This document shows, one piece after another, positions 1-64,000 of a stretch of DNA of 64,000 nt. Numbering within the stretch: the first letter of the stretch is position 1; each line of letters opens with the position of its first letter. A model generated the notes under the pieces. That model was given only the letters and a program-made list of their open reading frames with translations. It made no database searches and had not been told where the DNA came from. Source of the DNA: Streptomyces sp. NBS 14/10 (GTDB taxonomy: Bacteria > Actinomycetota > Actinomycetes > Streptomycetales > Streptomycetaceae). Position numbers and translations under genes: made by a program. The stretch spans positions 195,144-259,143 of the forward strand of contig NZ_NCSM01000005.1 of the NCBI RefSeq assembly GCF_002224125.1, in the 5' to 3' direction.

Positions 1-2
1 GG

Positions 3-971
3 GCGCTCGTCTACGCGGCGTTCAAGGTGCTGGGGCGCTTCGAGCTCGTCGCGGTGGCGGTGTTCCTGGGGCTGGTGGTGACCGCGCTGCTGCGGCCGCT
101 GGCCGACCTGTTGGAGCGGCTGGTCCCGCGGCCCCTCGCGGTGGCGGTGGCGCTGATCGGCAGCATCGTCGTGTTGCTCGGCCTGCTGGCGCTGGTGGGC
201 AGCGTGGCGGCCGCGGAGGCGGGCAAGCTGGTGGGCGAGTTCCGCGGCGGGGTGGGCCGGATCAGCCGCTGGCTGGAGCAGCCGCCGTTCCGGGTCAAAC
301 ACGGCACGCTTCAGAGACTGCACGAGCGGATCAGCACCTTCGTCGCGACCCACCGGGGGGCGCTGATCAGCCGGGCGCTCAGCGGCGCCAACCGGGTCGT
401 GGAAGTTCTCACCGGGGCTGCCCTGGCCCTGTTCTGCTCGGTGTTCTTCATCTACGGCGGCGACCGGATGTGGCAGTGGTTCCACGCCCAGCTGCCCGAG
501 ACCGCCCGGTCGCCGTGGGACCGGGGGGCCCGGGCGGCGTGGTCCACGTTCGCGGGCTATACGCGCGGCATCATCATCGTGGCGGCCTCCAACGCGGCGA
601 TGGTGGGCATCGCCCTGTTCCTGCTGCGGGTGCCGCTGGCGCTGCCGCTGACGGTGCTGGTGTTCTTCGCCACCTTCATCCCCCTGATCGGCGCGCCCAT
701 CGCGCTGGCCGTGGCGACCGTGGTGGCGCTGGCCGGGCGGGGCCCGGTCATCGCCGCCGCCGTGCTGGTGCTCATCGTCGTCATCGGCCAGATCGAGGGC
801 CATGTGCTCCATCCGCTGGTGATGAGCTGGGCCGTGCAGCTGCACCCGGTGGTGGTCGCGATCTCGGTCATCGGCGGCAGCCTCGTCGCCGGGGTGATCG
901 GCGCGATCGTGGCCGTGCCGATGGTGTCGGTCGTCTGGTCGGTGGTACGTACGCTGCGCACCGAGGAGTGA
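3..971 (+). CDS. AI-2E family transporter (5' truncated by window edge)
   Basis: The reading frame is open from the first bases of the window, so the true start lies upstream and the first residues seen are internal. The visible part, about 320 residues, is a polytopic membrane protein. Hydrophobic segments occur near its start, around residues 135-150, and in a dense C-terminal block where glycine-rich helices follow each other. The motif FIPLIGAPIAL and the late GxIxGxxxAVP-type segment are typical of the AI-2E/PerM family (PF01594). Members export diverse small molecules or ions, and the name does not prove AI-2 transport. The stop codon is 4 bases from the convergent stop of the ABC permease gene, so the two messages must overlap or share a terminator. 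No SD can be judged. Confidence 0.85.
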   Translation, partial: ALVYAAFKVLGRFELVAVAVFLGLVVTALLRPLADLLERLVPRPLAVAVALIGSIVVLLGLLALVGSVAAAEAGKLVGEFRGGVGRISRWLEQPPFRVKHGTLQRLHERISTFVATHRGALISRALSGANRVVEVLTGAALALFCSVFFIYGGDRMWQWFHAQLPETARSPWDRGARAAWSTFAGYTRGIIIVAASNAAMVGIALFLLRVPLALPLTVLVFFATFIPLIGAPIALAVATVVALAGRGPVIAAAVLVLIVVIGQIEGHVLHPLVMSWAVQLHPVVVAISVIGGSLVAGVIGAIVAVPMVSVVWSVVRTLRTEE

Positions 972-975
972 CGGC

Positions 976-2544
976 TCAGCCCTTGCCTCGCCGCGCGGCA
1001 CCGGCCGCGAAGACGGCGCCGAGCAGCAGCGCGGACAGCGCGGCGACGGCCGGGGCGGGCGGGCCGGCCGGATGGCCGTTGGCCCTGACCGCGCCCATGA
1101 AGTCGAGCAGCGGCAGACCATTGGCGGTCGCGTACCACAGCGGGAGGTAGCCGGCCTGGAAGAGCCGGTGGGTGCGGCTGAGCGTGCCCAGGGCCAGAGC
1201 CAGGGACGGGACGAAGAGCGCGCCGCCGGCCCAGGCGCCGACCCCGGCCCAGTCGGCCGCCGCGACGAACCGGACCAGCGGGGCGAGTGCGGCCAGCGCC
1301 GTGACCGCGAGCCCGGACAGCCACTCGGCGAACGTTCTCCGGCCCGGTGCCGGGTAGGCGCCGAGCAGGGACTCCACGCCGTACTCATGGCGCTGGGTGC
1401 CCAGACGGGACCAGATGAGGACCGGCCAGATCCAGGCCGCGGGCAGGACGATCCGGGGCACCGCCGAGAGCGGCGCCACCAGACCGGCGACCGTGATGGC
1501 CGCCGCGACCGCCCACCACCACCGCGGGGCACCCCGAACGAGGATGCGGAGCTCGCCCGCCAGCAGCCGCCCGAAGGCCCCGCCCGGCCGCACCACGGTG
1601 CGCGGCGGACCGGTGAACACCGGGGCCATCGGGGCCGCCACGGGCGCGGGTGTGCCACCCGGCCGGGGCTGCGGTGGCGCGCCGCCACGGGCGGGGTCGA
1701 ACCGGCCGAACCAGAGCGCGGGGAGCAGCGCCGCCACGGCCGCCGCCAGGACCAGGGCCAGCCGCGTGGCCAGGAAGTTCATGCTCGGGGTGAACCCGTC
1801 CCATACGAAGGTCCGCAGCGGCCGGTCGACATAGGTCAGGCCCAGGCTGAATTCCTGGCCGGACAGATCGAGGTGGTGGGCCGTCATATCGGCCCGCATC
1901 GAGGCGACGACACCGTGCACTCCGATGCCGCCGAGCGGTGCGCCGGGCCCCTGGCCGCCGAGCGCGACGGCCAGCCACACAAAGAACCAGATCACGTTTC
2001 CGAGCCCCTTGCGCAGCGGCGGCGTGGCGTCGAACAGCAGCGCGGCGGCGGCGGTCACCGCCACCAGGGGCAGCGCGATCAGCGCGAAGGGCAGCAGCAA
2101 CTGACCCGGTTCGATGGTGTCGCTCTCGCCGCGGGCCAGTTGCATCACCGGCGCGGTGAGCGCGAGCACCCCCGCCATGGAGCCGAGCACCATCGCGTTG
2201 CTGAGGAATTTCGCCGCGAGGTAGCCGGAGCCGCGCAGCGGTGTCGCGGCGAGGAGCCGGCCCACGCCGGTGGCCTCGTCCCGGGCGATGGCGCCGCGTA
2301 CGGCGTAGAAGCCGCCGAGCGTCAGCCACAGCGCACCGGCGAGCGCGGTCGCCGTGCCGGTGTAGGCGCTGTTGTAGACGCCGCGGTAGTCGCCGAGCTG
2401 CATGATGACCCAGCGGGTCCCGGGGTCCGGCACGGCCAGATAGCCGAGGCCGACCGCCGCCGCCAGAGTCAGCGCGTACGCGGGGCGGCGGGCTCGCTCA
2501 CGGAAGTCGGCGAGGGCGAGCCTGCCGAGCCGGCCGGCCGTCAT
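976..2544 (-). CDS. ABC transporter permease, 522 aa
   Basis: Polytopic membrane protein, the transmembrane partner of the ATPase gene at 2541-3440. The ATG at 2544 overlaps the ATPase stop in an ATGA arrangement, so the two are translationally coupled. This fixes the start. A frame that runs further upstream only shadows the ATPase. Hydrophobic stretches are visible soon after the N-terminus (YALTLAAAVGLGYLAV), around residue 65, then around 125, 150 and 200, and a second block in the C-terminal half, separated by a Pro/Ala-rich linker. This resembles ABC-2 type permeases of about 500 residues found beside CcmA-like ATPases. The substrate is unknown. Export of a lipid, peptide or drug is the general expectation, with control by the divergent two-component pair plausible. 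Confidence 0.85.
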   Translation of the reverse strand: MTAGRLGRLALADFRERARRPAYALTLAAAVGLGYLAVPDPGTRWVIMQLGDYRGVYNSAYTGTATALAGALWLTLGGFYAVRGAIARDEATGVGRLLAATPLRGSGYLAAKFLSNAMVLGSMAGVLALTAPVMQLARGESDTIEPGQLLLPFALIALPLVAVTAAAALLFDATPPLRKGLGNVIWFFVWLAVALGGQGPGAPLGGIGVHGVVASMRADMTAHHLDLSGQEFSLGLTYVDRPLRTFVWDGFTPSMNFLATRLALVLAAAVAALLPALWFGRFDPARGGAPPQPRPGGTPAPVAAPMAPVFTGPPRTVVRPGGAFGRLLAGELRILVRGAPRWWWAVAAAITVAGLVAPLSAVPRIVLPAAWIWPVLIWSRLGTQRHEYGVESLLGAYPAPGRRTFAEWLSGLAVTALAALAPLVRFVAAADWAGVGAWAGGALFVPSLALALGTLSRTHRLFQAGYLPLWYATANGLPLLDFMGAVRANGHPAGPPAPAVAALSALLLGAVFAAGAARRGKG

Positions 2545-3440
2545 CGCCGCGCCTCCCGCCACTGGTCGGCGGGGCTGTCCGGTTGATGGATGACGGCGAG
2601 GTAGGCGTCCTCCAGGTCCGGGGCCACCGGTTCTGCGTCCGGGTACGGCGGCTCCGGGGCCAGCAGCCGCAGCCGTACGCCATCGGCCGTGCGCACCGCG
2701 CGGCTGACCGGGTGGCGTGTCTGCGCGAGGGCGGCCTGCTCGGGGCCGACCACCGCCTCCCACACCCGCCCGGCGACCTCGCCCAGCAGCTCCTCGGGGG
2801 TGCCGCGGCGCCGCAGCCGCCCGTCGGCGACCACCGCGATATCGGACGCCACCGATTCGACGTCGGAGACGATGTGGGTGGACAGCATCACCACCCGATC
2901 GGCGGCCAGTTCGCTGAGCAGGTTACGGAAGCGCACCCGCTCCTGCGGATCGAGTCCGGCGGTCGGCTCGTCGACGACGAGAACCCGCGGATCGGCCAGC
3001 AGGGTCTGCGCGATGCCCACCCGGCGCAGCATCCCGCCGGAGTATCCGCCCAGGGGGCGTCCGGCCGCCTCGGTGAGGTTGACGAGTTCGAGCAGTTCGT
3101 CGATGCGGGCGCGCGCGGCGCGGGCCGAGATGCCCTTCGCCGCGGCGAGGTAGGCGAGGAATTCCCGCGCGGTCAGATGGGGGTAGACGCCGAAGTCCTG
3201 CGGCAGATAGCCCAGCGCCTGCCGCAGAGCGTCCGGCCGCGCCACCGCGTCCTCTCCGTCGTACAGGATTCTTCCCCCGGTGGGACGGGTGACGGTGGCG
3301 GCCATCCGCATCAGTGAGGACTTTCCGGCGCCGTTGGGCCCCAGCAGTCCCAGCAGACCGGGGCCCAGACGGAGCGTCATATGGTCCACCGCCCGTTTTC
3401 CGCCCCGATAGACCTTGCTGACATCGATCAGTTCGAGCAT
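2541..3440 (-). CDS. ABC transporter ATP-binding protein, 299 aa
   Basis: Soluble nucleotide-binding subunit of an ABC-2 type exporter. Walker A is GPNGAGKS at residues 34-41, the Q-loop lies in YLPQDFG near 80, the signature is YSGGM at 133-137 and Walker B is VLVVDEPTAGLD at 153-164. All catalytic motifs look intact. A C-terminal tail of about 90 residues beyond the core is usual for this CcmA-like group. It overlaps the downstream permease start by 4 bases. The start lies about 115 bases from the likely GTG start of the divergently transcribed kinase, so the intergenic stretch 3441-3555 probably holds both promoters. Confidence 0.92.
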   Translation of the reverse strand: MLELIDVSKVYRGGKRAVDHMTLRLGPGLLGLLGPNGAGKSSLMRMAATVTRPTGGRILYDGEDAVARPDALRQALGYLPQDFGVYPHLTAREFLAYLAAAKGISARAARARIDELLELVNLTEAAGRPLGGYSGGMLRRVGIAQTLLADPRVLVVDEPTAGLDPQERVRFRNLLSELAADRVVMLSTHIVSDVESVASDIAVVADGRLRRRGTPEELLGEVAGRVWEAVVGPEQAALAQTRHPVSRAVRTADGVRLRLLAPEPPYPDAEPVAPDLEDAYLAVIHQPDSPADQWREARR

Positions 3441-3555
3441 GGGGCCACTGTCGCCGGGCGGGGTGTGCGGGCGCTTCGCGGCAGGGAGGGAATTCCGGTT
3501 CCCCCGGCCGGGGGAAGGCGCCTCTGGCTCTCAGGGGGGAGGCGGGCGGTGTGGG

Positions 3556-4869
3556 GTGGCCACCATACTTGCGCCCGTGTGGAGAGCGCCCGACTGGAAA
3601 CGACCCGTCCCGAAACCGCCCTTGCCGGTGGCGATCGGCCCGCTGTTGCGCGCGGACACTGTACGGGGCTGGGTGTACGCGCTGGCCGGCGCGGCCTGGA
3701 GCCTGCCGCCGGTGGCGGTGGCGCTCGCCGTGACGGCGGGGGTGGCCCGGTCGTGGCCGGCGGGGCTTCGCTGGGTGTGTTTCGGGGCCGTGTTCGCGGC
3801 GCTGCTCACGGCCGGCGGCCGCCCGCGTGCGGTACGGGCGCGGTGTGTGCGCCTGGCCAACCGGCTGCTGCGCACCGGGCTGCCCGTGCCTGTCGCGTCC
3901 CCCGGCGCCGGTCCGCGCGACCTCGTACGCACCCCGGCGTGGCTGGCGCTGCACATGGCGGTGGGCTGGGCGGTGGTGGCCGTGACGGGTCTGCTGGGGA
4001 TGTCGGCGGCGGTGCTGCCGGCGGTCTGGCTCGGCGGTGGCGAGCGGATCGCGCTGCTCGGTCTGTCGGTGCGGGTGGCGGGCGGTTGGCGGGGCGGATG
4101 GGCCCCGCTCGCCGCGGTCGGCTGTCTCGCGGCGGCGGCGTGGCTGTGCGCGGGCTCGGTGGCCGTCCTGCGGTGGGCGGCTCCGGCCCTGCTCGGGCCC
4201 CGGCCGGCCGAGCGACTGGCCGCGCTCGAGGAGCGTACGCGCCTGCTGGCCGGACGCAACCGGCTGGCGCAGGAGTTGCACGACTCCATCGGGCACACCC
4301 TCACGGCCGCCACCATCCAGGCGGCCGTGGCCGCGGAGCTGATGGACCGGGAGCCGGAGGCGGCCCGGCGCGCGCTCAGCAGCATCGAGGAGTCCTCCCG
4401 CAGCGCGATGGACGACCTGGACCATGTGCTCGGCGTGTTGCGGGAGGGCAAGGCCCCGACGGCCCCGCAGCACACGCTCGGCGATCTGCGTGCCCTGCTG
4501 GAGCGGGTGCGGCTGACCGGTACCGAGGTGCACGCCGACCTCGACGGCGACTGGGCGCGGGTGCCGGCGGCCGTGTCCCGGGAGGCCTACCGCATCATCC
4601 AGGAGGGGCTGACCAACGCCCTGCGCCATGCCCACCGGGCGCCGGTGACGCTGCGCGTGGCGGTGGCGGGCGACTGGCTGGAGGCGGAGATCGGCAACCC
4701 GATGACGGGCGGCCGCGCCCTCGGCCTCACCAGGCCCGGCCGACGGGGGCAGGGCCTGACCGGAGTCGCCGAGCGCGTACGGCTGCTGCGCGGCGAGGTC
4801 AGCGCCGGTCGGGTGGCGGACGGCCGGTGGCGGCTGGTGGCCCGGATACCGCTACGGTCGGCGCCATGA
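3556..4869 (+). CDS. NarL-type sensor histidine kinase, about 437 aa
   Basis: Membrane sensor kinase of the HisKA_3 class. Hydrophobic segments fill the first half, and a coiled region then leads into the dimerisation/phosphoacceptor helix ELHDSIGH, with the phosphorylated His near residue 242. A HATPase domain follows, with EGLTNALRHA as N-box and GLTGVAERV as a G-box-like loop. The stop overlaps the regulator's ATG (ATGA), so kinase and regulator are coupled. The start is uncertain. The frame is open back to 3415, but that would run into the divergent ABC gene. GTG at 3556, preceded by a G-rich SD-like stretch, is preferred, and GTG at 3577 is the alternative. It probably senses an envelope signal and may control the adjacent ABC pair. 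Confidence 0.85.
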   Translation: MATILAPVWRAPDWKRPVPKPPLPVAIGPLLRADTVRGWVYALAGAAWSLPPVAVALAVTAGVARSWPAGLRWVCFGAVFAALLTAGGRPRAVRARCVRLANRLLRTGLPVPVASPGAGPRDLVRTPAWLALHMAVGWAVVAVTGLLGMSAAVLPAVWLGGGERIALLGLSVRVAGGWRGGWAPLAAVGCLAAAAWLCAGSVAVLRWAAPALLGPRPAERLAALEERTRLLAGRNRLAQELHDSIGHTLTAATIQAAVAAELMDREPEAARRALSSIEESSRSAMDDLDHVLGVLREGKAPTAPQHTLGDLRALLERVRLTGTEVHADLDGDWARVPAAVSREAYRIIQEGLTNALRHAHRAPVTLRVAVAGDWLEAEIGNPMTGGRALGLTRPGRRGQGLTGVAERVRLLRGEVSAGRVADGRWRLVARIPLRSAP

Positions 4870-5531
4870 ACACCGCGCCCGTGACCGTGCTCATCGCCGA
4901 CGACGAGGAGTTGACCCGCACCGGACTGCGGGCCCTGCTGTCGGCCAAGCCTGATCTGGAGGTGGTGGGCGAGGCGACGGATGGCGCCGAGGTGCTGCCT
5001 CTGGTCCGGGCCACTCGCCCGGACGTGGTGCTGATGGATGTGCGGATGCCCGGGATGGACGGTATCGAGGCCACCCGGCAGCTGCGGTCGGCCCTGGAGG
5101 ACCCGCCGAAGGTCGTGGTGATCACGACCTTCGAGAGCGATGAACACGTCTATGACGCGCTGCGGGCGGGCGCCGACGGCTTCATCCTCAAGCGGACGCC
5201 GTCGCAGGCGATCGCACACGCCATACGGCTGGTGGCCACGGGCGATTCGGTGCTCTTCCCCGACGCCGTGCGCAGGCTGGTGGCGGCCCGCCCGCTGCCC
5301 CCGGTCGGCCCGGCCGTCGGCCACGCTCCGCTGACCGCCCGTGAGACGGAGATCCTGAGGCTCATGGCCACCGGTCTGTCCAATCCGGACATCGCGGGCC
5401 GTCTGACGGTCAGTCTGGAGACCGTCAAGACCCATGTGAGCAATCTGCTGACCAAGCTGGGCGCCCAGAACCGCACCCAGGCCGTCATCCTGGCCTACGA
5501 GTCCGGCCTCGTCGTCCCCGGTGGCCGCTGA
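4866..5531 (+). CDS. NarL/FixJ family response regulator, 221 aa
   Basis: Two-domain DNA-binding response regulator. The receiver has acidic residues D12/D13, the phosphoacceptor D58 in VLMDVRMPG and the conserved Lys in FILKR near 109. The LuxR-type HTH spans roughly residues 153-215 (LTARETEILRLMATGLSN through the recognition helix SLETVKTHVSNLL). The ATG overlaps the kinase stop by 4 bases, so it is the cognate partner of that kinase. A much longer frame open upstream in this register is a shadow of the kinase. The target is unknown. The divergent ABC export genes at 976-3440 are the obvious first candidates. Confidence 0.93.
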   Translation: MNTAPVTVLIADDEELTRTGLRALLSAKPDLEVVGEATDGAEVLPLVRATRPDVVLMDVRMPGMDGIEATRQLRSALEDPPKVVVITTFESDEHVYDALRAGADGFILKRTPSQAIAHAIRLVATGDSVLFPDAVRRLVAARPLPPVGPAVGHAPLTARETEILRLMATGLSNPDIAGRLTVSLETVKTHVSNLLTKLGAQNRTQAVILAYESGLVVPGGR

Positions 5532-5686
5532 GCCGCGGGCGCACCGGGCGCCGGCGCACCGGGCGCGGCGGCGGACCACATGGCGGCTGAGGGAATCCCT
5601 AGAGGTTCCCTCGCGCCGCACCCCATCGTTTCCATTGGTATGGACATATCAAGCTGGCGGGGCCTAGGCTCCTCCGCGATCGGCCA

Positions 5687-5700
5687 TGAGAGCGCTCTCA
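5687..5700. promoter_or_regulatory. Perfect 14-bp LacI-type operator upstream of S1 protease
   Basis: TGAGAGCGCTCTCA is a perfect palindrome with a CG centre, ending 51 bases before the protease ATG. The form resembles LacI-family sites such as the CebR box (TGGGAGCGCTCCCA, recalled from the literature). The cognate repressor is not identified here. Confidence 0.6.
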
Positions 5701-5751
5701 GGTCTCCCCTGTTCTGCCCTCGTTTCGCAGCGCAACAGAAGGAGAACTGCC

Positions 5752-6933
5752 ATGCGACGCACGACCGCCGTCCGTGTCGGCCTGTCCGCCTTACTGGTCC
5801 TCGGCTCCCTGACAGGCGCCGGCACCGCACTCTCCACCGCCGCGGCCACTCCCGGCCCCGACTCATCCGCGCCCTCCGCGAAGCTCGTCAGCACCCTCGG
5901 CCGCGACCTTGGCCTGACGGAGGGACAGGCCAAGGCCCGTCTGCGTCAGGAGGCGGCGGCCATGAAGCTGGCGCCGAAGGCCGAGCGCGCCGCGGGCAAG
6001 GCGTTCGGCGGCTCCTGGTTCGACGCGGAGACCGGAAAGCTGGTCGTCGGCGTCACCAGCCAACAGCAGGCCGAGGCCGTACGGACGACCGGCGCCACCG
6101 CCCGGACCGTCCGGCACACCGCGAAGGAGCTCGACGCGGTGAAGGCGAGACTCGACGCGAAGGCCGGGAAGAAGGCCGCCCCGGCCGGGGTGAGCAGCTG
6201 GCGTGTCGACCCGAAGGCGGGCAGCGTGGTGATCTCCGTCCGCCGGGGGTCCGAGGGCGACGCCGCCGTACGCGCGTTCGTCGGCGCGGCGAAGGACCAG
6301 GCCAAGCGGGCGGGCTCGATCCCGGTCACGGTCGAGAAGACCGCCGCGCAGGCGCCGACCACCTTGGCCGCGGGCACCGTCGGCGGCGACCCGTACTACA
6401 CCGGCAACGTCCGCTGCTCCATCGGCTTCTCGGTGCAGGGCGGTTTCGTCACGGCCGGGCACTGCAGCGGCGCCGGCGCCTCCGTCAACGGATGGGACGG
6501 CTCGTACGTCGGCAACTTCCAGGGCTCGTCCTTCCCCGGCAACGACTACGCGTGGGTCAGCGTCGGCAGCGGCTGGTGGACCGTCCCGGTGGTGCTCGGC
6601 TGGGGCACGGTGCCGGACGCGCTGGTCCGCGGCTCCGCGGAGGCCCCGGTCGGCGCCTCGATCTGCCGCTCCGGCTCCACCACCCACTGGCACTGCGGCA
6701 CGGTGCTGGCCAAGAACGAGACGGTGAACTACAGCCAGGGCGCGGTGTACCAGATGACCAAGACCAATGTGTGCGCCGAGGGCGGTGACTCGGGCGGCTC
6801 GTTCATCAGCGGCGACCAGGCCCAGGGCGTGACCTCCGGCGGCTGGGGCAACTGCAGCAGTGGCGGGGAGACCTGGTTCCAGCCGGTGAACGAGATCCTG
6901 TCGACGTACGGACTGCGGCTGCACACCGCCTGA
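5752..6933 (+). CDS. Secreted S1 family serine protease (streptogrisin/alpha-lytic type), 393 aa
   Basis: Extracellular chymotrypsin-fold protease made as a preproenzyme. The start is ATG at 5752 with SD GAAGGAGA just upstream. A Sec signal (MRRTTAVRVGLSALLVLG) is followed by a pro-region of about 170 residues of the alpha-lytic type that acts as a folding chaperone. The mature enzyme begins near V210 (VGGDPYYTGN). The triad is H237 in TAGHC, D265 in GNDYAW and S347 in GGDSGGS. Cysteines flanking the His and Ser loops suit two disulfides. Length and layout match streptogrisins B/D. A perfect LacI-type palindrome lies upstream, unusual because it suggests sugar-responsive control of a protease. 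A strong bidirectional terminator follows. Confidence 0.93.
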   Translation: MRRTTAVRVGLSALLVLGSLTGAGTALSTAAATPGPDSSAPSAKLVSTLGRDLGLTEGQAKARLRQEAAAMKLAPKAERAAGKAFGGSWFDAETGKLVVGVTSQQQAEAVRTTGATARTVRHTAKELDAVKARLDAKAGKKAAPAGVSSWRVDPKAGSVVISVRRGSEGDAAVRAFVGAAKDQAKRAGSIPVTVEKTAAQAPTTLAAGTVGGDPYYTGNVRCSIGFSVQGGFVTAGHCSGAGASVNGWDGSYVGNFQGSSFPGNDYAWVSVGSGWWTVPVVLGWGTVPDALVRGSAEAPVGASICRSGSTTHWHCGTVLAKNETVNYSQGAVYQMTKTNVCAEGGDSGGSFISGDQAQGVTSGGWGNCSSGGETWFQPVNEILSTYGLRLHTA

Positions 6934-6956
6934 GCCCGAGCGGCCTGAAGGCAGGC

Positions 6957-6990
6957 GTGGGAGGCGGGCCTTGTCCGGCCCGCCTCCCAC
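6957..6990. terminator. Bidirectional terminator between convergent genes
   Basis: A perfect 14-bp inverted repeat (arms GTGGGAGGCGGGCC and its complement) with a 6-base loop sits between the stop of the protease (6933) and the stop of the opposing oxidoreductase (7005). There is no T-run, which is usual for Streptomyces terminators. Confidence 0.8.
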
Positions 6991-7004
6991 TGCTGGCTAC
7001 CAGG

Positions 7005-8348
7005 TCACACCCGCACCACGTCCGCGATGTCCACGGGGCGTCCGGTGGCGAAGGACTGGTTGGCCGCCAGGCCCGCGGCCAGGGCGAGCGCGCCGTCGAC
7101 CTCGTTCGCCCGCAGCGCCGCCGCGTCACCGGTGTCGGGCGCGGCCTCGGGGTCGACGGGCCCGTAGAGGGCGTCCAGCATGCGCGCGTCGCCACCGCCG
7201 TGGCCGGCGTGGTCGTAGTCGGTGACGGCCACCTCGTGCGGGGGCTCCCACAGCGGGTGGACGGTGATGCGGTGGCCGCCCGCGTTGGCGAGCGCGGTGT
7301 CGCCGTGGACCGCGCCCTTGGCGGAGGCGAGCCGGGCCCGGGGCGGCTGCCACAGGCTCTCCTCGACCTGCAGCTCGAGACGGCCGCGCGTCCCGTTGAA
7401 CATCACCCGGTAGCCCTCCCACGGCGAGTAGGCGGTGAGGTGGTACGTCATGGTGGCGCCGGTGGAGTAGCGCACCAGGAGCGCCATGTCGTCCTCGATG
7501 GTGATGTTGTCGCCGAACACGTTGCGGTCGCGCAGATAGCCGTCCTCGCCCTCGGCCCGCAGATAGAGGGAGTTCAGCGCCTCGTTGTCCTCCAGGTGGA
7601 CGGCGAAGGGGTCGTCGGCCGCCGCCTGCGCCCCGTGGGCCCGGTCGTAGTCCCGCCGGTAGCCGGTGCGCTCCCCCGCCTCGCGGCCGTAGAAGGCGAG
7701 CCGCCCGTAGCCGAAGACCTGCTCGGGGCGGGCGCCGAGCCACCAGTTGACGAGGTCGAAGTGGTGGCTGGACTTGTGCACCATCAGACCGCCGCTGTTG
7801 GCCTTCTCGCGGTGCCAGCGGCGGAAGTAGTCGGCGCCGTGGCGGACATCGAGCAGCCACTCGAAGTGCACGGACAGCACATCGCCGATGGCGCCTTCGG
7901 CCAGGAGCCGGCGCACCCGCTCATGGACGGGGTTGAAGCGGTAGTTGAAGGCCACGGAGAGGCTGTTGCCGGTGCGGCGCACCGTTTCCAGGATGCGGGC
8001 GCAAGCGTAGGCGTCGACCGTCATGGGCTTCTCGGTGACGACGCGCGCGCCGTGTTCCAGGGCGGGGACGATGTAGTGGTCGTGGAGCGCGTCCACGGTG
8101 GTGACCAGCACCTCGTCGATGTCCTCGGTGCGCAGCAGCCGTTCGAAGTCCGCCGCCCCGTACGCGGTGGCCGCCGGGCGGCCCGCGGCGGCGAGCAGGT
8201 CGTTGTGGTGGGCGATCCGCACCGGGTTGGGGTCGCACAGGGCGGCGATGTGCAGCTGCGGGCGGCGGGAGAAGGCTTCGGTGAAGGTCTGTGCCCGGTG
8301 GCCGGTGCCGACGATGGCGACGCGCCTGGTTGTGGTGGTGGCGGCCAT
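7005..8348 (-). CDS. Gfo/Idh/MocA family oxidoreductase, 447 aa
   Basis: NAD(P)-dependent sugar or cyclitol dehydrogenase family. The Rossmann motif is GTGHRA near residues 14-19, the EKP motif that positions the catalytic Lys is at 106-108, and the substrate-domain HKSSHHFDLVNWW is at 191-203. It is longer than the usual 330-380 residues because the C-terminal domain is extended, a subgroup often seen beside glycoside hydrolases. The start ATG at 8348 has SD GAGAGGAA. It is divergent from the secreted GH97 gene with 286 bases between. A shared role in alpha-linked galactoside or glucoside catabolism is inferred from position only. Confidence 0.87.
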   Translation of the reverse strand: MAATTTTRRVAIVGTGHRAQTFTEAFSRRPQLHIAALCDPNPVRIAHHNDLLAAAGRPAATAYGAADFERLLRTEDIDEVLVTTVDALHDHYIVPALEHGARVVTEKPMTVDAYACARILETVRRTGNSLSVAFNYRFNPVHERVRRLLAEGAIGDVLSVHFEWLLDVRHGADYFRRWHREKANSGGLMVHKSSHHFDLVNWWLGARPEQVFGYGRLAFYGREAGERTGYRRDYDRAHGAQAAADDPFAVHLEDNEALNSLYLRAEGEDGYLRDRNVFGDNITIEDDMALLVRYSTGATMTYHLTAYSPWEGYRVMFNGTRGRLELQVEESLWQPPRARLASAKGAVHGDTALANAGGHRITVHPLWEPPHEVAVTDYDHAGHGGGDARMLDALYGPVDPEAAPDTGDAAALRANEVDGALALAAGLAANQSFATGRPVDIADVVRV

Positions 8349-8395
8349 GCGATTCCTCTCCCGCTGCTGGGCTGATTGAAGCTGCACGGAAGAGT

Positions 8396-8409
8396 TGCAT
8401 TCGTTTGCA
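8396..8409. promoter_or_regulatory. Weak LacI-like element between Gfo/Idh and GH97 genes
   Basis: TGCATTCGTTTGCA has TGCA arms around a CG centre, but the TT/TT inner positions do not pair. It lies in the 286-base divergent intergenic region 8349-8634, where I see nothing else clear. Weak support. Confidence 0.2.
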
Positions 8410-8634
8410 GACGCGTCAATGGCAGTAGGTGAAGTGACGGGGCGTCCGGCCTGCCCATCGGTGGAAGTATGCGGGAACGATTGCAGAGCGGTCGCCGACG
8501 CTGTGGCGATACGCCAACGCTCGGCCATACATCCGATCTTTAAGGCCACACCTCTCCTCTTTCCCTCTCAATCGCGCCTCACCCCTCCCCAGTTATCGGA
8601 TGACTCTGTAACGTATCCGCCTCGGGAGGCAATC

Positions 8635-10542
8635 ATGGCGAGATCTGTCAGACGCACCACCCTGGCTCTTCTGCTCAGCGCCGTGCTCGCGATGACGCTG
8701 TTCGTCACGGCACCCGCACATGCTCAGGACTCGACGTGGACGGTGAGCGGACCCTCGGCGCGCTCCGGCCCGCAGGCCCGACTACAACTCGACGCGACCA
8801 CGGGCGCGCTGACCCTCCAGGTGTCGCGGGGCGGCCGTACGGTGCTCGAACCCTCGCCCCTCGGCATCCGCACCGAGGGCGCGGATCTGTCGCGGGGTCT
8901 GCGGCTGTCGGGGCGCGAGCGCCATGTGGTCGCGGAGCGCTACCGCGCCACCGTCGGCAAACAACGCGTCCGCGACGTACGCATGACCGAGACGAGGTTC
9001 CACTTCCGCGGGGACGGGGGCGCCCGGCTCGACGTCGTGGTCCGGGTCTCGGACGACGGCGTCGCCTACCGCTATGTCCTGCCGAAGGGCAGCGGGGACG
9101 TCCTCGGCGAGACCTCGGCCTTCACGCTGCCCACGGACGCGACGGCGTGGCTCGGCGCCTACCGGCGCGACAACGAGAATCTGTTCAACCAGTACCCGGC
9201 GGCCACCGCGCCGACCGGCGAGTACATGGCACAGGCGCTGTTCGAGACGCGGGGCACCTACGCCCTGATCGCCGAGTCGGACCTCAGCGGCCGCTACTCC
9301 GCCGCCCGCCTGGTCCACGAGGCGGGCCTGCCCACCTATCGCATCGGGCTGTGGGACGAGCGGGTCACCTCCGACGGCGCGCTGAGCACACCGTGGCGGG
9401 CGCTGGTCGTGGGCGATCTCGCGACCGTCACGGAGTCCACCTTCACCGATGACCTGGCGCCCGCCTCGCGGGTCGCCGACACCTCGTGGATCCGGCCGGG
9501 GCCCGCCCTGTGGACCTGGCTGGCCGGGGGAAAACCCGCCGGGCAGAGCCTGTCGATGCAGAAGGGGTACGTGGACTACGCGGCCCAGCGCGGCTGGCCG
9601 TATGTGGTGGTCGACGCCGGCTGGTACTTCGACCCGGACCAGTGGGACGTCACCGACCCCAACTGGCAGACGAACAGCTGGATCCCGGAGCTCGTGACCT
9701 ACGCGCGGGAGCGCGGCGTCGGCATCCAGGTCTGGATCCACCACCGCGATCTGGACACGGCCGAGGAGCGTGAGCAGTGGCTGCCCACCCTGGAGAGGTG
9801 GGGCGTGAAGGGGGTGAAGATCGACTTCATGGACTCCGAATCGCAGGACACGCTGCGCTGGTACGACGAGATCCTTCCGGCCACCGCCGCCCACCATCTG
9901 CTGGTCAACTTCCATGGCTCGACGATCCCCAAGGGCATCCAGCGCACCTGGCCGCATGTGATGACGATGGAAGGCGTCAACGGCGAGGAGAAGCGCGTCA
10001 ACACCGCGCAGCATCTGACCACGCTCCCCTTCACCCGCAACGTCATCGGCTCCATGGACTTCACCCCGGGCGCCTTCCACCGCCCGCAGCGTCCGAACGC
10101 GGCCTCGGACTCGGGCGAGCTGGGTCTGTCCGTGCTGTACGAGTCCGGTATCCAGAACCTCGCGGGCACCCCCGAGTCGTATGACGCTCGCCCACTCGCA
10201 CGGGGCTTCCTCGAACAGCTCCCCGCGGCCTGGGACCGCACCCGGCTGCTCGCGGGGCGGCCCGGCGAGAGCGCGGTGCTGGCCCGGGCGAGCGGCGGGC
10301 GGTGGTTCATCGGCGGCACCTTCGCCGGCGCCGGGCACACCGCCGAGGTGCCGCTGCGGCTGGGGTCGGGCACCTGGCTGGTCGATCTGGTCCTCGACGG
10401 CCCCGACGGCCTGGTACGCGAACCTCGGGTGATGCGCGGCGGGGACACCCTGTCCGTGCCGGTCGTGGCGGACGGCGGCTTCGCGGCCATCGCCTGCCGC
10501 TGGCACCCCGGCCGCACCAGCTGCGACCGGTCGGCCGCCTGA
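8635..10542 (+). CDS. Secreted glycoside hydrolase family 97 protein, 635 aa
   Basis: Exported glycosidase. The ATG at 8635 with SD GGGAGG is chosen over upstream in-frame starts because it gives a clean signal peptide (MARSVRRTTLALLLSAVL, cleavage after AHA). The N-terminal beta-sandwich is followed by the barrel with the GH97 signatures ALWTWLAGG, VVVDAGWYF, VKGVKIDFMDSES and LVNFHGSTIPKGIQRTWP. D397 in KIDF and E446 in MTMEGVNGEE align, by recall, with nucleophile and acid/base of retaining GH97 alpha-galactosidases, whereas inverting alpha-glucosidases lack the Asp. Alpha-galactosidase is therefore favoured over alpha-glucosidase, as an inference. The C-terminal beta domain closes the protein. 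Confidence 0.9.
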   Translation: MARSVRRTTLALLLSAVLAMTLFVTAPAHAQDSTWTVSGPSARSGPQARLQLDATTGALTLQVSRGGRTVLEPSPLGIRTEGADLSRGLRLSGRERHVVAERYRATVGKQRVRDVRMTETRFHFRGDGGARLDVVVRVSDDGVAYRYVLPKGSGDVLGETSAFTLPTDATAWLGAYRRDNENLFNQYPAATAPTGEYMAQALFETRGTYALIAESDLSGRYSAARLVHEAGLPTYRIGLWDERVTSDGALSTPWRALVVGDLATVTESTFTDDLAPASRVADTSWIRPGPALWTWLAGGKPAGQSLSMQKGYVDYAAQRGWPYVVVDAGWYFDPDQWDVTDPNWQTNSWIPELVTYARERGVGIQVWIHHRDLDTAEEREQWLPTLERWGVKGVKIDFMDSESQDTLRWYDEILPATAAHHLLVNFHGSTIPKGIQRTWPHVMTMEGVNGEEKRVNTAQHLTTLPFTRNVIGSMDFTPGAFHRPQRPNAASDSGELGLSVLYESGIQNLAGTPESYDARPLARGFLEQLPAAWDRTRLLAGRPGESAVLARASGGRWFIGGTFAGAGHTAEVPLRLGSGTWLVDLVLDGPDGLVREPRVMRGGDTLSVPVVADGGFAAIACRWHPGRTSCDRSAA

Positions 10543-10572
10543 GCCGGGAGCCGGCGCCACCGCTCGGCGGGC

Positions 10573-10797
10573 TCAGCTCGCGCGACCGCCGCTTCCGCGC
10601 ACCTCGAGTCCGTCGAGGAGCTTACGGGTGGCCTCGGCCACCGCCTCGACGGCCTGGTCGAAGACCTCACGGTTATGGGCGGCGGGCGCGCGGAACCCGG
10701 ACACCTTGCGGACGTACTGCAGGGCAGCCGCCTCGATGTCCTCGTCGTGGAGCTCGGGCGTCATGGGCGGGCGGAGTGTCTTGATGCTGCGGCACAT
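10573..10797 (-). CDS. DUF2277 domain-containing protein, 74 aa
   Basis: Small conserved protein with no known function. The sequence opens MCRSIKTLRPP, then carries AALQYVRKVSGFR and AVEAVAEATRKLLDGL, the fixed blocks of the DUF2277 family, which is full length at this size. The early Cys in MCRSI is invariant in the family as I recall it. It is convergent with the GH97 gene and 37 bases downstream of the transhydrogenase stop on the same strand, so it may be read from that message. Function unknown. Confidence 0.85.
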   Translation of the reverse strand: MCRSIKTLRPPMTPELHDEDIEAAALQYVRKVSGFRAPAAHNREVFDQAVEAVAEATRKLLDGLEVRGSGGRAS

Positions 10798-10834
10798 GCC
10801 TCCAGTGTGCGCCCCGCCACTGACAACGGGGGCT

Positions 10835-12238
10835 TCAGTCCCCGAGGTGGTCGATCTCCCGCATCTTGTTCGTCGCGTCCAGGGCGGCGACCTTGTAGGA
10901 CTCGGCGAAGGTCGGATAGTTGAACACCGCGTCGACCAGGTAGTCGACGGTACCGCCGCAGCCCATCACCGCCTGGCCGATGTGGATCAGCTCGGTCGCG
11001 CCGGTGCCGAAGCAGTGCACCCCCAGCAGCCGCCGGTCCTGCGGGGACACCAGCAGCTTCAGCATGCCGTGCGAGTCGCCGACGATCTGACCGCGGGCCA
11101 GCTCGCGATAGCGCGAGACGCCGACCTCGAACGGCACACACGCATCGGTGAGCTGGTCCTCGGTGCGGCCGATGAAGCTGATCTCGGGGATGCTGTAGAT
11201 CCCGATGGGCTGAAGGTCGTGGATCGGGTTCACCGGCTCGTCGCAGGCGTGGTACGCGGCGCTGCGGCCCTGCTCCATCGAGGTGGCGGCGAGCGCGGGG
11301 AAGCCGATCACGTCGCCGACCGCGTAGATGTGCGGCACGGCCGTGCGGTAGTGCTCGTCCACCGTGATCCGGCCCCGCCGGTCGGCCGTGAGGCCCGCCT
11401 TGCCGAGGTCGAGGTCGTCGGTCAGCCCCTGGCGTCCGGCGGAGTACATCACCGCGTCGGCGGGGATCTTTTTCCCGCTCTCCAGCACGGTCAGGGCGCC
11501 GCGGGCGTGGCGCTCGACCGCCGCGACCGTCTCGCCGAAGCGGAAGGTGACGGCCAGGTCCCGCAGCCGGTACTTCAGCGCCTCGACCACTTCGACATCG
11601 CAGAAGTCCAGCATGCCCTCGCGCTGCTCGACCACCGTGACCTTGCTGCCCAGGGCGGCGAACATGGAGGCGTATTCGATGCCGATCACCCCCGCGCCCA
11701 CGATGACCATGGAGCGCGGCACCCGCTCCATGTTCAGGACACTGTCCGAGTCCATGATCGTCCGTTCGTCGAACTCCACGGACGCCGGGCGCGCCGGGCG
11801 GGTACCCGTGGCGATCACGATATGGCCGGCGGTCAGCAGCTGTTCATGGCCGTCGGCGTCGCGTACGGCGACGGTGTGGTCGTCCACGAAGCGTCCGACG
11901 CCGGCGAACACCGCGACCCGGTTGCGGGCCAACTGGCTGCGGATGACGTCCACTTCGCGGCTGACCACATGCTGGGTACGAGCCGTCAGATCGGCGACGG
12001 TGATCTCGTCCTTGAGGCGGTAGCTCTGGCCGTACAGATCGCGCTGCGTCAGTCCGGTGAGGTAGAGCACCGCCTCCCGCAGGGTCTTGGAGGGGACGGT
12101 CCCGGTGTGTATGGAGACGCCGCCGACCATGTCCGGACGGTCGACGACAGCCACGCTGCGGCCGAGCTTCGCCGCGGCGATGGCCGCTTTCTGGCCACCC
12201 GGGCCGGATCCGATCACGAGCATGTCAAAGTCGGGCAC
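10835..12238 (-). CDS. sthA: Si-specific NAD(P)+ transhydrogenase (soluble), 467 aa
   Basis: Soluble flavoprotein moving hydride between NADPH and NAD+, balancing reducing power in the cytosol. The FAD site is [13 protein letters not shown] near the N-terminus, and the NAD(P) site is [16 protein letters not shown]. The second FAD motif is [11 protein letters not shown], with a pyridine-nucleotide dimerisation domain at the C-terminus ([10 protein letters not shown]). The disulfide of lipoamide dehydrogenases is missing: the expected CxxxxC region reads [10 protein letters not shown], the hallmark of SthA. GTG at 12238 (protein [10 protein letters not shown]) matches family N-termini. A TTG at 12280 with a better SD (GGAG) would add 14 residues, so the start is uncertain. 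Confidence 0.9.
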
Positions 12239-12304
12239 CTGAGAAGTCTGGCACCCCATGCCACCCGCCCGAAAGAGCAAGAGCCCTTTCTCCGGAGCCC
12301 ATTT

Positions 12305-12318
12305 GGGGCTGCCGCCCC
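12305..12318. terminator. Short GC hairpin after GH65 gene
   Basis: GGGGC-TGCC-GCCCC lies 8 bases beyond the GH65 stop, within the 87-base gap to the transhydrogenase. The stem is only 5 bp, so this is a weak terminator candidate. Confidence 0.3.
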
Positions 12319-12325
12319 GCGGGCC

Positions 12326-14671
12326 TCAGGCGCGGCGGTCGGGGCGACGGCCGGGGGGCTGGCGCGGCTCGGGGCGGGCGGTGGGCTCGGGGACCTTGCG
12401 GGTCTGCGGCGACTTCTCGGTGACGGTGAGCGGGCGCCCGTAGTGGCGGATCTCCAGCGGGGCGCCGCGCACCATGGTGTAGGTGGCGGTGGCGTCGGTG
12501 ATCTCCACCCGCAGGCACCGGCCCAGCACCTGGACGGTGAAGGCCAGCCGGGCCAGCTTCTCCGGCAGCTTGGGCGAGAAGTTGAGGCTGCCGTCGGTGT
12601 GGCGCATCCCGCCGAATCCGGCCACCAGCGCGATCCAGGTGCCGGCCAGCGAGGCGATATGCAGTCCGTCGCGGGTATTGTGCTCCAGGTCCCTGAGGTC
12701 CATCAGGGCGGCCTCACCCAAGTAGTCGTAGGCCAGGCGCAGATGGCCGACCTCGGCGGCGATGACGGCCTGGGCGCAGGCGGACAGGGAGGAGTCGCGG
12801 ACGGTCATCGCCTCGTAGTACGCGAAGTCGCGTGCCTTCTGCTCGTCGGTGAAGGCATCGCCGCGCAGATACAGCGCCAGCACCAGGTCGGCCTGTTTGA
12901 CGACCTGCTTGCGGTACAGGTCGAAGTAGGGGAAGTGGAGCATCAGCGGGTACTGGTCGGGATGCGTGCCCTCGAAGTCCCACACCTGGTGGTCGGTGAA
13001 GTCGGCCGACTGCTCATGGACGCCCAGGGTCTTGTTGTACGGGATCGTCATGGCCTCGGCGGCGTCCCGCCAGGCCGCGGCCTCCTCGTCGTCCACCCCC
13101 AGCACGGCACCCTTGGCCGGGTGGCGCTCGACGACGTCCGCGGCGGCGCGCAGGTTCGACTGGGCCATGAGGTTGGTGTAGAGGTTGTCGTCGCCGAGCG
13201 CGCTGTACTCGTCGGGGCCGGTCACCCCGTCGATGTGGAAGCGGCCGTGGTGGTCGTGGTGGCCCAGCGAGCGCCACAGCCGGGCCGTCTCCACCAGCAG
13301 TTCCACCGCGGTCTCGCGCTCGAAGTCGTCGTCGCCGGTGGCCGAGACGTAGCGCACCACGGCGTCGGCCACGTCCGCGTTGACATGGAAGGCCGCCGTG
13401 CCGGCCGGCCAGTACCCGGAGCACTCGGACCCCTCGATGGTGCGCCAGGGGAAGGCGGCGCCGTGGTGGCCGAGCTGGCGGGCCCGCTCCCGGGCGGCGG
13501 GCAGTGTGGACTGCCGCCAGCGCAGCGCCTCGGCGACGGATTCGGGGAAGGTGTAGGTGAGCAGCGGCAGCACGAAGGTGTCGGTGTCCCAGAAGGAGTG
13601 TCCGTCGTAGCCGGCCCCGGTCAGGCCCTTGGCGGGGATCGCCCGCTCCTCCGCGCGGGCCCCGGCCTGCAGCACGTGGAAGAGGGCGAAGCGCACGGCC
13701 TGCTGGATCTCGGCGTCGCCCTCGACCTCGACGTCCGCGCGGCTCCAGAAGCCCTCGAGCCAGCCCCGCTGCTGGTCCACCAGGCCCTTCCAGCCGGTGC
13801 TCGCGGCGCCGGCCAGCGCGGCCTCCACCTGGTCCCGGACGGCGGGCAGCGAGCGGGCGCCGGACCAGCCGTAGGCGACCAGCTTCTCCAGCCGCAGCAC
13901 CTCACCCGGCTTGAGCACCGAGGTGACGGTGAGGCGGGCGACGTCCTCGCTGCTCTCACTCGAGGTGCGGGTGGGCGGCGGTCCGCTGATGAAGTGGTCG
14001 GCGGCGGAGGCGACCCGCAGCCGGCTGGCCTCGGTGCAGTGGATCAGGAGCAGCCGCATGTCATGGGCGGCGTGCTCCTCGGGCCGCAGGGGGGACTCCA
14101 GGGCGGCGGCGACCCGGGGGTCGCCGGCGCGGTGCGGCAGTTGTTCGTTGGCGACCAGCTCGGACTGGACGACGATCCGGACCTCCGCGTCCACGGCCTC
14201 CACCTCGTAGGCGACGGCGGCGATGGCCCGCTGAGTGAGGGAGACCATCCGGGTGGAGCGCAGCTTCACGGTGGTGCCGGAGGGGGAGGTCCACTCGCAG
14301 GTGCGGTGCAGCAGCCCACCGCGCAGATCGAGGACGCGCTCGTGCGAGCGCAGCCGCCCGTAGCGCAGATCGAAGGGCTCGTCGTCCACCAGCAGCCTGA
14401 TGATCTTGCCATTGGTGACGTTGATCATGGACTGGCCGGACTCGGGGTAGCCGTAGCCGGCCTCGGCGTACGGCAGGGGGCGCAGCTCGTGCACGCCGTT
14501 GAGATAGGAGCCGGGCCAGCCGTGCGGCTCGCCTTCGTCCAGGTTGCCGCGCCAGCCCACATGGCCGTTGGAGAGCGCGAAGACGGACTCGCTCTGCGGC
14601 AGCACATCGAGGTGGAGCTCGGTTTCGCGGAGCATCCAGGGGTCGACGGCGTATGAGGAATCGGTGATCAC
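12326..14671 (-). CDS. Glycoside hydrolase family 65 protein (disaccharide phosphorylase-like), 781 aa
   Basis: Cytosolic enzyme of the maltose/trehalose/kojibiose phosphorylase family. An N-terminal beta-sandwich opens with ALSNGHVGWRGNLDEG, followed by an (alpha/alpha)6 barrel. The general acid is E488 in GVTGPDEYSALGD, and GHSFWDTDTFVLP and ECSGYWPAGTAAFH are family blocks. A C-terminal barrel cap with the DLRDLEHNTRDGLHIASLAG block completes it. The GTG start overlaps the stop of the upstream beta-phosphoglucomutase-like gene (GTGA), so the two are coupled. Such a pair usually phosphorolyses an alpha-linked disaccharide to beta-glucose-1-phosphate and then makes glucose-6-phosphate. Which disaccharide (trehalose, maltose, kojibiose, nigerose) cannot be read from sequence. 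A hydrolase (acid trehalase) is possible. Confidence 0.9.
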   Translation of the reverse strand: MITDSSYAVDPWMLRETELHLDVLPQSESVFALSNGHVGWRGNLDEGEPHGWPGSYLNGVHELRPLPYAEAGYGYPESGQSMINVTNGKIIRLLVDDEPFDLRYGRLRSHERVLDLRGGLLHRTCEWTSPSGTTVKLRSTRMVSLTQRAIAAVAYEVEAVDAEVRIVVQSELVANEQLPHRAGDPRVAAALESPLRPEEHAAHDMRLLLIHCTEASRLRVASAADHFISGPPPTRTSSESSEDVARLTVTSVLKPGEVLRLEKLVAYGWSGARSLPAVRDQVEAALAGAASTGWKGLVDQQRGWLEGFWSRADVEVEGDAEIQQAVRFALFHVLQAGARAEERAIPAKGLTGAGYDGHSFWDTDTFVLPLLTYTFPESVAEALRWRQSTLPAARERARQLGHHGAAFPWRTIEGSECSGYWPAGTAAFHVNADVADAVVRYVSATGDDDFERETAVELLVETARLWRSLGHHDHHGRFHIDGVTGPDEYSALGDDNLYTNLMAQSNLRAAADVVERHPAKGAVLGVDDEEAAAWRDAAEAMTIPYNKTLGVHEQSADFTDHQVWDFEGTHPDQYPLMLHFPYFDLYRKQVVKQADLVLALYLRGDAFTDEQKARDFAYYEAMTVRDSSLSACAQAVIAAEVGHLRLAYDYLGEAALMDLRDLEHNTRDGLHIASLAGTWIALVAGFGGMRHTDGSLNFSPKLPEKLARLAFTVQVLGRCLRVEITDATATYTMVRGAPLEIRHYGRPLTVTEKSPQTRKVPEPTARPEPRQPPGRRPDRRA

Positions 14672-15414
14672 GAGGCGTCCTCCTCCAGCAGCTCGGCGAG
14701 GTCCCGCACCACGATGTCCGCGCCGTGGGCGCGCAGCGCCTCGGCCTGGCCGACCCGGTCGACGCCCACGACACAGCCGAAGCGCCCGCCGCGGCCGGCC
14801 TCCATGCCCGCCAGGGCGTCCTCGAACACCGCGGCGGCCGCGGGGGCGACGCCCAGGTCGCGGGCGGCTTCCAGGAAGGTGTCCGGATGCGGCTTGCCCG
14901 GCAGCCCGCGCTCGGCGGCGACCACGCCGTCGATACGGACCTCGAAGAGGTGTTCTATCTTCGCAGAGATCAGGACATCGCGGCAGTTGGCGCTCGACGA
15001 GACGACCGCGGTACGCAGGCCCGCGGCGCGGACCGCCTCGGCAAAGCGCACCGACCCCGGGTACGCCTCGACCCCCTCTTCCCGGATCTTCGCCAGGACC
15101 AGGGCGTTCTTACGGGTGCCGAGGCCGTGCACCGTGTCCGCGTCGGGCGGGTCCCGGTCCGTCCCCTCGGGCAACTCGATCCCCCGGGACGCCAGGAAGG
15201 TGCGCACCCCGTCGGCGCGGGGCCGCCCGTCGACGTACTCGTCGTAGTCGTCGACCTTGTCGAAGGGGCGGAAGCCGGGGCCCTCGCGGCGCCGGAGGAA
15301 GTCGTCGAACATCTCCTTCCACGCCGCCGCGTGGATCACCGCGGTGCGGGTCAGCACCCCGTCGAGATCGAACAGGCAGGCCCGGACGGACTCCGGGAGG
15401 CGGAGCTTGGTCAT
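14668..15414 (-). CDS. Beta-phosphoglucomutase family HAD hydrolase, 248 aa
   Basis: HAD-superfamily protein expected to interconvert beta-glucose-1-phosphate and glucose-6-phosphate. Motif I is CLFDLDGVLT with nucleophile D16 and general acid/base D18, motif II is VVSSSAN, the Lys motif is GLPGKPHPDTF and motif IV is VFEDALAGMEAG. A helical cap lies between motifs I and II. It overlaps the GH65 gene by 4 bases, which strongly supports the mutase role over a generic phosphatase. The 107-base upstream gap contains one copy of a dispersed inverted repeat (15470-15507). No clear promoter was picked out. Confidence 0.88.
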   Translation of the reverse strand: MTKLRLPESVRACLFDLDGVLTRTAVIHAAAWKEMFDDFLRRREGPGFRPFDKVDDYDEYVDGRPRADGVRTFLASRGIELPEGTDRDPPDADTVHGLGTRKNALVLAKIREEGVEAYPGSVRFAEAVRAAGLRTAVVSSSANCRDVLISAKIEHLFEVRIDGVVAAERGLPGKPHPDTFLEAARDLGVAPAAAAVFEDALAGMEAGRGGRFGCVVGVDRVGQAEALRAHGADIVVRDLAELLEEDAS

Positions 15415-15469
15415 GGCTCCCGGTTCCCCAGCAGCCGTCGGTCTATGCGTCGAATCGGCGAGGCGGCAG

Positions 15470-15507
15470 GGGGCACCTCCCAGCGGTAGCTGGGGGAGAA
15501 CCGAGCC
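15470..15507 (+). repeat. Dispersed repeat, copy A
   Basis: A 38-bp sequence beginning GGGGCACCTCCCAGCGG and ending GAACCGAGCC. It is present in inverted orientation at 16728-16765 with one mismatch. It contains a hairpin (CTCCCAGC / GCTGGGGGAG) followed by an A-run. The two copies bracket the Gfo/Idh gene. Confidence 0.8.
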
Positions 15508-15521
15508 TTAAAAAGGGAGCC

Positions 15522-16418
15522 TCAGCGCGGGGCGATGGTGCGGCCGAGGCGGCGGGAGGCGTCGGCGGCCTCCAGGATGGCCACCACCTCGCGGCCGAAC
15601 CGCACGTCACACGGGTCGCCGGTGCCGGTGCGGGCGCCTCGCAGCAGCCGGTCCGTGGCCGCGGTGAACGCCTCGACGGGGCTGATCCCCGCGTCGGGGA
15701 CGGCGGCCACGCCCTGTTCACCGTAGAAGTCGCAGGTGTGCGCGACGGCGGCGGGCCGGGCGTCCAGGGTGAGCGCGAGGGTGCCGACCGCGCCCGAACG
15801 GTGGCGCAGCAGCACATGTGCCGCCCCGCGCGGGCCGCCGACCGCGGTGACCTCGGCGACCGGGCCCAGCACGGGCAGCAGGACGGACAGGGCGTGCGGG
15901 CCGACGTCCCACAGGCCGCCGCGCTCCCGCCGCCATGGGGAGCCTCCGTAGGGGTTGCCGGGCCGGAAGATCGAGGCGAAGGCCGTCGCCCGGCCGCCGT
16001 CCCAGCCTCCGTCGGCCGCGGCACGGGTGAGGAAGTCCTCCACCGGCTGGGCGAAGCGGCGGGTGAAGAACACCACGGAGGCCAACCCGCGCTCCTCGAC
16101 GGCGTCCACCACGCGATCGGCGTCGTCGGTGGTGAAGGCGAGCGGCTTGTCGAGCAGCAGATGGCGCCCGGCGCGCGCGGCGCGCAGCGCCAGGTCGCTC
16201 TGGATGTCCGGCGGCAGGGCCACGGCGACCGCCTCGACGTCGGCGATCAGCTCGTCGGGCCGGTCGTAGGCCCGGATGCCGTACCGCTCGGCCAGCGTCC
16301 GCGCCTTGACCGGGTCCCGGCCCCAGACGCCCACCAGCTCCGCCTCGGGGTGCGCGGCGAGGGCCGCGCCCTGGGTCTCGGCCGCCCAGTGACCCGTGCC
16401 CAGCAGTCCGAACCGCAA
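15522..16418 (-). CDS. Gfo/Idh/MocA family oxidoreductase, 298 aa
   Basis: Short member of the NAD(P)-dependent dehydrogenase family. It opens with the Rossmann motif MRFGLLGTGHWA and carries DKP (the usual EKP) in LLLDKPLAF near residue 90. The substrate domain follows with GGLWDVGPHAL. At 298 residues it is 30-60 shorter than most family members, mainly at the C-terminus. It sits between two inverted copies of a 38-bp repeat, so it might have been acquired or moved as a unit, though nothing in its codon pattern looks foreign. It is likely a separate transcript from the beta-PGM/GH65 pair downstream. Substrate unknown. Confidence 0.85.
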   Translation of the reverse strand: MRFGLLGTGHWAAETQGAALAAHPEAELVGVWGRDPVKARTLAERYGIRAYDRPDELIADVEAVAVALPPDIQSDLALRAARAGRHLLLDKPLAFTTDDADRVVDAVEERGLASVVFFTRRFAQPVEDFLTRAAADGGWDGGRATAFASIFRPGNPYGGSPWRRERGGLWDVGPHALSVLLPVLGPVAEVTAVGGPRGAAHVLLRHRSGAVGTLALTLDARPAAVAHTCDFYGEQGVAAVPDAGISPVEAFTAATDRLLRGARTGTGDPCDVRFGREVVAILEAADASRRLGRTIAPR

Positions 16419-16727
16419 TGCCGCCCCCTGTGTCTCCCGGTGCTCCGCTCATTGCCGGGCGCGATCCTACGCCGCGCGGTGCGGGTCGGCGGAAGAGGGC
16501 CGGGAGATCGGTGGTGCCCCCGCGCGGGGGAGGCCCGCCACCCGGTCGGATGCGGGGGCGAGCCGCCGGGCGGTGGCGGTGGCAGTGTGAGCCTCGGCCG
16601 GGCCGCCGGGCGGCCACCGCGGCCGTACCGGGCAGCGGGAGCCCTCGTCCCGTGGCACGGCCGTGACTCCACCCGCACCACCGCTGGAGGAATCCCGTGG
16701 CCCGTGGCCCGATCCGCGCGTTTTTGT

Positions 16728-16765
16728 GGCTCGGTTCTCCCCCAGCCACCGCTGGGAGGTGCCCC
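16728..16765 (-). repeat. Dispersed repeat, copy B
   Basis: Inverted copy of 15470-15507, 37 of 38 bases identical, preceded by TTTTT at 16721-16725. It is AT-flanked and hairpin-forming and could act as a terminator in either direction. Confidence 0.8.
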
Positions 16766-16799
16766 AGGGGCGCTACAGCCCCTGTCGACGGTCGACCAC

Positions 16800-16868
16800 G
16801 CGGCGGTAGCCGCAAATCGACCGCAGCCTCGCCCGCCCGCGCGGCGGAGCCGCATATTGATCGCAGCC
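16800..16868. repeat. Two imperfect direct copies of a 28-bp element
   Basis: 16800-16828 and 16841-16868 share the pattern GCGGCGG(T)AGCCGCA then A/T-rich bases then CGCAGCC. Each contains a GCGGC/GCCGC hairpin. Elements of this look are dispersed in Streptomyces genomes as I recall. Confidence 0.6.
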
Positions 16869-17014
16869 CCGCGGCCTCCGCGCGCTCTCCCTTTCACGGT
16901 GACATCAGCGCCTTCGGCGCGGGCGGCCGCGCCCCTTCGGCTCACTCACCTGGGCGTCGGGAAGGCGCAGCGACCGCCCCGCGCGCCGACGGCCCGCGGA
17001 CCCTGCCGCTCACC

Positions 17015-18238
17015 GTGGCGCGCCACTCCCCCGCCCGGCGGCGGGCCGTGCGGCTGCGGGTGGCGGGGGCGCTGCTGCTGGTGTGCGCCGCGGCTTCGGC
17101 CTGTGCCGCCTCCGACGAGCAGACGCGGCCGGCGCGCACGAAGCCGTCGCGGACGTCCAGCGCGTCGGCGTCGGCGTCGGCCGCGGCCTCGAAGGCCGCC
17201 GCCGCCCGGCTGCTGCCCGGGATGCCACCGCCGCTTGACCCGCACGACCTGTACGCGGCCGACCGGCCGGGCAAGCTGTCCCCGGCGGTCAAGGGCTTGC
17301 CGCCGCGGGTGTATGTGCCGAACACGCTGTCCAACACGGTCAGCGTCATCGACCCGAAGACGTACAAGGTGATCCGCACCCTCCGGGTCGGCAGCCAGCC
17401 GCAGCACGTCGTGCCCTCCTGGGACCTGAAGACGCTGTGGGTCAACAACGACCTCGGCAACAGCCTGACCCCGATCGACCCGGCCACCGGGAAGACCGGC
17501 CGCCCGGTGGACGTCCACGATCCGTACAACCTCTACTTCACTCCCGACGGCAAGTACGCGGTGGTGATGGCCTCCGCGGACCGGGCGCTGGTGTTCCGGG
17601 ACGCGCACACCATGCGGGTGGTGAAGTCGGTGCCGGTGTCGTGCTACGGCGTCAACCACGCGGACTTCTCGCCCGACGGCCGCTACTTCATCGTGTCCTG
17701 CGAGTTCTCCGGCGAGCTGCTGAAGGTGGACACGGCCCGGATGAAGGTGATCGGGCAGCAGCGGCTGCCGCTCGTGGGCGCCATGCCGCAGGACGTGAAG
17801 ATCTCACCGGACGGCCGGACCTGGTACATCGCCGACATGATGGCCGACGGGGTGTGGGTGCTGAACGGGGACGCCTTCACCCGGCCCCGGCTGCTGCCCA
17901 CCGGCCAGGGCGCCCACGGTCTGTATGTCAGCCGGGACTCCCGCAGCATGTACATCACCAACCGCGGCGAGGGCACCATCTCGGTCCTGTCGCTCGCCAC
18001 CGGCAAGCTGGTGGGGCGCTGGCGGCTGCCCGGCGGCGGCAGCCCCGATATGGGCGGGGTGTCCGCCGATGGAAAGGTGCTGTGGCTCTCCGGCCGCTAC
18101 AACTCCGAGGTGTACGCGATCGCCACCCGCGACGGCCGGCTGCTGGCCCGGATCCCGGTGGGCGGCGGCCCGCACGGGCTGGCGGTCTTTCCCCAGCCGG
18201 GCCGCTACTCTCTGGGCCACACCGGCGTCTTCCGCTGA
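17015..18238 (+). CDS. YncE-like beta-propeller protein, secreted or lipid-anchored, about 407 aa
   Basis: Exported seven-bladed propeller of the YVTN/cytochrome D1-like group. A basic N-terminus leads to a hydrophobic segment (LRVAGALLLVCAAASAC), then a Ser/Ala-rich linker. Repeated blades then carry VYVPNTLSNTVSVIDP, PDGKYAVVMASAD, SPDGRYFIVSCEF and SPDGRTWYIADMM. The Cys after the hydrophobic segment may be a lipid anchor, but the lipobox is weak. The start is uncertain: GTG 17015 gives a normal signal, GTG 17048 is shorter, and GTG 16697 has the best SD but adds 106 low-complexity residues that read through repeats. Such proteins often act as substrate-binding or protein-interaction scaffolds outside the cell. 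No partner was recognised. Confidence 0.75.
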   Translation: MARHSPARRRAVRLRVAGALLLVCAAASACAASDEQTRPARTKPSRTSSASASASAAASKAAAARLLPGMPPPLDPHDLYAADRPGKLSPAVKGLPPRVYVPNTLSNTVSVIDPKTYKVIRTLRVGSQPQHVVPSWDLKTLWVNNDLGNSLTPIDPATGKTGRPVDVHDPYNLYFTPDGKYAVVMASADRALVFRDAHTMRVVKSVPVSCYGVNHADFSPDGRYFIVSCEFSGELLKVDTARMKVIGQQRLPLVGAMPQDVKISPDGRTWYIADMMADGVWVLNGDAFTRPRLLPTGQGAHGLYVSRDSRSMYITNRGEGTISVLSLATGKLVGRWRLPGGGSPDMGGVSADGKVLWLSGRYNSEVYAIATRDGRLLARIPVGGGPHGLAVFPQPGRYSLGHTGVFR

Positions 18239-18362
18239 GCCGCCGGCCGGGTCCGGCGAGCCGATGACGGGGCGTAAGCCGTCTTCCCCCGCCGACCACC
18301 CCCGCGTAGCGTGACGTGGACATGCCTGGATGGGGCGTCAAGGGGAGGAGTCGCGAGTCGCG

Positions 18363-20147
18363 ATGGAGAACGGCAGCAGGACACGGCGTCAGTTCCTGGC
18401 CACGGCGGGAACCACCGGCGGCGCCCTCGCACTGGGCACCACGATGGCCCACCCCGCCTCGGCCGCGCCCAAGACGGCCCGTACCGTCGCCGTGCTCGGC
18501 GGCGGCGTCTCGGGGCTGAGCGCCGCGCAGGAGCTGGCCGAGCGGGGGTTCTCGGTCACGGTGTACGAGCGCAACCGCATCCTCGGCGGCAAGGCCCGCA
18601 GCATGGACGTCCCCGGCACCGGAAGCGGTGGGCGCAGGGCCTTACCCGGCGAGCACGGCTTCCGCTTCTTCCCGGGTTTCTACCGGAATCTTCCCGACAC
18701 CCTGCGCCGGATCCCCTTCCCCGGCAACGCCGGCGGCTGCCGGGACAACCTGGTCGCCGCGACCGAGGAGTTGTTCGCCCGCAACGGCGGCACCCCGGAT
18801 CTGCGGCTGCCGTTCCGCACCCTGACCGCACCGCCCGATCCGAGCTCCCTCACCCCCGACGCGTTGCTGCAACTCCTCATCGGTTTCCTGGACACCGCGC
18901 TCGGCCTGCCCGCCACCGAGACCGCGTACTTCGCAAGCCGCGTCCTGGTCCAGCTGACCAGCTGCGATCTGCGCCGCGAGGGGCAGTGGGAGCGGGTGCC
19001 GTGGTGGGACTTCGTCAAGGCCGAGAAGATGTCGCACGACTACCAGCGGCTGCTGGCCGTCGGCATCACCCGTAACATCGTCGCCACCAAGGCAGAGGAG
19101 GCCAGCACCCGCACCGTCGCCCGCGTCCTCCAGGCGTTCGTGTACAACGTCCTCGCGCGGGGCCACGACGGGGAGCCGGACCGAGTGCTGAACGCACCGA
19201 CCAGCGAGGCGTGGATCGATCCGTGGGAGACACATCTGCGCTCGCTGGGTGTGCGGTTCGAGCTCGGCGCCGAGGTGACGGAGCTGAGTTACGAGGGCGG
19301 GCGGATCACCGGGGCGCGTCTGAAGGACCCGGACACCGGCGCCACCCGCACCGCCACCGCCGACCACTACCTCAGCGCGCTGCCCGTCGAACACGCCCGC
19401 ACCACCTGGGGAGCGTCGCTGCGGGCCGCCGATCCGCAGCTCGCCCGCTGCGACAAGCTGCGCACGGACTGGATGGTCGGCGTCCAGTTCTATCTGCGCA
19501 CCCCCACCCCGATCCTGAACGGGCATGTGGACTGCGTGGACTCGCCCTGGTCGATCACCGCCATCGGGCAGGCGCAGTTCTGGAAGGGGCGCGACTTCCC
19601 CGCCGACTACGGGGACGGGCAGGTCACCGACTGCCTGTCCACCATCGTCTCCGAATGGGACAAGCCCGGCATCCTGTACGGGAAGACCGCCAAGCAGTGC
19701 ACCCGTGAGGAGGTCGTCCGCGAGATCTGGGCGCAGCTGAAGGACAGCCTGCACGACACCGGACGGACGGTGCTGCGCGATGCGGATGTGCATGCGTGGT
19801 TCATGGACCCGGCCGTCGAAGGGCTCGGCGGACCCTCGCCCAGCAACCGTGAACAACTCCTGATCCACCCGGCCGGCACCTGGTACAACCGCCCCAGCGC
19901 GGCCACCGCCGTGCCCAATCTCTTCCTCGCCGGGGACTATGTGGCCACCGACATGGACCTGGCCACGATGGAGGGTGCCAACGAGTCGGCCCGCCGGGCC
20001 GTCAACGCGCTCCTGGACGCCGAGGGCTCGAGCGCCCCGCGCTGCGCCATCTGGACGCTGTACCAGCCGCCTGAGCTGGAGCCGCTGCGCCGCGTCGACG
20101 AGACCCGCTACCGGCTGGGGCTGCCCAACGCGTTCGACCTCGGCTGA
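18363..20147 (+). CDS. Tat-exported FAD-dependent oxidoreductase (amine oxidase/HpnE-like), 594 aa
   Basis: Flavoprotein of the NAD(P)-binding Rossmann amine oxidase/phytoene desaturase type. A Tat signal is visible (RTRRQFLATAG, then GGALALGTTMAHPASA), so it should be exported folded with FAD. The dinucleotide motif is VAVLGGGVSGLSAAQELAER, followed by YERNRILGGKARS. The C-terminal FAD block is NLFLAGDYVATDMDLATMEG, ending near ESARRAVNALL. Size and blocks resemble proteins annotated as hydroxysqualene dehydroxylase-like in Streptomyces, but the genuine HpnE is cytosolic, so the function is open. ATG 18363 is preferred, with a GGAGGAG about 15 bases upstream. ATG 18330 would add 11 residues ahead of the Tat motif. 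Confidence 0.82.
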   Translation: MENGSRTRRQFLATAGTTGGALALGTTMAHPASAAPKTARTVAVLGGGVSGLSAAQELAERGFSVTVYERNRILGGKARSMDVPGTGSGGRRALPGEHGFRFFPGFYRNLPDTLRRIPFPGNAGGCRDNLVAATEELFARNGGTPDLRLPFRTLTAPPDPSSLTPDALLQLLIGFLDTALGLPATETAYFASRVLVQLTSCDLRREGQWERVPWWDFVKAEKMSHDYQRLLAVGITRNIVATKAEEASTRTVARVLQAFVYNVLARGHDGEPDRVLNAPTSEAWIDPWETHLRSLGVRFELGAEVTELSYEGGRITGARLKDPDTGATRTATADHYLSALPVEHARTTWGASLRAADPQLARCDKLRTDWMVGVQFYLRTPTPILNGHVDCVDSPWSITAIGQAQFWKGRDFPADYGDGQVTDCLSTIVSEWDKPGILYGKTAKQCTREEVVREIWAQLKDSLHDTGRTVLRDADVHAWFMDPAVEGLGGPSPSNREQLLIHPAGTWYNRPSAATAVPNLFLAGDYVATDMDLATMEGANESARRAVNALLDAEGSSAPRCAIWTLYQPPELEPLRRVDETRYRLGLPNAFDLG

Positions 20148-20163
20148 CACGCAACGGTGTTGT

Positions 20164-20541
20164 TCAGATCCGCCAGGAGCGGATGCGGCCCGCCGCGTCG
20201 TAGACGTCGGCCTTGCTGGACAGGATGTCGCGGACCAGGTCGATCAGCGCGCCGTACGGCGGATCGATGCCCTCGCCCGAGGCGTGCATATAGGCGACGG
20301 CCGTGGCGCTGGCGAATCGCGCGTTGCTCGCCGGGAGCGGCCTGAGCAGCGCGATGGTGTGCAGCAGCGCCGCGGCGCGCCACGCGGGGTCCGGGTCGAC
20401 GCCCAGACGTGGCGGGTCGACGCGATGCCGGGCCACGGCGGCGACCAGTCCCGAGAAGTCGGAGATGGAGGGTTGTTCCGGCATGACCTCCTCATGACGC
20501 TGCAGCAGCCAGGGGACGTCGATATGCAGTAGCGGGGCCAT
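20164..20541 (-). CDS. Fic/Doc-like toxin component, 125 aa, catalytic His missing
   Basis: Toxin gene of a two-gene toxin-antitoxin operon, 2 bases after the antitoxin stop. Length equals Doc (about 126 aa). The active-site loop that in Doc/Fic reads HPFx(D/N)xNKR is here RPLPASNAR (residues 67-75). Asn73 and Arg75 are kept, but the catalytic His is Arg, and Phe and Lys are lost. The C-terminal helix region (AYMHASGEGIDPPYGAL) resembles the family. Doc phosphorylates EF-Tu and Fic proteins AMPylate. Neither chemistry should work without the His, so the protein may act by binding or be an inactivated or diverged lineage. Assignment rests on remembered Streptomyces annotation of near-identical proteins. 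Confidence 0.72.
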   Translation of the reverse strand: MAPLLHIDVPWLLQRHEEVMPEQPSISDFSGLVAAVARHRVDPPRLGVDPDPAWRAAALLHTIALLRPLPASNARFASATAVAYMHASGEGIDPPYGALIDLVRDILSSKADVYDAAGRIRSWRI

Positions 20542-20543
20542 GG

Positions 20544-20789
20544 TCAGGCGGCCTGTCCCGGGTCGTGGGGGCGGTGTTCATCATCCGGGAACGCATCGGC
20601 GAACGCCTGCGCGTTGTCCGCGAAGAAGCGCCGGAAGACCTCCGCGCCTTCCTGCAGCGCGCGGTGGCGGGCGATGTCGGCGACGGTCGCCTCCCGGACG
20701 AGGGCCTTCATCGTGGTGCCACGCTCCTTGGCGATCTGGCGGAGGTCCTCAAGTTCCCGATCGCTGAATTCCACATTGAGAGCTGACAT
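20544..20789 (-). CDS. Ribbon-helix-helix antitoxin, 81 aa
   Basis: First gene of the toxin-antitoxin pair. Residues 4-43 (LNVEFSDRELEDLRQIAKER, then a helix with MKALVREATVADIARHR) fit a MetJ/Arc-type ribbon-helix-helix DNA-binding domain. The remainder is an acidic, Phe-rich tail (FRRFFADNAQAFADAF) suited to wrapping the toxin. Start ATG 20789. A tandem operator (20801-20813, 20856-20868) lies upstream, consistent with autorepression. Doc partners are normally Phd-fold antitoxins, so an RHH partner is atypical. Confidence 0.78.
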   Translation of the reverse strand: MSALNVEFSDRELEDLRQIAKERGTTMKALVREATVADIARHRALQEGAEVFRRFFADNAQAFADAFPDDEHRPHDPGQAA

Positions 20790-20800
20790 GCTCCACACCC

Positions 20801-20868
20801 TACTTGCCAGGTACCTCGACAGCAATCGCCGCAGGTCAAATATTGTTTTTGTAGGTACTTGACAAGTA
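20801..20868 (-). promoter_or_regulatory. Tandem operator and promoter of the toxin-antitoxin operon
   Basis: Two 13-bp sites with the pattern TACTTGNCANGTA, TACTTGCCAGGTA at 20801-20813 and TACTTGACAAGTA at 20856-20868, are 55 bases apart (about five helical turns). A promoter reading leftward has TTGTCA (complement of 20860-20865) and TATTTG (complement of 20837-20842) with 17 bases between. The upstream operator overlaps the -35 and the other lies in the leader, a good layout for cooperative autorepression. Confidence 0.6.
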
Positions 20869-20942
20869 TTTCGAGCTCCCGGGCCACCGGCCTTCGAACA
20901 CCTGCGGGTACGGTGAGCCGCACCACAGGAGAGAGAGGGACC

Positions 20943-21926
20943 ATGGAGCAGCGTGAGTTCGGCCGGATCGGCAGGAAGGTCTCCGTCGTCGGGCTGGGGA
21001 CCTGGCAGCTGGGCGCGGACTGGGGCGAGGTCGGCGAGGACGACGCGCTGGCGGTGCTGGACGCGGCCGTCGAGTCGGGGGTGACCTTCTTCGACACCGC
21101 CGATGTGTACGGGGACGGGCGCAGCGAGCAGCTCATCGGGCGCTATCTGCGAAGCCGCCCGGACGCGCGGATCTTCGTGGCGACCAAGATGGGGCGACGG
21201 CTGCCGCAGGTCGCGGAGAACTACACGCTGGACAACTTCCTGGCCTGGACGGACCGTTCGCGCGCCAACCTCGGGGTGGACACGCTGGATCTGGTGCAGC
21301 TGCACTGCCCGCCGTCGTCGGTGCACTCCTCCGACGCCGTCTTCGACGCGCTGGACACGCTGGTGGACCGCGGGCGTGTGGCGGCGTACGGGGTGAGCGT
21401 GGAGACCTGCGAGGAGGCGCTGGCGGCGATCGAGCACCCGGGGACGGCGAGCGTGCAGATCATTCTCAATCCGTTCCGGCTCAAGCCGCTGGAGCGGGTG
21501 CTGCCCGCGGCCGCCGCGGCCGGGGTGGGGATCATCGCGCGGGTGCCGCTGGCGTCGGGCCTGCTGTCCGGCCGGTACACCAAGGACACGGTGTTCTCCG
21601 AGAACGACCACCGCACGTACAACCGCCACGGCGAGATGTTCGACCAGGGCGAGACCTTCTCGGGTGTGGACTTCGCGGCGGGTGTCGAGGCGGCGGTTGA
21701 GTTCGGGGAGCTGGCGCCCGAGGGGGCGACGCCCGCGCAGAGCGCGCTGCGGTGGGTCGTCCAGCAGCCGGGGGTGACCTCGGTCATCCCGGGGGCGCGC
21801 TCGCCCGAGCAGGCCCGGGCGAACGCCACGGCGGCGGCGCTGCCCGCGCTGGAGCAGTCCACGCTGGACGCGGTCCGCGAGCTGTACGACCGGCGGATCC
21901 GCGCCCAGGTGCACCACCGCTGGTGA
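20943..21926 (+). CDS. Aldo/keto reductase, 327 aa
   Basis: NADPH-dependent (beta/alpha)8 oxidoreductase. ATG 20943 follows an SD-rich AGGAGAGAGAGG. The tetrad is visible as the Asp and Tyr in FFDTADVYGDGRS, the Lys in VATKMGRR and the His in VQLHCPP. The C-terminal cofactor block is TSVIPGARSPEQARAN. It resembles the AKR11/YhdN-like group acting on small aldehydes and sugars. It is divergent from the toxin-antitoxin operon and convergent, 10 bases apart, with the GH5 gene. No operon partner. Confidence 0.9.
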   Translation: MEQREFGRIGRKVSVVGLGTWQLGADWGEVGEDDALAVLDAAVESGVTFFDTADVYGDGRSEQLIGRYLRSRPDARIFVATKMGRRLPQVAENYTLDNFLAWTDRSRANLGVDTLDLVQLHCPPSSVHSSDAVFDALDTLVDRGRVAAYGVSVETCEEALAAIEHPGTASVQIILNPFRLKPLERVLPAAAAAGVGIIARVPLASGLLSGRYTKDTVFSENDHRTYNRHGEMFDQGETFSGVDFAAGVEAAVEFGELAPEGATPAQSALRWVVQQPGVTSVIPGARSPEQARANATAAALPALEQSTLDAVRELYDRRIRAQVHHRW

Positions 21927-21936
21927 CGCCGACGGG

Positions 21937-23883
21937 TCAGTTCGGGAAGCCGGCGGCCTGCGCCCACGCGCTGAGCTCGCGCTGTGCCGCGGCGCGCAGC
22001 TCGGCCGAGGGGGCGGCGGTGCCGTCGGCGACCAGCGCGTAGTGGAGGGTTCCGGCCCCGGGCGGCGCGGAGAGCAGCAGCCGCCTGGCGTCGGTGCCGC
22101 CGCTCTCCGCCGCGGTCGCCACGGGGTGGTCGGCGGTGTGCCCGTGCGCGGTGTAGGCGGGCGGGCCGGTGACGGTGCCCAGGTCGGAGACCACGGTGGT
22201 GGTGGCGGGGTCGAAGTCGCGGGGCAGATGCAGTTCGGTGGGGGCCTCGGTGGCGCTGTTCTGGCGCCACACCAGCATCCCGTAGCGGCCGGAGCCGACC
22301 AGCCGTGCCACATTGGGCAGGCTGCTGGGGACGCGGTCCCAGCTCAGGATGGTGGAGCCGTCGCGCGAGCGGTCCTCGAAGGTGAAGGCGAGGGTACGGC
22401 CCGCCACCGCGCTCGGGTAGAGGCGGTCCAGGAGCCGGGCGTCCTGGCGGAGCACGGCCGCCCCGGTGTCATCGAGCCGTACGGCCGACAGGTCCTCGTC
22501 GTTCCAGGCGTCGCCGCCGGTGAGGAGCTTGTCGGGGTTGCCGTTCATCGCCTCGTGGTGGCGGCCGTTGTACAGGTCCCACTGCCACTGGTTGGCGGAC
22601 AGCACCGGGCCCGAGGCGGCGGCCTTGCTCCACCAGGTGGCGCCGCTGAGCCGGGAGTCCAGCGCCTGGTACAGGCCCTTGACCACGGTCGGCGCCTTGT
22701 CGGAGGTGAAGCCGGTCAGCGGGTGTCCGTACTCGCTGACGACGGCCGTGGTGCCGAGCGCCGAGGCGCGGTCGCGCACGGTGGCGAAGTCGGTGGCGTA
22801 CTGGCCGTCCTGGGCCTTGCCGGGCATGAAGACGCCGGAGATGGCCTTCTGGTCGTAGAAGTGGGTGTTGAACACATAGCGCGAGTCGATGGCCCCGGCG
22901 TCGAGCAGGCCGCCCTCCTGGCGCTGGAAGTCGATGTTGGAGTTCCAGAACAGGTTGGGCTCGACGAAGGCGGGCTTGTCGGCCCAGCCCGCGGCGTCCA
23001 TGCGCGCGCGGAACTTCTCATAGAACGGCCACAGCACGTCCTTCTCCCAGGCGCGGCTGGACTGGCCGCTGTCGTAGCGGCCCGCGTACGGCTCGTTGTA
23101 CGGGTCGAAGCCGACGACACGGGCGAACTCGTCGGTGGCCAGATGGCCGGCCAGGTAGGCCATGGTCTTCTCGGCGGTGGTCAGGAAGGCGTCCTGGACC
23201 CGGACCGTCCCGGCGGAGGTCTGCAGGGCGCGGTTCTTCCAGAAGTCTCGGGTGGCGTCCTGGACGGCGGGGTTCTGGGCGATGTTCTGGCCCCAGTGGA
23301 CGCAGATGCCGCAGGACTCCTTGGGGTAGCCGCCGGCCTTGACGACCCATTCGGGCGCGCCGTCGCCGGAGTACCAGCTGTCCTTGTCGAACAGGTGGCG
23401 GGAGTAGAGGTCCTGGTGGAAGTCGGGGTAGATCCGTATCCCGGCGTCCAGGAAGGCCCGCATCTGCTCGGTGGCCTTGCGCAGATACTCCTCGTCGACC
23501 TTGCCGGGCTCGGGCTCGGCGTGGGCCCAGGACAGCAGGAAGCGGACGGAGTTGGCGCCGGTGAGGCCGCGCATGGCCTGGGCCGACTTCCGGGCGTCGG
23601 CGGCGCTTGCGAAGGGCAGACCGCCGTTCTCCGCCAGCTTGACCTCGCCGGAGACGTTGAATCCGCGCAGGACGACCTCGCGCCCGTGGCCGTCGGTGAA
23701 CCGGCCGCCCGCTACGGAGATCCGGTCCGCTGCCGGGCCGTCGGACCAAGGCGGCTCGGCGGCGGCCGCGGTGCCGCCCGGGGCGGCGACCGCCGCCATC
23801 AACAGCAGGGCGGCCGCCCCGAGCAGTCGTATGCGGCCCGTACGAAGACGGACCCTCATCCCGTGCGTCACTGTGGTCGCCAT
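21937..23883 (-). CDS. Secreted GH5 glycosidase (endoglycoceramidase-like cellulase family), 648 aa
   Basis: Exported (beta/alpha)8 glycosidase of clan GH-A. A signal peptide covers about residues 1-41 (IRLLGAAALLLMAAVAA, cleavage near AAAAE). The barrel begins VVLRGFNVSGEVKLAENGG. The acid/base is E264 in VGFDPYNEPYAG and the nucleophile E384 in VVSEYGHPLTG. The spacing and the FxPYNEP form recall GH5 endoglycoceramidases and related beta-glycosidases rather than plain cellulases. A C-terminal beta-sandwich with Ala-rich tail follows. It is collinear with and 61 bases downstream of the GH53 galactanase, so it likely belongs to the galactan locus. Its substrate there is unproven. ATG 23883 is used, and an in-frame ATG 8 codons later is an alternative. 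Confidence 0.85.
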   Translation of the reverse strand: MATTVTHGMRVRLRTGRIRLLGAAALLLMAAVAAPGGTAAAAEPPWSDGPAADRISVAGGRFTDGHGREVVLRGFNVSGEVKLAENGGLPFASAADARKSAQAMRGLTGANSVRFLLSWAHAEPEPGKVDEEYLRKATEQMRAFLDAGIRIYPDFHQDLYSRHLFDKDSWYSGDGAPEWVVKAGGYPKESCGICVHWGQNIAQNPAVQDATRDFWKNRALQTSAGTVRVQDAFLTTAEKTMAYLAGHLATDEFARVVGFDPYNEPYAGRYDSGQSSRAWEKDVLWPFYEKFRARMDAAGWADKPAFVEPNLFWNSNIDFQRQEGGLLDAGAIDSRYVFNTHFYDQKAISGVFMPGKAQDGQYATDFATVRDRASALGTTAVVSEYGHPLTGFTSDKAPTVVKGLYQALDSRLSGATWWSKAAASGPVLSANQWQWDLYNGRHHEAMNGNPDKLLTGGDAWNDEDLSAVRLDDTGAAVLRQDARLLDRLYPSAVAGRTLAFTFEDRSRDGSTILSWDRVPSSLPNVARLVGSGRYGMLVWRQNSATEAPTELHLPRDFDPATTTVVSDLGTVTGPPAYTAHGHTADHPVATAAESGGTDARRLLLSAPPGAGTLHYALVADGTAAPSAELRAAAQRELSAWAQAAGFPN

Positions 23884-23944
23884 GAACCTACCGTCGGGTA
23901 AACATGAGCGTCCGTCAACATATCCGGCACGCGCAGTTCACCGG

Positions 23945-25528
23945 TCAGCGGTGGCCGAACCAGTCCATCGCGGGCAGGGCCTTGTCGCCGTAGTCGAACA
24001 GGGCCTGGTTCTCCCAGGCGTTGCCGGAGCCCGGGTCGGTGGGGTCCCAGCCGCTGCCCTTGACAGCGGTCCAGGCGGGCTCCCAGTAGACGACACCAAG
24101 GCCCCGGCCGCCCGGCACCGCCTCCACCACGTTCATCACATCCCGGAGGTTGGCGGCCTGTCCGGCGGGGGTGGCGGGGTAGCCGTCGACGAGCTGGTCG
24201 GCGGTGGCCACGTTGTTCGCCAGGCCGTCGTCGTTGGCGAGGGTGTGGGCGTAGGCGGTCTCGGCGACCAGGACCGGCTTGCCGTAGCGGGCCGCCACGT
24301 CGTCCAGGTTGGCCTGGAGATCGGACAGCGGGCCGTGCCAGTAGCCGTAGTACGACAGGGCGATGACGTCGAACGGCACCTTCTGCGCGACCGCCTGGTC
24401 GAACCACCACCTCGTGCCCCCGTTGTCCCCGCCCTTGGCCAGGTGCAGCGCGACCTTGGTGTCGGACGAGACGGCCTTGGCGGCGTTCGCGCCGGAGGTG
24501 AGCAGCCCGGCGAGCTGGGAGAAGTTGCTGGTGGAGCCCTCGGGCCAGAGCATGCCGCCGTTGATCTCATTGCCGATCTGGACCATGTCGGCCGTGGTGC
24601 CCTGCGCCTTGAGCGCGCCCAGGACGTCGTACGTGTGGTCGTACACGTCCTGCTTGAGCCGGCTGTAGTCGTGTCCGGCCCAGGCGGCCGGCTTGGTCTG
24701 CTTGCCGGGATCGGCCCAGCTGTCGGAGTAGTGGAAGTCGATCAGCAGCTTCATCCCCTGGGCCTTGGCGCGCTTGGCCATGGCCAGCACCTTGGCCTTG
24801 GTGTTGTAGCCGTCGGCCGGGTTCACCCACACCTTCAGCCGCGCGTAGTTCATACCGGAGGCGCGCAGAATGGCCAGGGCGTCGCCGCTGGTGCCGTTCG
24901 CGGAGCGGTAGGTGGCGCCGAATGCCTCGTTCTTGGCGAGGGTGGACACGTCCCCGCCCTTGACCGTGAGGCCCGTGCCGCCCTTGGTGAAGGTGAGGTC
25001 GTCCAGGTTGGCCCACTCCCCCGCGTGGGCGTCGGAGTTGAGGCTGATGGTGCACTGGCCACTGGTGACCGTGACCGAGGTGACCAGGCGGATCCACGTG
25101 CCGTTCGGGGTCGGCGGCAGATCGGTGCGCTGCTCGGCACCGCCGCAGTCGCGCAGGGCGAGGTACGCGGCGTTCTGTCCGCCGCTGGAGCGCACCCAGG
25201 CGCTGAGCGTGTAGGTGCCGTTCGCGAGGCCGGACAGGTACTGGTAGGTCTGCACCTTGTACGCCGAGGAGGACCAGTGGGACAGCCGGTAGCCGCCGCT
25301 GTGGCCGCCGGTCTCGGTGTAGGACGCGTTGTTGTTGCCGGCGGCGGAGTAGGTGCTCCAGCCGGACGGGGTGGCGGTGCCGGTGCCGTCGGCCTCGAAT
25401 CCGGTGTTGGCCAGGGTGCTCGCGGCGTGTGCGGCCGGCGCGGGGAGCGCGGTCAGCAGCAGCGCGCCGAGGGCGGGGAGCGCGGCGGCGCGCAGCAGAG
25501 TGCGGGTGGTGCTCCGTATGTCGTGCAT
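23945..25528 (-). CDS. Secreted GH53 endo-beta-1,4-galactanase with N-terminal carbohydrate-binding domain, 527 aa
   Basis: Extracellular enzyme cutting beta-1,4-galactan of pectin side chains. A signal peptide (LLRAAALPALGALLLTALPA, ending AHA) is followed by a beta-sandwich carbohydrate-binding-like domain of about 150 residues (NTGFEADGTGTATPSGWSTY onward). The GH53 barrel then opens VKGGDVSTLAKNEAFG and includes MKLLIDFHYSDSWADPGKQ. The acid/base is E321 in QIGNEINGG and the nucleophile E423 in VLVAETAYAH. All GH53 signatures are present. ATG 25528 has SD GAAGGGA. It is preceded by the beta-galactosidase gene after a 173-base gap, so it could have its own promoter, though the order mirrors GanB next to GanA of Bacillus. 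Confidence 0.95.
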   Translation of the reverse strand: MHDIRSTTRTLLRAAALPALGALLLTALPAPAAHAASTLANTGFEADGTGTATPSGWSTYSAAGNNNASYTETGGHSGGYRLSHWSSSAYKVQTYQYLSGLANGTYTLSAWVRSSGGQNAAYLALRDCGGAEQRTDLPPTPNGTWIRLVTSVTVTSGQCTISLNSDAHAGEWANLDDLTFTKGGTGLTVKGGDVSTLAKNEAFGATYRSANGTSGDALAILRASGMNYARLKVWVNPADGYNTKAKVLAMAKRAKAQGMKLLIDFHYSDSWADPGKQTKPAAWAGHDYSRLKQDVYDHTYDVLGALKAQGTTADMVQIGNEINGGMLWPEGSTSNFSQLAGLLTSGANAAKAVSSDTKVALHLAKGGDNGGTRWWFDQAVAQKVPFDVIALSYYGYWHGPLSDLQANLDDVAARYGKPVLVAETAYAHTLANDDGLANNVATADQLVDGYPATPAGQAANLRDVMNVVEAVPGGRGLGVVYWEPAWTAVKGSGWDPTDPGSGNAWENQALFDYGDKALPAMDWFGHR

Positions 25529-25701
25529 CGTCGAGTCCCTTCGACAATGAGCGAGTGGGGGTATGAGCGTGTCTTGGCGCGCTGCGCGGGCTGGGCTGAG
25601 GAGCCGCGCAGCGACGGAGGAGCGAGCAGTGACGAGGGAAGCCCGCGCATTGGAGCGCGCCGAGACTGAGCGGGGGGAGGGGTTAGCGGAGTTGCGGTCG
25701 T

Positions 25702-27699
25702 TCAGTCGTTCAGTCGCAGTACGCGGACGGCGCCCGCGGGCACCGCGAGGTGTCCGGCGCTGCGCTCGCCGGTGAGCAGTTCGGTGCCGGGGGTGGGGTG
25801 GGGCACCTTGGCGTCGGTGTCGCCGTGGTTGATCGCGAAGAGGTAGCTGCCACAGTCGCCGGTGCGGTACACCACCTCCACATCGCGGGGCAGGTCGGGG
25901 CGGTCCGTGAGGCCCGCGTCGGCGCAGACGGGGGCGAGCAGGGTCGCCAGGTCGTGCGGGGCGAGCCGGGTGGAGAGGTACCAGGCGGTGCCCCGGCCGA
26001 GCCGGTGGCGGGTGACGGCGGGGTGGCCCGCGGCGAAGCCGTCGGCGTAGGTCCATACTGTCTCGGCGCCGCGTGGCACCACGATCTCGGACCAGACGTC
26101 GCCGGTGAGCCCGGCCCCGCCGGGGCCGGTCAGGCGCACCCGCCCGCCCTCGGCGAGCGGGGAGAACTCCTCGACCACCAGGCCCAGGACATCGCGCAGC
26201 GCGCCGGGGTAGGGGCCGGGGTGAACGGCGTCGTGTTCGTCGACGATGCCGGAGAAACACGAGACGACGAGGGTGCCGCCGCCCTCGACGTACGCGCGCA
26301 GATTGTCCCCGGCGCGTGCGGTGGCGAGGTAGAGGGCGGGCACGACGACGAGCGGATAGCGGCTCAGATCGGCCTCGGGGTGGGCGAAGTCGACGGTCAG
26401 GTGGCGGTCGTAGAGGACTTCGTAGAAGCTGTCGGCGCGTTCGCGCGCGTCCAGGTCCTCGCTCGGCCGCCACTCCAGCCGCTGCGCCCACCAGGACTCC
26501 CAGTCCCAGACCATCGCCGCGTCGGCCACCGTACGGCTGCCCCGCAGCTCGCCCAGGTTCGCCAGGTCGGCCCCGAGCGCCACGACCTCGCGCCATACGC
26601 GGCTGTCGGTGCCGGCGTGCGGCACCATCGCCGAGTGGAACTTCTCCGCGCCGTGCCGTGACTGGCGCCACTGGAAGAACAGCGCGCCCTCGGAGCCGCG
26701 GGCCACATGCCCCAGGCTGTTGCGGGCCATCTCCCCGGGCCGCTTGGCGGGGTTGCGCGGCTGCCAGCTGACGCCGCTGGTGGAGTGTTCGAGCAGCAGC
26801 CAGGGCGCGCCGCCGGCGACGGAGCGGGTCAGATCGGCGGCCATGGCGAGGTTGACATGGGTGCGGCGGCCGTCGGTGATCAGATAGTGGTCGTTGGTGA
26901 CCAGGTCGACCTCGCGGCCCCAGGCCCAGTAGTCGACCGAGTCGCACTGGCTGAGCGCGGTCATGAAGTTGGTGGTGACCGGGATGCCGGGGGACAGCCG
27001 GTGCAGGATGTCGCGCTCGGCGGTGAAGTTGGCGCGCATGGTGGCGTCGGCGAAGCGGGCGTAGTCGAGACGCTGGGCGGGGTTGGCGACGGTGGGGGTG
27101 GCGCGCGGCGGGTTGATCTGCGCGAAGGCGCCGTAGCGCTGGCCCCAGAAGGCGGTGCCCCAGGCGTCGTTGACCGCGTCCAGGGTGCCGTAGCGCTCGC
27201 GCAGCCAGTCGCGGAAGCCGTCCGCGCAGGTGTCGCAGTAGCAGGCGTTGACCGGCACTCCGTACTCATTGTGCACATGCCACAGGGCGAGCGCGGGGTG
27301 GTCGCCGTAGCGCCGCGCGAGCTGTTCGGTGATGGCGGTCGCGGCCCGGCGGTAGGCGGGCGAGCTGTGGCAGATGGCGCCGCGTGAGCCGAACTCGTAG
27401 CGCACGCCCTCCCGGCTGACCGGCAGCGCCTCGCGGTGGGCGCGGTAGAACCAGGCGGGCGGGGCCACGGTGGGGGTGCCGAGGTCGACGGCGACACCGG
27501 CCTCGTGGAGCAGGGCGAGCAGCCGGTCCAGCCAGCCGAAGTCGTAGCGTCCGGGCTCGGGTTCCAGCAGGGCCCAGGAGAAGATCCCGACGCTGACCAT
27601 GGTGACCCCGGCCTCGCGCATCAGCCGGATGTCCTCGGGCCAGAGGGATTCGGGCCACTGCTCGGGGTTGTAGTCGCCGCCATAGGCGAGGCCAGCCAT
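25702..27699 (-). CDS. GH42 beta-galactosidase, 665 aa
   Basis: Cytosolic (no signal peptide) beta-galactosidase acting on galacto-oligosaccharides imported by the adjacent ABC system. It opens MAGLAYGGDYNPEQWPES, a GH42 hallmark. The acid/base is E145 in WHVHNEYG and the nucleophile E304 in LLEHSTSG. The CDTCADGF block with nearby Cys residues matches the zinc-binding site of family members. A trimerisation domain and C-terminal beta domain follow. Length is typical (650-690). It diverges from the sugar-binding protein gene, with 154 bases and a LacI-type operator between them. GH42 plus GH53 plus ABC plus LacI is the known galactan utilisation set (gan genes). Confidence 0.95.
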   Translation of the reverse strand: MAGLAYGGDYNPEQWPESLWPEDIRLMREAGVTMVSVGIFSWALLEPEPGRYDFGWLDRLLALLHEAGVAVDLGTPTVAPPAWFYRAHREALPVSREGVRYEFGSRGAICHSSPAYRRAATAITEQLARRYGDHPALALWHVHNEYGVPVNACYCDTCADGFRDWLRERYGTLDAVNDAWGTAFWGQRYGAFAQINPPRATPTVANPAQRLDYARFADATMRANFTAERDILHRLSPGIPVTTNFMTALSQCDSVDYWAWGREVDLVTNDHYLITDGRRTHVNLAMAADLTRSVAGGAPWLLLEHSTSGVSWQPRNPAKRPGEMARNSLGHVARGSEGALFFQWRQSRHGAEKFHSAMVPHAGTDSRVWREVVALGADLANLGELRGSRTVADAAMVWDWESWWAQRLEWRPSEDLDARERADSFYEVLYDRHLTVDFAHPEADLSRYPLVVVPALYLATARAGDNLRAYVEGGGTLVVSCFSGIVDEHDAVHPGPYPGALRDVLGLVVEEFSPLAEGGRVRLTGPGGAGLTGDVWSEIVVPRGAETVWTYADGFAAGHPAVTRHRLGRGTAWYLSTRLAPHDLATLLAPVCADAGLTDRPDLPRDVEVVYRTGDCGSYLFAINHGDTDAKVPHPTPGTELLTGERSAGHLAVPAGAVRVLRLND

Positions 27700-27819
27700 C
27701 GCAACTCCTGGGAATCACTGGGAACGTACACAGACCACAGAGCAGCGGCCGCCCCCAGATAACCGCATGGCAACGAGCATTGACAAGCGTCATCCGCGTT
27801 TCTCTACTGTTCTCTCTAC

Positions 27820-27833
27820 TGTGAACGCTCACA
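27820..27833. promoter_or_regulatory. LacI-type operator of the galactan locus
   Basis: TGTGAACGCTCACA is an inverted repeat with one mismatched pair and a CG centre. It lies 20 bases before the sugar-binding protein start and in the divergent region shared with the GH42 gene. The LacI gene at the end of the ABC operon is the likely owner. Confidence 0.65.
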
Positions 27834-27853
27834 GATCGCCCAGGGAGGCATTC

Positions 27854-29167
27854 GTGAACCATCACCCCGTCAACCTTCGTGTCCTCGCGGTATCGGTCGC
27901 GGCCGCCTTGTCGGCCACCGCCCTGCTCACCGGCTGCGGCTCGTCCGACGACTCGGCCGACTCGGACGGTCCGGTCGAGCTGACCTACTGGGCCTGGGCA
28001 CCCGACCTCGAGAAGGTCGCGGCGATCTGGAACAAGGAACACCCGGACATCAAGGTGACCGTCAAGAAGCAGGCGTCCGGCGACGACCTCGTCACCAAGA
28101 TCATCACGGCTGCCAAGGCGCATAAGGCCCCGGACCTGGTGCAGGCCGAGTACCAGGCGCTGCCCACCCTGGTCAGCAACGATGTGCTGGCCGACATATC
28201 CGGTCAGGTGGGCGACGTCGAGGGCGAGTTCGCCGGGGGCATCTGGCGCCAGGTCACCCTCGGTACGGACGCGGTCTACGCCCTGCCCCAGGACTCCGGG
28301 CCGATGATGCTGTACTACCGCAAGGACCTGTTCCAGCAGTACGACCTCCAGGTCCCCACCACCTGGGAGGAGTTCGCGGCCACCGCCCGCAAGCTCAAGG
28401 AGAAGGCCCCGGACAAGGCGCTCACCACCTTCTCCGCCAATGACTCCGGACTCTTCGCGGGCCTGGCCCAGCAGGCCGGCGCCAGCTGGTGGACCACCCG
28501 CGGCGACAAGTGGAAGGTGGCCATCGACGGCGCCCCCACCCGCAAGGTCGCCGACTTCTGGGGCGGCCTGGTCAAGGAGGGGGCCATCGACAACCAGCCG
28601 ATGTACACCCCGGCCTGGAACAAGGCGCTCAACACCGGTAAGCAGATCGCCTGGGTGAGCGCGGTATGGGCACCCGGCACCCTCAAGACCGCGGCCCCCG
28701 ACACCCAGGGCACATGGGCGATGGCGCCCCTCCCCCAGTGGAGCAAGGGCTCGAACTGGACCGGCAGCTGGGGCGGCTCCTCCACCGCCGTCACCAACGA
28801 CAGCGCGCACAAGGACGCCGCCGCGAAGTTCGCGAAGTGGCTCAACACCGACCCGAAGGCGGTCGCCGCGCTGGTGAAGGTGTGCAACGTCTACCCGGCC
28901 GCCACCACCGCGCACAATGGCGACGCGCTGAAGAAGGCGCCCGACTTCTTCTCCGACCAGCCCGACTTCTACGCCAAGGTCGCCGAGATCACCGAGGGCA
29001 TCGCACCCGCCGCCTGGGGGCCGAACGTCAACGTCGCGTACGCGTCCTTCAACGACAGCTTCGGCAAGGCCGCCAAGAACAAGTCCGACTTCGGCGCCGC
29101 GCTGACGGCCATGCAGCAGGCCACCGTCACCGATCTGAAGAAGCACGGCTTCGAGGTCGCCGAGTGA
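27854..29167 (+). CDS. Sugar ABC transporter substrate-binding lipoprotein (family 1), 437 aa
   Basis: Extracellular receptor of a CUT1 importer, expected to bind galacto-oligosaccharides. GTG 27854 with SD AGGGAGG gives a lipoprotein signal ending LLTGC with the lipidated Cys at residue 28. An in-frame ATG at 27767 upstream has no SD and would spoil the signal. SBP_bac_1 features are VELTYWAWAPDLEKVAAIW, VYALPQDSGPMMLYYRKDLF and the C-terminal AAWGPNVNVAYASF. The stop overlaps the next gene (GTGA). No ATPase gene is present, so the shared MsiK-type ATPase of Streptomyces probably energises it. Confidence 0.93.
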   Translation: MNHHPVNLRVLAVSVAAALSATALLTGCGSSDDSADSDGPVELTYWAWAPDLEKVAAIWNKEHPDIKVTVKKQASGDDLVTKIITAAKAHKAPDLVQAEYQALPTLVSNDVLADISGQVGDVEGEFAGGIWRQVTLGTDAVYALPQDSGPMMLYYRKDLFQQYDLQVPTTWEEFAATARKLKEKAPDKALTTFSANDSGLFAGLAQQAGASWWTTRGDKWKVAIDGAPTRKVADFWGGLVKEGAIDNQPMYTPAWNKALNTGKQIAWVSAVWAPGTLKTAAPDTQGTWAMAPLPQWSKGSNWTGSWGGSSTAVTNDSAHKDAAAKFAKWLNTDPKAVAALVKVCNVYPAATTAHNGDALKKAPDFFSDQPDFYAKVAEITEGIAPAAWGPNVNVAYASFNDSFGKAAKNKSDFGAALTAMQQATVTDLKKHGFEVAE

Positions 29168-30099
29168 CCCTGCGCCCCACGGGGCACGGTCCGCGCCGCG
29201 CCCCCTATGTCTTCCTCCTTCCCGCGATCCTCCTGTTCGCCGGTCTGTTCGCGCTGCCCATCGGCTACGCCCTCTACCTCAGCCTCCGCAAGATCGACGT
29301 CAAGGGCCTGGGCCTTGGCAAGGGCGCCCGGGAAGAGGTGTGGGCCGGTCTTTCCAACTACACCGACGCGCTGCACGACCCGGAACTGCTCGACGGCGCC
29401 CGGCGCGTCCTCGGATACGGCCTGATCGTCGTGCCCACGATGCTGGGCCTGGCCCTGCTGTTCGCGCTGCTGCTCGACGCCGACCGGCGGGGCCGCAAGG
29501 ACACCCTGCTGCGCGGCTTCTCACGGCTGGCGATCTTCCTTCCGTACGCGATCCCCGGCGTGGTCGCCGCGCTGTTGTGGGGGTTCCTCTATCTGCCCGA
29601 TGTGAGCCCGTTCCACTATCTGCTCGACAAGGCCGGGCTGCCGCGGCCCGAACTGCTGGACGGCAACGGGCTCTATGTGTCCCTGTCCAATATCGCGGTG
29701 TGGGGCGGCACCGGCTTCAACATGATCGTGATCTACACCTCGCTGCGGTCCATACCCGCCGAGGTCTACGAGGCGGCGCGGCTCGACGGGTGCTCCCAGA
29801 TACAGATCGCGCTGCGCATCAAGATCCCCATGGTGGTCCCGTCCCTCGTGCTCACCTTCTTCTTCTCGATCATCGCCACCGTGCAGGTGTTCAGCGAACC
29901 GACCACGCTCAAGCCGCTCACCAACTCGGTCTCCACCACCTGGAGCCCCCTGATGGATGTCCATCAGAAGGCCTTCGTGGAGGGCGATCTCTACGCGGCC
30001 GCCGCCACCTCGGTGATCATCGCGGTCGTCACCCTGGTCCTGTCCTTCGGTTTCCTGAGGTTCGCGGGCGCCCGTACCGGTCAGGGAGACGCCCGATGA
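29164..30099 (+). CDS. Sugar ABC transporter permease (MalF-like), 311 aa
   Basis: First membrane subunit of the galactan-oligosaccharide importer. The GTG overlaps the binding-protein stop by 4 bases. About six transmembrane segments run from YVFLLPAILLFAGLFALPIG to VIIAVVTLVLSFGFL. The EAA loop that contacts the ATPase is EAARLDGCSQIQIALRIKIP near residues 200-220. Its own stop overlaps the next ATG. In gan-type loci this corresponds to GanP. Confidence 0.92.
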   Translation: MTLRPTGHGPRRAPYVFLLPAILLFAGLFALPIGYALYLSLRKIDVKGLGLGKGAREEVWAGLSNYTDALHDPELLDGARRVLGYGLIVVPTMLGLALLFALLLDADRRGRKDTLLRGFSRLAIFLPYAIPGVVAALLWGFLYLPDVSPFHYLLDKAGLPRPELLDGNGLYVSLSNIAVWGGTGFNMIVIYTSLRSIPAEVYEAARLDGCSQIQIALRIKIPMVVPSLVLTFFFSIIATVQVFSEPTTLKPLTNSVSTTWSPLMDVHQKAFVEGDLYAAAATSVIIAVVTLVLSFGFLRFAGARTGQGDAR

Positions 30100-30962
30100 G
30101 CACCACCGCCACCACCGCCACCCCGGCCGCCCGCGGCCGCGCCTCCTGGATCCCCACCGCCCTGCTGCTGCTCGGCGCCCTCTACTGCCTGCTGCCGGTC
30201 GCCTGGGTCGCGATCGCCTCCACCAAGAGCGGAGGCGAGCTCTTCTCCACCTTCACCTTCCTGCCGGGCACCGGATTCGCGGACAACATCGCCGACCTGT
30301 CCGCGTACCGCGACGGTGTGTACTGGAGGTGGATGGCCAACTCGCTGCTGTACGCGGGGCTCGGCGCGCTGCTGTCCTGCGCCGTCTCCGCCCTGTCCGG
30401 CTACGCCCTGGCGCGCTACCGGTTCCGCGGCCGCGAGGCCGTCTTCAACGTCCTGCTGACCGGGGTGCTGATGCCCCCGGTGATCCTCGCCGTACCGCAG
30501 TACCTGCTGCTGGCCAAGGCCGACATGGCCGACACCTATCTGTCGGTGCTGCTGCCGAACATCCTGTCGCCGTACGGAATCTATCTGGCGCGGATCTACG
30601 CGGCCGCGGCCGTCCCCGCCGAAATGGTCGAGGCGGGGCGGATGGACGGCGCGGGAGAGTGGCGGATCTTCCGCTCGGTGGCGCTGCCGATGATGCGGCC
30701 CGGCCTGGTCACGGTCTTCCTCTTCCAGTTCGTGACCATCTGGAACAACTTCCTGCTGCCGTACATCATGCTCGGCGACGACGAGAAGTTCCCCGTCACC
30801 CTGGGGCTGTTCACCCTGCTGCGGCAGGGCTCCGCCACCCCGGCCCTGTACACCCTCGTCATCACCGGAGCGCTGCTGGCCATCATCCCGCTCATCGCGC
30901 TGTTCCTGGTCGTCCAGCGCTTCTGGAGTCTGGATCTGCTCTCCGGGGCCGTAAAGTCCTGA
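30096..30962 (+). CDS. Sugar ABC transporter permease (MalG-like), 288 aa
   Basis: Second membrane subunit, ATG overlapping the previous stop (ATGA). Six transmembrane segments, beginning WIPTALLLLGALYCLLPVAW. The EAA motif EAGRMDGAGEWRIFRSVALP lies near residues 180-200, and the C-terminus ends after the FxxLQRFxxxGLxxGAVK-type block common to CUT1 permeases. It corresponds to GanQ. The LacI gene follows after 35 bases and is probably cotranscribed, giving autogenous control. Confidence 0.92.
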   Translation: MSTTATTATPAARGRASWIPTALLLLGALYCLLPVAWVAIASTKSGGELFSTFTFLPGTGFADNIADLSAYRDGVYWRWMANSLLYAGLGALLSCAVSALSGYALARYRFRGREAVFNVLLTGVLMPPVILAVPQYLLLAKADMADTYLSVLLPNILSPYGIYLARIYAAAAVPAEMVEAGRMDGAGEWRIFRSVALPMMRPGLVTVFLFQFVTIWNNFLLPYIMLGDDEKFPVTLGLFTLLRQGSATPALYTLVITGALLAIIPLIALFLVVQRFWSLDLLSGAVKS

Positions 30963-30997
30963 CCGACGAAGCGATATCTGGAGAGACAAGAACGCGC

Positions 30998-32035
30998 ATG
31001 AGCCGCACCGGCAACAGCACCCCCGGCCGACGACGGCCACCGACCATCCATGACGTGGCGCGCGAGGCCGGAGTCTCGCGCGGCACCGTCTCGCGCGTCC
31101 TCAACGGTGGGCACTATGTGAGCCCGGGGGCGCAGGAGGCGGTCAACGCCGCCATCCGCAAGACCGGCTATGTGGTCAACCGGCACGCCCGCTCGTTGAT
31201 CACCGGCCGGTCGGACTCGGTGGCCTTCCTGCTCACCGAGCCGCAGGAGCGGTTCTTCGAGGACCCCAACTTCAGTGTGCTGCTGCGCGGCTGCACCCAG
31301 GCGCTGGCCGCACACGACATCACGCTGCTGCTGATGAGCGCGAGCGACGAACCGGAGCGGCGGCGGATCACGCGCTTCCTCACCGGCGGCCATGTCGACG
31401 GGGTGCTGCTGGTCTCCAGCCACTCCGGCGACCCGCTCGCCACCCGGCTGCGGAAGGCCGGGGTGCCGCTGGTGGCCTGCGGCAAACCGCTGGTCCAGAG
31501 CCCGGGGATGGCCTACGTCGCCGCCGACGACCGCGCCGGGGCCCGCGACATGGTGCGCCATCTGCTGAACACCGGCCGCCGTCGCATAGCGACCGTCACC
31601 GGTCCGCTGGACACCCCCGGCGGCGTCGACCGGCTCGCCGGATACCGCGAAGAACTCGCGGCGGCGGGCCTGGCGGCGGACGAGGAGCTGGTGGTCTCGG
31701 GCGACTACAGCCGTGCCAGCGGCGATCGGGCGGCGGCCGAGCTGCTGGCGCGGGCGCCGGACCTGGACGCCGTCTTCGTCGCCTCGGACCTGATGGCCCA
31801 GGGCGTGCTGGCCGCGCTGCGGCGGAGCGGGCGGCGGGTGCCGCAGGACGTCGCCGTGGCCGGGTTCGACGACTCCCCCGCCGCGCTGGCCACCAGCCCC
31901 GGCCTCACCACGATCCGCCAGCCGTGGGAGCGGATCACCGCCGAGATGGTACGGGTGCTGCTGGCGCAGATCGGCGGCGAGGAGCCGTCCGGGGTGATCC
32001 TCCCCACCGAACTCGTGATCCGGGAATCGGCCTGA
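30998..32035 (+). CDS. LacI family transcriptional repressor of the galactan locus, 345 aa
   Basis: N-terminal LacI HTH (TIHDVAREAGVSRGTVSRVL, residues 17-36) and hinge helix, then a periplasmic-binding-like sensor domain with SDSVAFLLTEP, VDGVLLVSSHSGDP and VAVAGFDDSPAAL. ATG 30998 has SD GGAGAGA. It is the last gene of the importer operon. The likely target is TGTGAACGCTCACA at 27820-27833, between the ABC operon and the GH42 gene, with an imported galacto-oligosaccharide or its product as inducer. Other LacI-like palindromes in the window (for example 5687-5700) differ in arm sequence and may belong to other regulators. Confidence 0.92.
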   Translation: MSRTGNSTPGRRRPPTIHDVAREAGVSRGTVSRVLNGGHYVSPGAQEAVNAAIRKTGYVVNRHARSLITGRSDSVAFLLTEPQERFFEDPNFSVLLRGCTQALAAHDITLLLMSASDEPERRRITRFLTGGHVDGVLLVSSHSGDPLATRLRKAGVPLVACGKPLVQSPGMAYVAADDRAGARDMVRHLLNTGRRRIATVTGPLDTPGGVDRLAGYREELAAAGLAADEELVVSGDYSRASGDRAAAELLARAPDLDAVFVASDLMAQGVLAALRRSGRRVPQDVAVAGFDDSPAALATSPGLTTIRQPWERITAEMVRVLLAQIGGEEPSGVILPTELVIRESA

Positions 32036-32109
32036 GCCGCCGAGGTGCGGGCACCGCGTGTGCCGCGGCGCCCGCGCCCCTCCCCGCTGCGCGGCCGTGT
32101 GGCGGCGCG

Positions 32110-33546
32110 CTACCGCGCGAAGCCGCGGCCCAGCTGCGCGTCCGCCTCGGGGCCGCCCAGCGCGTTCGGCCCGAACGAGACGACCCCGGTGGTGGTCAGC
32201 CCGCCCGTGCCGCCACGCAGCACCCAGGCCGCGCCGCTCGAGGTATAGGTACCGTCCTCGTCGGGCGCGCCCACGGCCAGGTCGTCCTTGCCGTCGCCGT
32301 CGGTGTCCCCGAGCCGCACGGCCGCGCCGAAGTGGTCCCCGGCCTCCGCGGCGCCCGGGACGCCCGCGGTGTCCTGGGTGAACGCCTGGGCACCGGTGCC
32401 GCTGAGGCCGCCCGCGCCGCCGTAGAGCTGGACGACGCTGCCTGCGTCCACGCCGCCGTCCAGGTCCTCGTACGGGATGCCGACCGCGATGTCCGCGTAC
32501 CCGTCGCCGTTGACGTCACCGGCGCTCAGCGAGTAGCCGAACTGATCGCCGTCCTCGTTCACCCCGGGCACGCCCGCGGTGTTCTGGTCGATGACCTTGG
32601 TGCGGGTGGCGCCGGGGCCGCTCGCGGAGCCGTAGAGGACCTTGATGGTGCCGTGGTCGTACGGCAGGTTCTCCACCACGTTGCCGGGGACGGTCCGGAT
32701 GATCAGGTCGGCGTAGCCGTCCTTGTCGACGTCGCCGATGGTGCCCGAGGCGGCGTGGTCGGTCCGGGTCGGCGCCGAGCCCAGGCCGCTCGCGCCGCCC
32801 TTCCAGTACAGGCTCGGCTCGGACATCTCCTCGAAGGCGTGGGTGGTGACCAGGTCGTCGGAGCCGTCGCCGTTGATGTCGCCCGCGACCATTTCGGTCG
32901 GGCCGAAGGTACGGCCCGTGTTCAGGGTGTTCGCGGTGGCCGCGGCGCCCTGGCGGGTGAACGGGCCGTACAGCACGCGCAGTTCGCCCTCGCCGGTGCC
33001 CTCCGCGACCAGGTCGGCGTGGCCGTCGCCGTTGAAGTCGCCGCCGGCCAGGATCCCGTCGTCGGTGCTGGTGGCGTCGGGCAGCGCGGTGCCGCCCGTC
33101 AGCCCGCCCGCCGAGCCCCACAGGACGGTGACGGGCGAGTCGCCCGAGGACTGCACGGCCAGGTCGGTGTAGCCGTCGCCGTCCAGGTCCCGGGCGACCG
33201 TGCGGTAGCCGAACCAGGCCCCGTCCGCCGGGTCGCCGGGCACGCCTGCGGTCGCCCTGCTGATGATCTGCCGGTGGGTGGTGTCCGCCCCGGTGGCGGA
33301 ACCGTAGACCACCGCGACATAGCCGGCGCGGGTCTTGCCGCCGACCGTGGCGGCGGGGGCGGAGACGACGACGTCCGGGTGGCCGTCCTTGTCGAAGTCG
33401 GCCCGCGGCGCGGCCCCGGCGAGGGAGGTGCCGGTGGCACCCTGCTCGGCGGCGCCGGCAGTTGAAGTGGACAGTAAGGCGGGGGTGGTTACGAGTGCGG
33501 CCACCATCGCGCAGCGCACGGCGGTGGCAATGGAGCGGTGACGCAC
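32110..33546 (-). CDS. Secreted FG-GAP/VCBS repeat (integrin alpha-like propeller) protein, 478 aa
   Basis: Exported seven-bladed calcium-binding propeller. GTG 33546 follows SD AGGAGG, and an in-frame codon ten residues further up is not favoured. The signal peptide MRHRSIATAVRCAMVAALV ends near TAGA. Seven Ca-binding loops are visible in order: DFDKDGHPD, DLDGDGYTD, DFNGDGHAD, DINGDGSDD, DVDKDGYAD, DVNGDGYAD, DTDGDGKDD. Each is followed by an FG-GAP-like hydrophobic strand. These proteins are common in Streptomyces and often bind glycans or other proteins at the cell surface. No catalytic residues were recognised. Convergent with the LacI gene. Confidence 0.88.
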   Translation of the reverse strand: MRHRSIATAVRCAMVAALVTTPALLSTSTAGAAEQGATGTSLAGAAPRADFDKDGHPDVVVSAPAATVGGKTRAGYVAVVYGSATGADTTHRQIISRATAGVPGDPADGAWFGYRTVARDLDGDGYTDLAVQSSGDSPVTVLWGSAGGLTGGTALPDATSTDDGILAGGDFNGDGHADLVAEGTGEGELRVLYGPFTRQGAAATANTLNTGRTFGPTEMVAGDINGDGSDDLVTTHAFEEMSEPSLYWKGGASGLGSAPTRTDHAASGTIGDVDKDGYADLIIRTVPGNVVENLPYDHGTIKVLYGSASGPGATRTKVIDQNTAGVPGVNEDGDQFGYSLSAGDVNGDGYADIAVGIPYEDLDGGVDAGSVVQLYGGAGGLSGTGAQAFTQDTAGVPGAAEAGDHFGAAVRLGDTDGDGKDDLAVGAPDEDGTYTSSGAAWVLRGGTGGLTTTGVVSFGPNALGGPEADAQLGRGFAR

Positions 33547-33633
33547 AAGTCCTCCTGCTGTTGGTACAGAGTTCATCTCAGGTACACCCTGGAGGACTGC
33601 TGATCGGGGGCGACGGTTGTGCGCCGGGCGCGA

Positions 33634-34734
33634 TCAATCCATATGTGACGCGTCGGCCGGGCCCGGCTCCGCGCCGTCCGGCTCATCCGTGTCCGACCCA
33701 TCCGCCGGCTCCCGGACATACCGCAGGACACCCATCATGTGGTGGTCGCCGACGGTCTCCGGGGCTGCGGCCACGCAGTCCGCCAGCTCCTTGGTGAGGG
33801 CGTCGGCGTCGATTCCGGCCCCGATCATCACCAGTTGTGTCGTCCGGGTCTCGCCGGGCGCCCAGTCCGACGGCTGGAAGCGGAGGTAGGAGCCGACCGC
33901 GTGCAGGGCGAACTTCTCGCCGTGTCCGGGGGCGGCGAAGTGGAGGAAACCCTTCATCCGATAGAGCCCGGCGGGCCGGCCGTCGACGAATTCCATGAAC
34001 CGGCGCGGATCCAGCGGCCGGTCTGCGGTGAACTCCACGCTCTGGTAGGCCGCGTGGAGGTGTTCGTGCCAGTCGTCCTCGTCCGAGCACACCTCGGCGA
34101 AGGAGAGCTGGTGGAACCGCTCCTCGTCCGGCGCGCCGGGGCCGCGGTCGAAGAGGAAGTCGGGGTCGACGCGCCCGTGTTCGGCGGTGACGACGGGGGT
34201 GCCCGGGGCGATCCGGGCGACTGTCTCCAGCACCCGGGTGCGCTCCGGCTCCCGGACCCGGTCGGCCTTGTTGAGCACCACCGCGTCGGCTGCCCGCACA
34301 TGCCGGTCGAGCTCCGGGTGGCGCTCACGGATGTTCTCGAACTCCACGGCGTCGACGACCTCGACCAGTCCGCCGTACGCGATGTGCTCGCATCCGCTGG
34401 AGAGCAGTGTACGGATCATGCTCTGCGGCTCGGCGAGGCCGCTCGCCTCGATCACGATGACATCGATGCCCAGGCCCGGTTCGGTGAGCCGGGCCAGCAT
34501 CTCGTCCATCTCGGATGAGTCCGCGGCGCAGCACAGACAGCCGTTCTCGATCGGGATCATGGAGTCGACCTGACCGGCGACGGCCATCGCGTCGATGTTG
34601 ATGCTTCCGAAGTCGTTGACTATGACGCCGATGCGGGTGTCCACGCTGCCGCGCAGCAGGTGGTTGAGCATGGTCGTCTTTCCGGAGCCCAGGAAACCAG
34701 TGACGAGTACGACCGGGATCCGCCTGGTGGCCAA
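33634..34734 (-). CDS. CobW/G3E family GTPase (metallochaperone type), 366 aa
   Basis: GTP-dependent metal-insertion protein. Walker A GFLGSGKTT at 13-21, metal-binding CxCC in ENGCLCCA with C66/C68/C69, Walker B-like VIEASGLAEP, GTP-specificity motif LNKADRV, and a CobW_C domain (YRMKGFLHFA onward). The start is TTG at 34734, supported by GGAG 8 bases upstream and by the lack of any other start before the P-loop. Zinc is the usual cargo of Streptomyces members, often under Zur, but I do not see a convincing Zur box. Instead two direct 12-bp repeats sit just upstream (34746-34771). Confidence 0.9.
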   Translation of the reverse strand: MATRRIPVVLVTGFLGSGKTTMLNHLLRGSVDTRIGVIVNDFGSINIDAMAVAGQVDSMIPIENGCLCCAADSSEMDEMLARLTEPGLGIDVIVIEASGLAEPQSMIRTLLSSGCEHIAYGGLVEVVDAVEFENIRERHPELDRHVRAADAVVLNKADRVREPERTRVLETVARIAPGTPVVTAEHGRVDPDFLFDRGPGAPDEERFHQLSFAEVCSDEDDWHEHLHAAYQSVEFTADRPLDPRRFMEFVDGRPAGLYRMKGFLHFAAPGHGEKFALHAVGSYLRFQPSDWAPGETRTTQLVMIGAGIDADALTKELADCVAAAPETVGDHHMMGVLRYVREPADGSDTDEPDGAEPGPADASHMD

Positions 34735-34745
34735 GGTTGCGACTC

Positions 34746-34771
34746 CGTTGCAGTGATTGCGTTGCGGTGAT
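34746..34771. promoter_or_regulatory. Two direct 12-bp repeats upstream of the CobW gene
   Basis: CGTTGCAGTGAT (34746-34757) and CGTTGCGGTGAT (34760-34771) are in direct orientation with 14-bp period, covering the leader and possible operator 12-37 bases before the TTG start. A regulator binding direct repeats is possible, or the first copy may only supply the SD region. Confidence 0.4.
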
Positions 34772-34814
34772 GCGTATGCAGCGACTCGTGGGCGCGCGGC
34801 TGCGACGGCTCATT

Positions 34815-35474
34815 CTATCCGGCGTACGGAGCGAGCCCCGTACGCAGCATGGCGAAGGCACGGTCGGCAGCGGCCACCGCACCCGGGTAGACCTCGTCGG
34901 CGCTCGCACCGCCCTCGATCCGGCGCCAGTTGTCCTGGCCGAGGATCCGCTGGACCGCGATGATCTGGCCCGCGGCGAGGCGTGGCGTCACGTCGTCCGG
35001 CGCCGCGAGGTCATCCGGTTCCGGTCCGCCGATCGCGCTCAGCGCGGTGGTCAGCGCCTCCTCCGATCTGCTGATGTACTCGAACATGCGGGCCACCAAG
35101 CTGGGCGTCCCGTACAGCAGCCGCTGGAAGGCCAGCACGCCCGGCACATCGTTCAGGCCGGTGATCGGATCGCGCCGCTCAAGACCCGCCAGGAAGTGCT
35201 GGTGCAGCGCGGCCAGAGGCGACTGTCCCGCCGCGCGGTCCCGGACCACCCGGGCCGCCTCGTCCTCGTGGTCGGCGAAGCGGTGCAGCACCAGGTCCTC
35301 CTTGGCCGGGAAGTACCGGAACAGGGTGGGCTTGGACACCTCGGCCGCGGCGGCCACATCGGCGACGGAGACCTGGTCGAAGCCCCGTTCCAGAAACAGG
35401 GAGATCGCCGTTTCGGAGATCGTCCGGTACATCCGCTGCTTCTTGCGCTCCCGCAAGCCCGTCTCGCCGCTCAT
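34815..35474 (-). CDS. TetR family transcriptional regulator, 219 aa
   Basis: N-terminal TetR HTH with ETAISLFLERGFDQVSVADV, then VSKPTLFRYFPAKEDLVLHRF, followed by a helical ligand domain of the AcrR-like type (FQRLLYGTPSLVARMFEYI). ATG 35474 is preferred, and a TTG at 35483 would add three residues. The coding frame ends 80 bases before the CobW start on the same strand. Its own gene may be the only target, since no transporter or enzyme is divergent within 500 bases. Confidence 0.9.
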   Translation of the reverse strand: MSGETGLRERKKQRMYRTISETAISLFLERGFDQVSVADVAAAAEVSKPTLFRYFPAKEDLVLHRFADHEDEAARVVRDRAAGQSPLAALHQHFLAGLERRDPITGLNDVPGVLAFQRLLYGTPSLVARMFEYISRSEEALTTALSAIGGPEPDDLAAPDDVTPRLAAGQIIAVQRILGQDNWRRIEGGASADEVYPGAVAAADRAFAMLRTGLAPYAG

Positions 35475-35978
35475 GGGACGCAACCGTAACCCTTGCCCGG
35501 ACCTGACCAGTCTCGGCCACGCGACACCGGCCCGGCCATCGACGGGTTCCTCGTACGCAATCGCGCGCGTACCGCCGCCAGGTCGGCATTAACACCGCAA
35601 GCCGTACCATTTGGCGCCATCGGACTCTAGCGGGATCCTGGCCGACTTGCGCCTGTCAGCCGTCTTCCGCAGCCACCCGCCACATCCTTAAGCTCTCAAC
35701 AAGAGAGACGGCTGATGCACCTGTGCCACACGATGCCCGCGTGACCCGGGCCGGGCCCCGCGCAAACCGCTCAGCGCCGGAGCGCCGACTCTTCGACACA
35801 CGCGGCACATCGCGCTTCTCCCCCACACCCGCCAGTCCTGACACGCCCCGGCATGACCAGCCGAACGCTGACCGAAATACCGAACGCCAGCCTCGGCGCG
35901 TCCCTCGGCGCGCCACAGCCCGAACTCGACCGCGCACACCTACGGTTGGGCCCCATCGCCGCGGAAGGAATCGCCACG
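35475..35978. other. 504-bp non-coding stretch upstream of the adenylation-domain operon
   Basis: No convincing gene on either strand. The main structure is a nested inverted repeat: TCAGCCGTC (35656-35664) pairs with GACGGCTGA (35707-35715), enclosing CTCTC-AACAA-GAGAG (35693-35707). This could be a leader structure or operator for the operon starting at 35979. A frame open upstream of 35979 back to 35853 has no SD. Confidence 0.5.
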
Positions 35979-37586
35979 ATGCACCCCGAAACAACACACC
36001 AGGAACCGAGCGAACGGGCCACGGCACCGGCCTGGTCCGCACATCCACTGCACGAGTTGTCCGGGGAGGACCGCCACCTCTTCCAACGGTTCGGCCGAGG
36101 GCCGGTGGCGGCCGTGTCCTGGGCCGGTGTCCACCACGCCTTCGAGCGGCACGCCGCCACCGATCCGCTCGCCGTCGCGGCCGAACACCTCGGCGCCACC
36201 ATCAGCTACGGAGAGCTGGACCGGCAGGCGAACCGGCTGGCCGCGCATCTGGCCCGGCTCGGTGTGCGCCCCGGCGACAACGTGGCGTTATGCGTACGGC
36301 GTTCCATACCCATGCTGGTCGGCCTGCTGGCCACCCTCAAAGCCGGGGCAGCGTATGTGCCGCAGGACGCCGGACTGACCCCCCGCGCCCAGCTCGACCA
36401 CGTCATCCGCACCGCCCGGACCCGCGTGATCCTCGCGACCTCCGGCTACGCGGACCGGATTCCGGTGCCCGACGGCCACGTCCTCATCGCCATCGACACC
36501 ATGATGGAGGGCAGCGGAGACACCGCGGCGTTCCGGCCCGCCCGGCCCGTCCGGGGCGACGACGGCTGCTATGTGCTCTTCACCTCCGGCACCACGGGGC
36601 GCCCCAACGGGGTCACCGTCACCCACCGGAACGTCTGCAACATCCTGCTGACCGAACCCGGCGACCTCGGCATGCGTCCCGGGACGCGGGTGAGCCAGAT
36701 CCTCAATGTGGCGTTCGACATGGCCGCGTGGGAGATCCTGGGCTGCCTGAGCCACGGCGCCACCCTGGTCATCCGCGGCAAGGACATCGCCGAGACCGTA
36801 CGGCGGGTGGACGTGGTCATCGCGACCCCGACCGTGCTCAGCCGGCTCGACCCCGACCAGTGCCGAGGCGTGAAGGTGGCGGCCGTGGCCGGGGAGCCCT
36901 GCCCGCGCCGGCTCGCCGACCGGTGGGCCCGCTTCTGCACCTTCTACAACGCGTGCGGGCCGACCGAGACCACCATCGTGAACACCATGCAGCGCCACGA
37001 CCCCGCCGCACTGCGCCTGACCATCGGCCGCCCCACCCCCAACAACACGGTGTACGTCCTGGACGCGGACCGAAGGCCCTGCGCCATCGGCGAGACGGGT
37101 GAGATGTGGGCCGGAGGTGACGGGGTGTCGGCCGGCTATCTGCACAACCCCGCGCTGAACGCCGAGCGCTATGTGCCCGACCCCTTCCTGGGCGGGGGCC
37201 GGATGATGTTCCGCACCCGCGACCTGGGCCGCTGGACACCCGACGGGGAGCTGGAACACCTGGGCCGGACCGACGACCAGGTGAAGGTGCGGGGGTTCCG
37301 CGTGGAGCTGGACTCGGTGTCGGCGGTGCTGGAGTCACTGCCCGGCTGCGCCCGCGCGGTGACACTCAAGCCGGACGACACCGGCCTGGTGTCCTTCGTC
37401 TCGCCCGCCCATCTCGACCCCGAGGCGGCGCGGCGGGCCGTGGCCGCCGCGCTCCCCTACTACTGCGTGCCGCGGGCGGTGCACCCGATGGCGGCGCTGC
37501 CGCTCACCAGCCGCGGAAAGGTCGACAAGGCGGCCCTGCTGCAGCTGGCCGCCGAGCGCCGGACGAGTGGCGAGGTGGCGTCATGA
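35979..37586 (+). CDS. Stand-alone NRPS-type adenylation domain protein, 535 aa
   Basis: AMP-forming enzyme that activates a carboxylic, probably amino, acid. ATG 35979 has SD GGAAGGA. Core motifs: A3 LFTSGTTGRPNG (T202 on), A4 FDMAAWE with D247 and W251, A5 NACGPTE with E330, A7 RTRDLGRW, A8 GRTDDQVKVRGFRVEL, and A10 SRGKVDK near the C-terminus. D247 occupies the Stachelhaus 235 position that binds the alpha-amino group, which argues for an amino acid substrate. There is no carrier-protein domain after A10 and no condensation or reductase domain. The stop overlaps the next gene (ATGA), a membrane flavocytochrome-like protein, so the activated product may be handed to or tied with a redox step. 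Pathway not recognised. Confidence 0.85.
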   Translation: MHPETTHQEPSERATAPAWSAHPLHELSGEDRHLFQRFGRGPVAAVSWAGVHHAFERHAATDPLAVAAEHLGATISYGELDRQANRLAAHLARLGVRPGDNVALCVRRSIPMLVGLLATLKAGAAYVPQDAGLTPRAQLDHVIRTARTRVILATSGYADRIPVPDGHVLIAIDTMMEGSGDTAAFRPARPVRGDDGCYVLFTSGTTGRPNGVTVTHRNVCNILLTEPGDLGMRPGTRVSQILNVAFDMAAWEILGCLSHGATLVIRGKDIAETVRRVDVVIATPTVLSRLDPDQCRGVKVAAVAGEPCPRRLADRWARFCTFYNACGPTETTIVNTMQRHDPAALRLTIGRPTPNNTVYVLDADRRPCAIGETGEMWAGGDGVSAGYLHNPALNAERYVPDPFLGGGRMMFRTRDLGRWTPDGELEHLGRTDDQVKVRGFRVELDSVSAVLESLPGCARAVTLKPDDTGLVSFVSPAHLDPEAARRAVAAALPYYCVPRAVHPMAALPLTSRGKVDKAALLQLAAERRTSGEVAS

Positions 37587-38902
37587 CCCCCGCCCGCACC
37601 GTGGCCCCGGCGCCCCGGGCGAAAGTGGCGCTGCCGCCACCGACATCGCTGCCACGGCGGATCCTCAAGCATCCGCGCCTGATGCACTACAACCGGCTGA
37701 TCGCGCTCGTATGGGCGGTCAATCTGGTCTTTCTCGCCACCCGCGCTGACGGGGGGCTCGGGCCGCGGACCCTCTCCCACGCCGCACTCGCGAACTTCCT
37801 GCTGGCGATCGTCGTCCGCCAGCAGTACGTCATCAATCTGCTCTTCCGGCTCGCCACCGCGGCGCCCACCAACTGGCCGCTGCGGATCCGCTGGACACTG
37901 GGAAAGGTCTACCACTTCGGTGGACTGCACGTCGGCGGCGCCACCGCGGGCGCGCTGTGGTTTCTGGCCCTGGTCGGCTCGCTCACCCGGCACGGCGCTC
38001 CGGCCGCCACGCTCGCCGTCTCGTATGCGCTGCTGGGGCTGCTGGTGGCCATCGTGGCCACCGCGCTGCCGCCCTTCCGGGCGCGGTTCCACGACCACTT
38101 CGAGAAGGCACACCGCTTCGGCGGCTGGGCGGCGCTCGCGCTGCTGTGGGCGCAGACCGTGCTGACCACGCTCGACGAGCGGGGTGGCGCCTCCGCCGCG
38201 GAGGCCCTGCTGACGGCTCCCGAACTGTGGACCGTGGCCGTGCTGACCTTCAGCGTCGCCCTGCCCTGGCTGCAGCTGCGCCGGGTGCCGGTGGCCATCG
38301 AGCGCCCCTCCTCGCATGTGGCGCTCGTCCGCTTCGACCACGGCGTGACGCCGTTCGCCGGATCGTCCACGGCCATCAGCCGCAACCCGCTGCTGGAGTG
38401 GCACTCATTCGCCAATGTGCCCGCCCCCGGCGAGGCGGGGTTCCGCCTCACCGTCTCCCGCGCCGGGGACTGGACCGGGAAGTTCATCGACGACGCGCCC
38501 TCCCACGTCTGGGTCAAGGGCATCACCACGGCGGGCGTGGCCAATATCGAGACCCTGTTCACCAAGGTGGTCTATGTGGCCACCGGAAGCGGTATCGGCC
38601 CCTGTCTGCCCCATCTGCTGGCCCGCGCGGTTCCGGCCCGTCTGGTCTGGGCGACCCGCGATCCGCGCAGGACCTACGGCGACCGGCTGGTCGACGAGAT
38701 CCTCGCCGTCCAGCCCGACGCGCTCATCTGGGACACCTCCGAACACGGCAAGCCCGACATGGTCGAGCTGGCCTATGCCGCGTACGCCGACTTCGGGGCT
38801 GAAGCCGTGATCTGCATCTCCAACAAGAAGCTGACCTGGCAGGTTGTCCAGGGCATGGAGCGCCGCGGGATCCCCGCGTACGGCGCCATCTGGGACTCAT
38901 AG
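37583..38902 (+). CDS. Six-TM membrane flavoprotein resembling NADPH oxidase/ferric reductase, 439 aa
   Basis: Predicted membrane oxidoreductase. Six hydrophobic segments lie at about 36-52, 68-86, 112-133, 143-162, 178-194 and 214-232. His residues at the heads of TM3 (H111, H116) and TM5 (H172, H177) could hold a heme, but the 13-14 spacing of typical two-heme NOX/FRE proteins is absent. The soluble half has EWHSFANVP (271-279, compare the HPFT FAD site), GDWT at 295-298, a mark of the NOX/FRE group, and a nucleotide loop VATGSGIGP at 332-340. The end is divergent (ICISNKK where NOX has CGP). ATG overlaps the adenylation gene stop. An enoyl-CoA hydratase follows after 9 bases. Function unassigned: electron transfer across the membrane or desaturation are possibilities. 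Confidence 0.7.
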   Translation: MTPARTVAPAPRAKVALPPPTSLPRRILKHPRLMHYNRLIALVWAVNLVFLATRADGGLGPRTLSHAALANFLLAIVVRQQYVINLLFRLATAAPTNWPLRIRWTLGKVYHFGGLHVGGATAGALWFLALVGSLTRHGAPAATLAVSYALLGLLVAIVATALPPFRARFHDHFEKAHRFGGWAALALLWAQTVLTTLDERGGASAAEALLTAPELWTVAVLTFSVALPWLQLRRVPVAIERPSSHVALVRFDHGVTPFAGSSTAISRNPLLEWHSFANVPAPGEAGFRLTVSRAGDWTGKFIDDAPSHVWVKGITTAGVANIETLFTKVVYVATGSGIGPCLPHLLARAVPARLVWATRDPRRTYGDRLVDEILAVQPDALIWDTSEHGKPDMVELAYAAYADFGAEAVICISNKKLTWQVVQGMERRGIPAYGAIWDS

Positions 38903-38911
38903 GGAGACACC

Positions 38912-39679
38912 ATGGACGTCATCAAGATCGAACAACATGGGCGTGTGGTCACCGCGCGGCTGCACCGCCCCACCGTGCTCAACGCGCTGAACAGCGAGGT
39001 GATGACCGAGCTGGTCGCGGCCCTGTCACCGCTGGACCTCGACCCGGACGTCGGCTGCTTTGTGATCACCGGGTCCGAGCGGGTCTTCGCCGCGGGCGCC
39101 GACATCAAGGAGATGGCGGCCAAGTCCTTCGCCGAGATATCCGAGGAGGACTTCTTCGCGGGCTGGGAGGGGTTCGCCGCGCTGCGCACCCCGAAGATCG
39201 CCGCCGTCCGCGGCTATGCGCTCGGCGGCGGCTGCGAACTGGCCATGATGTGCGATCTGATCCTCGCGGGCGAGTCCGCGGTGTTCGGCCAGCCGGAGAT
39301 CAAGCTGGGCGTGATCCCGGGCATCGGCGGCACCCAGCGGCTGACCAGGCTGGTGGGCAAGGCCAAGGCGATGGATCTGATCCTCACCGGCCGGACCATG
39401 GCCGCCGAGGAGGCCGAGCGCTGTGGTCTGGTCTCCCGCGTCGTGCCGGACGACCAGCTCATGGCGGAGGCGGCGGAGGCGGCCGCCGCCATCGCGTCGT
39501 ACGGCAGGACCGCGGTCAGGGCCGCCCGGGAGGCGGTGGAGCGGGCCCTGGAGGTGGGGTTGCGCGAGGGGCTGCTGTTCGAGCGGCGGACCTTCCACGC
39601 CCTGTTCGCCACCGAGGACCAGTCCGAGGGCATGCGGGCGTTCCTCGACAAGCGCGCCCCGCGCTTCACCGGCCACTGA
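38912..39679 (+). CDS. Enoyl-CoA hydratase/isomerase (crotonase family), 255 aa
   Basis: Crotonase-fold enzyme. The oxyanion-hole block AAGADIKEM and the two catalytic glutamates of true hydratases are present: E109 in [11 protein letters not shown] and E129 in [20 protein letters not shown]. Full-length for the family. ATG 38912 with SD GGGAGA, 9 bases after the preceding stop, so it is the third gene of the operon. Its presence implies a CoA-bound or acyl intermediate, which sits oddly beside an amino-acid-type adenylation domain lacking a carrier protein. A 12-bp tandem duplication spans the stop codon. Confidence 0.92.
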
Positions 39680-39692
39680 GCCGGCCACTGAG
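39669..39692. repeat. 12-bp tandem duplication at the end of the hydratase gene
   Basis: CCGGCCACTGAG occurs twice in a row. The first copy contains the TGA stop, the second lies just beyond it. Confidence 0.85.
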
Positions 39693-39708
39693 CCGGCGGA
39701 GCGCGGGG

Positions 39709-39720
39709 GAAAGCGCTTTC
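39709..39720. promoter_or_regulatory. Perfect 12-bp LacI-like palindrome upstream of alpha/beta hydrolase
   Basis: GAAAGCGCTTTC, perfectly symmetrical with CG centre, 44 bases before the ATG at 39765. The form is that of a LacI-family operator. Confidence 0.5.
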
Positions 39721-39764
39721 TGGCAGGATCTTCCTCAGCCGTCCGCCACCGGGAGGAAACCAGC

Positions 39765-40580
39765 ATGACCACGCGCCCGTCCGCCGTGCCGCTCCACTGC
39801 GACCAGGGCGGTACGGGCGCTCCCCCGCTGCTGCTGGTGCACGGCTGGGGCGGCGACGCCGGGGAGTGGGCTCCGCACCTGGCCGCGTGGTCGCGCCGGC
39901 ACCGGGTGCTCGCCCCGGACCTGCGCGGCCACGGCCGCTCCCCCGCGCCCGCCGACGGGGACTACGGGCCGCGTGACTTCGCCGCAGACCTCGCGGCCCT
40001 GCTGCACCGCCTGGACACCGGTCCCGTCGTCGCCGTCGGCCACTCGATGGGCGGGCAGGCCGTCACCGCACTGGCCGTCGAGCACCCCGCCCTGGTACGG
40101 GCCGTGGTGGTACTGGACCCGGCGTACGGCGCCGACGAGGCGGAGCTGGCCCGGCTGCCCACCGAGCAGGAGGCGCTGCGCGCCGAGGGAGCCGGGTGGG
40201 CGGTGCGGTTCGTCCGTGGGGCCTTCGGACCGCACACCCCGCCCGGCGTGCGGGCGCGCCATGAGCGGCTGATGGCGGCGATGGACCCGGACGTGCTCGC
40301 CCGGTGCCGCGACGGAATGTATCTGGCGCCGGACGCCTTCGGGGCGCGGGCGGCGGCGCGGGCGTATCTGGCGCGCCGCCGCTGCCCGGTGCTGGGCGTG
40401 TACTCGAACGAGGCGCCGGCCGACTGGGAGCGCGCCTCGCTCCCCCACCCGTACTCCCGCGTCGAGGCGTGGCCGGGGTGCGGCCACTATCTGCACGAGG
40501 ACCGGCGGGAGGCGTTGGTCGAGCTGGTCGAGGAGTGGACCGCCGGGCTCGGCGAGCCCGGGGCCACCACCTCCCTGTGA
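39765..40580 (+). CDS. Alpha/beta hydrolase, 271 aa
   Basis: Cytosolic serine hydrolase. ATG 39765 with SD GGGAGG. Oxyanion region LLLVHGWGGD at 22-31, nucleophile S94 in VGHSMGGQA, likely acid in the SNEAP region, and catalytic His in GCGHYLHEDR near the C-terminus. Small alpha-helical cap. It is separated from the hydratase gene by 85 bases with a palindromic operator-like site, so it is probably a separate transcription unit. Substrate unknown. Convergent with the next reductase gene. Confidence 0.88.
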   Translation: MTTRPSAVPLHCDQGGTGAPPLLLVHGWGGDAGEWAPHLAAWSRRHRVLAPDLRGHGRSPAPADGDYGPRDFAADLAALLHRLDTGPVVAVGHSMGGQAVTALAVEHPALVRAVVVLDPAYGADEAELARLPTEQEALRAEGAGWAVRFVRGAFGPHTPPGVRARHERLMAAMDPDVLARCRDGMYLAPDAFGARAAARAYLARRRCPVLGVYSNEAPADWERASLPHPYSRVEAWPGCGHYLHEDRREALVELVEEWTAGLGEPGATTSL

Positions 40581-40596
40581 CAGCCGGCCGGGGCGA

Positions 40597-41604
40597 TCAG
40601 GGGATCTCGATGCCGTTCTCGGCCGAGAGCCGGTCGATCTCGGCCAGTTCGGCGTCGGTGAAGGCGGGCGAGTCGAGCACCGCCACATTCTGCTCCAGCT
40701 GGGCGACGCTGCTCGCGCCGATCAGCACGGACACCACGCGCGGGTCGCGCAACACCCAGGCCAGGGCCATCTGGGCAAGCGTCTGGCCACGGCCCTCGGC
40801 GAGCTTGTTGAGGGCGTGCAGCAGGGAGATCCGCTGCTCGGTGAGCACATCGCGCTTGAGGAAGTGTCCGAGCGCCATGCGGGAGTCGGCGGGCACCCCC
40901 TTGAGGTAGCGGTCGGTGAGCTGTCCCTGGGCGAGCGGCGAGAAGGCGATGACACCGGCGCCCGCCTGCGCGGATGCCTCCAGCACCCCACCCTCCACCC
41001 CGCGCTGCAGGATGGAGTACGGGTGCTGGTTGATCAGGTACGGGGTGCGCAGTTCCTTGAGGATGGCGGCGGCCCGCTCGATGGCCTCGGGCGGGTAGTT
41101 GGACAGGCCCGCGTAGAGCGCCTTGCCCTGTCGCACCGCGCTGTCCAGCGCGCCCATGGTCTCTTCGAGGGGCGTGTCCGGGTCGAAGCGGTGGGAGTAG
41201 AAGACATCGACGTAGTCCAGGCCCATCCGGGTCAGCGACTGGTCGAGGCTGGCGAGGAGGTACTTGCGCGAGCCGAATTCGCCGTACGGGCCCGGCCACA
41301 TCAGATATCCGGCCTTGCTCGCGATGAACAGCTCGTCGCGGTAGGGGCGGAAGTCCTGGGCGAAGACCGTGCCGAAGTTGGACTCGGCGCTGCCGGGCGG
41401 CGGGCCGTAGTTGTTGGCCAGGTCGATATGGGTGACCCCGAGGTCGAAGGCGCGGCGCAGCACGTCGCGCTGGGTCTCGATCGGGTGGGTGTCGCCGAAG
41501 TTGTGCCACAGGCCCAGGGAGACCTTCGGCAACAGCACGCCACTGCGGCCACAGCGCTGGTACTGCATGGAGCCGTAGCGGCCCTCGGCGGCGAGATAGA
41601 CCAT
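40597..41604 (-). CDS. YghZ-like aldo/keto reductase (glyceraldehyde-3-P reductase type), 335 aa
   Basis: NADPH-dependent reductase of the AKR14 (E. coli YghZ) type. After MQYQRCGRSGVLLPKVSLGL the tetrad follows: Asp/Tyr in HIDLANNYGPPPGSAE, Lys in FIASKAGYL, His in VFYSHRFDPDTPLEET. FSPLAQGQLTDRYL and VLIGASSVAQLEQNV complete the cofactor site. YghZ reduces L-glyceraldehyde-3-phosphate and methylglyoxal. The start at 41604 reads MVYLAAEGRYGSMQYQRC, and the internal Met of MQYQRC at 41568 is closer to family N-termini and is an alternative. Confidence 0.9.
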   Translation of the reverse strand: MVYLAAEGRYGSMQYQRCGRSGVLLPKVSLGLWHNFGDTHPIETQRDVLRRAFDLGVTHIDLANNYGPPPGSAESNFGTVFAQDFRPYRDELFIASKAGYLMWPGPYGEFGSRKYLLASLDQSLTRMGLDYVDVFYSHRFDPDTPLEETMGALDSAVRQGKALYAGLSNYPPEAIERAAAILKELRTPYLINQHPYSILQRGVEGGVLEASAQAGAGVIAFSPLAQGQLTDRYLKGVPADSRMALGHFLKRDVLTEQRISLLHALNKLAEGRGQTLAQMALAWVLRDPRVVSVLIGASSVAQLEQNVAVLDSPAFTDAELAEIDRLSAENGIEIP

Positions 41605-41829
41605 GTGCGTCGTCCTCGTTCTCGTGTGGTGCTCGTATCTGCTTCGACCTCGGTGTCAATCGTGGTCATTGTGCCAGGGTCGCGATACTCGGGTAACGTG
41701 TAGGCCGTGCGTTGCAAGAACCAAGCGCGCACACCGTGCCACTCGAGAACCAAGACGGCACAGTCGAGCTTTGCTCAGCAAACCGGGCAGGTTCCGTCCC
41801 GGCTGGTGTTGAGGGAGTAAGACCTTTCA
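41605..41829. other. Short non-coding stretch between reductase and IS end
   Basis: Beyond the reductase promoter region up to about 41700 there is a stretch with the duplicated word GAACCAAG and several short open frames, none with an SD. It may be the left part of an internally deleted IS200/IS605-type element whose right end lies at 41830-41893, but I cannot identify a left end or any transposase or TnpB coding remnant. Confidence 0.35.
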
Positions 41830-41893
41830 GGCCGCTGGTCTGCAGGGCTTCCTGAGCCAGGAATCCCCCTGCTCAAGCTGGGGGAGGGTTCAA
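41830..41893 (+). mobile_element. IS200/IS605-type right end (TnpB/omega-RNA-like 3' end)
   Basis: GAATCCCCCT...AGCTGGGGGAGGGTTCAA has the layout of the right end of IS200/IS605 family elements: a hairpin (TCCCCC 41864-41869 with GGGGGA 41880-41885, inner GCT/AGC), then a TTCAA cleavage-type motif at 41889-41893. GC-rich inverted segments at 41830-41862 could form further RNA hairpins. Homology of the opposing GH127-LamG reading frame stops exactly at 41894, the expected insertion point. No transposase gene accompanies it, so it is a solo end or internally deleted copy. Confidence 0.5.
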
Positions 41894-43772
41894 ATACAGC
41901 ACGGCGGTGCCGACTTGCTCCGTAGCTCACGGCGACATAGTCCAGTGGCCGGTCGGTAGCGGGTCGGCCCCGACGCGCTGTTCGGCGCCGCCTCCGCTTG
42001 TGATGGTGCGAAGCGCAGCTTGCCGGAGTCGGCGCGTGGGTGAGGAAAGTGTCGGCGGTCACGCCCGTCCCGACATCGAAGATCCGGGTCCATGCCATGT
42101 GCTGGCCCTCCAGGAGGCGCCGCGGGTGAGCGTGGCGGTCTTGCCGGTGGCGTCGGCGGCGCTGGTCCCGCGGGTTTCGTCGAAGCGGTGCCAGGCGGCG
42201 AAGGCGGGCGGCGGGGTGGGCGGCTCGCCGGTCAGCCAGTAGACGTTGTAGTTCTGGTGGTGGACGCGGGCGACGGGGAGCAGGGTGACGGTTTCGCCGC
42301 TCGCGGTGGCGGTGAACTTGAGCGTGGCGCCGGACTGCTGCCGCACCGAGTCCTTCACCAGCCGCGGCATGGTCATACTGGGGCGGTTGCCGTATGCCCC
42401 GGCGAGCACGACCGGCCCGTACAGCACGGCCTGGACATCCGGGTCGTCGGGCGTGGGGTCGAGCTTCACCCCATCGGCAGGGTCACGTCGACGCGGTCGC
42501 CGGCCTTCCAGGAGCGGTCGATGACCAGCCAGCTGCCGGGTTTCGGCTGGTCCGGGAGGGTGGTGCCGTTGTGCGCCGCGCGGGCGCCGGTGGCCCAGGC
42601 GGGGATGCGCACACGCAGTTCGAGGGAGGCGGCGCCGGAGGCCACGGCGAGGGTGGTGGTCTGCTGGTCGGGGAAGCCGGTGGTCTGCCGCCAGGTGATG
42701 CCCTTCTCCTGCCAGCGCAGCTCGGAGGGGATGAAGAGGTTCACCAGCAGGCGTTGGTCCGCGTAGGTGTAGATGGTGTCGGCGAACTTGACCTGGGTCT
42801 CCATGCCACTGCCGTGGTCGCAGGAGAAGTTGTTGTAGTCGGTGGAGTACTGATTGGGGTCGGTGCCCATGAAGGGCGGCTGTTGTTTGGAGGCGCCGGG
42901 CGCCAGGCCGGTGTAGTAGATGTTGAAGCCGTGGGCCGAGTCGGGGTCCTGTTCGCCCAGCATCTGGTTGAAGAGCGTGCGCTCGTAGTAGTCGAGCAGG
43001 TCGGTGCGGTCGGGCGCATGGAAGTGGATCAGCCGGGTGAGCTTGAGCATGTTGTACGAGTTGCAGTTCTCACAGCAGTTGTTGGACAGCTGGGCGGCGA
43101 TGGCGCCCGGCTCGTGGAACGCCTCGCCGTTGCTGTTGCCACCGATGACATAGGTGTGGTGGTCGGTGACGATCTTCCAGAAGTTCTCGCCGATGGTGCG
43201 GTAGCGGCTGGCCAGGCCCTGTTCCCACAGCCGAAGGGCGCCGACCATCTTGGGGATCTGGGTGTTGGCGTGCAACCCGGCGAGCTGGTCCTCGTTGCGG
43301 GCGAGCGGGTCGAAGACCCGGGCGTGGGTGAAGCGCTGCGGCCCTTGTCCAGCAGCACGGTGTCGCCGGTGTTGGCGTAGCTGAGGGCGAGCCCGGACAG
43401 CAGATGGCCGGTGCTGTGGCCGCGTAACTCGGTGGTCGGGCTCTCCCAGCCGCCGCACGGCTGGGCGCCGCTCGCCAGGCCGACGCCCCGCCGGAAGGTG
43501 TGGAGCAGCCGGTCGATGTCGACGTACCGCAGATAGGCGGTGTTACGGGACTGCTTGTCCTTGAAGGCGCTCGGCAACAGGGTGACCGCGCCGAGCGGGA
43601 ACGGCCGGACGCTACTCAGCGCCCGTACCCGGCCGCGGGGTGCGGCCGGGCCGGTGGAAGTGGCAGGGGCGGCGGCCATGGCCGTGCCTCCGGCCGCGGC
43701 CGTGAGCGCGACGGCCGCGGCACCGGAGGCCGTGGTGGCGAGGAAGTGCCGTCTGTCGACTGGTTCGTTCAT
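41894..43772 (-). pseudogene. Decayed GH127 (DUF1680) beta-L-arabinofuranosidase with LamG domain
   Basis: One ancestral secreted gene in pieces. ATG 43772 starts a Tat signal (VDRRHFLATTASG) and the GH127 N-terminus to TGDTVLLDKG near 43345. There the frame jumps to QRFTHARVFDPLARNEDQL, skipping an expected 110-125 residues, so a deletion with frameshift. The middle piece runs to 42466 (HANTQIPK, YVIGGNSNGE, NSYNMLKLTR). It ends VTLPMG and the next frame continues KLDPTPDDPDVQAVLYGPV, a one-base loss in a G-run at 42469. The C-terminal LamG domain begins near 42190 (AAWHRFDETRGT) and changes frame several times (TRIFDVGTGVTADTF, ITSGGGAEQRVG, DYVAVS, GTAVLY) before stopping at the IS-like end. 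The multiple breaks plus the internal deletion exclude a simple sequencing error. Confidence 0.85.
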
Positions 43773-43889
43773 GTTCTTCCCTCACAGAGGTTCGAAATTA
43801 CGAATAATGTCCGACATGCTGTGCACGGCGACGGTACCGACACTTCCGTGGAAGTCAACAGCCCCAGCAGTAACAGGGTGTGGGGCCGG

Positions 43890-45338
43890 TCAGCCGCGCC
43901 GCCACTGCTGGTTGGCGCCACCCGTACAGGTCCACTGCACGATCGCGGCCTTGTCCGCGGTGGACTCGTCCGCCACGTCCAGACACTTGCCGCTGCTCCG
44001 GGAGGTCAGCCGCACATATCCGTCGCCGGTGTCCGTGGCCTGCCACTGCTGGTTCGCCCCCGCGCCGCAGGCCGACTGGACGACCTTCGCGCCGTCGTCG
44101 GCGGAGCCGCCGCTGACGGTCAGACACTGGGAGCTGTGCCGGGCGACCAGCTGGACATAGCCGCCGCCGGCGTCCTTGGACCAGAACAGCTGGTTGCCAC
44201 CGCCGTTGCAGGTGTACTGCACGGCCGCGGTGCCATCGGTCTGCGAGGCCGAGGTGATGTCGGCGCATTTGCCGCTGTGCCGGGCCACCAGCGTGCGGTA
44301 CGGCCCGCCGGAGCCGGTCACGGTGCCCGCCTCGGTGTCGATGGCCAGCTGCGGAAACCAGTCCATCGTCATCGTGCGCGAGGTCGGGAAGGACAGCGGC
44401 AGCCACACATAGCGGGAGTCGTTGACCTTGCCGCCGAAGGAGTTGCCCCAGCGGTCGCCCAGATACAGATAGGACGTCGCGCCATCGCCCTGCACCGGCA
44501 GCACATACGCGGTCTGGGAGCCGTACGCGGTCGCGTCGCCGATATTCGCCATCTCGGTCCACGGCCCGGCCAGGTCGGTCGCGGTGGCGTACTTCTGCTG
44601 GTTGGGGTTCCAGCCGGTGGCACCGGAGGTCAGCATGAAGTAGACGTTGCCGCGCTTGAAGAGGGCGGGCGCCTCGCGGTGGCCGCCGGGCCAGGGGTTG
44701 GCCACCAGGCTCGCCACTCCCGTGTAGTCGTCGGTCAGCCGGTAGATCTGCAGGTCATAGTTCTCCCGGGCCGCCGAGACCATATAGCCGGTGCCGTCGT
44801 TGTCCTGGAACAGCGTGATGTCCCGCGACATGTGCTGGCCCAGCGGCCGGAAGCTGCCCCGCCAGGTGTAGTCGCCGTCGACGGTCGGGGAGGTGGCGAC
44901 CGCGGCGCGCGCCTCGCCGTAGTCGGTGCCGTTCTCCTTGTGCATCCACATCACGAACTGCTTGGTCCGCTGGTTGTAGAGGACCTTGGGCCGCTCGATA
45001 TTGGCCTTCGCCAGCTCGGGGTCCGTCGCCTGGGTCAGCACGTGTCTGCGGAACTCCCAGCTCTTGAGGTCCTTCGAGCGGTAGGCGGACACATAGCGGA
45101 AGGTGTTGTCCGCGTTACGGTTCTCGCCGAACCAGTAGTAATACGCGCCGACCTTGATGGCTCCCCCGCCGTGGGCGTGCACCGGATCGCCCGAGGTGGT
45201 GGCAAACTGTGTCCCGTTGAGGACAGTCACGGGGGCGGCCTGCGCGCCGGACGCGCACAGCAACGGGGCCAGCAGGGCCGCGCACACGGCGACCACGAGC
45301 GTCCAGAGGCGGGGGCGCCTCGTCTTCGGGGCAGGCAT
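43890..45338 (-). CDS. Secreted GH43 (subfamily 24-like) exo-beta-1,3-galactanase candidate with CBM13, 482 aa
   Basis: Exported five-bladed propeller glycosidase plus ricin-type lectin. Signal peptide LWTLVVAVCAALLAPLLC ending AQA. The catalytic part opens DPVHAHGGGAIKVGAYYYWF, with ENRN, SKDLKSWEF, NIERPKVLYN, SRDITLFQDNDGTGYMV and GHREAPALFKRG, the pattern of exo-beta-1,3-galactanases. The final 130 residues are a CBM13 with three QxW-type repeats (GGGNQLFW, GANQQWQ, GANQQWR). Similar GH43-CBM13 galactanases are known in Streptomyces and trim the beta-1,3-galactan core of arabinogalactan proteins. The start shares one base with the upstream GH43 stop (TGATG), so they form an operon. Confidence 0.87.
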   Translation of the reverse strand: MPAPKTRRPRLWTLVVAVCAALLAPLLCASGAQAAPVTVLNGTQFATTSGDPVHAHGGGAIKVGAYYYWFGENRNADNTFRYVSAYRSKDLKSWEFRRHVLTQATDPELAKANIERPKVLYNQRTKQFVMWMHKENGTDYGEARAAVATSPTVDGDYTWRGSFRPLGQHMSRDITLFQDNDGTGYMVSAARENYDLQIYRLTDDYTGVASLVANPWPGGHREAPALFKRGNVYFMLTSGATGWNPNQQKYATATDLAGPWTEMANIGDATAYGSQTAYVLPVQGDGATSYLYLGDRWGNSFGGKVNDSRYVWLPLSFPTSRTMTMDWFPQLAIDTEAGTVTGSGGPYRTLVARHSGKCADITSASQTDGTAAVQYTCNGGGNQLFWSKDAGGGYVQLVARHSSQCLTVSGGSADDGAKVVQSACGAGANQQWQATDTGDGYVRLTSRSSGKCLDVADESTADKAAIVQWTCTGGANQQWRRG

Positions 45339-47236
45339 CACACACTCTCCTTCAGCACGGTGAAGTGGCGGGCGAATCCGGAGAGGCCGGGCAGCTCCCT
45401 GATCGGGGTCCAGGTCCGGAATCCGTCGAGGCTGTCGCTGTAGTAGTACTTGTGGTCCGCGTAGCCGTCGAAGTAGATACGCCAGCCGCCGTTGTCCAGA
45501 TGGACCAGCGCGGGCCCCTCGCGCCAACTGCCCCAGCCCGCCCAGTCGCCGGTGCCGCGGAAGGTGTACGGCCCGCCCAGGCTGGTGGCCGTCGCGTACT
45601 CGATGTACTTCGTCGTCTCCTGCTTGGTGAAGGCGTGGTACTGACCGGCGTAGCGGACGACGAAGGTGTCGATGTAGTTGGCGCTGTCCAGGCCGGTGAT
45701 CGGCTTCGGGGAGGTCCACGAGGACAGCGCGGCGTTGGTGGCGGTGAGCAGATGCGGCCGGAAAGTCTGGCCGGAGGTGGACGTGGTGTCCAGCGAGACG
45801 ATGACGTTGATACTGCCGTTGGTGTCCACGAAGAACTCGGGCGCCCAGGTGCGCTCCAGACCGGCCACCGGGAGGGTGTGGTCGCGTACGAAGGTCCAGT
45901 TCACCCGGTCTCGGCTGCGTGCGAAGCCGATGGTGTTCCCGGTCCAGTTGGTGGTGTAGACGATGTAGTAGTAGCCGTCGGTGTGCTTGATGACGCTGGG
46001 GTCGCGGATCAGCTGGGCCGGGGGCGTGTACGCCGGGCCCTTGAGCAGCGTGTAGGCCAGCGCGTCCGGCGAGTCGTAGACGTACATGTTGGACTCGCTG
46101 CTGTTCGTGAACGCGGTCATGGTGTACCGCGATGTCGCCTTCGCCTCGCGTACGGGCGCGTCGGCCACCGGGATGCCGAAGTCCGGGGTGCCGTCGGCCT
46201 TCCAGCGCAGGGTCTGGACGCGGGTGTGGCGGTTGGGGTCGTGCAGCGGATCGCCGGTGATGTCCTTGTACTGGCGCGCATGGTAGACGAGGACGTCGGT
46301 GCGGCCGTCTTCGGCGACGGTGAAGGAGTTGTGCCCCGGACCGTACTGCTTGGTGGTGTCATTGCTGGTGAAGACCGGCGTCGGGCTCTTGGCCCAGGAG
46401 GCGGGGTCCAGCAGGTCGCTGCTCGCGGAGGCGGTCAGCAGCCCCATGCAGTAGTTGCTGTCGGTGGCGCTGGCGGAGTAGGTCAGGAAGACCTTGTTGT
46501 TCCGCTGGAGGACCGAGGGTCCCTCGTTGACCTTGTAGCCGCGGGTCTCCCAGTCGTACGTCGGGCGGGAGATCTCCACCTGCGGGCCGGTGACGGTCCA
46601 TGGGTTGGCCATCCGGGCAAGGTAGATGCTGGAGTTGTTGCCGACGGCCGGGTTGGACTGGGCCCAGACGAGATAGCGGTTGCCCCGGTGGACGAAGGTG
46701 GAGGCGTCGAGGGAGAAGGAGTCCAGTGGGGTGGTGATCCGGCCCTTCTCGGTCCAGGTCCCGGTGAACGGGTTGGCGCTCGCGTTCTCCAGCACCCACA
46801 TCCGGATCTTCCAGACGTCGTTGGCCGGTGCCGAGGCGAAGTAGACATACCACTTGCCGTCGATGAAGTGGATCTCCGGCGCCCAGATGTGGGCGCCCAT
46901 GTCGCCGCTGGTGTGCTTCCTCCAGATCACCGACTCGGCGGCGGTGGACAGACCCTGCAGGGTCTTGGAGCGGCGCAGGATGATGCGGTCGTACTCGGGT
47001 GCGGTGGCGGTGAAGTAGTAGTAGCCATCGGTGTGTTTGACGATATGCGGATCGGCCCGCTGCAGGACCAGCGGATTGCGGTACGGCTCGGCCTTGGCCC
47101 CGGCCGGCGCGGCTTTGGCCTGTGCCGCGGACGGGCCCGCGGCGTGGGCCAGGCCGGGCGCACCCACGACGGCGCCCGCTGCCAGGGCGCCCTTGAGGAC
47201 CAGCCGGCGGCCGGGTTGTTGTTCACTGCGGCTCAT
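45338..47236 (-). CDS. Exported two-domain GH43 enzyme (arabinofuranosidase-like), 632 aa
   Basis: Two consecutive GH43-type propellers in one polypeptide. N-terminal twin-Arg-like signal (PGRRLVLKGALAAGAVVG, cleavage near AHA). Domain 1, about residues 50-330: NPLVLQRADPHIVKHTDG with the base Asp, WAPEIHFIDGKWYVYF, GYKVNEGPSVL with the probable acid Glu, and the HNSF region. Domain 2, about 350-632: IRDPSVIKHTDGYYYIVYTT, TWAPEFFVD, and SWREGPALV with a candidate acid. Both halves keep the Asp and Glu marks, so both may be active. Domain 1 resembles extracellular alpha-L-arabinofuranosidases. ATG 47236 with SD AGGAGA. The operator-like motif CGAAACTTTCG lies 88 bases upstream. Confidence 0.85.
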   Translation of the reverse strand: MSRSEQQPGRRLVLKGALAAGAVVGAPGLAHAAGPSAAQAKAAPAGAKAEPYRNPLVLQRADPHIVKHTDGYYYFTATAPEYDRIILRRSKTLQGLSTAAESVIWRKHTSGDMGAHIWAPEIHFIDGKWYVYFASAPANDVWKIRMWVLENASANPFTGTWTEKGRITTPLDSFSLDASTFVHRGNRYLVWAQSNPAVGNNSSIYLARMANPWTVTGPQVEISRPTYDWETRGYKVNEGPSVLQRNNKVFLTYSASATDSNYCMGLLTASASSDLLDPASWAKSPTPVFTSNDTTKQYGPGHNSFTVAEDGRTDVLVYHARQYKDITGDPLHDPNRHTRVQTLRWKADGTPDFGIPVADAPVREAKATSRYTMTAFTNSSESNMYVYDSPDALAYTLLKGPAYTPPAQLIRDPSVIKHTDGYYYIVYTTNWTGNTIGFARSRDRVNWTFVRDHTLPVAGLERTWAPEFFVDTNGSINVIVSLDTTSTSGQTFRPHLLTATNAALSSWTSPKPITGLDSANYIDTFVVRYAGQYHAFTKQETTKYIEYATATSLGGPYTFRGTGDWAGWGSWREGPALVHLDNGGWRIYFDGYADHKYYYSDSLDGFRTWTPIRELPGLSGFARHFTVLKESV

Positions 47237-47323
47237 GTCTGTCTCCTGATGACGGACCACGGTGATCGATTTTGTTCGGAGATTAAGGCTTCTGATGACT
47301 TCTGACAGTCCCTGAGGAAGGTG

Positions 47324-47334
47324 CGAAACTTTCG
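47324..47334. promoter_or_regulatory. CGAAA-N-TTTCG operator, site 1
   Basis: CGAAACTTTCG, perfect arms, in the 223-base divergent region between the GH43 operon and the intact GH127 gene. The same motif recurs at 50986 and 51118. Confidence 0.65.
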
Positions 47335-47459
47335 AAAACGCCGCGGGGCCCGGGGCGTTCATCAGTAGAGACGGAAGCCTTGTCGCGGAGCACAGGCTTA
47401 CCTAAGCTCGCCGCGACAACCGGTTTCCATGTCTGTGACCAGGAAGAAGTGGTAGGCGG

Positions 47460-49460
47460 ATGACCGCAGGACCGATCCGACTCTCCATGGGTGCGCACAC
47501 CGCACTGCGCCCGGCCACCACGGCCCGTATCACCGGCGGCTTCTGGGCCGCCAGGCGCCGCACCAACGCCGAGGTGAGCATCGCGCAGGGGCCGCACCGG
47601 CTCGAGGAGGCGGGCAACTTGGGCAATCTGCGGGCGGCCGCCGCGGCGAAGGCGCCGGGGTTCAGCGGCGACTTCCAGTTCCAGGACTCGGATGTGCACA
47701 AATGGCTGGAGGCCGCGTCCTGGCAGCTGGCTGAAGGAGCTGAGGTGCCGGCTGGAGGTACCGGGGCAGCCGGGGCGGCCGCCGGGGAACTGGCCCGGCA
47801 TGTCGGCCGGTTGACCGAACTCGTGGCCGCCGCGCAGGACACCGACGGCTACCTCCAGACGTACTACCAGGTCAGGCCGGGTGCCCAGCGGTGGACCGAG
47901 TTGCACTGGGGTCATGAGCTCTACTGCGCGGGCCATCTCATCCAGGCCGCGATCGCGCACCACCGGGCTATGGGAGGCGATGAACTCCTCGGCGTGGCGG
48001 TGCGGTTCGCCGACCACATCGACGCCACCTTCGGCCCCGGCAAGCCGGTGGACGCCGTATGCGGACACCCGGAGATCGAGACGGCGCTGGTCGAGCTGTA
48101 CCGGGAGACGGACGAGCGGCGCTATCTCGACCTCGCCCGCTACTTCGTGGACCGGCGCGGAGCGGGCACCCTCGGCGACGGCGCCGTGGACCGGGAGGCC
48201 GACCGCCGCCCCGGCGCACCCTACTGGCAGGACCACGCCCCGGTGCGGGACGCGGCCGGGGTCACCGGGCACGCCGTACGCCAGCTGTACCTGCTCGCCG
48301 GGGCCGCCGACCTGGCGGCCGAGACCGGCGACCCCGGGCTGCGGGAGGCGCTGGTGCGGCTGTGGGAGGACACGGCCGCCACCAAGACCTATCTGACCGG
48401 TGGGGTCGGCTCCCGGCACGACCTGGAGGCGTTCGGCGACGCGTACGAACTGCCGCCGGACCGGGCGTACGCCGAGACGTGCGCGGCCATCGCCTCGATC
48501 CAGTTCGGCTGGCGCATGGCGCTGCTGACGGGCGAGGCCCGCTACAGCGACCTGGTCGAACGGACCTTGTACAACGGCTTCCTGTCGGGCGTCTCGCTGG
48601 ACGGGAACCGCTGGCTGTACGTCAACCCGCTCCAGGTCCGCGAGGACTACGCCGGTCCGCACGGCGACCAGGGGGCGCGCCGCACGGAGTGGTTCCGCTG
48701 CGCCTGCTGCCCGCCGAACGTGATGCGGCTACTGGCCTCGCTGCCGCACTACGTGGCCAGCGGCGACGCGGACGGCCTGCAGCTGCACCAGTACGCGTCG
48801 GGGTCGTACGCGGCGGGCGGCGGGGCGGTGCGGGTAGGCACCGGCTACCCCTGGGAGGGCCGGATCGCGGTCGTCGTGGACGAGGTCCCCGGCGACGGGG
48901 ACTGGACCCTCTCGCTGCGCATCCCGCACTGGGCGGACGAGTACGGGGCGACGGTCAACGGCGAGGCCGTGGCCGGGCGGGCCGAGGGCGGCTGGCTGCG
49001 GCTGCGGCGCCGCTGGCGGCCGGGCGAGACGGTGGTGCTCGAGCTGCCACTGCACCCCCGGCTCACCCGGCCCGACCCCCGGGTGGACGCGGTGCGCGGC
49101 TGCGTCGCGATCGAGCGCGGGCCGCTGGTGTACTGCCTGGAGGCGCCGGACCAGCCGGCCGATCTCAGGCTCGACCGCGTCCAGCTCGACCCCGGGGCGG
49201 CGCTGCACGCCACGCACCGGCCGGAACTGCTCGGCGGGGTCACCGCGATCACGGCCGGGGCGCTGCGCTCCCAGGTCCGGCCCGAGGGCTGGTGGCCGTA
49301 CGCCGATGCCGACGGCGGCGCACCCGGAACCCCCGGAGCACCCGGCGCGCTCGGAGCACCGCATGCCCCCGCCGCCGAGCCGGTCCGGGTGACGGCGATC
49401 CCCTACTACGCGTGGGCGAACCGGGAGGCGGGGGCGATGCGGGTGTGGATTCCGGTGTAA
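47460..49460 (+). CDS. GH127 beta-L-arabinofuranosidase, 666 aa
   Basis: Cytosolic (no signal) retaining enzyme using a zinc-bound cysteine, the HypBA1 type that releases beta-L-arabinofuranose. An (alpha/alpha)6 barrel with QDTDGYLQTYY, ELYCAGHLIQAAIAH and YLTGGVGSRHDLEAFGDAYE is followed by C-terminal beta domains. Zinc/nucleophile residues by position: E339 and C341 in AETCAAIASIQF, C416 and C417 in CACCPPNVMRLL, close to HypBA1 E338, C340, C417 and C418. Acidic general acid Glu in EAFGDAYEL. A collagen-like GAPGTPGAPGALGAP insert sits near the C-terminus (about residue 620). Divergent from the GH43 operon with a shared operator. Together they could strip arabinose from plant glycoproteins. 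Confidence 0.92.
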   Translation: MTAGPIRLSMGAHTALRPATTARITGGFWAARRRTNAEVSIAQGPHRLEEAGNLGNLRAAAAAKAPGFSGDFQFQDSDVHKWLEAASWQLAEGAEVPAGGTGAAGAAAGELARHVGRLTELVAAAQDTDGYLQTYYQVRPGAQRWTELHWGHELYCAGHLIQAAIAHHRAMGGDELLGVAVRFADHIDATFGPGKPVDAVCGHPEIETALVELYRETDERRYLDLARYFVDRRGAGTLGDGAVDREADRRPGAPYWQDHAPVRDAAGVTGHAVRQLYLLAGAADLAAETGDPGLREALVRLWEDTAATKTYLTGGVGSRHDLEAFGDAYELPPDRAYAETCAAIASIQFGWRMALLTGEARYSDLVERTLYNGFLSGVSLDGNRWLYVNPLQVREDYAGPHGDQGARRTEWFRCACCPPNVMRLLASLPHYVASGDADGLQLHQYASGSYAAGGGAVRVGTGYPWEGRIAVVVDEVPGDGDWTLSLRIPHWADEYGATVNGEAVAGRAEGGWLRLRRRWRPGETVVLELPLHPRLTRPDPRVDAVRGCVAIERGPLVYCLEAPDQPADLRLDRVQLDPGAALHATHRPELLGGVTAITAGALRSQVRPEGWWPYADADGGAPGTPGAPGALGAPHAPAAEPVRVTAIPYYAWANREAGAMRVWIPV

Positions 49461-49468
49461 GCGCTTGC
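49457..49468. promoter_or_regulatory. GTAAGCGCTTGC operator-like site at the GH127 stop codon
   Basis: 12-bp near-palindrome with AAGCGCTT core, identical to the core of the site at 52268-52279. It covers the TAA stop of GH127 and lies 121 bases before the small protein gene. Confidence 0.4.
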
Positions 49469-49589
49469 GCGATCCTCTCGTGCGGTATGCCTGCGCACCT
49501 CGCTGTGGAACTCGCCGGGTGGTCCGGACGTTGGGCGCTTGAGGAACACGGTTGTGTGCCCGAGGGCACCGGCGAACGGGAGGTGTCCC

Positions 49590-49844
49590 TTGAGCACCGG
49601 CTCCACGGACCGGGGAGCGGACCCCGACGAGCCCAGCGAGCCCGGCAAGTCCGGCGACTGGGACGACGTGGTCCTGGACCAGGACTTCATACGCGGCGCG
49701 GAGGTGTCCGAGCCCACCGCGCGCACCCGGATGCTGACCGCGCGCTGGCGGCGCGGCGTGCCCGAGCCGCAGCCGTGGCGCGCGGATGAGCCGCCGGCGG
49801 GCTGGTTCTGGAGCAAGCGCCGCAGGCGGCGACGGCGGCGTTAG
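49590..49844 (+). CDS. Small protein with SCO2583/SCO2584-type N-terminal domain, 84 aa
   Basis: TTG 49590 with SD GGGAGG six bases upstream gives 84 residues. The conserved part DWDDVVLDQDFIRGAEVSEP, then TARTRMLTARWRR and PWRADEPPAGW, matches the domain I recall at the N-terminus of SCO2583/SCO2584 proteins of Streptomyces. Here it stands alone, without the membrane or spore-wall part. The C-terminus is SKRRRRRRRR, eight arginines in a row, suggesting nucleic acid or acidic polymer binding. No function known. Confidence 0.65.
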   Translation: MSTGSTDRGADPDEPSEPGKSGDWDDVVLDQDFIRGAEVSEPTARTRMLTARWRRGVPEPQPWRADEPPAGWFWSKRRRRRRRR

Positions 49845-49945
49845 GGCCGCGTCGGGGCCCAGGGCCGGGGCCGCTCCGCACGACGGCGGCGTTAGCGGGG
49901 GCGCGGTCGCGATCGCGGCGTCTTCCGGCAGGCGACGGCGGCGTA
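49830..49945 (+). repeat. Three spaced copies of CGACGGCGGCGT(T)A
   Basis: Copies begin at 49830, 49881 and 49933, spaced 51 and 52 bases. The first overlaps the end of the small protein gene. Intervening sequence is not conserved. The gap 49845-50079 has no gene. Confidence 0.55.
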
Positions 49946-50079
49946 TTTCCCAGCGGGCAACGGCGGCAACGTTTCGGTGAGCGGCGGCGACCAACCGTCG
50001 CGGGCGGCCACGCACCCGTACCGCCCCTCCACGGGGGCGTGCCGTCTGCTTCCACTTCCCGACCCGGAAGCGAGCCGCC

Positions 50080-50928
50080 ATGCCACTGTTAAGAAGACTC
50101 CGAATGCTCCTGGTCGCCGTGGCGGCCGGGGCACTGTCCGTCATCGGCTTCTCCGCACCCGCGGGGGCCGCCACCTCGGCGCCCGCCGACACCTGGAATC
50201 CGCCGAGCAACCTCGTCCGGCCGCTGGACGAGGTCTGGAAGCATGTCGAGTCCACCTACCCGGACCTCTACGGCTTCAAGAACTACGGCTGGGACCAGCT
50301 GATGGCCAACAAGGGCAGCCTCAACTACTGCGTGCGCTGGGAATCCGACCAGCCCGTCAGCGCCGCGCTGCGCGACCAGATCCACACCGCCCTCAAGCGG
50401 CAGTCCAAGAAGTGGATCGACTCCGTCGCGGGCTTCGACGGCTTCCCGTACAACGACGTCCCGGTCAAGATCGTCGGCTGGGCCGTCAAGAACCGCTCGA
50501 CCCTCCAGTGGACCGACAACTCGGTGGACATCTACACCGGGCTGGAGAGCGAAGGCGCGCCGCAGTGCTCCCCCGACTGCGGTCGCTTCTTCCACCAGGA
50601 CGGCAACTACTCCAAGTGTCCCGGCGGCGCGGCGCGCCACTACGACCAGTCGCTCTGGCTCACCAAGGGCTTCGGCGGCGGCGCGGGCGGCGACTGGGGC
50701 CAGCGCATCGGCAGTGAGTACATGGTCGGCGCGGTGAACCAGGACAACATCCATATCCTGCTGCACGAGATCGGCCACACCTACGGTCTGGACGACTTCT
50801 ACGACTGGACCCCGACCGGTGTCGGCGGCTTCCTGATGCAGGCGGGAACGGCGGATCACATCACCGAGTTCGACAAGTGGATGTACCGCGACTTCTGGCG
50901 CCACCTCAAGAGCCGCTACGGCTTGTAG
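50080..50928 (+). CDS. Secreted metzincin-like zinc metalloprotein, 282 aa
   Basis: Signal peptide MLLVAVAAGALSVIGFSAPA with cleavage near GAA. Zinc motif HEIGHTYGLDD: H229, E230, H233, G236 and D239, fitting HExxHxxGxxD as in snapalysin-type metzincins where Asp is third ligand. A Met-turn candidate is GGFLMQAG about 25 residues later. Four Cys in the middle (CVRW, QCSPDCG, KCPGG) may form disulfides. The domain before the zinc motif (VWKHVESTYPDLYGFKNYG) is not one I can assign to a named peptidase family. Sitting between GH127 and the LacI gene, it may open the protein part of arabinosylated plant glycoproteins. ATG 50080 used, ATG 50104 possible. Confidence 0.75.
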   Translation: MPLLRRLRMLLVAVAAGALSVIGFSAPAGAATSAPADTWNPPSNLVRPLDEVWKHVESTYPDLYGFKNYGWDQLMANKGSLNYCVRWESDQPVSAALRDQIHTALKRQSKKWIDSVAGFDGFPYNDVPVKIVGWAVKNRSTLQWTDNSVDIYTGLESEGAPQCSPDCGRFFHQDGNYSKCPGGAARHYDQSLWLTKGFGGGAGGDWGQRIGSEYMVGAVNQDNIHILLHEIGHTYGLDDFYDWTPTGVGGFLMQAGTADHITEFDKWMYRDFWRHLKSRYGL

Positions 50929-50941
50929 ACACCCGCACCGC

Positions 50942-50971
50942 GGCCCCGTACGCCCCCCAGCGTACGGGGCC
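50942..50971 (+). terminator. Terminator after metalloprotein gene
   Basis: GGCCCCGTACG pairs with CGTACGGGGCC around an 8-base loop, 13 bases past the stop codon. Confidence 0.8.
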
Positions 50972-50985
50972 TGCTTGCGGTTTTT

Positions 50986-50996
50986 CGAAAGTTTCG
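50986..50996. promoter_or_regulatory. CGAAA-N-TTTCG operator, site 2
   Basis: CGAAAGTTTCG, perfect arms, 162 bases upstream of the LacI gene start. Its flank TTTTCGAAAGTTTCG matches the reverse of site 1. Confidence 0.65.
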
Positions 50997-51117
50997 GTCC
51001 GATATTAACCAGATGTCGCATCCTCAATTCCGGGGGGTTCCCCGCCGACTTGGGGCCCCTTAATGTAGGAACCGGTTGCTATCCGGTCAACGCTTCGAGC
51101 GGGCGAGTTCCCGTATT

Positions 51118-51128
51118 CGAAATTTTCG
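51118..51128. promoter_or_regulatory. CGAAA-N-TTTCG operator, site 3
   Basis: CGAAATTTTCG, perfect arms, 30 bases before the LacI ATG. With site 2 it brackets the likely lacI promoter (center distance 132 bases), allowing looping and autoregulation. Confidence 0.65.
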
Positions 51129-51158
51129 CCAACCGGCGGGTACGGAAGGGGATTCTCG

Positions 51159-52202
51159 ATGGCGCGATCCTCGGGGTCGACGGGGCCCACCCTGGCGGTC
51201 ATCGCCCGTGAGGCGGGGGTGTCGGTGCCGACCGCCTCGAAGGTGGTCAATGGCCGGGAGGATGTCGCCCCGGACACCCGGCGCCGGGTCACCGAGGTGC
51301 TGGACCGCCTGGGATATGTCCGCCGGCCCCGCTTCGAGGCGTCCAAGCCGCCGGCCCTGATCGACCTGGTGGTGCACTCACTGGACACCGCGTGGTCGGG
51401 CGCGGTGCTGCACGGTGTGGAGCAGGCCGCACACGACGCGGGTCTTGACGTGGTGGTCTCGGCCGGGCTCACCCGCACCCGCGGCGGCCGCCCCGAGCGG
51501 GGCTGGCTGGACAAGCTCTGCGCCCGCGGGAGTTCCGGGGTGCTGTTCAACCTCGCCGAGCTGACGCCCACCCAGTACGCCTGGCTGGACGAGCACCGCA
51601 TCCCGTTTGTGATGATCGACCCCGTGCTGGAACCGCCGCCCGGTGTGCCGTCCGTCGGCGCCGCCAACTGGCAGGGCGGGGTGAGCGCGGCGGAGCACCT
51701 GATCGGCCTCGGGCACCGGCGGATCGCGGTGATCGGCGGCTATCGGCGCAAGCAGTGCAGCAGCGCCCGGGTCGCCGGGTACCGCTCGGCGATGGCGGCG
51801 GCCGGGCTGCGCGTCCCGCCGGACTATGTGCGGTACGGCAACTTCGATGAAACCGTTTCCTATCAGCGGATGTGTGAGCTCCTGGAACTGCCCGAGCCGC
51901 CCACCGCCGTCTTCACCTGCTCCGACCAGATGGCGCTCGGCGTGTACCAGGCACTGGCGGAGCGGGGGCTGCGGGTCCCGGACGACTTCAGCGTGGTGGG
52001 CTTCGACGACCTCCCGCAGGCCCGCTGGGTCACGCCCGCGCTCACCACGGTCCGTCAGCCGCTGTCCGAGATGGCGGCGACGGCGCTGCGCAGTCTGCTG
52101 CGGCTGATGTCGGGCGAGGTGCCCGAGGGCACTCGGACGGAGCTGTCCACCCGGCTCGTGCTCCGCTCCAGCACCGCTCCCCCGCCCGGCCCTCTCTCTT
52201 GA
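51159..52202 (+). CDS. LacI family transcriptional regulator, 347 aa
   Basis: LacI HTH at the N-terminus ([20 protein letters not shown]) then hinge and sugar-sensing domain ([58 protein letters not shown]). ATG 51159 with SD GGAAGGGG. Two CGAAA-N-TTTCG sites upstream suggest autoregulation, and a third upstream of the GH43 operon and GH127 suggests control of arabinogalactan enzymes. It is followed by the CE7 esterase gene 158 bases on, behind a different palindrome. I recall a CGAAA-N-TTTCG repeat from Streptomyces xylanase promoters, from memory only. Confidence 0.92.
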
Positions 52203-52265
52203 CCGAGAACTCGAACACTGATCGGATATCCGGACGATCATGTATGGCGAGAAGCGCTGTCGCTA

Positions 52266-52281
52266 TGGTAAGCGCTTGCCA
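52266..52281. promoter_or_regulatory. LacI-type operator upstream of CE7 esterase
   Basis: TGGTAAGCGCTTGCCA, an inverted repeat with one mismatched pair and CG centre, 80 bases before the esterase GTG. Its core GTAAGCGCTTGC also occurs at 49457-49468. Confidence 0.55.
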
Positions 52282-52360
52282 CCCCCGAACCGCTCGTCCC
52301 GACCCACCCGCGCCGACCCACCCGCACCGTCGCACCACTCACCCGGGAGGTACCCCCGCC

Positions 52361-53329
52361 GTGTTCGTCGACATGCCCCTGGACCAACTGCGCGCCTACC
52401 AGCCGGCCCTGCCCGAGCCCGACGGCTTCGACGCCTTCTGGGAGCGCACCCTCGCCGAGGCGGGCGAGCACGCTCTGGAGGCGGTGTTCACCGAGACCGA
52501 CGCGGGGCTCGCCCGTCTGCACACCTACGACGTGGAGTTCTCCGGATTCGGCGGGCACCGGATAGGCGGCTGGCTGCTGGCGCCGCGGGACGCGGCGGGC
52601 CCGCTGCCCTGCGTGGTGCAGTACATCGGCTACAACGGCGGCCGGGGCCTGCCGCACAACTGGCTGCTGTGGCCGTCGGTGGGCTACGCGGTCTTCGTCA
52701 TGGACAGCCGCGGCCAGGGCGCCTCCCCCAACAACCCCGGCAGCACGCCCGACCCGGTCGGCGGCACCGGGCCCGAGGCCGCCGGCAAGATGACCAAGGG
52801 GATCCTGTCCCCGGACGACTACTACTACCGTCGGCTGTACACCGACGCGGTACGCGCCGTCGCTGCCGCCCGCACGCATCCGCTGGTCGACGAGGGGCGG
52901 ATCGTCGTCAGCGGCGGCAGCCAGGGCGGCGGCCTGGCCCTGGCCGCCGCCGGTCTGGTGCCGGATCTGACCGCGGCGCTGATCGATGTGCCGTTCATGA
53001 CGCATATCCGCCGCGCCGTGGAGATCACCGACGCCGATCCGTACGGCGAAGTGGCCCGGTTCTGCGCCGGCCAGCGCGGCCTGGCGGACCAGGTCCTGGC
53101 CACGATGGACCACTTCGACGGGCTCAACTTCGCCATCCGCGCGACTGCGCCAGCGCTCTTCTCGACCGCGCTGCGCGACGAGATCACCCCCACGTCCTGC
53201 GGTTTCGCCGCGTACAACCACTACGCGGGCGACAAGGACCTGAAGGTGTGGGCCTTCAACGGCCATGAGGGCGGCGGCGTGCACCAGCAGGCCGAGCAGA
53301 TCGCGTTTCTGCGCGGCCTGTTCGGCTGA
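52361..53329 (+). CDS. Acetylxylan esterase/cephalosporin-C deacetylase family (CE7), 322 aa
   Basis: Cytosolic alpha/beta hydrolase removing acetyl groups from imported oligosaccharides. GTG 52361 with SD GGGAGG, and a frame open upstream to 52199 overlaps the regulatory region. Family marks: DGFDAFWERTLAEA near the N-terminus, VMDSRGQG in the RGQ motif, nucleophile S187 in VSGGSQGGGLAL, and His in NGHEGGGVHQ at the C-terminus. CE7 enzymes are usually hexameric with a buried active site and act on short acetylated substrates. Located directly after the LacI gene with its own operator. Confidence 0.93.
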   Translation: MFVDMPLDQLRAYQPALPEPDGFDAFWERTLAEAGEHALEAVFTETDAGLARLHTYDVEFSGFGGHRIGGWLLAPRDAAGPLPCVVQYIGYNGGRGLPHNWLLWPSVGYAVFVMDSRGQGASPNNPGSTPDPVGGTGPEAAGKMTKGILSPDDYYYRRLYTDAVRAVAAARTHPLVDEGRIVVSGGSQGGGLALAAAGLVPDLTAALIDVPFMTHIRRAVEITDADPYGEVARFCAGQRGLADQVLATMDHFDGLNFAIRATAPALFSTALRDEITPTSCGFAAYNHYAGDKDLKVWAFNGHEGGGVHQQAEQIAFLRGLFG

Positions 53330-53416
53330 CGGGCCCGGCCCCGGGGGCGGCGGGCGTTCGGCCGCCGCCCCGAGCGGGGAAGAAAGGTGCCTGAGAACGC
53401 ACCGAAGGAGTCGCCC

Positions 53417-54559
53417 GTGCCCGCGCACCCCCTGGACGGCATCACCGTCGTCGCTCTGGAACAGGCCGTCGCCGCCCCGTTCGCCACCCGCCAGCTCGCC
53501 GATCTCGGCGCCCGCGTCATCAAGGTGGAACGGCCGGGGCGGGGGGACTTCGCCCGCGACTACGACCGTGCCGTCAAGGGCCTGTCCGCCTATTTCGTCT
53601 GGATCAACCGCGGCAAGGAGAGCGTCGTCCTCGACCTCAAGGGCGACGCGGATCGCAGGCTGCTCGACGGGCTGATCGCCGCCGCGGATGTATTCGTGCA
53701 CAATCTCGCGCCCGGCGCCGTGGACCGGCTCGGCCTCGGCGCGCCGGTGCTGCGCGACCGGCATCCACGCCTGATCACCTGCGCCATCTCCGGATACGGC
53801 CCCGATGGCCCCTACCGGGACAAGAAGGCGTACGACCTGCTGGTCCAGTGCGAGACGGGGCTGCTGTCGATCACCGGCGACCCGGAAGCCCCGGCGCGGC
53901 CCGGGATCTCGATCGCGGACATCGCGGGCGGGATGTACGCCTACAGCGGGATTCTCACCGCGCTGTACGAGCGGGAGCGTACGGGTGAAGGAACCGATCT
54001 GAGCGTCAGCCTCCTGGACGCGCTCGGCGAATGGATGGGCCATCCCTACTTCGCGCAGGCCTACGGCGGGGCTCCGCTCCTGCGCAGCGGCGCCCGCCAT
54101 CCGTCCATCTCGCCGTATGGGCCCTACCGCTGCGGGGGCGGCGCGCGGGTCTTTCTCAGCGTGCAGAGCGACCGCGAGTGGATCGCCCTGTGCGAGCAGG
54201 TGCTGCGCCGCCCGGAGCTGATCCGCGATCCGCGGTTCGCCGACAACCCCGCGCGCCGCGAGCATGACGAAGAGCTGACGGCGGAGCTGGAGGAGTGTTT
54301 TGCGACGCACACCGCGGACGGGCTGATCGCGCTCCTGGACGGGGCGGGCATCGCGAACGCCCGGCTCCGCGATATCGCGGAGTTCGCCGCCCATCCGCAG
54401 CTGGAAGCACGCGCGCGGTGGCGGGAATTCGACTCCCCGGTGGGTCCGCTGCGCGGTCTGCTGCCACCGGTCGAGGTGGCCGGGCGCCAGGCGGCGATGC
54501 GGCCGGTGCCCGCACTCGGCGAGCACACGGAGGCGGTGCGCGCCGAGTTCTCCCCATAG
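53417..54559 (+). CDS. CaiB/BaiF family CoA-transferase (class III), 380 aa
   Basis: Transfers CoA between carboxylates through an aspartyl-CoA thioester. GTG 53417 is preferred for SD AAGGAG, and GTG 53387 would add 10 residues. Motifs: GITVVALEQAVAAPFATRQLADLGA at the N-terminus in two parts, nucleophile D140 in KKAYDLLVQ, ISGYGPDGPYRDK, and the second-domain GIANARLRDIAEFAAHPQL. Length slightly under the 400 usual. It stands alone between the esterase and a convergent ABC exporter. Substrate not predictable. Confidence 0.9.
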   Translation: MPAHPLDGITVVALEQAVAAPFATRQLADLGARVIKVERPGRGDFARDYDRAVKGLSAYFVWINRGKESVVLDLKGDADRRLLDGLIAAADVFVHNLAPGAVDRLGLGAPVLRDRHPRLITCAISGYGPDGPYRDKKAYDLLVQCETGLLSITGDPEAPARPGISIADIAGGMYAYSGILTALYERERTGEGTDLSVSLLDALGEWMGHPYFAQAYGGAPLLRSGARHPSISPYGPYRCGGGARVFLSVQSDREWIALCEQVLRRPELIRDPRFADNPARREHDEELTAELEECFATHTADGLIALLDGAGIANARLRDIAEFAAHPQLEARARWREFDSPVGPLRGLLPPVEVAGRQAAMRPVPALGEHTEAVRAEFSP

Positions 54560-54595
54560 CGGGCCGCCCGTCCGGGCAAGACGGACCTGGCGGAC

Positions 54596-56458
54596 CTACC
54601 CTGCCGAGGCCACAGGGGCGAGGTTTTCGTCGCGCCGCACCAGGGCGGCGTACCGCCCGCCCTTGGCCAGCAGTTCCTCATGGCTGCCCTGTTCGGCGAT
54701 GTGCCCACCGTCGAGGACCACGATCTGGTCGGCGTCCCGCACGGTGGACAGTCGGTGGGCGATGGTGATCGTGGTCCGTCCGGCGGAGAGGGTGTCGATG
54801 GCCTGCTGCACCGCGTGCTCGGTGCGGGTGTCCAGGGCGCTGGTCGCCTCGTCGAGGATGAGCACGGGCGGGTCGCGCAGTATGGTGCGGGCGATGGCCA
54901 GCCGCTGCTTCTCGCCGCCGGAGAAGCGGTAGCCGCGCTCGCCGACGAGGGTGTCATAGCCCTCGGGCAGCGAGGCGATGTGGTCATGGATCTGGGCGGC
55001 ACGCGCGGCCGCCACGATCTCCTCGTCCGTGGCGTCGGGCTTGGCGAAGCGCAGATTGTCGGCCACGGAGGCGTGGAAGAGATAGGTCTCCTGGGAGACG
55101 ACGCCGACCGCGCGGGAGAGGGTGTCGAAGTCGAGGTCGCGGACGTCCACACCGTCGATCAGGATCCGGCCGCCGGTGACGTCGTACAGCCTCGGCACCA
55201 GATAGCTGAGGGTGGTCTTGCCGGAGCCGGTCGGCCCGACGACGGCCAGGCTGCCGCCCGCCGGGACGGTCAGGTCGATGCCGCTGAGCGTGGGCCTCGA
55301 GCTCTTCAAGCCCTTCAGGTCCCCCGTGTCCTTCGCTTCTCTCGCGTCCTTCGGGTCCTTCGGGTACGAGAAGTCCACGCGGTCGAAGCGGACTTCGCCG
55401 CGCACCTTCGCCAACCGCACGGGCTCGGCGGGCTCGGTGATGTCGATCGGCAGGTCGAGGTATTCGAAGATGCGCTGGAAGAGGGCGAGGGAGGTCTGGA
55501 TGTCCACTCCGGTGGACAGCAGGCTGACCGTGGGCCGGAACAGTCCCTGTTGCAGCGAGACAAAGGCGACCAGGGTGCCGATGGAGACGGAGGGGCCGCC
55601 CGAGTCCAGGACCATCCCGGCGGCCCAGTAGATGACGGCGGGCATGGCGGCCATGACGATGCCGATGGTGGACATCCGCCAGCGCCCGGCCATGCTGGAG
55701 CGCACCTCCAGACCGACCAGTCGCTCGGACTCCCGGGCGAACTCCCGGGTCAGCGACTCGGACCGGCCCATCGTGCGGCCGAGGAGGATCCCGCTCACCG
55801 ACAGGGACTCGGTCACCATCGCGGACATGGCCGCCATCTGCTTCTGGCGCTGCGAGGTGATCCGCTTGCGCTCGCGCCCGACCCGGCGGCTGATCCAGAC
55901 GAACAGCGGCAGCAGAAGCAGCGAGACGACGGTCAGCCGCCAGTCGAGGGCGAGCATCGCGACGACCGTGGCGACGACGCTGGTGAGGTTGGAGACCAGC
56001 GAGGTCGCGGTGGAGGTGACGGTGGCCTGCATGCCACCGATGTCATTGGCGATCCGGGACTGCACCTCGCCGGTGCGGGTGCGGGTGAAGAAGGCGAGCG
56101 GCATGCGCTGCAGCCGGTCGTAGACCGCCGTGCGCAGATCGTGCATGACGCGCTGGCCGACGGTGGTGGAGATGAGGGTCTGCAGCACTCCGAAGACGCT
56201 GGTGACGACGGCCGCGGCGATCATGCCGAGGGCGAGCAGGGTCAGCAGTCCGGTGCGGCGCTCGGGGATCGCGGTGTCCAGGACCTCGCGCAGCAGGAAC
56301 GGCGAGGCGACGGAGACCAGGGCGGAGGCGCCGACCAGCAGGGCGACGAGGGCGAGGCGGCCACGATAGGGGCGGAAGAGCCCGAGGATGCGCCGCAGCT
56401 GGGCGGGCTGCTCGGGGTCGGCGGAAGATGAGGTCCACTGAGATGCGTCGTGGTGCAT
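54596..56458 (-). CDS. ABC exporter, fused membrane and ATP-binding domains, 620 aa
   Basis: Half-size type IV exporter (MsbA/LmrA-like), probably multidrug. Six transmembrane helices within residues 30-310 ([20 protein letters not shown] onward), NBD with Walker [13 protein letters not shown]-loop VSQETYLF, signature [10 protein letters not shown] and Walker [13 protein letters not shown], all intact, so it can work as a homodimer. A charged insert ([20 protein letters not shown]) lies before the NBD. ATG 56458 with SD AAGGAG is chosen, since an upstream ATG at 56533 would start inside the promoter region shared with the divergent MarR gene. MarR is the likely repressor. Confidence 0.92.
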
Positions 56459-56536
56459 GGGCTCCTTCTGAGCAGGGGTGGGTGGCACGCGACCGGGTAC
56501 GAACGCGGCCTTGCCCAGCATTTTGCCGAGCATAGC

Positions 56537-56561
56537 TCATTGTTACCTATACTCACAATGA
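56537..56561. promoter_or_regulatory. MarR operator in the divergent promoter region
   Basis: TCATTGT (56537-56543) and ACAATGA (56555-56561) are perfect 7-bp arms around 11 bases that include TATACT (56548-56553), a -10-like hexamer for the marR gene. A regulator bound here would block both directions. Confidence 0.65.
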
Positions 56562-56585
56562 ACCTTGTCCTGATAGACTGCGATC

Positions 56586-57029
56586 ATGTCCGCCCCCGAC
56601 ACCTCAGGCCTCCTCACGGAGCAGCTGCTGCGCCTGACCCGCAGACTGCACCGCGCCCAGAAGCGGCATATGGAGCCGCTGGGCATCACCCCCGCCCAGT
56701 CCCGTCTGCTGCGCATGGTGGCGCACAGCGACCGGCCGCCGCGCATGGCGGACCTCGCGCAACGGCTCGAAGTGGTCCCGCGCGCAGTGACGACGCTGGT
56801 GGACGCTCTGGAGGCGCATGGCTCCGTGCGCCGCGCGCCCGATCCGGACAGCCGTCGCGTGGTGCGCGTCGAGCTCACCGACACCGGCCGCGCGACGCTG
56901 CGCGCGCTGCGCGACGCGCGCCGGGCCGCCGCGGAGGAGATCCTGGCCCCGCTGTCCGACCGGCAGCGCGAGATGCTGGGCGAGCTGCTTGACACGCTCG
57001 CCGGCACACCCGACCAGGGCCGCTGCTGA
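56586..57029 (+). CDS. MarR family transcriptional regulator, 147 aa
   Basis: Winged-helix regulator with LGITPAQSRLLRMV, then MADLAQRLEVVPRAVTTLVDAL recognition region in two helices, wing APDPDSRRVVRVELTDTG and a dimerisation C-terminus. ATG 56586. Divergent from the ABC exporter with a symmetrical operator between them. By family habit it represses both genes and releases on binding a drug or phenolic ligand. Confidence 0.93.
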   Translation: MSAPDTSGLLTEQLLRLTRRLHRAQKRHMEPLGITPAQSRLLRMVAHSDRPPRMADLAQRLEVVPRAVTTLVDALEAHGSVRRAPDPDSRRVVRVELTDTGRATLRALRDARRAAAEEILAPLSDRQREMLGELLDTLAGTPDQGRC

Positions 57030-57065
57030 GGAGACCGCCCCCGCGGCGCTGCCCGTGCGCCCGGC

Positions 57066-58472
57066 TCAGTGCCCCGACGCGGGGGACCCCGCGGGCGGGG
57101 CGGCCGACGCGTCCGCGTCCGTGTCCGTGTCCGTGTCCGGAGCAGCCTCGGCCAGTGCCGCGGCCTCCTCTTCGACGGCCGTCCGCTCACCGTCGAGTAC
57201 GCGCTTGGCCTTCGCCATGTCCAGCGCGCCCTCCCAGCGCGAGACGGCGAAGACGGCGACACAGTTGCCGAGCAGATTGGTCGCCACCCGCATCGAGTCC
57301 ATGATCCGGTCCACGCCGAGCAGCAGCGCGACGGCGGCCGCGGGGATCACTCCGAGGGCCGAGGCCGTCGCCGAGAGCGCCAGGAAGGCCGAACCGGGCA
57401 CGCCCGCCATGCCCTTGCTGGTGAGCATCAGCACGAGGACCACGGTGATCTGCTGACCCAGGCTCAGGTCCACACCGACCGCCTGGGAGATGAAGAGCGT
57501 GCCAATGGACAGATAGATGGAGGCGCCGTCGAGGTTGAAGGAGTATCCGGTGGGGAGCACGAGCCCGACCGCGTCGTCCCGGCACCCGGCCGCGCGCAGC
57601 TTCTGCATCACCCGCGGCAGAACGGTCTCGCTGGAGGCGGTGCCGAGGGCCAGCAGCATCTCCTCGCGGGTGTACTTGACGAACTTCCACAGGCTCAGCC
57701 CGGTGATCGCCTTGAGGGCCACGCCGAGCACCGCCAGGAAGAGCAGCGCGACGCCGTAGCAGAGCGCGATCAGCTTCCCGTAAGTCGTCAGGGCCCCCAT
57801 CCCGTACTGGCCGACGAGATGCGCCATGGCGCCGAAGACCGCCAGCGGGGCGAGCCTCATGATGAAGCCGACGATCGCGAAGACGACCTCCTGGGCCTGT
57901 TCGATGGCCGGCAGGATCGCGGGCACCTTCGTCTTGCCGAGGTGGAGCAGGGCGGCGCCCACCAGACAGGCCAGCACGAGGACCTGGAGCAGGGAGTTCT
58001 GGGCGAAGGCGCCGACTGCGCTATCCGGCAGCGCGTCCAGGATGAACTGGGAGGTCGAGGGCAGATGGCCGCCGCCGGTCTTGTCGTCGACGGCTGAGGA
58101 GTCGAGCGTGGCGGGGTCGACGTGCATACCGGTGCCGGGGCCGACCAGATTGGCCGCCAGCAGACCGAAGAGCAGCGCCACGGTGGTGGCCACCTCGAAC
58201 CAGATGAGCGCCTTGAGCCCGATCCGCCCGAACGCCTTGAGGTCCCCGGCTTTGGCGATCCCGGCGACGACGACGCAGAAGACCAGCGGGGCGATCACCG
58301 CCTTGATCAGACGCACGAATCCGTCGCCGAGCGGCTGAACGGCCGTCCCCACGTCCGGCCACAGCCGCCCGACGGCGATTCCGAGTACGAGGGCGCAGGC
58401 GACCTGCGTGAACAGCGAGGTGCGCAGCAGTCTCAGGGCGCGCAGGGGAAGGGATGGTGCGGCGAGCGGCAC
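57066..58472 (-). CDS. Dicarboxylate/amino acid:cation symporter (DctA-like), 468 aa
   Basis: Secondary transporter of the DAACS family carrying C4-dicarboxylates or acidic amino acids with H+ or Na+. Eight-helix core with two re-entrant loops: ALGTASSETVLPRV (serine-rich HP1), VLPTGYSFNLDGASIY in TM7, and GMAGVPGSAFL in HP2, GVDRIMDSMRVATNLLGNC in TM8. GTG 58472 with SD GGAGG. The C-terminal tail after VLDGERTAVEEEAAALAEAA is acidic and encoded in part by a 6-bp repeat (57111-57140). An 18-bp inverted repeat lies 29 bases upstream of the start. Confidence 0.93.
   Translation of the reverse strand: MPLAAPSLPLRALRLLRTSLFTQVACALVLGIAVGRLWPDVGTAVQPLGDGFVRLIKAVIAPLVFCVVVAGIAKAGDLKAFGRIGLKALIWFEVATTVALLFGLLAANLVGPGTGMHVDPATLDSSAVDDKTGGGHLPSTSQFILDALPDSAVGAFAQNSLLQVLVLACLVGAALLHLGKTKVPAILPAIEQAQEVVFAIVGFIMRLAPLAVFGAMAHLVGQYGMGALTTYGKLIALCYGVALLFLAVLGVALKAITGLSLWKFVKYTREEMLLALGTASSETVLPRVMQKLRAAGCRDDAVGLVLPTGYSFNLDGASIYLSIGTLFISQAVGVDLSLGQQITVVLVLMLTSKGMAGVPGSAFLALSATASALGVIPAAAVALLLGVDRIMDSMRVATNLLGNCVAVFAVSRWEGALDMAKAKRVLDGERTAVEEEAAALAEAAPDTDTDTDADASAAPPAGSPASGH
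57111..57140. repeat. Hexanucleotide tandem repeat in the dctA-like tail
   Basis: Five units of GTCCG(T/C/G), in frame, coding alternating Asp-Thr/Ala residues on the opposite strand. Length change by whole units would keep the frame. Confidence 0.85.
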
Positions 58473-58501
58473 GTGGACACCTCCGAGCTAGTTTCTGAGA
58501 T

Positions 58502-58519
58502 GCGGAAAGTAAATTCCGC
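58502..58519. promoter_or_regulatory. Operator-like inverted repeat upstream of the symporter
   Basis: GCGGAA-AGTAAA-TTCCGC. Perfect 6-bp arms flanked by GAT and GAT-GC. The pattern is compatible with an IclR- or GntR-type site. The rest of 58473-58722 shows no gene. Confidence 0.45.
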
Positions 58520-58722
58520 GATGCGCCACTATGGCGGAGCGTGATCGCCTACGGAAGGGCCCGGTGTAACAACGGTGAAAATCCTGTCCGCGCATACCGC
58601 CCCGGCCGACGGGAACTCAGGAGCGAGGAGCGGAGCAGACCTGCCCCACGGGGCCGACGCAAGGGACGGCCGCACAGACGCGAAGGACGGCCGCAGAAGG
58701 GGCGGAAGGGAGAGGTGGGACG

Positions 58723-59376
58723 ATGCGTTTTCGCGACCGGAGGCAAGCCGGGCGGAAGCTGGCCGAGCGGCTGCGCGAGCCGCCGCGGGGCGAGCGGTTG
58801 AGGAATCCCGTGGTGCTGGCGCTGCCCCGGGGCGGCGCGCCGGTGGCGGACGAGGTCGCCCAGGCGCTGCAGGTGCCGCTGGACGTGCTCGTGGCCCGGA
58901 AGATCGGCGCCCCGTTCAACCCCGAACTGGGCGTCGGCGCCCTCGCCGGGGACGATCCGCCGCTGTATGACGAGGGGGCGCTGGCCCTGCTCGACCTGAC
59001 ACCGGCCCAGCTCGCCCCGCGGGCCCGGGAAGAGCGCACCGAGCTGCGCCGCCGCGAGCAGCTGTACCGCCGTGGGCGCCCCTCGGCCGACCTGCGGGAC
59101 CGCACGGTGATCGTGGTGGACGACGGGCTGGCCACCGGAGTCACCGCGCGGGCCGCGCTGCGCTCCGTACGCCATCGCGAGCCCGCCCGGGTGATCCTCG
59201 CGGTGCCGGTGTGCTCACGGGAGGCCGCGGCGGCGGTCCGGCCGGAGGTCGACGACCTGGTGTGCCTGGACCAGCCCGACCCGTTCCAGGCGGTCGGCCT
59301 GTGGTACGAGGACTTCGCGCAGGTCCGCGACGACGAAGTGATCGATGTGCTGCGGGCCTCCCTCGTGCCGCGATGA
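58723..59376 (+). CDS. Phosphoribosyltransferase-domain protein (COG1926 type), 217 aa
   Basis: Type I PRTase fold. PRPP-binding motif TVIVVDDGLATGVTARAAL at about residues 127-145, preceded by VVLALPRGGAPVADEVAQAL and LDVLVARKIGAPFNPELGVG. These are the standard blocks of small stand-alone predicted phosphoribosyltransferases of about 210-220 aa. The acceptor base is unknown, and some relatives are fused to dienelactone hydrolase-like domains in stress loci. ATG 58723 with SD GGGAGAGG. Ends before a very strong bidirectional terminator. Confidence 0.88.
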   Translation: MRFRDRRQAGRKLAERLREPPRGERLRNPVVLALPRGGAPVADEVAQALQVPLDVLVARKIGAPFNPELGVGALAGDDPPLYDEGALALLDLTPAQLAPRAREERTELRRREQLYRRGRPSADLRDRTVIVVDDGLATGVTARAALRSVRHREPARVILAVPVCSREAAAAVRPEVDDLVCLDQPDPFQAVGLWYEDFAQVRDDEVIDVLRASLVPR

Positions 59377-59405
59377 GAGGTCCAAACCCATCCGAACCCG
59401 CTGCC

Positions 59406-59443
59406 GGGCCGGGTGTGACGGGCCATTCCGTCACACCCGGCCC
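59406..59443. terminator. Bidirectional terminator
   Basis: A perfect 16-bp stem (GGGCCGGGTGTGACGG and complement) with a 6-base loop lies between the convergent stops at 59376 and 59449. Confidence 0.85.
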
Positions 59444-59448
59444 ATGGC

Positions 59449-60192
59449 TCACGCGGCCAGGTGTGCCTTGTCCCCCATCACCACGACGGGGTGCAGCGCG
59501 GGGTCGAGGTTCTTCAGCAGGTACTCCATACCGGACTTGGGCACGCTCACACACGCCGAGGTGCCGCTGCCGTGGTCCATGTGCAGCCAGATGGAACCGC
59601 CCTTGCTCTGGCCCTGAGGCCGGGTCGGATCGAGCGGTGAGGTGCCCTTGACGCGGTTGTAGTCGATGGCGATGACGTAGTCGAAGTCGTGCCAGTGGGT
59701 CTTGGGCCAGTAGTGCGGGGCGGCGAAGGCGGCGGCCTGGTTGTACGGCAGCCGGGCGCCGGGATCCGGCAGCACACCGCCCGCGTCGCTGAGCGAGTAG
59801 ACGCCGACCGGGCTGCGCTTGTCGCCCTCGTGATGGCCGGTCGTCCAGCCGCGCTTGCCGTTGTGCGCGGCCCAACTGCGGGTCCGCTCCCACTTCTTGC
59901 CCTGCTTCGTATAGAGCACCACGGTCGCGTCCGCGGAGTTCACGCCATTCCCGTAGACCGCGACGACCTGGCGCGAGTCGGCCGGGATCTTCGACTGGAG
60001 GGCGTCGCCCACCTTCGGGATGCGCGTGGGATCCGACACGGGGGCGGAGCTGCGCAGCGCCTGCTTGCCCTGGCCACCGCTCTTGTCGCCGTCCCCGCCC
60101 CCGCCGCCGCAGGCCGTCAGGAGGATGAGGGCGGCACCGGTGGCGGCCGCCGCACGCATGGACGTCGTGCCGGAAATTCGCATGTGCCCCAT
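59449..60192 (-). CDS. L,D-transpeptidase (YkuD-like) lipoprotein, 247 aa
   Basis: Cell-surface enzyme likely acting on peptidoglycan cross-links. Lipoprotein signal with lipobox LLTACG, then a Gly/Lys-rich linker and the catalytic domain: VVAVYGNGVNSADATVVLYT, SPVGVYSLSDAGG, and the active-site region IWLHMDHGSGTSACVSVP with nucleophile Cys. Compared with the common S-x-G-C motif, the Gly is Ala here (TSACVSV), and the usual Arg after Cys-Ile/Val is missing, as in a Streptomyces subgroup. ATG 60192 with SD GGAAG, ATG 60183 is an alternative. A frame open further upstream overlaps the divergent ABC region and has no SD. Confidence 0.8.
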   Translation of the reverse strand: MGHMRISGTTSMRAAAATGAALILLTACGGGGGDGDKSGGQGKQALRSSAPVSDPTRIPKVGDALQSKIPADSRQVVAVYGNGVNSADATVVLYTKQGKKWERTRSWAAHNGKRGWTTGHHEGDKRSPVGVYSLSDAGGVLPDPGARLPYNQAAAFAAPHYWPKTHWHDFDYVIAIDYNRVKGTSPLDPTRPQGQSKGGSIWLHMDHGSGTSACVSVPKSGMEYLLKNLDPALHPVVVMGDKAHLAA

Positions 60193-60339
60193 CGTCCCAC
60201 TTCCGCGTCGTGGCGACGCACGCGGGATTGGCGTGTTCCGGGTCCCGGCACGGGAAAACCAGTTGAATGCCGCAGGGGTGGGGCGCGAGTCTTTCACGGC
60301 TCCTGCCTGCCCGTCACCCCGCCCGAGCCCTGGGACGTC

Positions 60340-62304
60340 ATGCACATTCGCGATCTTCCGTACCCCGATCCCGGCCTACCCGACGTCCGATCAGGACCCC
60401 ACTTCCTGTGGTGGCTGGGCAGAAATCAACTGGGCGGGCAGGTGAAGGCGGCGCTGTGGGGTCTGCTGCACATGGCCGCCCTGGTGTCCTTCCCCGTGGC
60501 CATCGGCTTTGGTGTCCAGGCGGTCGTGGACGGCTCGGGCGGGCGGCTGGCGCTGTCCGGCGGGCTGATCGCCGGGCTGACCGTACTCACCGCGCTCGGC
60601 GACACCATGCTGCACCGGGCGGCGATCACCAACTGGATCACGGCGGCGGCGCGGGTACAGCAGCTTCTGGCGCGCAAGGCGGTCGAGCTGGGTTCGACGC
60701 TGACGCGACGGGTGGCGGCGGGCGAGGTGGTGGCCGTCTCCACCGGCGATGTGGAGAAGATCGGCTGGTTCGTGGAGGCGCTGTCCCGCTTTACGGCGGC
60801 CGCGATCACCACCGTCGGGGTGTGTGTTGCCCTGATCGTCTATCAGCCGGCGCTGGGGATGGTGGTGGCCCTCGGCGTGCCCGCACTGGCGCTGGCGGTC
60901 TTTCCGCTGCTGCCCCGGGCCACACGGCGGGCGGACGAGCAGCGGGAGAAGGCCGGTCGGGCGACCGAGCTGGCCTCGGACACCGTGGCGGGGCTGCGGG
61001 TGCTGCGCGGCATCGGGGGCGAGGAGCTGTTCCTCGACCGCTACCGGCGGGCCTCGCAGGAGGTGCGGACGGCGGCGGTGCGCAGCGCCCGCATGTGGGC
61101 GCTGATCGCCGCGGTGCAGGTCGCCCTGCCGGGGCTGCTGATGATCGGGGTCGTCTGGTACGGGGCGACGCTCGCCCGGGAGGGCCAGATCTCGGTGGGC
61201 GAGCTGGTGACCGTCTACAGCGCGGTGACCTTTCTGCTCTTCCCGTTGAGAAACTTCGAAGAGATCGCGATGGCGTATTCCTTCTCCCGGCCTTCGGCGC
61301 GACGCGCCGCCCGGGTGCTGGGGCTGCGGCGCTCCTCGTACGGCGCCGAAGGCTCCGTCGCGGGGGCGGCGGCCGACGAGGCGGACAGAGCCGACGGGGA
61401 GAAGTTCGGTGGCGATCTGTACGACCCGGCGAGCGGAGTGCTCGCACCCGCCGGACAGCTGACCGCGGTGGTGTGCGGCGACCCGGACCTGGCGGGACGG
61501 CTGGCCGACCGGCTCGGCGGACACGCTCCGGGCGACGGGGACAACAAGGACGAGGACAAAGCCAAGGGCGAGGCCGGCGGCGGCGCGGCGGAGGCGGAGC
61601 CCGGGCGGACGCCGTCGGCGCTGCTGGGCGGCGTTCGGCTGGACGAGGTGCCGCTGGCCGCGGCCCGCCGGGCCGTGCTGGTCCAGGACAAGGATCCGGT
61701 GCTGCTGTCGGGCACGCTCGCCGAACTGCTCGATGTGCCCCGCTCGGGGGTGGTCACGGTGACGGAGGCCCTGGAGGCGGCGCAGTGCGGCGATGTGCTG
61801 GACGCGCTCGCCCAGGCATCGGTGGACGGCTCGGGCGCGGCGGACCCGCTGCACGCGCGGATCACCGAGCGCGGCCGCTCCCTGTCGGGTGGCCAGCGGC
61901 AGCGGCTGGCGCTGGCCCGCTCGCTGGTGACCGACCCCGAGGTGCTGGTGCTCGACGAGCCGACGTCCGCGGTGGACTCGCACACCGAGGCGCGTGTCGC
62001 GCAGGGCCTGCGGCGGCTGCGGACGGGGCGGACCACCGTGGTCTTCACCTCCAGCCCGCTGCTGCTGGACCGGGCCGACCGGGTGGTGTTCGTACGGGAC
62101 GGCAAGGCGGCCGCCGCGGGGCTGCACCGCGAACTGCTGGGCACCGAGTACGCATACCGCGCGGTGGTCACGCGCGAACCGGATGAGCCGGCTGAGGCAG
62201 ACCTGGAAACGGACCAGGACGGGGACGGCCACGGGGCCACGGGGCACGACGCCTCGGGGCCCGGGGCCGCGGGGCGGATCGGACAGATCGAGGAGTCGGC
62301 ATGA
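60340..62304 (+). CDS. ABC exporter subunit 1, degenerate Walker A, 654 aa
   Basis: Half-transporter of a heterodimeric exporter. Six transmembrane helices lie in about residues 30-320. In the NBD the expected Walker A is replaced by VVCGDPDLAGRLADRL (C379 onward) with no GxGK[ST], so it should not bind ATP there. The signature LSGGQRQRL (515-523) and Walker B VLVLDEPTSAVD are normal. A disordered charged insert (DGDNKDEDKAKGEAGGG) lies between the degenerate Walker A and the Q-loop region. Its stop overlaps the start of subunit 2 (ATGA). ATG 60340 has only a weak SD (GGGACG). Confidence 0.9.
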   Translation: MHIRDLPYPDPGLPDVRSGPHFLWWLGRNQLGGQVKAALWGLLHMAALVSFPVAIGFGVQAVVDGSGGRLALSGGLIAGLTVLTALGDTMLHRAAITNWITAAARVQQLLARKAVELGSTLTRRVAAGEVVAVSTGDVEKIGWFVEALSRFTAAAITTVGVCVALIVYQPALGMVVALGVPALALAVFPLLPRATRRADEQREKAGRATELASDTVAGLRVLRGIGGEELFLDRYRRASQEVRTAAVRSARMWALIAAVQVALPGLLMIGVVWYGATLAREGQISVGELVTVYSAVTFLLFPLRNFEEIAMAYSFSRPSARRAARVLGLRRSSYGAEGSVAGAAADEADRADGEKFGGDLYDPASGVLAPAGQLTAVVCGDPDLAGRLADRLGGHAPGDGDNKDEDKAKGEAGGGAAEAEPGRTPSALLGGVRLDEVPLAAARRAVLVQDKDPVLLSGTLAELLDVPRSGVVTVTEALEAAQCGDVLDALAQASVDGSGAADPLHARITERGRSLSGGQRQRLALARSLVTDPEVLVLDEPTSAVDSHTEARVAQGLRRLRTGRTTVVFTSSPLLLDRADRVVFVRDGKAAAAGLHRELLGTEYAYRAVVTREPDEPAEADLETDQDGDGHGATGHDASGPGAAGRIGQIEESA

Positions 62305-64000
62305 TCGGAGTGGCCCCACCGGCCTTTGACCCCGCCGCACCGCAGTCGGCGACGACACTGCCGGTCGGCACCCCCGCCACCGTGCGGGACTACGTCCGCG
62401 AGCTGCTGCGGCGGCACCGAACGGCCTTCGCCGTGCTGATGGCCGTGAACGCGACCGCCGTGATCGCCTCCATGGTCGGCCCGCAGCTGCTGGGCGGGCT
62501 GGTCGAGGACCTTGCGGCGGGAGAGCGTGATCTGCGCATCGGACGCGCCGTCGCGCTTTTCGCGGTGGCGCTCGCGGTGCAGACCGCGTTCGTCCGCATG
62601 GTGCGGCTGCGCGGCGCGGTGCTGGGCGAGAGGATGCTGGCGGATCTGCGCGAGGACTTCCTCGTACGGTCGGTGGGCCTACCGCCGAGCGTGCTGGAGC
62701 GGGCCGGGACCGGCGATCTGCTGTCCCGGATCACCACCGACGTCGACCGGCTGGCCAACGCGATGCGCGAGGCGGTGCCCCAGCTGGCCATCGGGGTCGT
62801 GTGGACGGTGCTGCTGCTCGGCGCGCTGACCGTGACGGCGCCGCCGCTGGGTCTTGCGGTGCTGATCGCACTCCCGGTGCTGGTGATCGGCTGCCGCTGG
62901 TACTTCCGCCGGGCGCCGAGCGCCTACCGCTCGGAGGCCGCCGGATACGCGGCGGTGGCCTCGTCCCTCACCGAGACGGTGGACGCCGGGCGGACCATCG
63001 AGGCGCAGCGGCTGGGTGACCGGCGGACCGCCCTGTCCGACCGCCGGATCCGCGAATGGACCGCGTGGGAGCGGTACACGCTCTGGCTGCGCAGCGTGCT
63101 CTTCCCTGTGATCAATGTGACGTACTCGCTGATCACCGGGTCGGTCCTGATGATCGGCGGCGCCTTTGTGCTGCATGGCTGGATGACGGTCGGCGAGCTG
63201 ACGACGGGCGCGCTGCTGGCCCAGATGCTGGTGGAGCCGGTCGGGCTGATTCTGCGCTGGTACGACGAGCTGCAGGTGGCGCAGGTGTCGCTGGCCCGGC
63301 TGGTGGGGGTGCGGGAGATCGAGCCGGACTCGGCCGACGACACGGTGACGCCCGGCGGCCGGGAGGTGCGCGCGGACGAGGTGCGGTTCGGATATCGGGC
63401 GGACAGCGATGTGCTGCACGGGGTGACCATGCGGGTACGGCCCGGGACGCGACTGGCCCTGGTCGGGCCGTCCGGCGCGGGCAAGTCCACCCTGGGCCGG
63501 CTGCTCGCCGGGATCTACGCGCCCCGGACCGGCACGGTGACGCTGGGCGACGCGGAGCTGGCGCGGATGCCGGCCGAGCGGGTGCGCGAGCATGTGGCGC
63601 TGGTCAACCAGGAGCACCATGTCTTCGTGGGGTCGCTGCGCGACAATCTGCTGCTGGCCCGCACCTCCGCGCGGGACACCGAGCTGTGGGCGGCCCTGAG
63701 CGCGGTGGACGCCGACGGCTGGGCGCGGGCGCTGGAGGACGGTCTGGACGCCGAGGTCGGGTCGGGCGGGCTGGCGCTGACCCCGGCGCAGGCTCAGCAG
63801 ATCGCTCTGGCCCGGCTGGTCCTGGCCGATCCGCATACGCTCGTCCTGGACGAGGCCACCTCGCTGCTCGATCCGCGGGCGGCGCGACACCTGGAGCGGT
63901 CCCTGGGCCGGGTGCTGGAGGGCCGGACCGTGGTCGCCATCGCCCACCGGCTGCACACCGCGCATGACGCGGACCTGATCGCGGTGGTCGAGCAGGGCCG
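62301..64000 (+). CDS. ABC exporter subunit 2 (3' end outside window), degenerate signature
   Basis: Second half-transporter, ATG overlapping the previous stop, SD GAGGAG. Six transmembrane helices (FAVLMAVNATAVIASMVG onward), NBD with an intact Walker A VGPSGAGKST (G389-T397) and Walker B TLVLDEATSLLD, while the signature is LTPAQ (493-497) instead of LSGGQ. Paired with subunit 1, only one composite ATP site is complete: Walker A of subunit 2 with signature of subunit 1. At least 566 residues are visible and the frame is still open at base 64000. Substrate unknown. Confidence 0.92.
   Translation, partial: MIGVAPPAFDPAAPQSATTLPVGTPATVRDYVRELLRRHRTAFAVLMAVNATAVIASMVGPQLLGGLVEDLAAGERDLRIGRAVALFAVALAVQTAFVRMVRLRGAVLGERMLADLREDFLVRSVGLPPSVLERAGTGDLLSRITTDVDRLANAMREAVPQLAIGVVWTVLLLGALTVTAPPLGLAVLIALPVLVIGCRWYFRRAPSAYRSEAAGYAAVASSLTETVDAGRTIEAQRLGDRRTALSDRRIREWTAWERYTLWLRSVLFPVINVTYSLITGSVLMIGGAFVLHGWMTVGELTTGALLAQMLVEPVGLILRWYDELQVAQVSLARLVGVREIEPDSADDTVTPGGREVRADEVRFGYRADSDVLHGVTMRVRPGTRLALVGPSGAGKSTLGRLLAGIYAPRTGTVTLGDAELARMPAERVREHVALVNQEHHVFVGSLRDNLLLARTSARDTELWAALSAVDADGWARALEDGLDAEVGSGGLALTPAQAQQIALARLVLADPHTLVLDEATSLLDPRAARHLERSLGRVLEGRTVVAIAHRLHTAHDADLIAVVEQG

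Follow-up and report, generated by a model that had tools for sequence, protein, structure and literature searches.

Three adjacent genes in a 64,000-nucleotide stretch of Streptomyces sp. NBS 14/10 (hereafter the window) encode a free-standing adenylation protein (A), a membrane flavoprotein (FeR) and an enoyl-CoA hydratase (ECH), and comparison of their sequences makes a strong case that they constitute one conserved unit in many actinobacteria and in some unrelated bacteria. On balance, we favour reading this operon as a bacterial counterpart, split into separate genes, of the fungal TmpB/TmpL (NPS12) proteins and their neighbouring ECH gene; A would activate a substrate, FeR would reduce it and ECH would act on a CoA thioester. 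The identity of the three genes as one system is strongly argued; the chemistry we infer.

Gene layout

Table 1. Features of the A-FeR-ECH operon in the window.
Feature	Position	Strand	Basis
A, free-standing NRPS-type adenylation protein, 535 aa	35979-37586	+	TIGR01733, 357 bits
ATGA shared by the A stop and the FeR start, probably coupling translation	37583-37586	+	sequence
FeR, NOX/ferric-reductase-fold membrane flavoprotein, 439 aa	37583-38902	+	structure model
ECH, crotonase-family enoyl-CoA hydratase, 255 aa	38912-39679	+	PF00378, 256 bits

In the program-made list of open reading frames A begins at ATG 35853, upstream of ATG 35979. We consider the latter the better start, as did the original prediction, because GGAAGGA lies nine bases before it. 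The predicted three-gene operon was confirmed in its coordinates: ECH starts 9 bases beyond the FeR stop, and the 4-base overlap of A and FeR was present in 81 of the 94 loci tested. An alpha/beta hydrolase gene (39765-40580) was rejected as a fourth member of the operon, being found in 1 of 100 loci (L006), and the commonest neighbour clusters held no pointer to the divergent TetR gene (34815-35483). TTA codons were also counted: the window A has one, and at least one was found in 15 of 78 A, 6 of 80 FeR and 5 of 79 ECH segments, although these are raw counts without a background that include the AT-rich locus L068, and we dropped them as a sign of developmental control.

Co-occurrence of the three genes across genomes

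The three genes are found together far more often than chance would allow, a test that the original prediction had named in advance and that was strongly passed. Among 80 named loci, all collected through FeR only, A was immediately upstream of FeR in 78, the two misses being contig ends, and ECH was downstream in 79 (closely related in 78, and 38% identical in one). The order A-FeR-ECH, with ECH identity of 68% or more, was recovered in 76 of the 80 loci; the four exceptions were the two contig ends, one locus without ECH and one with the 38% identical ECH. The trio was also found in 16 of 20 further selected regions, two of the 16 repeating named loci; the 16 include two low-GC genomes (0.29-0.31 GC) belonging to the same phylum as a Saprospiraceae MAG, where A, FeR and ECH were 47-48%, 54% and 58% identical, respectively. 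Three of 94 loci (L068, L131 and L133) carried A and FeR as a single fused protein about 1,000 residues long, and the divergence of the three proteins was linked (Mantel r 0.93-0.95; 87 loci; 0 of 999 permutations). L046 had no ECH and the one in L068 was poorly related; the hydratase may therefore be dispensable.

One might still regard the genes as neighbours by accident, with a reductase flanked by an NRPS relic and a housekeeping ECH, since enoyl-CoA hydratases are common and, with the operon ECH counted, 25 ECH-like places are present in the window genome. The nearest of the 24 others is, however, 47% identical to the operon ECH, which is a type of its own, and chance adjacency, to which we give almost no credence, is refuted by the co-occurrence in the same order, low-GC genomes of another phylum included, and by the fused A-FeR proteins.

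In loci outside Streptomyces, no other true neighbour family was present in more than 6 of 23, and apart from the shared Streptomyces site no further gene family, hence no carrier, condensation, N-hydroxylase or uptake gene, recurred beside the operon in the majority of loci. FeR also occurred on its own, in 4 of the 20 further regions and in the 4 plasmid records examined out of a set of 5, and these eight stretches gave no countable match to A or ECH. A Pantoea orphan copy nests within the A-linked FeR clade; FeR is thus not tied to this pathway everywhere. The neighbours of orphan FeR genes (a PLP enzyme, a Rieske protein, an HlyD-like protein) showed no common theme, and siderophore genes lay at a distance of five to eight kilobases from the FeR orphan of Pantoea.

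Adenylation protein and hydratase

The A protein was assigned to the amino-acid adenylation domains by TIGR01733 (cut-off 317 bits) and PF00501, both above cut-off, while PF13193 at its C-terminus reached 18.7 bits, under the cut-off of 24.5. No carrier or condensation domain, as an NRPS would have, was matched by Pfam or NCBIfam models in A, FeR or ECH, and we noticed no recurrent carrier gene among the commonest neighbour clusters. The amino-group Asp (D247), which the original prediction had noted in A together with the missing carrier protein, was found in 80 of 81 aligned A proteins, the remaining one having a gap, and the A10 Lys of the window A is K514. The pocket code of the window A is DMWTAAAIVK, and 95 aligned A proteins gave the consensus DMW[TS]AA[CSAG]IVK, with two variable positions only; the position equivalent to PheA 322 is Cys in 46 of 81 A proteins and Ala in the window. 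A pocket that varies so little would fit a single type of alpha-amino acid, one whose side chain is apolar. PheA has the ten-letter code DAWTIAAICK, and the pocket of the operon A does not reveal which amino acid is the substrate.

Both catalytic Glu residues predicted for ECH (E109 and E129) were present in 96 of 96 aligned proteins. The operon ECH shares these residues and the PF00378 match with crotonase-fold enoyl-CoA hydratases, whereas its best NCBIfam model gave 388 bits, below the cut-off of 396; judged by its sequence, it is a distinct, operon-bound crotonase type.

Fold and heme sites of FeR

Both GDWT and GSGIGP, on which the original assignment to the NOX/FRE group was based, were conserved in 81 of 81 FeR proteins. 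FeR gave no match above cut-off to Pfam and NCBIfam models, and a cyanobacterial relative gave sub-threshold matches to Ferric_reduct, NAD_binding_6 and FAD_binding_8. A sequence search against solved structures returned no match at E up to 10, and a structure model was therefore needed. The model predicts six TM helices followed by FAD and NAD(P)H domains, in line with the FAD site expected at the outset, and it matches the six-TM and dehydrogenase fold of NOX over its full length. The best full-length fold matches of the model were SpNOX and the human phagocyte NADPH oxidase, which we take to be NOX2, at 11-14% identity. Homology is supported by aligning FeR with nine actinobacterial PF01794 proteins in hhalign (98.1%, 386 columns), a single-pair comparison whose E-value does not refer to a database and whose nine proteins, picked from 30 fetched for their clear His pairs, are not a fair sample of heme content; the H177 column holds Gln instead of His in two of the nine.

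NOX proteins carry two hemes on four His residues of TM3 and TM5, and FeR does not have all four. The inner-heme positions H116 and H177, corresponding to the inner pair H69/H129 of SpNOX, were conserved in 81 of 81 FeR proteins. The outer position was His in 60 of 81 on TM5 and in 1 of 81 (L010) on TM3, and among 14 diverse FeR proteins the TM3 outer position was never His (one gap). Two alignment settings differ on the TM3 inner ligand (Y110 or H116), yet neither provides a His at the outer TM3 position: residue 124 is T, A or S in all 81 proteins and residue 130 is His in 1 of 81. FeR, unlike SpNOX and the human phagocyte enzyme, thus has no TM3 member of the outer pair, and the original statement that its His residues are too few for two hemes held. 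Since the only complete His pair is at the predicted inner heme, electrons are expected to remain on the cytoplasmic face of the membrane.

These heme positions bear on two alternatives. FeR could be a genuine NADPH oxidase, producing or controlling ROS, with A as a substrate-sensing regulatory domain. The predicted fold and the disturbed ROS levels published for fungal tmpL deletion speak for it, but we consider it quite improbable, because the near-absence of the outer TM3 His leaves no evident transmembrane electron path, superoxide rises upon tmpL deletion in the published account, and ECH is left unexplained. Less probable again, indeed very unlikely, is a ferric or siderophore reductase with A in a siderophore route. 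The Ferric_reduct-type matches of the cyanobacterial relative and the siderophore genes near the Pantoea copy would agree with such a role; the incomplete outer heme pair argues against it, and so does the lack, apart from the site shared in Streptomyces, of carrier, condensation, N-hydroxylase or uptake genes recurring beside the operon in most loci.

Comparison with fungal TmpB, TmpL and NPS12

The TmpB/TmpL proteins provide the closest likeness that we found to the bacterial operon, a kinship judged by architecture, published motifs and published residue positions. TmpB (AN9129), TmpL and ChNPS12 combine an NRPS-type adenylation domain lacking T or C domains with six TM helices and FAD/NAD(P) domains containing GSGIGP. 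The bacterial set likewise has a carrier-less A with the Asp and the Lys, a predicted six-TM flavoprotein with the same motif and an adjacent ECH gene. According to PMC4804170, the TmpB pocket has Asp, Trp, Gly, Ile and Lys, which are kept in the bacterial A proteins, and, like the 46 bacterial proteins above, it has Cys at the PheA-322 position. The same text already describes an ECH gene adjoining tmpB in Aspergilli. The original remark that the three activities belong to no recognised pathway therefore stands for the chemistry and falls for the combination, which had been published for fungi. TmpB and TmpL are single A-FeR polypeptides, whereas the window has two overlapping genes; the three bacterial fusions show the TmpL/TmpB/NPS12 architecture itself.

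TmpA of Aspergillus nidulans is a separate membrane flavoprotein, as FeR is, and shares a pathway with the adenylate-forming AfeA of another gene (PMC4804170); AfeA is 4-coumarate-CoA-ligase-like, whereas the operon A is NRPS-like. In the accessible text of Bushley and Turgeon 2010, bacterial standalone A domains are nested in the fungal NPS12 clade, an account that covers A domains only and mentions no FeR or ECH partner there; these domains are probably the operon A or its relatives. We recognised no paper on a bacterial A-FeR-ECH operon in the portions available of the literature searched, which included PMC4804170, PMC2766074, PMC2823734, PMC13065033, PMC3689640 and PMC11564096. Verticillium ANN3 was rejected as a parallel, since its published description includes an ACP domain and hence a different architecture. 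Fungal TmpA, TmpB and TmpL are described as influencing sporulation, TmpL also redox balance and virulence, and a signal has been proposed as the product for TmpA/TmpB in Aspergillus.

Proposed mechanism

NAD(P)H:FAD enzymes of the FNR/NOX type normally reduce their acceptor, which makes the originally suggested 'oxidised' product doubtful, and electrons in FeR appear to go no further than the inner heme. Nothing beyond FeR being a membrane protein spoke for the further suggestion of export or membrane anchoring of the product. Under the TmpB-like reading that we favour, A would make an aminoacyl adenylate, and perhaps a CoA thioester too, without a carrier protein, and the activated apolar amino acid would be passed to the adjacent membrane FeR. 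There, hydride would move from NAD(P)H to FAD and electrons on to one inner heme at most, reducing the activated compound or a derivative on the cytoplasmic face and not oxygen or iron outside. ECH would add or remove water at the CoA-thioester stage, and the product would probably be a small diffusible metabolite, perhaps a signal like that proposed for TmpA/TmpB.

An oxidative, beta-oxidation-like route is a rather unlikely alternative: A would make an aminoacyl-CoA, FeR would serve C-alpha/C-beta desaturation and ECH would hydrate the resulting unsaturated thioester, giving a beta-hydroxy or dehydro amino acid. The order of activities matches ligase, dehydrogenation and hydratase, ECH has both catalytic Glu, and the TmpB authors propose (PMC4804170) that the TmpA domain oxidises the substrate or activated substrate and does not reduce it. 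However, the predicted fold of FeR is that of NAD(P)H-dependent electron donors and not of acyl-CoA dehydrogenases, and desaturation would need an oxygen- or iron-dependent partner; no further gene recurs in the unit.

More tentatively, we entertain the possibility that the TmpB-like system is an ancient carrier-free pathway, spread over at least two bacterial phyla and fungi, in which A would hand its product directly to a one-heme NOX-fold reductase and a dedicated hydratase would follow, yielding an undescribed amino-acid-derived signal or redox metabolite. If this were true, a NOX-fold protein reducing an aminoacyl adenylate or thioester would represent new enzymology. Should FeR reduce an activated amino acid, a role in biosynthesis would be added to the NOX fold. 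The same parts are present as separate genes in culturable actinobacteria, where each step can be tested alone.

Organization of the operon

As the original prediction described, the three genes of the operon are closely spaced: ATGA is common to the end of A and the start of FeR, a 4-base overlap, and nine bases separate the FeR stop codon from the ECH start. The same prediction held that the adenylation domain has no carrier protein, and neither a carrier nor a condensation domain was found in A with the Pfam and NCBIfam models. The mechanical open reading frame of A begins at 35853, but GGAAGGA stands nine bases 5' of the ATG at 35979, which is the better start. FeR had one match in its own 12.1-Mb genome. 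A single TTA codon is present in A at 36288 (codon 104), and the locus L006 has the same TTA; TTA is seldom used in the GC-rich genes of Streptomyces, where it often indicates that a gene depends on bldA.

Features of the operon in the window and of the compared loci (L-handles).
Feature	Location	Strand	Remarks
A, adenylation protein	window 35979-37586	+	TIGR01733, 357 bits (cut-off 317); PF00501
FeR, NOX/ferric-reductase-fold membrane flavoprotein	window 37583-38902	+	no Pfam or NCBIfam model above cut-off
ECH, enoyl-CoA hydratase	window 38912-39679	+	PF00378, 256 bits
TetR-type regulator	window 34815-35483	-	divergent from A
Alpha/beta hydrolase	window 39765-40580	+	after ECH; only 1 of 100 loci has one (L006)
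OmpR-type response regulator and histidine kinase	L005 11163-13446		downstream of operon
OmpR-type response regulator and histidine kinase	L115 9670-11881; L116 10205-12404		divergent; low-GC loci
OmpR-type response regulator	L018, L030, L062, L127, L128, L129, L134		beside operon, with a histidine kinase except in L128
Gene after FeR, ECH position	L046 11374-12864		flavin-dependent oxidoreductase-like, by eye
Orphan FeR and PLP-dependent gene	L117 7270-9996		PF00155
Orphan FeR and small Rieske [2Fe-2S] protein	L119 6852-8804		PF00355
Orphan FeR	L086 9070-10245		Pantoea piersonii plasmid

Co-occurrence of the three genes

Three aligned FeR proteins served as the query against named genomes of bacteria and archaea; of the 150 relatives detected, we used the best 80. 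These 80 loci were mostly from Streptomyces, the other hosts being Micromonospora, Microbispora, Streptosporangium, Catelliglobosispora, Actinomadura, Amycolatopsis, Catenulispora and one Saprospiraceae MAG (L068). A was directly upstream of FeR on the same strand in 78 of the 80 loci; L072 and L079 lacked it because a contig end cuts both. Of the 79 loci with ECH downstream of FeR, 78 have a protein at least 68% identical and L068 has one of 38%; L046 alone has no ECH at that place. Taken together, these counts give a full trio with close ECH in 76 out of 80 loci (including L085, whose truncated A and ECH matches were scored as present). The proposal that the three families belong together is thus borne out elsewhere. 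Of 20 further regions, chosen from scans of phyla, genus and family, 16 also carried the trio in order; among those 16, L126 and L130 repeat L030 and L036, and the FeR of L127 is frameshifted. The other four regions (L117-L120) had FeR and no A or ECH.

FeR was detected in 3 of 396 genomes of the window's phylum and 36 of 295 genomes of its genus (own genome included in both; one of the 36 partial with an in-frame stop). Strong matches occurred in 25 of 200 genomes of the family of G204, a compared genome counted among them; at E 0.001 the number was 66, those beyond the 25 being short dehydrogenase-domain matches. The phylum of L068 gave 4 of 395 genomes at E 0.001, 3 of them strong, with L068's own included. 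L115 and L116, from that phylum, have GC contents of 0.31 and 0.29 and identities to the window proteins of 47-48% (A), 54% (FeR) and 58% (ECH); the unit, ECH with it, therefore crosses phyla.

The same flanking genes recurred in roughly half of these 80 loci; a single chromosomal location is thus frequent in Streptomyces. Among the 23 distinct non-Streptomyces loci, the most frequent true neighbour family after those of the operon was present in 6, a neighbour cluster of 10 loci looking like antisense open reading frames; the gene caller undercounted the ECH family (12 of 23), which tblastn corrects. By these comparisons A-FeR-ECH is one unit and not a syntenic block.

Of 94 loci, 81 had the 4-base overlap between A stop and FeR start. 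A and FeR formed a single open frame in L068, L131 and L133, of 1,027, 1,056 and 1,000 codons respectively from one stop to the next. In the tree, L068 was distant from L131 and L133, and relatives with unfused genes exist for each; A and FeR have thus probably been fused or split more than once, several inner nodes being weak (0.50-0.70). Distances computed pairwise for the three proteins were correlated across 87 loci (r 0.93-0.95; 0 of 999 permutations as high), which shows joint inheritance, with a contribution from common host phylogeny.

Adenylation pocket and fungal counterparts

The ten pocket positions of the window A, placed by core motifs, read DMWTAAAIVK; the PheA code is DAWTIAAICK. 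Only two positions varied among 95 aligned A proteins of both phyla (two rows incomplete at pocket positions): one is T or S, the other, equivalent to PheA-322, a small residue (C, S, A or G). This constancy across proteins 47-94% identical to that of the window argues for one substrate class, which we infer to be an alpha-amino acid with an apolar side chain.

TmpL, a fungal protein, is described as an AMP-binding domain, six transmembrane helices and a FAD/NAD(P) domain, and its recombinant C-terminal part binds flavin (PMC2766074). TmpB of Aspergillus nidulans (AN9129, 989 aa) is reported to be built alike, to reside in the plasma membrane and to affect sporulation; its pocket has the Asp, Trp, Gly, Ile and Lys of the bacterial A, and at the variable PheA-322 position Cys, also the commonest bacterial residue there (46 of 81) (PMC4804170). 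In Aspergilli an enoyl-CoA hydratase gene is reported beside tmpB. All three parts recur in the window, with A and FeR as separate genes. From published architecture, motifs and residue positions, we read the operon as a TmpB-type system, split. Bushley and Turgeon (2010) placed standalone bacterial A domains within the fungal NPS12 clade, and their passages on these domains mention no partners (PMC2823734). The literature searched, with most subscription-journal papers outside its coverage, yielded no description of the bacterial trio.

Proposed pathway

Comparison supports a role for A in activating an alpha-amino acid, for A and FeR as a functional pair, and for ECH in the same pathway at nearly all loci seen. 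The adenylate or a thioester would be handed from A to FeR, which would reduce it or a derivative; ECH would add or remove water at the thioester stage, before or after the FeR step, and the product would be small and diffusible. The authors of the TmpB study preferred oxidation (PMC4804170). Reduction is favoured here because FeR combines an NAD(P)H-FAD fold with an incomplete outer heme pair.

Both catalytic Glu residues noted earlier in the hydratase, E109 and E129, were kept in 96 of 96 aligned ECH sequences, which makes a CoA thioester the likely substrate, as is expected of crotonases in general. Besides the operon ECH, 24 ECH-like places are present in the window genome. The nearest of them shares 47% identity with it, which sets the operon protein apart as a type of its own.

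Regulators and orphan FeR genes

A regulator or kinase flanked the operon in 11 of 100 loci, L042 having a weak kinase match alone and L126 being a repeat. The regulator was of OmpR type, usually with a histidine kinase, in L005, several Micromonospora-like loci, L115 and L116. It lay upstream on the operon strand in the Micromonospora-like loci and downstream in L128, where no histidine kinase match was found beside it. These pairs hint that an outside signal controls the operon in some lineages.

The orphan genes show that FeR can function in the absence of A and ECH. The L086 orphan, 48% identical, grouped in the FeR tree (0.997) with L068, L115 and L116, all A-linked. FeR of L117 is directly 3' of its PLP-dependent gene, by eye alpha-oxoamine synthase-like, another enzyme of amino-acid chemistry. 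In L119 a Rieske gene follows FeR. FeR and its surroundings are the same in the related L120, where the Rieske gene was not called separately. On three cyanobacterial plasmids (L087-L089), a FeR relative (32-33%) is followed by a HlyD-like membrane-fusion protein.
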